Shown: piece after piece, positions 1 through 32,187 of the stretch
Position numbering within the stretch: the first letter of the stretch is position 1
Layout: every line of letters starts with the position of its first letter
The notes under the pieces: model-generated
Told to the model about the DNA's origin: nothing
The model's database searches: none
Seen by the model: only the letters and a program-made list of their open reading frames with translations
Program-made: the position numbers and the translations under genes
Assembly: GCA_949287395.1 (NCBI GenBank)
Contig: CASEFZ010000037.1
Location: 1 to 32,187 of the forward strand
Source: an uncultured Verrucomicrobiota bacterium
GTDB taxonomy: Bacteria; Verrucomicrobiota; Verrucomicrobiia; Opitutales; Intestinicryptomonadaceae
DNA: 32,187 bases
Direction: 5' to 3'

Positions 1-906
1 GTTCCGGACGATTTTGACGCATATTGGAACGAGCAAAAGAAGATATTGGCCGCAATACCAATGAATTTGAGGCTTACGCGCATAGATTCCGGGGTAAAAG
101 GAGTTGACATGTACGATGTGCAGGCCGACTCTTTTAACGGGGGCTTGAGCGCGTATATGGCTTTGCCGAGCGGAGCGGGGGAGAAATCGCTTCCGGCGGT
201 TGTGTTTACCCACGGGGCTGGCGTAAGGTCGTCTGGGCGCGGCGTTATTGGGGCGGCCAAGCGCGGTTTTATAGCTCTCGATTTCAATGCGCACGGGCTG
301 CCCAACGGAAAGCCTGCCGAATTTTACAAGCAGCATGCCGACGGAGACTTGAAGGGCTATACCACGAGGGGAGCGCTCGACAGGGATAAGATATTTTTCA
401 GGACATTGTACATGAGGCTGATGAGGGCCATGGATGTAATAATGTCCCAAAAGCAGTGGAATGGAAAAGATTTGATGGTTTCGGGAGGAAGCCAGGGCGG
501 GGGGCAGGCGCTGGCTGCTGCCGGTTTGTATCCGGACAAAGTCAGCGTGTGCGTTTCGATGTTCCCGGCTATATGCGACCACACCGGGCCTGTAATAGGG
601 CGCACAAGCGGTTGGCCGCATTACACCCGTTTGGATTCCGCCGGCCGCTACGACAAAACTAAGGTCAACGCGCCCCGGTACATAGATGCGGTGAATTTCG
701 CCTCGAGGGTAAAGTGCAGGACATTTTTTATGATAAACTATGCCGACAATGTCTGCGAACCAACTTCGTGCTATGCGGCATACAACGCAATTTCGGCGCC
801 CAAAAGCCTGTACATAAACGAGGAATCAAGGCATTCACCCGCTCCGGGCACTTACAACGAGCTGCAAAACCAAGCTTACGATTTTGTTCTCAAGGGCGGA
901 AAATAA
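1..906 (+). CDS. Acetyl esterase, CE7 (AXE1-like) family, 5' end outside window
   Basis: Alpha/beta-hydrolase likely to remove acetyl groups from xylan-type or other sugars. The reading frame is open from base 1, and its first residues (VPDDFDAYWNEQ) match the N-terminal region of CE7 enzymes, so the gene begins left of the window. The first in-frame ATG (61) and the TTG at 46 are both internal. The nucleophile Ser is in GGSQGGGQ (Ser codon 490-492), with candidate Asp in YADN (745-747) and His in ESRHSP (832-834), in the order a CE7 triad requires. The RGQ motif usual in CE7 is not obvious; GHGLPNG lies in that area. Whether the protein is exported cannot be judged without the N-terminus. 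The next gene, guaB, is 60 nt downstream and functionally unrelated. The fold is fairly sure, the substrate is not. Confidence 0.75.
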   Translation, partial: VPDDFDAYWNEQKKILAAIPMNLRLTRIDSGVKGVDMYDVQADSFNGGLSAYMALPSGAGEKSLPAVVFTHGAGVRSSGRGVIGAAKRGFIALDFNAHGLPNGKPAEFYKQHADGDLKGYTTRGALDRDKIFFRTLYMRLMRAMDVIMSQKQWNGKDLMVSGGSQGGGQALAAAGLYPDKVSVCVSMFPAICDHTGPVIGRTSGWPHYTRLDSAGRYDKTKVNAPRYIDAVNFASRVKCRTFFMINYADNVCEPTSCYAAYNAISAPKSLYINEESRHSPAPGTYNELQNQAYDFVLKGGK

Positions 907-914
907 AAATATAT

Positions 915-943
915 TTGACACGCGGCCGCGCTCTGTCTAATTC
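915..943 (+). promoter_or_regulatory. Candidate promoter for guaB
   Basis: A perfect -35 hexamer TTGACA (915-920) is followed after 17 nt by a weak -10-like TAATTC (938-943). It lies in the 60-nt gap before guaB and about 24 nt upstream of its ATG. The -10 match is poor, so this is a candidate only. Confidence 0.35.
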
Positions 944-966
944 CGCTGAGGGAAAATCGAGAAGAC

Positions 967-2523
967 ATGGCTAATAGTATAGACGACAAGTTTTTTCTGC
1001 CGGCGGACAAGTTTTTTATGGCTAACGCGGCGGAGGGTTTAACCTACGACGACGTTTCACTGGCGACGCTGTATTCCGCGGTTTTGCCAAGGCAAACGCG
1101 CTTGGACACTTCCCTTTCCGATAAGATAAGCCTGCCTTTGCCGATGATCTCGTCCGACATGGATACGGTGACGGAATCCAGAATGGCGATAGCCATGGCG
1201 CGCAACGGCGGTTTGGGATTGATTCACTGCAACATGACGCGTCAGCAGCAGCGCAGCGAGGTAGGAAAGGTTAAAAATTACGTCCATGGCCTCATACGCG
1301 AGCCTATAAAAGTTTCTCCCGACAGCTTTATTGGGGACGTTTTAAAGCTTGTTAGCGACAAGAGTTTTCGCTTCAGGACATTCCCCGTAGTTGACGCTTC
1401 CAACAAGTTGGTGGGGCTTCTGCCCGGCAGCATAGTCAAAGAGCGCTACGCAAATCTGCACGTGTCCAAGGCCATGACGCCGCGAAAGGACGTTTTCACC
1501 ATTTCCCAGAAAAAGCTTGGTTCGGACCCAATAAAGGCGGCGGACAAATTTTTCGACGAGCATTTTGGGGTGCACAAGCTTCTTGTTGTTGACGATTCCG
1601 ACAAGCTTTGCGGCCTTTTTACTTTGAGCGACATAGAGCGCATAATGTCCGAACACCGCTTAAACCTCAAGAATGCCCGCGATTCAAAATTCAGGCTGTT
1701 GTGCGGGGCGTCCATTGCCATGTTGCGGAAACCTGACGGCGAATTGGATTTTAACGGTATAATAGAACACGTGGGTGCTCTTGTCGACGAGGGCTTGGAC
1801 GTTGCGGCCGTATCCACCGCTCACGGCTTTACGAAGGGCGTAGGTGATACTGTAAAGGCGATAAGAAAAGCTTTTAAAGACCTGACGATAATAGGGGGCA
1901 ATGTCACAAGCGCATCGGGTGTTGAATTTTTGGCAAAAATGGGTGCCGACGCTGTGAAAGTTGGGCAGGGTCCGGGCTCAATTTGTACCACCAGGATTGT
2001 TGCAGGTGTCGGAATACCGCAATTGACGGCTCTGTATGTCTGCTCAAAGATGGCCAAGAAGCTGAAGGTTAGAACAATAGCCGACGGCGGAATAACCAAG
2101 AGCGGAGATATGGTAAAAGCCCTTACGCTTGCAGACGCGATGATTTGCGGAGGCCTTTTGGCTGGTTGCCCCGAAGCGCCCGGACAGGTGATGGAGATAA
2201 ATGGAAAGATGTACAAGCAGTATCGCGGCATGGGCAGCCTTGCGGCGATGAAGGCGGGAAGCGCAGCGCGCTACGGGCATGATATTTCCAACAAGGCCGA
2301 CAAAATCACCGCGGAGGGAATAGAGGCGCTAAAGGAGGTTTCAAGTTCCCTTGATGACGCGCTCAGAATGTATGTGGGCGGCATACAGAGCGGAATGGGG
2401 TACTTGGGGGCTCCAAATCTTGAGGCTCTGCGCAAGAATGCGCGCTACATAAGAGTTAGCGGGGCGGGACAGCGCGAGAGCAACCCACACGATGTAATCG
2501 AGGTTAAAAATCCGGTAAAATAG
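967..2523 (+). CDS. guaB: Inosine-5'-monophosphate dehydrogenase
   Basis: Oxidises IMP to XMP with NAD+, the committed step of guanine nucleotide synthesis, in the cytoplasm. The 518-residue length fits IMPDH with a CBS pair: catalytic barrel N-terminal part (about 25-108), two CBS domains (about 110-232), then the rest of the barrel. Visible motifs are GGNV (310-313), the catalytic loop GPGSICTT with Cys340, IADGG (371-375), YRGMGSL (419-425) and the Arg-Tyr pair 435-436 expected of the mobile flap. The presence of CBS domains argues against GMP reductase. One oddity is that the usual Asp of the (I/V)D(T/S)xHG motif is Ser283 here (AVSTAHG). Another is that the first codons carry a 12-nt direct repeat and a second possible ATG at 1018. 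I chose ATG 967, preceded by GAGAAG. A terminator follows. Confidence 0.93.
985..1017 (+). repeat. 12-nt direct repeat inside the start of guaB
   Basis: GACAAGTTTTTT occurs at 985-996 and again, exactly, at 1006-1017, encoding the repeated residues DKFF. The octamer ATGGCTAA is also duplicated, at 967-974 and 1018-1025, giving two possible starts with similar first residues (MAN). Confidence 0.8.
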
Positions 2524-2576
2524 AAAAAGTCTGTATTTAGATTTGTCAGGCAGCGGCGTTTCCCCGCCGTTCAAAC

Positions 2577-2613
2577 AAAAATCCCCCCATCTGAAACATG
2601 GGGGATTTTTTTA
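2577..2613 (+). terminator. Rho-independent terminator after guaB
   Basis: An inverted repeat AATCCCCC(C)AT / ATGGGGGATT with loop CTGAAAC is followed by a run of T. It begins about 55 nt after the guaB stop. One extra C on the left arm must bulge or shift. Confidence 0.85.
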
Positions 2614-2914
2614 TTTTCTGAACTTGTTTCTGAAATTGCGGCGGTTGCGCCGTCCGCCTTGGATGAAAAGAGCATAACGCCTTGACATCCCCGCAGTTCA
2701 GCGCAAATGCGACATTCGGGTAACTTTTTTAAACTCCGACAAGCGAGTAATAAATGGAATTTTTATAAAAGATGTGTTGACGAAATTGCTTCCAGGGTGC
2801 ATTTTCGCAGACTGAGAACTTTTTATTTTGCGAAATTTGAAGTTTTTGGCATGCGCGCGCAAGGGCTTATTTGGCACGTAAAAAGGTTCTTTTAAAAGAT
2901 TGGAAGTGTAACTT
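2614..2914. other. Intergenic region upstream of hppA
   Basis: About 300 nt without a convincing gene. It contains TTGACA at 2682-2687 with no good -10 at normal spacing, and a small GC-rich hairpin near 2640-2655 (GGCG/CGCC). A 62-codon frame at 2707-2895 has no family resemblance and no ribosome site, so I do not call it. It probably holds the hppA promoter and leader. Confidence 0.5.
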
Positions 2915-5203
2915 ATGGAATCTGCATCAACATTGGCAACGACGGCGCAATCCTGCGCTTTGAGTTCTATAAACGCGGCCTTCTGGTTGGTTCCGGTGGC
3001 GTCTGTAATAGCGTTGATATTCGCTTGGAGGTTTTATTCCTCTATGAAGAAAGAGGAGGAGGGTACCGACATTATGTGCAAAATTGCCACGCACGTAAGG
3101 AAGGGAGCCTTGGCCTATCTCAAACAGCAATACAAGATAGTAGCAATTGTCTTTGTCATTCTTACAGTATTTTTCGGATTCCTTGCGTACGGTTTAAATG
3201 TACAGAACGGTTGGGTGCCATTTGCTTTTATAACCGGCGGATTCTTTTCTGGATTGGCCGGTTTTTTGGGAATGAAAACAGCAACGTACGCATCCAATAG
3301 GGCGGCATGGGCCGCGAAAAATTCGCTCGACCACGGGTTGAGGGTGGCGTTCCGTTCCGGGGCAGTTATGGGGCTCGTTGTGGTGGGTCTGGCTCTCCTT
3401 GACATTTCGATTTGGTTTTTGGTGTTGAATGTGTTTATAGAGGACGCAAGCCAAACGCACAAGATGGTTATAATCACCACCACGATGCTTACATTCGGCA
3501 TGGGCGCAAGCTTGCAGGCCCTCTTTGCGCGCGTGGGCGGGGGCATATTTACCAAGGCCGCCGATGTGGGGGCCGACCTTGTGGGCAAGGTTGAAGCCGG
3601 AATTCCGGAGGACGACCCCAGAAATCCCGCCACGATAGCCGACAATGTTGGCGACAACGTGGGCGACGTTGCAGGCATGGGGGCGGATTTGTACGAGTCG
3701 TATTGCGGCTCCATATTGGCCACGGCGGCTTTGGGTGCGGCAGCGCACATGACCGATTCGGCGGTTCAGATGAAAGCCGTTTTGGCCCCCATGATAATAG
3801 GGGCTATAGGTATTGTTCTATCCCTCGTGGGAATCTATTTTGTGAGGGTTAGAAAGGGCGCCGACAGCAGGGAGCTGCTGAACGCTCTAGGCAGGGGTGT
3901 AAACCTGAGCTCGGTGTTGATAGCGGTTTGTTCTCTGTTGGTTTTGTACATGTTCGGTACTACGAACTGGCTTGGGAATTGGGGCTCCATTCTGGTTGGA
4001 CTGTGCACGGGCCTTTTTATAGGTAAAATAACAGAGTACTACACTTCGGAAGCCTATGCGCCCACAAAGTTTATATCCGAGCAGGCTAAAACTGGCCCTG
4101 CAACGGTCATAATAGCAGGAATGGGAACGGGCATGGTTTCAACGTTCTATCCGGTTGTAGCCATAGTTGTGGGGACGTTTCTTTCCTACGGGTTTTCCGC
4201 GGGGGGATTCTCGGCGGAAGCTCTCGCAAATATGAGCCAGGGTCTTTACGGCATAGGCATAGCGGCCGTGGGAATGCTGTCCACGCTTGGAATAACTTTG
4301 GCAACCGACGCTTACGGCCCGATTGCCGACAATGCGGGCGGAAACGCGGAAATGTCGGGCTTGGGCAAGGAAGTCAGAGTTAGAACGGATATGCTTGACT
4401 CCCTGGGCAATACGACCGCGGCGACCGGGAAGGGTTTTGCGATAGGTTCGGCGGCGCTGACGGCGTTGGCGCTGCTGGCTTCGTATGTGGAAGAACTCAG
4501 GATAGGGCTTATACGCATAAAGGACGACCCCTCCATTACCGCGTACGCAAAAAATACTATATCTAAATTTTCTGAAGTTGTCGAAAATGGCGGGATAGAA
4601 TCGGCCACCCTGATGGACTTCATGAATGTTTACCAGGTTTCCCTGATGAATCCGAGGGTTCTACTTGGAATGTTCGTTGGCTCAATGATGACCTTCCTGT
4701 TCTGCGGGCTTACCATGAACGCCGTGGGAAGGGCCGCAAATCAAATGGTGAATGAAGTTCGCAGGCAGTTTAGGGAAAACCTTGGGATAATGTCCGGGAA
4801 GTCTGATCCAGATTATGCGCGCTGCGTTGAAATCTCCACGAAGGCTGCGCAGAAAGAGATGCTTTTCCCGGCGCTTCTGGCGGTAGCCGCGCCTGTCATA
4901 ACTGGGGTGTTTTTCGGTGTTGCCGGCGTCTTGGGGCTGCTTGGCGGCGCGCTTGCGGCGGGTTTTGTGCTTGCGGTGTTTATGGCAAACAGCGGCGGCG
5001 CATGGGACAACGCCAAGAAATATATAGAGCAGGGCAATTTTGGAGGAAAGGGGTCGGACGCGCATAAGGCGGCTGTCATAGGCGATACAGTGGGCGATCC
5101 GTTTAAGGACACTTCCGGCCCGTCCCTGAACATACTCATAAAGTTGATGAGCATGGTTGCCATAGTGATGGCGGGCTTTACCGTTTCATATTCGCTGTTC
5201 TAA
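2915..5203 (+). CDS. hppA: Membrane-bound ion-pumping pyrophosphatase, K+-dependent, probably Na+-type
   Basis: Integral membrane enzyme that couples PPi hydrolysis to export of Na+ and/or H+. The 762-residue length and about 16 hydrophobic segments fit the family. The PPi/Mg site motif DVGADLVGK starts near residue 217, is followed by EDDPRNPATIADNVGDN, and is matched by the late motif DTVGDPFKDTSGPS near residue 715. The motif GNTTAATGKG (near 498) has Ala where K+-independent enzymes have Lys, so the pump should need K+. DLYESY in the sixth-helix region puts Glu at the place typical of Na+-transporting members rather than the H+-pump position. Na+-only and dual Na+/H+ pumps cannot be told apart by eye. 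The start has GGAAG about 10 nt upstream. It is monocistronic, with its own terminator. Confidence 0.95.
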   Translation: MESASTLATTAQSCALSSINAAFWLVPVASVIALIFAWRFYSSMKKEEEGTDIMCKIATHVRKGALAYLKQQYKIVAIVFVILTVFFGFLAYGLNVQNGWVPFAFITGGFFSGLAGFLGMKTATYASNRAAWAAKNSLDHGLRVAFRSGAVMGLVVVGLALLDISIWFLVLNVFIEDASQTHKMVIITTTMLTFGMGASLQALFARVGGGIFTKAADVGADLVGKVEAGIPEDDPRNPATIADNVGDNVGDVAGMGADLYESYCGSILATAALGAAAHMTDSAVQMKAVLAPMIIGAIGIVLSLVGIYFVRVRKGADSRELLNALGRGVNLSSVLIAVCSLLVLYMFGTTNWLGNWGSILVGLCTGLFIGKITEYYTSEAYAPTKFISEQAKTGPATVIIAGMGTGMVSTFYPVVAIVVGTFLSYGFSAGGFSAEALANMSQGLYGIGIAAVGMLSTLGITLATDAYGPIADNAGGNAEMSGLGKEVRVRTDMLDSLGNTTAATGKGFAIGSAALTALALLASYVEELRIGLIRIKDDPSITAYAKNTISKFSEVVENGGIESATLMDFMNVYQVSLMNPRVLLGMFVGSMMTFLFCGLTMNAVGRAANQMVNEVRRQFRENLGIMSGKSDPDYARCVEISTKAAQKEMLFPALLAVAAPVITGVFFGVAGVLGLLGGALAAGFVLAVFMANSGGAWDNAKKYIEQGNFGGKGSDAHKAAVIGDTVGDPFKDTSGPSLNILIKLMSMVAIVMAGFTVSYSLF

Positions 5204-5222
5204 GCTTTGGTCTTTTCTACGG

Positions 5223-5258
5223 CGCGCGGCAACATTCGATTGCCGCGCGTTTTTTTTT
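5223..5258 (+). terminator. Rho-independent terminator after hppA
   Basis: A perfect 10-bp stem CGCGCGGCAA (5223-5232) / TTGCCGCGCG (5240-5249) with a 7-nt loop is followed by nine T residues. It lies 20 nt after the hppA stop. Confidence 0.95.
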
Positions 5259-5564
5259 ACGCATGCGGCGGATGTTATGGAAATGGAAGGATACATATAA
5301 TGCGCGAAATGTTTGCCTAACCAAAGGTTCCGTGCGCGCATGCACTTAAACGTTTTTGCCGCGCAAAGGCCAAAAGGCACCCAGAAAAAATAACAGCCCG
5401 GGGAAAAGATGCATTTCATAGACCGGCAAAACCTCATTTACACCTTTATTGCAGACTGAAAAAATGCGCCGATTACAGGCATGGATGCAGCCAATAAATA
5501 AGATGCGCTGCGCGGCGCATCACCTGGGTTTCCCTTCGGTAAAAACACCTTTGCAAAACGAACA
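5259..5564. other. Convergent intergenic region between hppA and the MscS gene
   Basis: About 300 nt between two facing terminators. The only structure I see is a perfect 7-bp hairpin GATGCGC (5502-5508) / GCGCATC (5515-5521) with a 6-nt loop. No tRNA T-loop or convincing ORF is present; the 83-codon frame on the minus strand crosses the hppA terminator and is rejected. Confidence 0.5.
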
Positions 5565-5606
5565 AATAAAAAAGTGCGCGCCAAAAAAGAGCATGGCGCG
5601 CACTTT
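5565..5606 (-). terminator. Rho-independent terminator after the MscS-family gene
   Basis: A perfect 12-bp stem (5571-5582 with 5595-5606, core GTGCGCGCC/GGCGCGCAC) has a 12-nt loop and, on the minus strand, is followed by TTTTTTATTT. It lies about 18 nt past the stop of the gene at 5625. Confidence 0.93.
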
Positions 5607-5624
5607 GAAAATTTTTTGCAGAGG

Positions 5625-7118
5625 CTAAGCTTTGGTTGCGTCGCTTTCTATATAGACCGAAGTTGAGGGGAAGGCGAACGACAAGCCGTGCGCGGATACT
5701 ATGCGCATTATTTCAAGATTTACACGCCTGATAGTGGCCCTGTAATAGCGCAAGTCTATCTGTTTTGTAAAGTAGGTTATTACAATGTCGAGGGAGGAGC
5801 CTCCAAAATTGACAAACTCTGCGTCTACACCGCTTCTGGGATCCACGCCCTCGATTTCAACTATGGCTTTTCGCAAGTCGTGCAATATATCGTCCATCTG
5901 GTCTGGGGTTGTTGAATAAGTGAGGCCTATCGTGTATTCAACCTTCCTCAAAGGCATTTTTGAGAAGTTTTCAACCGCCTCTTTAGCCAGTGTTGAATTT
6001 GGTATTGTGACAAGCGTTTTAGAGAATGTCCTAATCCGTGTGGAGCGAAAGCCTATGGCCTCAACATGCCCTTCGCAAACGCTGGTCTTAACCCAGTCGC
6101 CAACTATAAACGGCCTGTCTATTATTATTGAGACAGAACCGAAAAAATTTGCTATGGTGTCTTGCGAAGCAAAGGCCAGGGCCATACCGCCTATTCCCAG
6201 GGAGGCTATTATCGTGTTAACGTTTAGCCCGCAGTTGTTGAGTATGGAAAGTATGGCTATGAGTATTATGGTGTATTTTATTACCCGCCTCAAAAATTCC
6301 AGAAGGTTGACGGTTGCTGAAGCGGATTTTTCGGTGTACTTTTTTGTTATCACCGAAAATAAGACGTCGCATATTATCAAAATGGTCCAAAATACGGACA
6401 GCCCGAACAAAACTCCAATCGCCCTTGAAATCAGGGCTATGGCGCCTTCGTCTTTAATCAGAAACACCAAGGCAAAATAAATGCCTATGACCCACGCCAA
6501 CATGTTTACGGGAGTCTGTATCTTTGTTAGGAACATGCTTGCAAAGTTTTCCTTCCCCGACTTTGAGGAAAACAGCTTCAGGCGCGAAAATAAGAAATTC
6601 AGCATGTAGCGCGCAACTATGAATGTGACAATCAGCGCCAAAAGCGAAGCAACATACTGCACCAGGCGTATGCCCATATATTTTCCCGCTAAAAATCTGG
6701 CGGTCGATGGGGATTGCTTGTATATATGGTGCATGACTTCGCGGAGCATAACCCTTATGTTTTTGGCGTTTTTAACGGCCTCGCGGTCTATTTCCTCCTG
6801 GTATTTGCGGTATTCGATTTCCTCGGGAGAGAGTTTTTCGGCTTTACCGGACAGCTTTGAAACAGCCCCGCCCACGCCTTCGGCGTTGTACGCGGAGTCC
6901 ATCTTTCCCGAAACGTCAGGGGTGTTTTTAGCGGCATTTTGCGCATCCGCTTTCTCCCCGACAGAGTTTTTCCTCTCGGCACTTGCCCCAGGATTTCCCT
7001 GCTGGGCAACTTTTACCCCGGAGGAAGTCGCCGCAGTTTGCGAATCTTGGGCGTTCAAAAACAGCGCCGTCTGGAACAGAACGGCAAGAAAGATGGTTAT
7101 ATATCTAAGCGCTTTCAT
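5625..7118 (-). CDS. MscS-family mechanosensitive ion channel with N-terminal extension
   Basis: Small-conductance mechanosensitive channel that probably releases solutes on hypo-osmotic shock. I start it at ATG 7118 (MKALRYITIFLAVLFQT), because that gives a clean signal peptide or first membrane helix; an upstream in-frame start at 7175 adds 19 unlikely residues. The 497-residue protein has an exported Ala/Gly/Lys-rich low-complexity linker (about 25-95), several membrane helices (about 145-330), and the pore helix and beta domain signature of MscS (GIGGMALAFASQDTIANFF, then DRPFIVGDWV). An alpha/beta C-terminal domain follows. At 497 residues it is longer than E. coli MscS (286 residues), so it belongs with the longer multi-helix members. 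It appears monocistronic with its own terminator. Confidence 0.9.
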   Translation of the reverse strand: MKALRYITIFLAVLFQTALFLNAQDSQTAATSSGVKVAQQGNPGASAERKNSVGEKADAQNAAKNTPDVSGKMDSAYNAEGVGGAVSKLSGKAEKLSPEEIEYRKYQEEIDREAVKNAKNIRVMLREVMHHIYKQSPSTARFLAGKYMGIRLVQYVASLLALIVTFIVARYMLNFLFSRLKLFSSKSGKENFASMFLTKIQTPVNMLAWVIGIYFALVFLIKDEGAIALISRAIGVLFGLSVFWTILIICDVLFSVITKKYTEKSASATVNLLEFLRRVIKYTIILIAILSILNNCGLNVNTIIASLGIGGMALAFASQDTIANFFGSVSIIIDRPFIVGDWVKTSVCEGHVEAIGFRSTRIRTFSKTLVTIPNSTLAKEAVENFSKMPLRKVEYTIGLTYSTTPDQMDDILHDLRKAIVEIEGVDPRSGVDAEFVNFGGSSLDIVITYFTKQIDLRYYRATIRRVNLEIMRIVSAHGLSFAFPSTSVYIESDATKA

Positions 7119-7307
7119 AATGTGTAAATTTAAAGCTATAGGCGGCATTTTATGGCAAAACCCAACGCGCCGCAAACTTTCTTGTAAATTTATCCTAAAA
7201 AGGCAAGCAACTTAAAAGCGTACCTGTTTATTTACCGCAAGAAACAATGAAAAGCACTGTATAAAAAAACCTTTTTACCCAAGCATTTCAAAGATTCCTG
7301 CCCAGAG
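7119..7307. other. Upstream region of the MscS-family gene
   Basis: Together with the terminator to its right this makes the 313-nt gap between the cyclophilin and MscS genes. It is AT-rich, contains no supported ORF, and presumably holds the minus-strand promoter of the channel gene; I could not pick a convincing -35/-10 pair. Confidence 0.4.
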
Positions 7308-7343
7308 AAAAAAATGCGCGTTCCGCATTTTGAGGAACGCGCA
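7308..7343 (-). terminator. Rho-independent terminator after the ilvB-cyclophilin pair
   Basis: A perfect 10-bp stem TGCGCGTTCC (7315-7324) / GGAACGCGCA (7334-7343) with a 9-nt loop is followed on the minus strand by seven T residues. It lies about 90 nt past the cyclophilin stop. Confidence 0.93.
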
Positions 7344-7431
7344 AAATAAGAAACAAAAAGAACAAATCCAAAGTCGCGGTCGAAAATATAAAATCCAGCC
7401 CGGAAGTGCTTGTGCGTAAATCCCTTTTACA

Positions 7432-7908
7432 CTATTCCTTCAGAATGGATATCGAAAGAATTTTTTGCTCCTTGACGGGCTTGTCCATAAACCCCGTCTC
7501 CGAAGTCTCGATTTTTTCAACAACATCGTATCCGGATACAACTTCCCCGAAAATCGTGTGGTGCATATTCAGCCAGCCCGTCGGGACCGTCGTTATAAAA
7601 AACTGGCTTCCGTTAGTGTTCGGGCCGGCATTCGCCATGGCCAAAAGCCCCTTCCTGTCGAAACGCACGTTGGGGTCGCACTCGTCTTCAAAAGGCTTCC
7701 CCCAAATGGATTCTCCGCCGCAGCCGGTCCCGGTTGGATCTCCGCCCTGAATCATGAAGTCTCTTATTACGCGGTGAAAAATTACACCGTCGTAATACCC
7801 CTTCTGGGCAAGCTTTTCAAAATTCTCGCAAGTCTTGGGGGCAATGTCTTCAAAAAGCTTTACCTTAATGTCTCCGCGATTTGTCTTTATAATTGCAAAT
7901 GTGTCCAT
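7432..7908 (-). CDS. Cyclophilin-type peptidyl-prolyl cis-trans isomerase
   Basis: Catalyses cis-trans isomerisation of prolyl bonds during folding. I start it at ATG 7908 ([14 protein letters not shown]), where cyclophilin homology begins, giving 158 residues, normal for a single-domain bacterial cyclophilin. The frame stays open further upstream to 7998, but that part overlaps the end of ilvB and looks unrelated. Family motifs are [17 protein letters not shown] with the catalytic Arg, [16 protein letters not shown], and [12 protein letters not shown] with the ligand-site Trp/His region. No signal peptide is seen, so it is probably cytoplasmic. It begins 16 nt after the ilvB stop and shares its terminator, so the two are probably co-transcribed although functionally unrelated. 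Confidence 0.93.
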
Positions 7909-7924
7909 AACCAAACTTTCAACG

Positions 7925-9700
7925 TTATTTTGTGATGATAATTTCCTCGGCAGATTTGCCCGGAGGTATAAAGGGCAAGACGTGCTCGTCATGTTCAACT
8001 ATAACCTCCAGCAAATAGGGCTTCTTGGAGTCAAGCATGGCCTTTACGGCCTTTTTAAGATCATCTTTCCTATACACCCTGGCGCTTTCCCAGGAATAGC
8101 CAGAAGCGATCTTACAGTAGTCGGGATAAACTGCCTCCACGTTCTCGGGCCCGCCCATATTGTTGGGGTCAAGCGATAGTATCGTGTTTGCGCGCGTGCC
8201 TCCGTAAAGGATGTCCTCCCACTGCATAACCATGCCCAGAAACTGGTTGTTTATCAGCATCACCTTGACCGGAATTTTCTCCGCAACGGCCGTCGCCATT
8301 TCCTGTATGTTCATTTGGAAAGAGCCGTCTCCGTCTATGTCTACAACGGTTTCATCAGGTTTTGCCACCTTTACGCCGAGCGCCGCAGGCAACCCGAAGC
8401 CCATTGTGCCCGAACCCAAGGAACTTATAAACTGTCTTGGCTTGTCAAAAATAAAGTTCTGCGGAGTCCACATCTGGTGTTGTCCAACGCCCGTAGTCAC
8501 CGTGACGCCGCCTTTGCTTACCTCGTAAAGCGCGGCAATGGCGTCTTGGGCAGTTATGTTTTTCCTGACAAAACGGGCAAAAGGATAGGGGAATTTCTTT
8601 TTGATTTCGGCTATGTGCTCCAGCCATTTGGAAAGGTCGGGCTTTTTAACACCGCCCTTCTTTGCCAAAGCGATGAGCCTTTTGAGCGCGTAGGAAACTT
8701 CGGAATTAACCCCTAAGTCAACCGGGACATTCTTGTTTTGCTCTGCAACATCTATGTCGATTTGAACAATCTTCGCCCTCGGGGCAAATTTGCTCACCAA
8801 GCCTGTGACACGGTCGCTGAAACGCGTGCCCAAAGCCAATAGCAGATCCGACTCATACACCGCTTTGTTGCCCGCGTAGGTTCCATGCATGCCAAACCAA
8901 TACAAATTCTTGGGCTTGCGCGGATCTACAGCACCTATCCCCATCAAGCTTGTAGCTACGGGGATATCGAACATATCAGAAAATTTCTTCAGCAAATCCG
9001 ACGCCCCCGCGGCGATTATGCCGCCTCCGGCATAGATCACGGGACGCTCCGCCTTTGAGAGCATATCCAGAATGGCCGCCAGTTGCTCATCGCTTGCGTG
9101 CGGTATCGGCGGAACGCCGGGAAGATCCGGCTTGGCGTCGAAATTCGGCACGAACACCTTTTGCTGGACATCCTTTGGAATGTCTATGACAACCGGCCCC
9201 GGGCGCCCGGACTTCGCTATTAAAAACGCCTCCTTTATTATCTGCGGCAAATCTTCCGCCTTCAAGACAAGGTAACTGTGCTTGACTATTGGCAAAGTCA
9301 TTCCGAACACGTCGGTCTCCTGGAATGCGCTTTTGCCTATAAGCCTTTGGAAAACTTGTCCGGTTATGGCCACCATGGGAATGCTGTCCATATAAGCGTC
9401 GGCTATGGTGGTCAGCAAATTCATGGCGCCGGGGCCGCTCGTAACCATGCAAACGCCGACTTTCCCCGTGGCGCGCGCATAGCCTTGCGCCATAAATCCG
9501 CACCCCTGTTCGTGGCGCGGAAGTATAACCCTTATCTTCTTGGTGCGCGTGAAGGCGTTGTGAAGGTCTATTGACTGCCCACCGGGATACGCAAATATGG
9601 TGTCCACTCCCTCGTTTTCGAGGCAGCGCACCAGCACATCCGAGCCCTTCATAGGTTTGGCGGACGCGCATTCGGACGTTTTATTCGACTTGGATTTCAT
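7925..9700 (-). CDS. ilvB: Acetolactate synthase, large (catalytic) subunit
   Basis: ThDP- and FAD-dependent enzyme that condenses pyruvate with pyruvate or 2-ketobutyrate, the first common step of Val/Leu/Ile synthesis. The 591-residue length is normal. The ThDP-activating Glu is Glu64 in PRHEQG, the ThDP/Mg motif is GDGSFQMN, and the acetohydroxyacid-synthase signature LGMVMQWED (with Trp) separates it from other ThDP enzymes. GPGAMNLLT and the central FAD domain are present. The N-terminal motif reads YPGGQS rather than the more usual YPGGA. No regulatory small subunit (ilvN) is adjacent; the next gene is a cyclophilin. An N-terminal stretch of about 18 polar residues precedes the conserved domain. 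The start is ATG 9700 with no clear Shine-Dalgarno. Confidence 0.93.
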
Positions 9701-9893
9701 GCAGATAAACTAATTAAAATTAAAGCGGGCCGCCGTTCCCAAAACCGCCGCCCGATTTCTCAGTTTGGCCAGTCTTACACACCGGCACTTTTTCTTCAAC
9801 ATTTTTTTACGATATATTCGCATGTAAGGTTTTTGAAAAAAAAGCTGGAAAAAAGGGAAGGTTTCATATTGAATTGGTCAAATAACTGACAGT

Positions 9894-9951
9894 GCGCGCT
9901 TGAAAACTATGCCTCCCCGGGAGGGGAAGTGTTGCTGCGCGCGGATTTTTT
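9894..9951 (+). promoter_or_regulatory. Leader hairpin with T-run upstream of the TPR operon (possible attenuator)
   Basis: GCGCGC (9894-9899) can pair with GCGCGC (9937-9942), enclosing a near-palindrome CCTCCC (9912-9917) / GGGAGG (9919-9924). After a GGA spacer, six T residues follow (9946-9951). This resembles an intrinsic terminator, but it lies 25 nt before the 1002-aa TPR gene, so it would act as an attenuator or be just leader structure. The inner hairpin cannot close as written with a one-base loop and would lose a pair or two. No leader peptide is evident. Confidence 0.3.
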
Positions 9952-9975
9952 ACCCACACAAATTATCAATAAGCA

Positions 9976-12900
9976 ATGTCACAAATGAAGAAAGTGAAGT
10001 TAGCGCTTTTTGCGTCGGTGTTGATGCTATCGCTTAATTGTGCGTTTTCCCAAAACGTGCAGCAAATGGGAACAACCCAGCTGAAGGATGCCGCGCAAGA
10101 GTGCATAGAGAAGAAAGACTACGTTTCTGCAAGGCCTTATTTGGATCAGTTGATAGTTCGCATAAACGATTCGGACGACAAGCGTCTCAGGGCTCAATTG
10201 CCCGACTTGTATTTCTTCAAAGCTTATAGTTATCTTCAAGAGTACAATGGCAACGAGGAAAACAAGAAGTCCTTGAGCATGGCTATCGAGAATTTCGACA
10301 AGGTCATACAGCTTCCCATGAGCGAAAACACCATGGAGTCTATAAAGATGAAGGCTTCATGTTATGACGGTTTGAGAGAGTTTGTCAAAGCTGCCGACAC
10401 GCGTGCGACTTTGCTGCGCCCGCCTTACGTAAACAAGCTGACTTTTTCGGAACAGTTTGACATCATAAAGCAGACGGCGGCTTCGTTTTACAATGCCCGC
10501 AAGTTGTCCGACGGGGAAAAATGGTTTCAGCTGATGCTGGATAAGAGCAAGGACGGCTCCCAAGACCAAGTATTTGCCGCGTCGGCCCTCATTCAGACGG
10601 CGCTGGAAGCGGAGAAATACGATGAGGCGAAAAAGTACTTCAAGTATCTTGTCTATGACGTTCCGGCGCGCTCGGATATTTCCCTGAACTTCACGTTGCT
10701 TAAGGCAAGCGACAAACTGGTTGAAAAGGGTAAATTTTCCGACGCTACGTTGTATCTGAGCTTGGTTTTGGAACGCGATGAAATCTTGAAGAATTTGGAG
10801 GATTTTGAAAAGCGCGCCAAAGCATATTACGATAAATTAAAGGCGAATCCGGAAAACCCGAAGCTTCCCGAGCTTGAGGGAATGCTGAAGCTTTTCGAGG
10901 CGCAGAAGAAGTTTTTGGCGGAGCAAAGGCCGTACAAGGTTGATTTGAAGGCAAGGGCCGCCAGAAACTATGCTATGACAAAGCGCGATTACGAGTCGTA
11001 TTGGTCGTACCGCCAGTTGTATCAGGATTTCCCGGACCACGGGTCCATACAGGATTTTTATTTTGCGGCTTTTGCCGGGGCCATAAAGATAAAGAAGAAC
11101 GAAGACATGTATGAAATAGGCCAAGAGTACATGAAAAAGTTCCCGGACGGGCAGTACAAAAAGGAGTTTGAATTCTATATCACCCAGTATTATCTGAACA
11201 AGAAAGACTACGACACTTTCTTTGCCAAGGCTGCCGAGTATGTAAAGAACAATCCCGACGAGCCGCATGTGGTGGAAATGATTTTCCTGATGGGCAGGAC
11301 GTGGATGAACTTGGAGAACTATGCCGAGATGACGAAGGTGTTCTCGCAGTTTGAGAAGGAGTACGAAGGGTCCCAGATGCGCGAAGGGTGTTTGTATTGG
11401 CTGGGAATGGCTGCAATGGCCAGCGGCAAGTACGAGGATGCTGCGGGGTGGTTCTCAAAGCTGGTTGACAATTATCCGATGGGAAGCTATGCGGAAGACG
11501 CGACCTACCGCAAGGGCGTTGCGGAGTTCGGCACGGCAAAGTTTGAGCAGGCGCGCGATACTTTTGAAAGTTTCCTGACTCGCTATGGGGAAAACCCCTT
11601 GGCGGGGGAAGTTGAATTCTTCTTGGGCGACATATACGCGGGGGTTGGAGAAGTTGACTTGGCCATGAAACACTACAATCTTGTGGAGCAGCGCACCAAG
11701 AATATGGCGTTTATAGACAGCGCCTACCAACAGGGGACAAAGTTGCTGCATTCTTTTGAAAAATACGAGCAGGAACTTGAGCTTGCCGACAGGTACATGA
11801 AGAATTATCCCAAGGGCGATGTTTCCAAGATGGCCTTTGCCAAGGCTTCGGCTTTGGAGAGAATGGGCAGGCCGGTTGAGGCTTTGCAGATATATTACGA
11901 CACAATACAAAAGTGCGGTTCCAACCCCAAGGACGACGGCGTGGACAAGTTGATACTTGACTACAAGCGCATGTACGACAAGAGCTTGGAAATGACAAAG
12001 GCGACGGTTGATTTCCTTGAAAAGATGCTTTCTGACGGAGATTTCCGCGAGTTGATGGTGAAAAATCCCGGCAAGAGGTACCAATATTTTCAGGCCAATC
12101 CCAAGATAGACAAGCGCATTTACTTGAAGTTGAAAAACGACAAGTCGTTTGGGGATGCTTTGATGTCGAATTTGAAGCCATTGAAGGACATACTTGAGGC
12201 TTTAAAGAAGGAGCTTGTAAATTTCCCGAAGGGCGGTGCTGAAGGCGCGATGAAGTCCATATTGGCGAAGGCGACGGAATCTGGAGATGTGACCTTGCAG
12301 TTGCGCGCGCGCATGGGGTTGGATTCCTATGGAATGTCTGTTCCTGTTGACAAGGTATTTACCGCTGACGACTTGAAAAAGGCGTCGGTGCGAACCCTTG
12401 TTTGGATGGGCAAGAACAACGAGAAGTACGGCGCTGCCGAAGCCCGCAAGGCTTACGACGAGGCCGCTTCGAGAGAGGAAATTGACTATCAGTTAGATGT
12501 TTTGTTTGCCCGCGCGGAGACTGAGTCGAGGCAGGGCGGGGAAGGCATTGGCAAGGCCATAAAAATATATGCCGATATAGAGCGCGATTACCCGCAAAAC
12601 GAGCGCGCCGCAGAGGCGGCGTTGAAGCAGGCGTCTTTGTACATAAAGCTCGGCAACACAAAGGCGGCCTACGAAAAGTATGAAACCATACTCAAGTATC
12701 CGGCGTATCGCGGAGAGCCCTATGCGGAGTCTTTGTACAATTTGGGGCAGCTTTCGGAGCGCGAAGGCAAAACCGACTTGGCCTTGATGTGGTACGACCG
12801 CTGCTTCCTGGGGTATGCGAATTGTTACAATTGGACCGGCAAGGCTGTTATTGCGGCGGCTAAGTTGATATCCAAAACAGATACTGGGCGCGCAAAGACG

Positions 12901-12984
12901 GTGTGCGACGAGTTCCTTGGGAATGCCCGCAACAAGGCTTCTCCGGATTACAAGGCGGTTCAATTATTGAGGGATTCACTTTAA
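9976..12984 (+). CDS. Large exported tetratricopeptide-repeat protein, function unknown
   Basis: A 1002-residue protein with an N-terminal signal peptide (MKKVKLALFASVLMLSLNCAFSQ; ATG 9976, or 9985 three codons later), then almost entirely TPR-like helical repeats. Clear repeat-like segments include ALIQTALEAEKYDEAKKYF, GMAAMASGKYEDAAGWFSKL (about 476-495), KGVAEFGTAKFEQARDTF and, near the C-terminus, SLYNLGQLSEREGKTDLALM. It is likely to be periplasmic, as a scaffold like the TPR proteins that work with TonB/Tol-type or outer-membrane machines, but no enzymatic domain is visible. It is first in an apparent operon with a smaller TPR protein (23-nt gap) and a membrane-anchored VWA-like protein. 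No ExbB/ExbD genes accompany them here. The gene is confident, the role is not. Confidence 0.85.
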   Translation: MSQMKKVKLALFASVLMLSLNCAFSQNVQQMGTTQLKDAAQECIEKKDYVSARPYLDQLIVRINDSDDKRLRAQLPDLYFFKAYSYLQEYNGNEENKKSLSMAIENFDKVIQLPMSENTMESIKMKASCYDGLREFVKAADTRATLLRPPYVNKLTFSEQFDIIKQTAASFYNARKLSDGEKWFQLMLDKSKDGSQDQVFAASALIQTALEAEKYDEAKKYFKYLVYDVPARSDISLNFTLLKASDKLVEKGKFSDATLYLSLVLERDEILKNLEDFEKRAKAYYDKLKANPENPKLPELEGMLKLFEAQKKFLAEQRPYKVDLKARAARNYAMTKRDYESYWSYRQLYQDFPDHGSIQDFYFAAFAGAIKIKKNEDMYEIGQEYMKKFPDGQYKKEFEFYITQYYLNKKDYDTFFAKAAEYVKNNPDEPHVVEMIFLMGRTWMNLENYAEMTKVFSQFEKEYEGSQMREGCLYWLGMAAMASGKYEDAAGWFSKLVDNYPMGSYAEDATYRKGVAEFGTAKFEQARDTFESFLTRYGENPLAGEVEFFLGDIYAGVGEVDLAMKHYNLVEQRTKNMAFIDSAYQQGTKLLHSFEKYEQELELADRYMKNYPKGDVSKMAFAKASALERMGRPVEALQIYYDTIQKCGSNPKDDGVDKLILDYKRMYDKSLEMTKATVDFLEKMLSDGDFRELMVKNPGKRYQYFQANPKIDKRIYLKLKNDKSFGDALMSNLKPLKDILEALKKELVNFPKGGAEGAMKSILAKATESGDVTLQLRARMGLDSYGMSVPVDKVFTADDLKKASVRTLVWMGKNNEKYGAAEARKAYDEAASREEIDYQLDVLFARAETESRQGGEGIGKAIKIYADIERDYPQNERAAEAALKQASLYIKLGNTKAAYEKYETILKYPAYRGEPYAESLYNLGQLSEREGKTDLALMWYDRCFLGYANCYNWTGKAVIAAAKLISKTDTGRAKTVCDEFLGNARNKASPDYKAVQLLRDSL

Positions 12985-13007
12985 AATATAGGCGAGGGTA
13001 ATACCAG

Positions 13008-14129
13008 ATGAAGATTTCAAAGACGACATTAGCTTGTTCACTCATTTTTTCCGCGCTTTTTGCGATGGGGGCGGACGAAGACCGTTCCTACGTTTCGGAT
13101 TTTGTTGGCAAGAGCGTGACGCTTTCCATGAAAGATGCTTCGGGAAAGATAAACACGGTGACGCTCAAGTCTGCCAGGCCCTCGGAATTGGTGTTTGCGG
13201 ATGCGTCCGGCGGCGGGGAGTTTACGGTGCCGACAAACAACGTTTCTTCCAAATTTGCCTATTCGCAAGTTGACGATTTAAACCGTTCGCTGCTGGCGTA
13301 CAACCGCGGCGAGCTGGATTTGGCGATTGCCGGGCTGAGGCCGTACATTTATCCATTGATAGGCATGCTTGTATTGCCGGAATCCAGTTTTTACCAGTTT
13401 AACGAAACTTTGGAATTGTTCGTGCGTTCGTTGATAAAGAGCGGCAGGGTAAAAGAGGCGTCGGCTTTGGTAAAAGTGCTGCCCCTCACCAATGCAAACA
13501 TAGAGACGCAAAGGCGCGCAATTGAGATAGGCAAGGTGCTGGTTTCAAAGGGAGATGCAAAGAGCGCAATAGACATACTTAATAGAATACCGCTGACAGA
13601 GGAGTACATCGATATATATCCGGAAGTTATGGAGTTTGCGGCGGCGATAAGAAAACTTGGCGTGACGCAGGATATACAGCGTTTTTACGCGCAGCTTGGC
13701 AACGCTGAAAATAATCCAATGAAATCCACATGCCAGTTGTGGGCTATTTATTGTGAAATTATGCGCGGCAGTTTGACATCTGCGAAGCTGTCTCTGGGCA
13801 CGCTGAAAGGTGCCTACAAGAGAACCGACAAGGAATTCCCGCTTTACAAGATGGTTGACGGTATACGAGCGATTAAGGAGAAGAACTATCCAGAAGCGCT
13901 CGATTCGTTTGCGGAAGGGATAGTTTTTGCCAAGGCGTCCGACGTTTGCCTGCCGGAATTGCTCTATAACACCGCATGCGCCTACAAGCACGAGAAGAAT
14001 ATAACTGCGGCGAACGAAATTTTTAGGCAGATAAGCATGCTGTATCCCGACGATCCATTGGCGGCAATATCGCTAAAAGAGATTGTCAAGGAAGAGAAGA
14101 AGGATACGGAGGAAGATTCGCAAGGTTAA
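13008..14129 (+). CDS. Exported TPR-like protein, function unknown
   Basis: A 373-residue protein with a signal peptide (MKISKTTLACSLIFSALFAMG, cut near residue 21). A short beta-rich stretch follows (about 25-80; SDFVGKSVTLSMKD...), then TPR-like helical hairpins such as LLAYNRGELDLAIAGLRPY and LYNTACAYKHEKNITAANEIF. The start ATG 13008 has GAGGG about 10 nt upstream. The C-terminus is charged (EEKKDTEEDSQG). It is the second gene of the TPR-TPR-VWA cluster, 23 nt after the first and 39 nt before the third, which implies co-expression and perhaps a shared envelope complex. I do not recognise a named family. Confidence 0.85.
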   Translation: MKISKTTLACSLIFSALFAMGADEDRSYVSDFVGKSVTLSMKDASGKINTVTLKSARPSELVFADASGGGEFTVPTNNVSSKFAYSQVDDLNRSLLAYNRGELDLAIAGLRPYIYPLIGMLVLPESSFYQFNETLELFVRSLIKSGRVKEASALVKVLPLTNANIETQRRAIEIGKVLVSKGDAKSAIDILNRIPLTEEYIDIYPEVMEFAAAIRKLGVTQDIQRFYAQLGNAENNPMKSTCQLWAIYCEIMRGSLTSAKLSLGTLKGAYKRTDKEFPLYKMVDGIRAIKEKNYPEALDSFAEGIVFAKASDVCLPELLYNTACAYKHEKNITAANEIFRQISMLYPDDPLAAISLKEIVKEEKKDTEEDSQG

Positions 14130-14168
14130 TGTTTGCGTTAGGAAATTTATTAAATAGGAAAAACTGAG

Positions 14169-15665
14169 ATGAAACTTCGTTACTTTAGACCCAAGAAGCA
14201 AAAGAAAGGCCTGTTGTATCAGGTGTTTGTGGTAGTTGCCATTATACAGGTGGCATTGTTGTTGGCTTTTGGCGGAATGGTGGTTACGCAATCCATAATA
14301 CAGGAGGAGAACGCTATGAAGGCGCCGCCGCCTGTGGAGAATGTTGAGCCCGTAAAGCAGGAGCATGAAGTCAGGGTTGAACAGACACAGCGCAGGTCTC
14401 AGAGGCTGAATAGAAAGATAAGCGTTGCCAACCCCACGCAGATAAACACGCCCAATGTCGATATACAGCTGCCCGGCGGAATGGGGACTGGAGTTGGCAT
14501 AGCAACCGTCACAAACCAGAGCATAAAGGGCGATTTTGACATCACGATGACAACAGTCAATGTCATGGATGTGAAATCGAAAACCGAAAGGGTACTGATT
14601 TGCATAGACACGAGCCCGAGGTTGATGACGGACGAAAGAGGCGGCCTTCAGACTTACCAGGCGATTAGGGAAGATATCTCCAAGGTTGTGAGCGGGTTGC
14701 CTTCCACGGTATTGTTCAATTTGATGAGTTTTTCCACGCACACCGGGCCGCGCATGAGCTTCTTCCAGCCGACTCTCATTGCGGCAACCGACGCAAATAA
14801 AGAGGCGGCCCTAAAATGGATAGCTCCGTTGAATATAGACCTTAAAACTATGGGGGTGCATGGGCCGCAGTATCAGTTGAGGTATCCTTTCATGCCCATA
14901 CCGCCGTCTTCGCGGTACTTCAACGCGGGCGTTGCCACAATTTACAGAATATACCAGGCGGCATTGGAGCAGGGGGCTGACACGATATATTTTCTTGTGA
15001 CCGACTGGAATGACCCGGACGATTTGAAAGTGGCTTGGACCGACGCGGAGACGACCAATTTCCAGCGTTTGCAGGAGCGCGCCGAGAAGGAGAGGCAGCG
15101 CAAGATGAAAGCTGCGGGATGGTCCGACGAAAAGCAGAGCGAATATGAATTAAAGGAGGCGGAAGCCCGCGCAGAAGGCATAAAGAAAGCCAGAGATTGG
15201 ATAAAGAAGGAGAACGAGACTCGCGCGAAGAAGGGGCAGTCTTTGTATGTAGGAACTCCGGAACAAGCCATGATGGAGCAGAAATTGTACGTGGCTCCGA
15301 AAGAGAGGCCGCCGAGTATTAATGTAAAACAGCCGGTTCCTAAGTTTAAATCCTACGGGTACAAGGGGCTCTTCGATTTCTACGCCAAGCCACTGGCAAA
15401 AGAGGTTTACTTTGACAAGAAGATGAAGTGGCCCACCGTGAACATAATAATGTTTGTCGGCGCCGACGAAAAACCAGATCCCAAGAAGGTGGCTTTGATA
15501 AGAACTTTCACAAGCAGGCAAAACGGCAAGAGCCGCACGCTGGTTGGCTTGAATGCCGTCGGAGACTCCGCGGCGCGTTTGGAGGCCGAAAAAGCCGAGC
15601 AGGCAGAGAAAGAAAAGGCATCTAAATCCGCGAAAAGATCTTCCAAAAAAACGGCCAAAAAGTAA
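14169..15665 (+). CDS. Membrane-anchored von Willebrand factor A-like protein with coiled-coil insertion
   Basis: A 498-residue protein of unknown function. A basic N-terminus (MKLRYFRPKKQKKG) precedes one membrane helix (about 17-42), so the rest should face the periplasm. Next come a Pro/Glu/Gln-rich stalk (about 46-100), a Gly-rich segment (LPGGMGTGVG) and a VWA-like core starting with RVLICIDTSPRL. The metal site is degenerate: only DxS of the DxSxS motif remains. A very charged helical insertion (about 295-365) interrupts the core before the strand WPTVNIIMFVGAD. The C-terminus is Lys/Ala-rich (KSAKRSSKKTAKK). It is the third gene of the TPR cluster and is followed directly by a terminator. 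The N-terminal layout recalls TonB/TolA-type proteins. Confidence 0.8.
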   Translation: MKLRYFRPKKQKKGLLYQVFVVVAIIQVALLLAFGGMVVTQSIIQEENAMKAPPPVENVEPVKQEHEVRVEQTQRRSQRLNRKISVANPTQINTPNVDIQLPGGMGTGVGIATVTNQSIKGDFDITMTTVNVMDVKSKTERVLICIDTSPRLMTDERGGLQTYQAIREDISKVVSGLPSTVLFNLMSFSTHTGPRMSFFQPTLIAATDANKEAALKWIAPLNIDLKTMGVHGPQYQLRYPFMPIPPSSRYFNAGVATIYRIYQAALEQGADTIYFLVTDWNDPDDLKVAWTDAETTNFQRLQERAEKERQRKMKAAGWSDEKQSEYELKEAEARAEGIKKARDWIKKENETRAKKGQSLYVGTPEQAMMEQKLYVAPKERPPSINVKQPVPKFKSYGYKGLFDFYAKPLAKEVYFDKKMKWPTVNIIMFVGADEKPDPKKVALIRTFTSRQNGKSRTLVGLNAVGDSAARLEAEKAEQAEKEKASKSAKRSSKKTAKK

Positions 15666-15689
15666 ATTACACGCATCTTTGCCTATGTG

Positions 15690-15717
15690 ACGCGCAGAAA
15701 TTTTCTGCGCGTTTTTT
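15690..15717 (+). terminator. Rho-independent terminator ending the TPR-TPR-VWA operon
   Basis: A perfect 10-bp stem ACGCGCAGAA (15690-15699) / TTCTGCGCGT (15703-15712) with a 3-nt loop is followed by a T-run, 25 nt after the VWA-like gene. Confidence 0.95.
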
Positions 15718-15943
15718 ATATTTAAGTATATCCCGCAATTGGTTGGTGGAAGATTTTTGCCATTGTAGCTTGGCAGTCTTTTTCCACTGAAAAAGAAATC
15801 CCATAACAATCACCCGCACTGTATAGTACAGTAGTTAGCATTCCGATAGAAATTATTCCGGCATGGAACAGAATTTTACGTCCGCAACTGGAATGAGAGG
15901 CGGGGAATTTTAGAATCATGTTTCTTTGCAACTCAAAACTTGT
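15718..15943. other. Intergenic region upstream of the GH97 gene
   Basis: This is part of the 313-nt gap between the VWA-like and GH97 genes. I see no supported ORF on either strand and no clear repeat; a 69-codon minus-strand frame has no recognisable features. Confidence 0.45.
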
Positions 15944-15971
15944 TTGACAGTAGATTTGGAGAAAATAGAAT
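15944..15971 (+). promoter_or_regulatory. Candidate promoter for the GH97 gene
   Basis: A perfect -35 TTGACA (15944-15949) is followed after 16 nt by -10 TAGAAT (15966-15971, 4 of 6 consensus). The predicted transcript start is within a base or two of the first ATG at 15979, so the mRNA could be leaderless. Confidence 0.45.
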
Positions 15972-15978
15972 ACACGCT

Positions 15979-17994
15979 ATGAATATGGTAAAATTGTTTG
16001 CGCTCATGTATTGCGCGGGTGTGTTTCTCTGTTCACAGCTCAATGCTGAGGTTTTTGAACTAAAGTCTCCGGATGGGAAGCTAAGGGCTCTGATTGAAGA
16101 CGGGGCTCAAATAAAGTTTTCCCTCTTTGTGGACGGCAAGGAAACCCTTAAGAATTGCGAAATAGGCATGTCTACCGACAAGGGCGATATAGGTGGAAAC
16201 GCAAACTCGGTTTTTAGCGCCTATACCACACACAAGGATGTCATTAAGCCCGTGTGGGGGATACGCAGCAAAATAGACGACATCTACAACCAGCTGGTGT
16301 TGGGCTTCAAAGGGTTTAAGGTGACATTTCGCGCGTACGACGACGCAATAGCTTACAGAATATCCACTGAATTGGGAGACGGCGACATGTCGGTATTTTC
16401 CGAAAAGTTAAGGCTGCCCATGGCTAAAGATACGCCGCTGATTGCGTCGAAACATTCTGGATGGCGGACGTCGTTTGAAGATTTCTACAGCCGCTTGAAG
16501 GTTGGGGAAGTCGGGGGAAATACTCTGTCAATGCCAGTGATAGCGGGGGCTCCCGTAAAAATGGCCATTGTGGAGTCCGATGTGCTCTCGTATCCGTGGA
16601 TGAGGTTGACACAGTCGAAATCCGGGGACGGGCTGGAGGCTGCATTTGCCCCGTATCCCAAATCCTATGACAGATCGAAGCCGACAATAAGCGTTGTCGA
16701 TACGGAAAAATACATAGCAAGAACCAAAGCTACGCGCGATTTTCCGTGGCGCGCATTCATACCGGTCCGCAAGGATACGGACTTGGCAGATAACGATGTT
16801 GTCTACAAGCTTGCGTCGCCGTCGCGCATACAGGATACGTCTTGGATAGAGCCAGGGTTGTGCGTGTGGGAATGGTGGAACGACTGGGAAATAGAAGGTG
16901 TGCCGTTTAAAGCCGGCGTAACCGAGGAGAATTACAAATATTACACAGATTACGCCGCAGAGCACGGTATTCCCTATGTAGTTTATGATGCCGGGTGGCT
17001 TATAGGCCGGGACGTTGACGGAATGGGGAAAGGCATAGACGAACGCTATATTAGCGGCGAAACCTATATAAACATACCGAAGCAAATAGCCTATGCAAAA
17101 GAGAAGGGTGTTAAGGTCATACTTTGGATACTGGCCCGGTCGACAGACAAATATCCCGAGCGCGGTTTCGACCTGGTAAAAAAATGGGGCGCCGCCGGAA
17201 TGAAGATAGACTTTATAGAAAGGGACGACCAAACAGTATCCGAATTTTACGAAAAGATGCTAAAACTTGCCGCCGAGCGCAATTTAATAATAGACTTTCA
17301 TGGTTGCGCAAAGCCGGCCGGGATACAGAGAACCTATCCCAACTGCGTAAATTTTGAGGCGGTTTTGGGGAATGAATATAGCAAATTCAGCAAGACTCCC
17401 CCAACGCCTCAACACAAGGTTGATTTGGTATTTACGCGCATGTTGGTTGGGCCAATGGACTACACGCCGGGCTCCATGAGAAATGTTTCGGCAAAGGAGT
17501 ATCAGGTCAATTGGGAACGTCCATCCGTAATAGGTACGAGGGCAAATGAAGTTGCAATGTTCGTGCTGTATTTTGCCCCTTTGCAAATGATGTGCGATTC
17601 TCCGACCGCCTATCTAAAGTATCCGGACTTGTTGTCTTTTATAACCTCTATCCCCACCACATGGGACGATACTAAAGCTCTTCAAGGGACGATAGGAAGC
17701 GACGTTGTTGTTGCGCGCCGTTCAGGTGAAAACTGGTTTGTTGGTGGGCTGAATGCTGACAAGGCAAAAACCGTAAAAGTGCGCCTTGCAGATTTTCTTC
17801 CGCCGGATTCTTCTTACAAGCTTGAGATAGTGCGCGATTCCATAAACTCAGAAAAAACTCCGGAGGATTTCATCTACGAAGTAAGAGAAGTTGAATCTGA
17901 CGATATTGTTGAAATCCAAATGCAACCAGGAGGCGGTTTCGCAATGAAGTTTACCCCGATGAAATTAAATATATTCGGGATAGATCTATTCTAA
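15979..17994 (+). CDS. Glycoside hydrolase family 97, retaining type (alpha-galactosidase or alpha-glucosidase)
   Basis: Secreted enzyme that cleaves alpha-linked sugars. I start it at ATG 15979 (671 residues), with a signal peptide MVKLFALMYCAGVFLCSQLNA just inside; the TTG start at 15940 would put 13 polar residues before it. The GH97 N-terminal beta-sandwich begins FELKSPDGKLRALI, and the barrel begins near PGLCVWEWWNDWE. In GMKIDFIERDDQ, Asp411 is placed like the nucleophile of retaining GH97 enzymes (the alpha-galactosidase branch). HGCAKPAGIQRTYPN and FEAVLGNE (Glu460, Glu466) supply the acid/base region. The inverting SusB-type glutamates are not evident. It is followed by a strong terminator and seems monocistronic. 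The family is confident, the substrate is not. Confidence 0.9.
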   Translation: MNMVKLFALMYCAGVFLCSQLNAEVFELKSPDGKLRALIEDGAQIKFSLFVDGKETLKNCEIGMSTDKGDIGGNANSVFSAYTTHKDVIKPVWGIRSKIDDIYNQLVLGFKGFKVTFRAYDDAIAYRISTELGDGDMSVFSEKLRLPMAKDTPLIASKHSGWRTSFEDFYSRLKVGEVGGNTLSMPVIAGAPVKMAIVESDVLSYPWMRLTQSKSGDGLEAAFAPYPKSYDRSKPTISVVDTEKYIARTKATRDFPWRAFIPVRKDTDLADNDVVYKLASPSRIQDTSWIEPGLCVWEWWNDWEIEGVPFKAGVTEENYKYYTDYAAEHGIPYVVYDAGWLIGRDVDGMGKGIDERYISGETYINIPKQIAYAKEKGVKVILWILARSTDKYPERGFDLVKKWGAAGMKIDFIERDDQTVSEFYEKMLKLAAERNLIIDFHGCAKPAGIQRTYPNCVNFEAVLGNEYSKFSKTPPTPQHKVDLVFTRMLVGPMDYTPGSMRNVSAKEYQVNWERPSVIGTRANEVAMFVLYFAPLQMMCDSPTAYLKYPDLLSFITSIPTTWDDTKALQGTIGSDVVVARRSGENWFVGGLNADKAKTVKVRLADFLPPDSSYKLEIVRDSINSEKTPEDFIYEVREVESDDIVEIQMQPGGGFAMKFTPMKLNIFGIDLF

Positions 17995-18012
17995 TTTGCG
18001 TGCCAGCTTCGT

Positions 18013-18054
18013 AAAAAAACCGGCCGGAATATCTCCCAAAGGCCGGTTTTTTTT
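18013..18054 (+). terminator. Rho-independent terminator after the GH97 gene
   Basis: A perfect 10-bp stem AAAACCGGCC (18016-18025) / GGCCGGTTTT (18041-18050) with a 15-nt loop and eight T residues, about 20 nt after the stop. The A-run on the left arm means it could also work on the minus strand for cysK transcripts. Confidence 0.93.
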
Positions 18055-18331
18055 GTGGCAGATGATTGTGGTGATTTGGCAACATCAGTCGCCAATAAAA
18101 AGAAACAATGGAAGCGCCGTGGAAGGTGGTAAATTTTATTTGTTTGGCGCAAAATAGCCTAAGCGGGCACATTTTATTGCCCAAAGCGCGCCTCGTGTAT
18201 GATGACTCTTTTTATGGGGCAAGGTTACTTGCAAAGGGCTGCTGGGCCGGCAGGCGCGTGCAGCTTTTCTTGCTTAAGGGGGATTCTTAAGACAAATAAT
18301 TTTGACTCTGTAGGTCTGCTACTGAAGATGC
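18055..18331. other. Convergent intergenic region between GH97 and cysK
   Basis: This is part of the 337-nt gap between two convergent genes. I see only a short AT-rich inverted repeat (CTTAAG ... CTTAAG, about 18285-18300) and no supported ORF. Confidence 0.4.
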
Positions 18332-19252
18332 CTACTTTTCAAACAGCCAAGTTGAGAGGTATCTTGTTCCCGTGTCTGGCAGCAATACAACTATTTTTTT
18401 GCCTTTGTTTTCGAGTCGTTTTGATACTTCGTATGCCGCGTACATGGCCGCCCCTGAGGATATTCCAACCAATATACCCTCTTTTTGCGCCAATTGTCTG
18501 GCAGCCCAACCGGCATCTTCACTGTCAACGGGAAATATTTCGTCAACCACATCGGGGTTGTATATTTTCGGGACAAAGCCCGCGCCTAAGCCCTGCAACT
18601 TGTGTGGCCCCGGCTTCCCGCCGGAGAGAACTGAAGAATCTTTCGGTTCAACCGCCACAATTTTCACATTTGGGTTGCGCGCTTTTAAGCCTTCTCCCAC
18701 GCCGCTAATAGTGCCGCCAGTACCAACTCCCGCCACAAATATATCGACAAGCCCGTCTGTATCGTCCCATATCTCCACGGCCGTTGTGGCAACGTGCGCT
18801 TTGCGGTTTTCGTCGTTTTCAAACTGTTGAGGAATGAACGCGCCCTTATGTTCTTTTTGCAACTCAAGGGCCTTTTCTATAGCCCCAGACATTCCTTTTG
18901 CGCCGTCAGTCAAAACGACCTCGGCCCCGTAGGCGGAAAAAATCTTTCTTCTTTCCTGGCTCATCGTTTCCGGCATGGTAAGGATTAGCCGGTATCCTTC
19001 CAAAGCCGCTATCATAGCAAGCCCTATTCCGGTATTGCCGCTGGTTGGCTCTATTATTACCGAACCTTTTTTTATCAGGCCGCTTTTGCGTGCGCTGTCA
19101 AGCATCGCCAGAGCTGCCCTGTCTTTGACACTGCCTGAAGGGTTTTGAGATTCAAGCTTTGCATATATTTGCGCGCCAGCATCTTTGAACGAATTTATCC
19201 TGACAAGCGGGGTTGAGCCTATCAGTTCTCTTATGGAATTTTTAACATTCAT
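18332..19252 (-). CDS. cysK: Cysteine synthase (O-acetylserine sulfhydrylase)
   Basis: PLP enzyme that makes cysteine from O-acetylserine and sulfide. I start it at ATG 19252 ([19 protein letters not shown]), where family homology begins, giving 306 residues, the normal length. The frame is open 40 codons further upstream, but that part looks non-coding. The PLP-binding Lys is Lys43 in NPSGSVKDR. The phosphate-cup motifs [11 protein letters not shown] and [12 protein letters not shown] are intact, as are GISSGAAM and the C-terminal [11 protein letters not shown]. Cystathionine beta-synthase is unlikely because there is no extra domain. The upstream leader (about 260 nt) contains TTGACA on the minus strand (19299-19294) with only a weak -10. 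Confidence 0.94.
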
Positions 19253-19511
19253 TGTTTTTCGTCTCGTCCGAAAATTTTTTAACATACGCTTTTTGTCAAA
19301 CAAAAACGGGCCTAAATGCAGACGGTCCGGCACTTCCTGCAAGCAGAAGTTTTTACGGTTCAAAACCCGCATTCAAGTGCAATAATCCCAGCGGAAACTT
19401 GCGCAGTGCAGGTGTATTCGGCGGAAATTTTTGCACAAAATTTCCAAAGGTTAAATCGGAAGAATTTAAGGTAATTTAATTTTGCCTAAATTAATCGCGC
19501 CAAGTGTGGCC

Positions 19512-20684
19512 TCATTTATTTGCATTTTGCGCGCAAATTTTCATGAAGTCGAAAACCCCACTCAAGTGTGAGGGAATTTTAGAGTGTTTGCGGTTAGAGA
19601 AAATAAAGCCGCAAAACATTTGCGAATTTTTGGGAGTGGCGCCTACCGCCGCCATGGGCAGCCTTGAAAGATAAGATGGAGAAATTTGCACCCCGTTTTC
19701 GCAGAGGAAAATATCGTCGCCAAAAATTTCCCTGCGTCCCAAAAGCCCGTATTCGGCCTTATCAGACGAATCCAAAAATCTTCCGCAATCATCGAGTTTT
19801 GACAGGCAAGTTCTTATAACCTTTGCCGCATTTTCATTAACATACCAAAATAAAGCAAGTTTTGCATCTAAGAATGCGGCATAATCCTTCCCGAAACGCA
19901 TGCCGGCGCCCTTTAGTATGCGCTGGATGTCGACCAGTTTTTTCGGAACTTCCATGCCGCAGCCAGATATTGCGTTAAGTACGCACTCGCGTCCGCCTTC
20001 GCATACAAGGCTATTAAGCTGCGCTATGTTTTCCGATATACGCGCAAGTTCGCGTTTTGCTAAAGCGCTATCGGCTTTTTCGGAAAACTTTTTTTCAAAT
20101 CCGCTAAACGACAAAAATACGAAATCTGCACCTTCCGAAATTTTTTGCCTACATTTATCGAAATTTGCGCCGTCGTTGTCAAAGGGGTCGGATATAAAGT
20201 AATTTACCCCATGTTTGAAAAGAAAATCGGCTAAGGTTGGCGCGTTTGAAAGTCCGTTTTGTCTTGAGGGGTTTTGCCTGTTGAAGTTAAAGCAGGAGAG
20301 GTTGTCGTATGGGATGTTGCCAACGTTAAAGTATTTTGGCAAAGCCAAAAATTTTGCAGCAGACAGCGAAAGAATCTTTCTTGCAGGCTGCGTATTCATT
20401 AGGCATTTCGGGTGAAGCCCGGCTCCAAAAGCGTATTTTACAAGCCTAAATGGCCTAAGCGGAGAATGTTCCGCATCAAAGTAAAAAGGCAAAAAACATT
20501 CGTGCCCGCTTGGGAGCTTTCCGCTTAAAGTCGTGGCAAGGTTTGCCAGTTGCCCTCCAAGCACGCAGCCATCAAGCCTGCTTTGAAAGGGCAGCAGGCC
20601 TTCCATAAATTTAAATTCTTGCGCCCGCTCCCAGCCAAGCGCATTCACAAATACAAATATGTGTACAGGTTTATCTCTTCCCAT
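19512..20684 (-). CDS. Divergent alkaline-phosphatase-superfamily protein, probably inactive
   Basis: The overall pattern resembles the sulfatase/phosphodiesterase-like proteins of the alkaline phosphatase superfamily: an opening strand HIFVFVNALGWE, a TTLSGKLPSGHE segment where the nucleophile loop (TGxxPxxHG) should be, FYFDAEHSP, and late GDDIFLCENGVQISPSYL. Key ligands look lost: the metal Asp of the first strand is Asn, HG(H/Y) has become HECF, and I cannot find the SDHG motif. It may be a pseudoenzyme or may use different residues. I start it at ATG 20684 (390 residues); an in-frame GTG at 20708 adds 8 residues and covers a GGGAG. No signal peptide or membrane helix is seen. It is 259 nt upstream of cysK. 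The fold assignment is tentative. Confidence 0.55.
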   Translation of the reverse strand: MGRDKPVHIFVFVNALGWERAQEFKFMEGLLPFQSRLDGCVLGGQLANLATTLSGKLPSGHECFLPFYFDAEHSPLRPFRLVKYAFGAGLHPKCLMNTQPARKILSLSAAKFLALPKYFNVGNIPYDNLSCFNFNRQNPSRQNGLSNAPTLADFLFKHGVNYFISDPFDNDGANFDKCRQKISEGADFVFLSFSGFEKKFSEKADSALAKRELARISENIAQLNSLVCEGGRECVLNAISGCGMEVPKKLVDIQRILKGAGMRFGKDYAAFLDAKLALFWYVNENAAKVIRTCLSKLDDCGRFLDSSDKAEYGLLGRREIFGDDIFLCENGVQISPSYLSRLPMAAVGATPKNSQMFCGFIFSNRKHSKIPSHLSGVFDFMKICAQNANK

Positions 20685-20876
20685 ATTATAAAATTTGTAC
20701 TCCCACACTTACCACTAAATTGGCATTTTTCCAGCAAAACAACCTCGATTTTTTTAAGCCGCACAAGCAAATACTCTTCTATTTTGCCGCATATGCCGGG
20801 TTCTATTCCAATTTTACGCGGCCTTTTTGAAAACAGCGCAACATAGCGCAAGCAGCACGCCGCAAAAATTCCCCGT

Positions 20877-20915
20877 AAAAAATGCGCCGGCGGTCTTCTT
20901 CGCAGGCGCATTTTT
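20877..20915 (-). terminator. Terminator closing the export operon
   Basis: A perfect 11-bp stem AAAAATGCGCC (20878-20888) / GGCGCATTTTT (20905-20915) with a 16-nt loop, followed on the minus strand by T residues and symmetrical enough to act in both directions. It lies about 50 nt past the stop of the acidic-tailed protein gene at 20963. Confidence 0.9.
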
Positions 20916-20962
20916 GGCTTGGCCTTCTATGGCAACTAAATGCCAGCTAAAAACTTTTGGGA

Positions 20963-21706
20963 CTAAAATGTATCGTCGTCGTCAAGGGACGAATACATCT
21001 TCTTATCGTCCCCTTCGTCTCGATAATCCTCCTCGACGTCGTCGTCATCTTCCCAATGCATGGTCTCGTCCTCTTCGAGGTTTTCGTCTTCATCGGGAAG
21101 GTCTTCTATGTCTTCGTAGTCTTCCTCTTCCGAATCTTCGTCGGAGTCGTCATCTTCCTCTTCCAGAGAGTAGCCCTCAGGAACATATTCAAGTATGTCC
21201 ATTATTTCGTGGAAGCAGTGTATGGCTTTGCCTTCCATATAGTCGTTGGAGTAGTTCTCGCGAATTTCCTCCTCCATATCCTCAATGGCGATATCCTTTT
21301 CAAAGCGGAAGGTGTCGTTGAGCATTTTTATTTGGAGGGCCGTAATGTGATCTAAGAACTCCGCATATGAGGATCGCTCATCGTCTATCGTGTCAGGCAA
21401 CAGGAAAAGCTGCTGTTCGTCGGCCTCGAGAACCGAATCGGAAGAACGCGTCAACTTTACTATGTTTTTATCGTCCCTTTCCGATATCGCAAACGGGATA
21501 AAGGCATTTTCCACAACGGATTCGTCCAAACCGTATTCGCGCAGGCCCTCCAAGGTTTCCAGCATGTGGGAAGCCTGTTTGGGATCGAGAAGACTGTACC
21601 CGTCTATGTCCCAGTTTACTTTGTCGCTCGTTTCGGTGACCCACCAGTTCAGGTCTTTGCCCAATCTTACCTTGCACCAACTCAATTTTGGGGATGATTT
21701 TGCCAT
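20963..21706 (-). CDS. Conserved-looking protein of unknown function with extreme acidic tail
   Basis: A 247-residue protein not recognised by family. Residues 1-180 form an ordinary mixed domain beginning MAKSSPKLSWCKVRLGKDLNWWVTE, with several Trp residues and no signal peptide or membrane helix. The last 66 residues are about 62% Asp or Glu (41 of 66) with only a few Lys or Arg. The tail is encoded mostly by GAC, GAT, GAA and GAG, so it is not a simple codon expansion. It is the last gene of the secA-lnt cluster, 46 nt after lnt, and is followed by a terminator. Position and charge could suit a cytoplasmic adaptor or chaperone-like role, but nothing in the sequence proves this. No Shine-Dalgarno is visible. 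Confidence 0.75.
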   Translation of the reverse strand: MAKSSPKLSWCKVRLGKDLNWWVTETSDKVNWDIDGYSLLDPKQASHMLETLEGLREYGLDESVVENAFIPFAISERDDKNIVKLTRSSDSVLEADEQQLFLLPDTIDDERSSYAEFLDHITALQIKMLNDTFRFEKDIAIEDMEEEIRENYSNDYMEGKAIHCFHEIMDILEYVPEGYSLEEEDDDSDEDSEEEDYEDIEDLPDEDENLEEDETMHWEDDDDVEEDYRDEGDDKKMYSSLDDDDTF

Positions 21707-21710
21707 AAAT

Positions 21711-21764
21711 AAAAAAGCTTACTCGTCGGGAATAGAGAAAAGGCGTTTAGCTTCAAGCTTTTTT
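21711..21764 (-). repeat. Inverted repeat between lnt and the acidic-tailed gene
   Basis: AAAAAAGCTT (21711-21720) and AAGCTTTTTT (21755-21764) are perfect 10-nt inverted copies flanking the intergenic space. The stem would be mostly A-U with a loop over 30 nt, so it is a poor terminator, but it could give partial attenuation. Confidence 0.4.
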
Positions 21765-23639
21765 CTCTAAAGCCGCTCTTTTTCGATATATCGAACTCTT
21801 TTTGCCAAAAGAAAGTCCCGCCCCAAAAAACGCAAAAAATGCGCACGCCCACACGAACCAATCCCCATGGCGCGCATAAAACGAGGCTGAGGAATCAAAA
21901 TTCTTATAGAAGCAAACATCGGCAAAGCCTGCCCCCCTAAAATATATGGAACCGTTTTCGTCCAAAAGCGGCCCGCCCCTAAGCGGTTTTAACGTTTGCG
22001 GGTCTATCTTCCTACCGAGAGCATCCACGATGTCAAAGTTCTTTACCGGTTTGGAAGTAGTATCGGCCTTCCATGCCGTAGAATCTTCATTTTTGAGAGT
22101 TATGGTGGGGAACATTTTCCCGTATTGGTCAAACGCGCAACTAAGGCCATTGTTTGAACTCCTCAAAATGGGCTTCCTAAGGGAAACAGCCTGCAGAGCG
22201 GAATGCGCGGCGTGCTGCCATGCGCCGCCTTCACGTCCGTACCAGGAATCGTTGGTGCATACAAAGATAAAATCGGCGCCGTTTCTGGCCGCCCTCAGCC
22301 CCAAAGAGGGAAACACGTCTTCATAGCATATCATATTTCCCATTTTCAACGGTTTGCCCTTTACTGTAATGTCGAGCGGCTCAAAAAAATCCCCCCTCTT
22401 AAGCTCTCCCACAGGAATTACTTTACCCAGCCACGATGCCCAAAACGGCACATATTCGCCAAACGGCACAAGCTTTGTCTTTGCGTAAAATTTCTTGCCC
22501 AAACCGTCTTTTGGGTCGATGACAAACGCTCCGTTTTGCACTTTTGCCTCGCTCTCAAGCAGGGCCATGTTTCCAAGCGCCATGGGCGTGTTTATGCGTT
22601 TTGACAAATCCTCAAGCAGTCCCCTAACCGCTGGGCTACCAATGATGGGCCATCTTGGAGGAGTTGCGGCCTCGGGTAGCAAAAGTAAGTCTACCCCGGC
22701 TTCGCCCAGCGCAAGCGTTAAAGCTTTTACAACCCTGACATTTTCATAGGCCATGTCGTCGCGCCACTTGAGAATGCCGGGGAAATTCGGCTGGACAAAT
22801 CCTACCCTAAAGCAGTCGCGCGCGTTTACTTTTGAGGGAAGTTCGGAAATGTACAGCCATACACCGCTAAATACCAACAATAGAGCCAAGTAAAACTCCG
22901 GCGAAAATCTCCCAAACCGCGCAATTTTTGTAAACCTGCTTTCCGATCTTACCCTGTACCACGCATAGAGCCTGTAAAAATACTCCTCCACCGCAAGGTT
23001 GAAGAATATCAGCGTAAACGATACGAACCACACACCGCCGAAAGACGCGCTTTGTATAATTGGTATTCTCAGCCACTGTGAGTGCCCCAAAAGCATCCAC
23101 GGAAAACCCGTAAAAATCCACGAGCGCACCCATTCAAGCAGTACCCACAATCCGGCAAGGCCGCACAATTTTACAAGCCTTTTCCATATCGGATCTTCAA
23201 GTTCAGGCAACATCCGCGGCGCCACCGCAAACCATGGAAATATAAACAGCCCCGACACCACCAGCGGAAGAAGCAAAACAGCCCCCCAGCCCGCAGGCGG
23301 GTAAACGTGCCTCAGCCACACCAATATGAAAATCCACGACAAATACGAGAAAACAAAAACCGACGCCAAATATGCGCGCACCGCGCGCTTCCTTTGCATT
23401 TTTGCCTCGTGGTTGCGTGCCCGCGCGCTTTCAGAACCGATTGCGTTGGGCTCCAACACAAGCCTTTTTGACAACCCCAGCGCCCTTGCGCACCAGAGCA
23501 GGGGAACTGCGAATATATAGGCAAATTCCGCCGCCCCGACAGGCTCAAAAGCCGACGCATACAATGCAAACGCAAGCGCCGCCGCCAACACGATCAGTGC
23601 CGCGGCGCGCTTATCGCCAAGCTTTCCCGTTGCCGTCAT
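21753..23639 (-). CDS. lnt: Apolipoprotein N-acyltransferase
   Basis: Inner-membrane enzyme that adds the third acyl chain to the N-terminal Cys of lipoproteins. The 628-residue protein has about seven to eight hydrophobic segments (residues 13-265), a periplasmic nitrilase-like domain (about 275-570) and a C-terminal membrane helix (about 590-612). The catalytic triad is in place: Glu323 (LLPEAATP), Lys387 ([12 protein letters not shown]) and Cys438 (MICYEDVFP), followed by NDSWYG. It is somewhat longer than the E. coli enzyme (512), partly through a charged loop around residues 58-85. Its ATG overlaps the secA stop (ATGA), so the two are translationally coupled. It fits functionally beside signal peptidase and SecA. 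Confidence 0.95.
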
Positions 23640-26611
23640 TCGCGCACCAAACGCCAGCCTTCCTCAAGTATGAGTTTTTCGGCCTTCTTGAATTTCAACG
23701 TCTGAACTTCGCCGTTTTTGGTTATTTTCACGATGTCGTTGCGGCCGATTTTCGGGAGCTCAACTTTTGGCTCCGGAAGCTTTACGTTCCTCGAGCGCGA
23801 AGCAGGGGCACTGCCGGGAAGCCCGCCGGATACCCCGCCCGGACCCTCGTGGACAACCTTGTTGTGCATTCTCTCAAGCATGGATTGCAACACCTCTATG
23901 CTTGACGCGCTCCTGAATATTCCCAGGCAGACGTCGTTGCGTACCTTGCCCATAAGAGCCTCAAAATACTTGAACGCTTCACTCTTATATTCGTAAAGGG
24001 GGTCTTTCTGGGCATAACCGCGCAAGCCTATGCTTCTGCGCAAATCTTCCATTTCCGTCAGGTGGTCCTGCCAGTTTTTGTCAAGCGCGCGCAAAACTAC
24101 AAACCTCTCTATTGCCACAAGCGCCTCGGGCAGCTCAACTTCCTCTCTTACCTTATAAAGAGCCTCTATCTCAGACATTATGGCGTCGTGTATTTCCTCG
24201 GCGCTCTTCTCAAACAATTTTTCGGCGTCTAAATTTATCGGGAAACGGCTTGTCACCCAGCTGCACAGGGTTTTTACGCTGTTTTGTCGGTCATCGGAGC
24301 CTATCCCCGCAAGCGCTCCTATGCGCTCATCGAGTTCGTCCTTTATAAAGTCGAACACCATTTCGCGCGGGGTATCCGCGTGCAAAATTTCGTTCCTTAA
24401 CCCGTATATTATTTCCCTTTGCTTGTTAAGAACATCGTCAAACTGCAACAAGCGCTTGCGGTACGAATAATTTTGAGATTCAACCGTCTTTTGGGCTCGC
24501 TCTATCGAACGGTTCAAAAGGGGATGGTCAAGCGGCTGTCCCTCTTGAAAAGTCTTGTCCAAAAGCTTTGCAACAGGGCTCCTGCCGAATATTCGCAGCA
24601 AATCGTCTTCCAATGAGAGCAGAAAGCGCGACATTCCCCTGTCGCCCTGGCGCGCGCAGCGCCCGCGCAGCTGCCTGTCTATGCGCCTGGCTTCGTGGCG
24701 TTCCGTGCCCAAAACGTACAAGCCGCCAAGCTCCTCAACCTGGGGCGTTATCTTAATGTCCGTTCCGCGGCCCGCCATGTTTGTGGCAATAGTCACAGCT
24801 CCAAGCTCTCCGGCTCTGGCAACTATTTCCGCCTCCTTCTCGTGGTTTTTCGCATTCAGAACATTGTGGGGAATGCCCGTTCTTCTAAGAACTCTGCTCA
24901 ACAATTCGCTTGCCTCGACAGATGCCGTACCCACAAGCACGGGCTGGCCGCGCGCATGGGCGCGCTTTATCTCCTCCACCGCCGCATTGTATTTTTCGCG
25001 CCTCGTCTTGAATATGACATCGTTGTAATCAACTCTCCTGCATGGCTTATTGGTGGGTATTGCCATCACATTTAACGCATATATGTCGTGGAATTCCTGC
25101 GCTTCGGTTTCGGCCGTGCCGGTCATGCCGGCAAGTTTTTCGTAGAGACGGAAATAATTCTGAATTGTTATGGTTGCGTAGGTCTTGGTCTCCTTTTCTA
25201 TTGCCACCCCTTCTTTGGCCTCAACCGCCTGGTGCAGGCCTTCGCTCCACCTCCTGCCGTACATTATTCGGCCCGTATTTTGGTCAACTATGTGCACCTT
25301 GCCGTCTTGAACAACATATTCGACATCTTTTTCATATATCGAATAGGCGCGCAAAAGCTGGCTTATGCAGTGTATTTCCTCGCTTACTGCTATGTACTTG
25401 TTCTCGGCCGCTATCTTCTTTTCCTGCCTCTGTTGCGGGGTTAGGGAAGAGTCGGCGTCTATGTCCATGAATATTGTCGCCAGATCGGGAAGCACAAACG
25501 CGTCGGGATTTTCCGGGTGTATGGCGCTTCGGCCGCTCTCGGTAAGATCGCTCGTGTGCTGTTTTTCGTCTATGACATAATAAAGCTGCTCTTTGTACTT
25601 GAAACTTTCGTTCTTTCTAAAGTCGGCGGCCATTTCCATGTCCAATTTGTCCAGCTTTTTACTCAGGACAGGATCCTCCATCAACTGGCGCAATATGCGG
25701 TTTTTCGGCGCTCCCAACTTCACCTGCCACATTTTAATAATAATGTCCTCTCCCACTTCCTTGCCGGAATCGTGGGCGCTCTTGACCTCCCCAATAAGGC
25801 GGTTGCACAAAGTTTCCTGAAGGCGCACAACCTTTTCTATTGCCGGCTTGTATTTAGTAAAAGGCAATTCCCTCTCCTCGTCGGAAGGCCCCGATATGAT
25901 AAGGGGGGTTCTTGCCTCGTCTATTAAAATGGAGTCCACCTCGTCAACAATACAGTAGTAATGAGGGCGCTGAACTTGAGAGGCTGCGCTGTTTGCCATG
26001 CCGTTGTCTCGCAGGTAGTCGAAGCCAAATTCACTTGCCGTACCGTAAGTTATATCCGCTTTGTAGGCGGCGGCCTTCTCGTCCATATCCTGCATGTTAT
26101 AAATCCAGGACACACTTATACCCAAAAAATTATAAAGATAACCCATCCACTCCGAGTCTCGTTTTGCCAAGTACTCGTTCACCGTCACAAGATGGCAGCC
26201 TTTTCCCGTAAGCGCATTCAGGTAAAGGGGCAGGGTGGCAACAAGCGTCTTGCCTTCGCCCGTGGCCATCTCGGCTATCATGTTGTTGTGCAGGGCTATT
26301 CCGCCTATAAGTTGCACGTCGTAGTGCACCATCTCCCATGTTAGCTCGTGGCCGCACACCATTATCTTCTTGCCGCAAAGCCTGCGGGCGGCGTTTTTTA
26401 CAGCGGCGAAGGCTTCGGGCAAAAGCTGGTCGAGGGTCTCGCCCTTGGCGTACCTCTCCTTAAATTCAGCCGTTTTTGCCTTGAGCTGATCGTCGCTTAA
26501 ACTCTGATATTCCTGCTCTATTTTATTTATCTTTGCTATTATGGGCCGCGTTTTTCTGTAAAATTTCTTGTAGTGGCTTCCCGCAAATAATTTTAATATT
26601 TTAGCTATCAT
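23636..26611 (-). CDS. secA: Preprotein translocase ATPase SecA
   Basis: ATP-driven motor that pushes unfolded preproteins through SecYEG. The 991-residue length is within the family range. Walker A is MATGEGKT (115-122), the DEAD-like box gives [15 protein letters not shown], and the second motor domain has [10 protein letters not shown]. The preprotein-crosslinking domain and helical wing/scaffold are recognisable, and [12 protein letters not shown] is present. The C-terminus ends GWRLVRE without the Cys-rich zinc tail found in SecB-binding SecA proteins. ATG 26611 matches the family start (MIAKILK). No Shine-Dalgarno is close: upstream is AU-rich, and the start codon region can pair with sequence just after the preceding ORF. 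It overlaps lnt by 4 nt. A 140-aa exported ORF sits upstream, as secM does in E. coli. Confidence 0.97.
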
Positions 26612-26729
26612 TTTATCAAATTTTTAAATAGTTTTCCCGTGCGCATTTTTACAATTTCCGGCGCGTCACGGCACTTTATATGACGCAAGGGCACCACCCA
26701 GGCGCCGCCGGAAAATTTATGATAGAAAA
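26605..26729 (-). promoter_or_regulatory. Long-range pairing that could mask the secA start codon
   Basis: On the minus strand, CTATCAT (26725-26719), six nt after the stop of the upstream ORF, is perfectly complementary to ATGATAG (26611-26605), which contains the secA initiation codon. Pairing can extend: AAATTTT (26718-26712) with AAAATTT (26624-26618) if GATAAA bulges out, and TTTT (26729-26726) with AAAA (26602-26599) past a 2-nt bulge. A ribosome halted at the ORF's last codons (26738-26733) would reach to about 26722 and collide with this strand. The helix is A/U-rich and was not computed. Confidence 0.5.
26655..26714 (-). promoter_or_regulatory. Three-way-junction RNA in the secA leader
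   Basis: On the minus strand three helices nest almost without gaps. P1 is TTTCCGGC (26714-26707) with GCCGGAAA (26662-26655), 8 bp. P2 is GGCGCC (26706-26701) with GGTGCC (26695-26690), 6 bp including one G-U, loop TGGGT. P3 is GCGTCA (26686-26681) with TGACGC (26668-26663), 6 bp with a 12-nt loop. Only three junction bases (CTT) are unpaired. No T-run follows, so it is not a terminator. It fills half of the 121-nt gap before secA. Confidence 0.6.
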
Positions 26730-26732
26730 ATT

Positions 26733-27155
26733 TTATGGCGCACGTATCAGGGGCAAAAACGCAAAATGGAAATTCGGCATCCGCACGGCACCGCACAAAG
26801 CAAGGCGGCAAGAAGTTTCGCCGGAATATACAAGGGCGGGGCGGGGCGGACAGAAAGCGAACGCGCCTCCCTGGCCAGAATCTACAAAATCCGACGGTGC
26901 CAATGTGCCGCTTCTTAAAAGCTCAAAGAAACGCAACCTTTTGCCGGCGGAATTCTCCGCGGCGAAGTTTTCCGCCCTCTTTGGATGTGCAACCCCTGAA
27001 ACCGAATTCCTAACAGCCCTTATTCCTGCCAATGGCTCTGAGATCGCATAAGCGTTGTTGTAATATTCGCCCGGAGCCGCCGCGCAAAAAGTCTGGGCGC
27101 ACACGGCAACCAAACCGCATGCAGCCGAAAACTTTCCGCCAAACTTAACCCGCAT
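26733..27155 (-). CDS. Small exported ORF upstream of secA ending in Arg-Ala-Pro-stop; SecM-like arrest peptide candidate
   Basis: A 140-residue protein with no recognised family. It has an N-terminal signal peptide (basic MRVKFGGK, hydrophobic core, AAA-type cleavage near residue 27), a middle region without clear domains, and a C-terminus FAFLPLIRAP ending directly at TAA (Arg 26744, Ala 26741, Pro 26738). ATG 27155 is preceded by GGGGAG with 10-nt spacing, the strongest ribosome site in this cluster. It lies 20 nt after lepB and 121 nt before secA. E. coli SecM (170 residues, exported, just upstream of secA, arrest motif ending GIRAGP) and the RAPP-type arrest peptides before other Sec genes share this layout. 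I infer a secretion-monitoring role. The rival view is a gene with a frameshifted C-terminus, since another frame runs on to an ATGA overlap with secA. Confidence 0.65.
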   Translation of the reverse strand: MRVKFGGKFSAACGLVAVCAQTFCAAAPGEYYNNAYAISEPLAGIRAVRNSVSGVAHPKRAENFAAENSAGKRLRFFELLRSGTLAPSDFVDSGQGGAFAFCPPRPALVYSGETSCRLALCGAVRMPNFHFAFLPLIRAP

Positions 27156-27175
27156 ATATTACTTTCTCCCCTTAT

Positions 27176-28483
27176 TTACTTTGTAGCACCCCACCGGTTG
27201 GTAAATGGATAAAAAATTATAAGGCTTTTCCCCACAACGGCCTTCTCCGGAACTTCGCCCCAGTAGCGGCTATCCAAACTATTCTCGGAATTGTCGCCCA
27301 GGGCGTAATAGTGCTTGGGCGATATTTTTATTGAGGCCCCGTCCGAGAGGGCTCCGTCGGCAACATATCCGCAATAATCCCCCTCTTTTGAGGCATTTTT
27401 ACCAAAGGCGTAGCTTCCTTCTGCGGGTTTGCCGTTCCTGTAAAGCGTTGACTGGCGGATCTGCAACTGGTCCCCCTCCTGTCCGGCAAGGCGCTTTATG
27501 TAGTATTTGTCGTCGGGCACCCCCCCGTTTCGGCGCATCATGCCCTCGCAATATTTGGTCATGAAAACTATGGGCTCTCCCACTTTCGGTTTCCTGAAGT
27601 TGTAGGTAAACCTGTCGACAAACAGCATGTCTCCGCCCAATATGTCGAAATTTATGACAGGCTCTCCGCGTTTGAATTCGCCAAGCCTCAAGAATTCCGT
27701 GCCGTTTAGGTTTACTACCCGTCCGGCGTTCCTTGCGGCGCTGATATATTCAAGCACGTCACGCCCCGCGCGAACTCCGCGCGACCCGGCATCTCCCACC
27801 GGATAGGCCTGCATAATCACCGAATCTAAATTGAAATCTGCGGGAACGCTTACTTTAACGTCTTTGCCGCCTACATTGAAAGTGTACTCCCGCTCAACCG
27901 AGGGCCAAACGAAATATTTATTCACCCTCTTTGGCTTGAACGCAAACATTCCGCCATACCTATGCGCGGCTTCAAGAGAATTTATCTCCAATAGGGCCTC
28001 GCCGTCTTTTGGAGCCTCAACTTTGTAGTTTCCGGCTCCAAGGCGTATTGTTCTCCATGCGCGTTCAAGTGCGTCCGGCCCGGATTCCCCGCGCTCATAC
28101 ACCTTAGATGTCATTCCATAAAAACTTGGATACATCGAATTTGTGGGAATTTTAAAAGGCTGCAGGAAAAAGCTGCGCACCGCTATGGCTAAAATGCCGG
28201 CCACAATTATGGTATCGACATAGTCAGACACCGTCGAAAGCGGGTATACCATGCCGCCGTATTTTTTCATTGCGGCCTCCAAGTCTTTTGAGGCGCGGTC
28301 GAATTCGGCGGAATCCGTTTTTGCGTCTAAAACGAGGTCGTCAAGCTTGTCCAAAAGGGCGTAAAATTTTTCGGCCTCATCTTTTGGCATGATGTCGCGG
28401 CGGTAGTTGTAAACCTTTTCCGCCTGCGAGAGCAATTCCTTCGCAGCCTTTTTAGCGCCCTTTGATTTGCCGAATAAAAACAT
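27176..28483 (-). CDS. lepB: Signal peptidase I with large insertion
   Basis: Membrane serine protease that removes signal peptides from Sec substrates. I start it at ATG 28483 (MFLFGKSKGAKK, 435 residues), preceded by purine-rich GAAGAAAAAAG; an in-frame GTG at 28519 would overlap lepA by 8 nt. A charged N-terminal cytoplasmic part (about 1-85) precedes one membrane helix (about 88-106). The nucleophile Ser116 is in PTNSMYPS, the general-base Lys330 in YYIKRLAG, and box E reads GDNSENSLDSRYWG with VVGKSLII after it. About 210 residues separate Ser and Lys, against 55 in E. coli LepB, so an extra domain of roughly 150 residues lies between them. Its neighbours lepA, the SecM-like ORF, secA and lnt make an export cluster. 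Confidence 0.93.
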   Translation of the reverse strand: MFLFGKSKGAKKAAKELLSQAEKVYNYRRDIMPKDEAEKFYALLDKLDDLVLDAKTDSAEFDRASKDLEAAMKKYGGMVYPLSTVSDYVDTIIVAGILAIAVRSFFLQPFKIPTNSMYPSFYGMTSKVYERGESGPDALERAWRTIRLGAGNYKVEAPKDGEALLEINSLEAAHRYGGMFAFKPKRVNKYFVWPSVEREYTFNVGGKDVKVSVPADFNLDSVIMQAYPVGDAGSRGVRAGRDVLEYISAARNAGRVVNLNGTEFLRLGEFKRGEPVINFDILGGDMLFVDRFTYNFRKPKVGEPIVFMTKYCEGMMRRNGGVPDDKYYIKRLAGQEGDQLQIRQSTLYRNGKPAEGSYAFGKNASKEGDYCGYVADGALSDGASIKISPKHYYALGDNSENSLDSRYWGEVPEKAVVGKSLIIFYPFTNRWGATK

Positions 28484-28511
28484 CTTTTTTCTTCGCGTTG
28501 CGGTGCGTTTT

Positions 28512-30311
28512 TTAGGCACCTGATTTTAAAACGTCCACAAACGCCTCCTGCGGAATGGAAACTTTCCCTATCTGCTTCATGCGTTTTTTGCCCTCTTTCT
28601 GCTTTTCCAAAAGTTTTCTCTTTCTGGTGATGTCCCCGCCATAACACTTGGCGGTGACGTCTTTGCGGAAAGAACCTATTGTTTCTCTTGCTATAATCTT
28701 GCCGCCTATCGCCGCCTGTATGGCCACCTTAAACATTTGCCTGGGCAGTATGTTCTTTAACTTTTCACACAGGGCACGCCCCTTAGATTCGGCGCGGTCG
28801 ACATGGACAATAGAGCTGAAAGCGTCAATTTGCTCTCCATTTACAAGAATGTCAAGGCGGACAAGTTTTCCCGGTTCGTACCCGGCCATCTCGTAATCTA
28901 AGCTCCCGTAACCGCGCGTTATGCTCTTTAGGCGGTCGTTGAAATCCACCAATATCTCGTTTAAGGGCAGGGTGCATATCAGCATTACGCGGGAATCGTC
29001 TATATTTTCGGTGCGCTCGCAGAAGCCGCGTTTCTCGGCTATGAGGGCAAGCATGTCGCCTATGGAATCGGTGGGAATAAGTATGTTGGCTTTAATCTTT
29101 GGCTCGTAAATTGTTGCTATCAAAGAAGGATCCGGAAGGTGGCAAGGATTGTCTATTTGCGTGTGCGTGCCGTCTGTAAGATCCAACTTGTAAACCACAC
29201 TCGGATAAGTTGATATAATGTCCAAGCCGTATTCCCGGCGCAGGCGCTCTTGGACAATTTCCATGTGCAAAAGGCCAAGGAAACCGCATCTATAGCCAAA
29301 CCCCAATGCTGCAGAACTTTCCGGCTGAAACACAAGCGCCGAATCGTTCAGCTGAAGCTTTGCTATTGAAACCTTTAACTTCTCGTATTCCGAAGTATCC
29401 ACCGGATATATCCCGGAAAATACCATGGGCTTCACCTCTTTGTATCCGGGAAGCATCTCCTTCGCAGGATTATTCGCCAAAGTGATTGTATCGCCTATCC
29501 TAATGTCCGAGACAACCTTTATATTTCCGGCAATGTATCCCGTGCAACCTGCGTCCACCGAGGCCTCTGCGCACATCGTTGGCCTGAAATTCCCAACCTC
29601 TTTTATAGATGCCTTCTTGCCGCTTCCCATAAACTCTATTTCGTCGCCCGGGCGGAAGCTTCCGGAAAAGACGCGCACGTAGCATATTACGCCTTTATAG
29701 GCGTCGAAAATGCAATCGAAGACAAGGGCCCTTGCCTCTGGGTAGTCGGCCAGGCGCGGCGGGGGAATGCGCTCTACAACCGCATTCAAAATTTCCTCTA
29801 TGCCTATCCCCGACTTTCCGCTTGCCAATATCGCATTGTCGGCGGGAATCGCCAGCACGTCCTCAATTTGCTTCTTGCACGCTTCCGGCTGGGCCGCGGG
29901 GAGATCAACCTTATTTATCACGGGAATAATCTCTAAATTTTGCGCCGCCGCAAGATACGCATTTGCCACAGTTTGCGCTTCCACACCTTGGGCCGCGTCT
30001 ATCAATAAAAGCGCGCCCTCACACGCCGCAAGAGATCTTGAAACCTCATAAGAAAAATCGACATGTCCGGGGGTATCTATCAGATTTAATAAATATTCCT
30101 CCCCATTGTGTTTATAGCGCATCGACACAGGATGGCACTTTATTGTTATTCCGCGTTCGCGCTCAAGGTCCATGGAATCGAGCAGTTGATCCTGCATGTC
30201 GCGCTTGCCCACAGTACCAGTAGCCTCAAGGAGCCTGTCCGAGAGGGTGGTTTTGCCGTGGTCGACATGTGCTATTATGCAAAAATTTCTTATCTTGGAC
30301 AGCTCTTCCAT
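28512..30311 (-). CDS. lepA: Elongation factor 4 (LepA) GTPase
   Basis: Ribosome-associated translational GTPase. The 599-residue length and domain order match the family. G1 is AHVDHGKTT (residues 14-22), G2 RGITI, G3 DTPGH, G4 NKVD, and the G5 region reads SGKSGIG, where SAKTG is more common. The LepA-specific C-terminal domain is complete, with [26 protein letters not shown]. This ending separates LepA from EF-G and TypA. The start ATG 30311 has AAGGGA four to five nt upstream. Its stop falls just before the lepB start, and lepA-lepB adjacency is also seen in E. coli. The 61-nt gap to birA holds no obvious terminator, so all may be one transcript. Confidence 0.97.
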
Positions 30312-30372
30312 TTAATCCCTTTTAAATGAAGGATATTCCCATTTGAGCCCTCCTATTTCAAGACAAAAAACC

Positions 30373-31197
30373 TCAAAAAGCACTTCTTACAAGCGAAGCT
30401 TCCCCATTGCCAACCTTTATAGGCCCGTTCTTCGTCAATAAAACAAGTTTTCCAGTATCGTCTATACCCTCAGCACGGCCATTTAATATGTTTCCGGAGG
30501 AATTCAGGCTTATAGTTTTTCCTCGCAACCAATCCATGCTTCCAAAAAGTTTTTTCAAATCTTTTGCCTGTGTTGCAGTCTTACGAACAGCCTCGCGGAT
30601 TCCTGAAACTATTGCAGCTGCAGCTTCGCACTGCGATATATATTCGCATCCGGATACAGATTTTAGATCTCCCGAAATATCATTCAGTTCCGAGGGCAGG
30701 GAAGTGTTTGATCTCCCAAAATCAAGGTTCAACCCCACCCCTATGACACACCAATGCGGCGCATTGCCGTCGGGCGAAGGATAGAAATCCGCAAGTATTC
30801 CGCATAATTTTTTTCCAGTTTTGCTATAAATGTCATTGGGCCATTTCACGTATACATCGGCCTTAAATCTTTCGCGAAGCCGCGCGCAAATTTCTGTTCC
30901 TGCGCGTATTGTGACAGATTCCAACGCCTTAGTTTCAACCTCTATTGGGAAGGCTCCCGACAAACACACTGACGCATCTTTTTCGGACATCCATTTGCGG
31001 GAGAACCTTCCTCGCCCGGCAGTTTGTTCTTCGGCTACGACAACAAAACCCTTCAAATTTTCTTTCAGGCCTGAAAGTATCATCTCGCGCGCCGCGGTAT
31101 TTGTGCTGCCGACACTCTCGAAATAATACACGCGCAAATCACATATTCCGGCATATTCGAGGCATTTTTGCAAATCTTTGAGCTTTTCAAATTTCAT
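30373..31197 (-). CDS. birA: Biotin--[acetyl-CoA carboxylase] ligase, monofunctional
   Basis: Activates biotin with ATP and attaches it to the biotin carboxyl carrier protein. The 274-residue protein starts straight with the catalytic domain. ESVGSTN is near residue 27, the biotinyl-AMP loop AGRGR is at 60-64, KWPND at 118-122 and KLCGILAD soon after. A small C-terminal SH3-like domain (about 220-270) ends the protein. It lacks the N-terminal DNA-binding domain of E. coli BirA, so it should not act as a repressor. ATG 31197 has no strong Shine-Dalgarno. TATAAT on the minus strand (31254-31249) lies about 50 nt upstream but has no matching -35. It may be the first gene of the lepA-lepB-secA-lnt transcript. 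Confidence 0.94.
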   Translation of the reverse strand: MKFEKLKDLQKCLEYAGICDLRVYYFESVGSTNTAAREMILSGLKENLKGFVVVAEEQTAGRGRFSRKWMSEKDASVCLSGAFPIEVETKALESVTIRAGTEICARLRERFKADVYVKWPNDIYSKTGKKLCGILADFYPSPDGNAPHWCVIGVGLNLDFGRSNTSLPSELNDISGDLKSVSGCEYISQCEAAAAIVSGIREAVRKTATQAKDLKKLFGSMDWLRGKTISLNSSGNILNGRAEGIDDTGKLVLLTKNGPIKVGNGEASLVRSAF

Positions 31198-31860
31198 ACC
31201 AGAATATTTTTCTTAACTTTTAGTTCACCAAGATCAAGAATTGTTTGCATTATATTCTATATCTTCGCCCAGTTTTTATTCTTTCTTCGCTAAGTATTCA
31301 GGATATTTATTCATTTGCCTCTCACTAAATATTGGAATTGGCACGCACAACTTCACAACCAGCCAGAAAACTCTCGTTCAAAGTTTTTTAATTCTCCAGA
31401 AAAAATTAAGATAATTCTATTATCGTTAAATTGTAGAGAATCTCAACCCGTTAATAAATCTACATTGAATCTTCAGATAAAATTTGCTGCGACAAGTTGT
31501 CAATTATCGCGAAATTTTACTCTAAATATTCACTTTGGAAAATCCCAAATAAAATTACTCGAACACATTTTTTGAAAAAATGGACACTTTTGATTGATGG
31601 GTATAGCAATTAAAGGAATAAGTGAAATGCGTAAGAAGCTATAAATCACAAATACCCCATACAAAGAGTCCCCGGAAAATAAAATCACAATATTTTGTCG
31701 CGCAATATGTATTATGTCTAATTATGTGTATATTCTCGAAATATAGGCTTTTTGAGGACCGAATTTAAGCTCACTACCTATTTTCTATTCTAGTGTGCAG
31801 ATTCCCTATTTGCTGATTAATATACACTAACGGAAATTACCCTGCCGCCAAAATATCCTA
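31198..31860. other. AT-rich intergenic island without supported genes
   Basis: A stretch of 663 nt visibly richer in A and T than either side. An 86-codon plus-strand frame (31315-31575) shows no recognisable domain or ribosome site and is not called. Short features seen are the palindrome GACAAGTTGTC (31491-31501) and repeated ATTATGT near 31710-31725. It lies between birA and a truncated hydrolase and may be decayed coding sequence or a recombination site. Confidence 0.5.
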
Positions 31861-32187
31861 TTAGACGTTTACTGTATCTTCGTCTATTTTAAAACGCCGT
31901 TTTACATCCTCTAAAATCTCATTAAAATATGGAGGTCGCGAGACCATGTCATTATCCTGGGGCGATATTACCACAAAAGGATAATCGGCACGTGTCTCCA
32001 ACATTTTCGGCAAATCGTTTGTTAGCACCGCGTCAAGGCTTGTGCCAAATTCTCCTATCCCGCAGAGGAAAAAGACAAGCGGCAACGGTTCTTTGTCATA
32101 ATTTTTTGGCAGATAAACCCAATAATGGTATGGCTGGTTGTCATGAATGTAATTCTTTGGCTTGAACTTTACCGGAAATTGCCTTCC
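31861..32187 (-). pseudogene. Truncated alpha/beta-hydrolase (PHB-depolymerase-like esterase), start outside window
   Basis: The frame is open to the right edge. Residues such as YWVYLPKNYD, LPLVFFLCGIGEFG and YPFVVISPQ match the N-terminal half of bacterial carboxylesterases with the consensus YLPxxY, FLHGxGE and SPQ. The protein then runs to VKRRFKIDEDTVNV and stops. In intact relatives the next residues are the strand and elbow carrying the nucleophile (GxSMGG), followed by about 100 more residues with Asp and His. None of the three frames just past the stop gives a convincing GxSxG. The gene therefore seems broken at 31861, at the edge of the AT-rich island. The oxyanion-area His of HG is Cys here. 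A sequencing error far downstream cannot be excluded. Confidence 0.6.

Follow-up and report, generated by a model that had tools for sequence, protein, structure and literature searches.

In current structures, the ribosome stalling by RAPP is explained by a hydrogen bond to the proline in the A site. Toeprinting of the RAPP-like class shows the P site occupied by the third motif residue. RAP without the following Pro fails in some contexts, as in the RAPG form of ApdP and SecM (PMC12992588). In ApcA, an actinobacterial upstream ORF (uORF) of yidC2 with the RAPG type of motif (Sakiyama et al. 2021, PMC7897499; Fujiwara et al. 2024, PMC10987492), the A site is reported to tolerate Pro, Cys, Asn, Thr, Ser, Asp and Ala besides Gly (PMC7897499), and the motifs of the uORFs clustered with ApcA include RAPS, RAPA, RGPT and RAP-stop (PMC10987492). 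Arrest at a stop codon upstream of secA is also known, in the case of uA_NSP-stop (PMC10987492). For identification of the Sec-monitoring arrest peptides, Fujiwara et al. (2024) employed four in silico criteria, namely a small uORF of unknown function oriented like its sec gene, a secretion signal, a conserved C-terminus and a signal-to-stall-site spacing of more than 30 residues (PMC10987492).

The window, the whole stretch of 32,187 nucleotides that was analysed, forms contig 37 in the draft genome (1.93 Mb) of a gut-type Verrucomicrobiota bacterium, whose closest relatives with a name are uncultured Opitutales and Puniceicoccaceae bacterium Marseille-Q1082 (Verrucomicrobiota). The genes lepA-lepB-uORF-secA-lnt form a string on its minus strand. 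The original prediction had placed a SecM-like arrest peptide of 140 aa at positions 26733-27155, 20 nt after lepB and 121 nt before secA, ending in FAFLPLIRAP and TAA; all these coordinates and spacings were confirmed, on the minus strand. The features of the locus are as follows.

27176..28519, minus strand: lepB, signal peptidase I, the upstream neighbour (Peptidase_S26, 2.6e-32)
27156..27175, minus strand: lepB-uORF gap of 20 nt with the purine-rich, ribosome-binding-like stretch AAGGGGAG
26733..27155, minus strand: uORF of secA for a putative Sec-monitoring arrest peptide of 140 aa; eight further genomes of the genus have a homologue in this position
27075..27155, minus strand: signal-peptide region, residues 1-27 (MRVKFGGKFSAACGLVAVCAQTFCAAA), from hydropathy and an N-terminus kept across the uORF family
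26733..26747, minus strand: C-terminal core Ile-Arg-Ala-Pro plus stop TAA, with Pro140 as the predicted P site and TAA as the predicted A site
26612..26732, minus strand: uORF-secA spacer of 121 nt, with a GC-rich hairpin (TTTTCCGGCGGCGCC...GACGCGCCGGAAA) and then an A/T-rich leader without clear Shine-Dalgarno sequence
23636..26611, minus strand: secA, 991 aa, the presumed regulated gene (SecA_DEAD, 4.5e-118)

The uORF protein begins with MRVKFGGKFSAACGLVAVCAQTFCAAAPGE. The strong ribosome site of the original prediction corresponds to AAGGGGAG, located about 9 nt 5' of the ATG, but such a clear site is missing in most of the homologues. Its N-terminus carries a basic n-region (3 K/R), followed by LVAVCAQTFCAAA at residues 15-27, which is by hydropathy the only hydrophobic segment of this kind in the protein. 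A signal-like hydrophobic segment, without a second one, was detected by hydropathy and charge in all eight members with intact N-terminus, and the N-terminus of the family follows the pattern M-x-K-[FI]-x-H-S-x-S-x-x-x-G-[FL]-x-V-A-C, this family-wide conservation supporting, together with hydropathy and charge, the Sec signal peptide proposed originally.

A genome search with the single window sequence gave no convincing homologue. Since the uORF family is too divergent for such a search (14-20% identity to the window protein; lengths of 110-145 aa), the regions upstream of secA were compared instead, for the genomes of the family and then for roughly 100 additional loci from within and outside the order. 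Homologues of the uORF were found at the lepB-secA locus in 9 of the 14 genomes of the genus (Opitutales/Puniceicoccales, Verrucomicrobiota), i.e., G000 (window), G001, G004, G005, G006, G007, G009, G012 and G013, so that the short signal-peptide ORFs expected between lepB and secA of relatives do exist in eight other genomes; the G012 copy lacks its 5' end because the contig stops there, and the G006 copy breaks off just after RGPTGCV. Search of 246 genomes of the order with the profile A1 returned exactly these nine (E 4e-44 to 5e-10), and among the 246 genomes no RAP uORF was found outside the genus, either by the profile or by secA-anchored reading of the upstream regions. Weak profile matches in G075, G150 and G202 contained internal stops and were discarded. 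The uORF is absent in four genomes of the genus (G002, G003, G008 and G010; loci L014, L018, L023 and L028), in which lepB ends 24-84 nt before secA, and this patchiness is typical of Sec-monitoring arrest peptides, for which patchy presence is the published pattern (PMC10987492). G011, a one-contig genome of the genus listed as 95% complete, gave no match for SecA, YidC or SecDF and was counted neither way. At locus L044, the RAP lies 94 nt from secA. The regions upstream of yidC and secDF contained only rnpA/yidD-like and yajC-like neighbours, with no comparable uORF before yidC in the genus genomes examined (G000, G001, G003, G006 and G010) or before secDF among the genus genes examined.

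After alignment of the nine C-termini anchored on the motif, Arg and Pro were found in all nine, Ile in eight and Ala in eight (Gly once); eight copies read I-R-[AG]-P, and the ninth, which is without Ile, reads A-R-A-P. Pro precedes Ile in six of the nine, with no conservation further upstream. At the level of sequence, the comparison shows a small signal-bearing uORF between lepB and secA with two conserved parts, the N-terminal signal peptide and the C-terminal (P)-I-R-A-P, the latter being the only strong conservation besides the signal and followed by a codon for Ser (five copies), Ala (one) or Thr (one, after RGP) or by stop (two, the window and G004). The composition-based chance of R[AG]P within the last 16 residues is about 0.012 per protein, a value that overstates independence if multiplied over nine relatives. 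Independent evidence is provided by codon variation, because Arg is encoded by CGT, CGC, AGG or AGA and Ala by GCG, GCT or GCC across the homologues, and such synonymous changes indicate selection on the residues, not on the DNA. The original prediction had named a long conserved C-terminus past residue 140, or a lack of RAP conservation at the end, as evidence against itself; R[AG]P is located at the C-terminal end in 9/9 homologues, and the extension past RAP among the complete ones is at most 9 residues, indicating that the window ORF is not a frameshifted longer gene. The Pro is at residue 110-140 in the copies with intact N-terminus, and its distance from the end of the signal is variable, about 80-115 residues, exceeding 30 residues and falling in the published range for secA-linked arrest peptides.

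All the four features used by Fujiwara et al. are thus found together in this uORF. The best explanation, with a probability of about 80% in our estimate, is that the uORF encodes a Sec-monitoring substrate, a putative built-in gauge of protein export. The position, the signal, the long variable spacer and the conserved I-R-A-P support the original prediction of a force-sensitive monitor; the stalling, the release by force and the control of secA are what we infer for the uORF from these features. With Arg-Ala-Pro in the P site, the nascent chain would fix the peptidyl-transferase centre in the conformation known from RAPP-like stalling and block its reaction with the next A-site substrate. 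In most relatives this substrate would be a tRNA carrying Ser, Ala or Thr, and in the window genome the release factor at TAA. Export of the N-terminus through Sec would pull the chain and free the ribosome, while under slow export the stall would persist and the expression of secA from the same mRNA would go up. Counting against this explanation are the four genus genomes that manage without the uORF, the missing conserved RNA structure in the spacer, the nearly unaltered accessibility of the secA start in the folding, and the failure of RAP without Pro in some contexts. Candidate routes from the stall to higher secA include mRNA refolding, mRNA protection and antitermination.

For the first of these routes, the uORF-secA spacers of the window and the homologues were folded with shuffle controls, and no conserved RNA structure was found among them; compared with the shuffles, the spacers are not unusually structured (z -1.6 to +0.7). 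The GC-rich hairpin of the window is slightly more stable than shuffles (z -1.5), and no conserved counterpart was found in the relatives. The secA leaders are mostly A/T-rich without clear Shine-Dalgarno sequence, and placing the ribosome on RAP barely altered, with no consistent change, the accessibility predicted for the secA start. Given neither a conserved helix nor consistent refolding, the helix-opening mechanism of E. coli is without sequence support here, and mRNA protection or antitermination are possible alternatives. Directly before secA of the window, a 12-codon mini-ORF starting with ATG was also noted (26612-26650, minus strand), of which the TGA overlaps the secA start as ATGA, and this overlap could allow translational coupling; no mini-ORF of the same form was seen before secA in the relatives inspected.

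The signal peptide and the co-directional arrangement with lepB and secA could also suit a small secreted protein with an ordinary extracytoplasmic job, in which IRAP would serve as a binding or processing tag and the placement between lepB and secA would reflect operon history. We consider such a protein an unlikely explanation, because its body is almost unconserved in length and sequence, because the window protein has no match in Pfam, NCBIfam or PDB, and because the conserved core is exactly the ribosome-stalling RAP motif, located near the C-terminus and, in two genomes, at the very end.

As a putative Sec-monitoring arrest peptide, the family is best compared with ApcA, with which it shares the C-terminal R-A-P in the P site, a non-proline A site and the Ser, Ala, Thr and stop variants of the ApcA cluster. 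It differs from ApcA in preceding secA instead of yidC, in the phylum, and in carrying a Sec signal peptide and a long variable spacer in place of the short YidC-type spacer; no overall sequence similarity between the two is claimed. The RQH family (e.g., uA_RQH_Pseudomonadales and uA_RQH_Myxococcales; PMC10987492) likewise consists of Sec-linked RAPP-like uORFs, but the tested RQH motifs have P or G at the A site, where the window family has Ser, Ala, Thr or stop. The uA_NSP-stop type agrees in its location upstream of secA or secDF and its C-terminal Pro, and it arrests with the stop codon in the A site, as the window peptide would (PMC10987492); however, it has Asn two residues before Pro and Lys two before that, whereas Arg occupies the Asn place in all nine members here, and its stop is fixed, whereas in the window family Pro directly precedes stop only in the window and G004 and a sense codon in the other seven.

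SecM of Enterobacterales is also an exported peptide immediately before secA and shares I-R-A directly ahead of the stall site, and to this extent the likeness to SecM proposed originally stands. Its motif, F-x4-W-I-x4-G-I-R-A-G-P, however, stalls with RAG in the P site and depends on an A-site Pro, whereas the window family has RAP-S/A/T/stop and is without the F-x4-WI element; for the mRNA helix that sequesters the secA ribosome site in the SecM system, no conserved counterpart and only a small predicted change were seen in the spacers folded. The ApcA-type RAP-X therefore fits the family better than the RAG-P of SecM. ApdA and ApdP, located upstream of secDF2, have the identical R-A-P in the P site (RAPP; PMC10951233), but Pro is strictly needed in their A site and is found there in 0/9 members of the window family, and for this reason they are not the closest relatives by mechanism. 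TnaC is similar by analogy only, in that it stalls at a stop codon. The statement that no arrest peptide of this form was known in the lineage has to be qualified, because RAP-stop, RAPS and RAPA are already listed in the ApcA cluster and uA_NSP-stop is located before secA (PMC10987492).

In the SecA tree, G004 (L036, RAP-stop) groups with two RAPS genomes (L040 and L041) with the support of 100/98, while the window branches elsewhere; with the deep branches within the genus not resolved, this topology indicates one or more exchanges of sense and stop codons, two being the simplest assumption. Both RAP-stop copies use TAA, and RAP-stop apparently arose twice. The retention of one core across a change of A-site substrate, aminoacyl-tRNA versus release factor, is a fact of sequence. 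Read mechanistically, a single orthologous arrest-peptide family would have switched its A-site substrate between Ser/Ala/Thr-tRNA and release factor once or more, in the simplest case two times. The same RAP conformation in the P site would then prevent peptide-bond formation as well as release, with no need for the A-site proline demanded by the current RAPP models; we hold the chances of this reading to be even.

The stop codon might instead be a mark of decay, having truncated a longer RAPS peptide after RAP and weakened or abolished the arrest in the window and G004, an explanation concerning only the RAP-stop copies and compatible with Sec monitoring by the family. The nesting of G004 with RAPS genomes indicates that the stop is probably derived there, and TCA turns into TAA or TGA by one base change; nevertheless, both copies retain an intact signal peptide and IRAP and contain no internal stops or frameshifts, the lost residues (SAA, SAMPL) are not conserved, RAP-stop occurs in the ApcA cluster, and Pro-stop arrest has been proven for NSP-stop and NAP-stop (PMC10987492). 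On these grounds decay appears improbable. That the ORF arose by chance between lepB and secA and ends in RAP by accident, for which one could cite the antisense ORFs of comparable length in the same stretch and the lack of a clear homologue by single-sequence search, has a negligible probability and is refuted by the nine same-locus homologues found with the profile, R[AG]P in the last 16 residues being expected by chance in about 1.2% per protein.

A full-text literature search found no arrest peptide described in Verrucomicrobiota, an earlier listing in the supplement of PMC10987492 being possible. A secA-linked, ApcA-like RAP family in Verrucomicrobiota, with its A-site codon switching between Ser/Ala/Thr and stop, appears to be new. 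The Sec-monitoring arrest peptides would hereby be extended to Verrucomicrobiota, with a set of natural variants in which one I-R-A-P core is followed by a Ser, Ala, Thr or stop codon; without A-site proline, the family lends itself directly to asking how other A-site substrates, release factors included, are blocked by RAP. Puniceicoccaceae bacterium Marseille-Q1082 is a RAPS-form member, and is probably cultured, since it does not bear the label of a MAG.

A second, divergent SecA (L030-L034), about 55-60% identical over the N-terminal 200 aa, occurs in several genomes of the genus and is missing from the window genome. Separately, a second family of small uORFs, about 125-155 aa long with an N-terminal hydrophobic segment, was observed in the window's genus and also in a single genome from a sister genus. 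Most of its members have a [PD]KLRxKRR-like element, and their C-termini read LLI-stop or FLI, LII or LLL, mostly with TGA and with synonymous codon variation. They are located as follows.

L233:1450-1917 (plus strand), L234:1498-1920 (plus strand), L235:1498-1908 (minus strand) and L236:1495-1938 (plus strand): before the second SecA, in 4 genomes
G015/L237: before a divergent SecA
L245 and L255: before the OAD beta gene (Na+-pumping decarboxylase beta subunit)
L238 and L256: before an NhaD-like CitMHS transporter
L239: before an apparent nhaD remnant and a Na/Pi cotransporter

The LLI-stop uORFs could be a candidate new family of stop-codon arrest peptides, largely sodium-linked.
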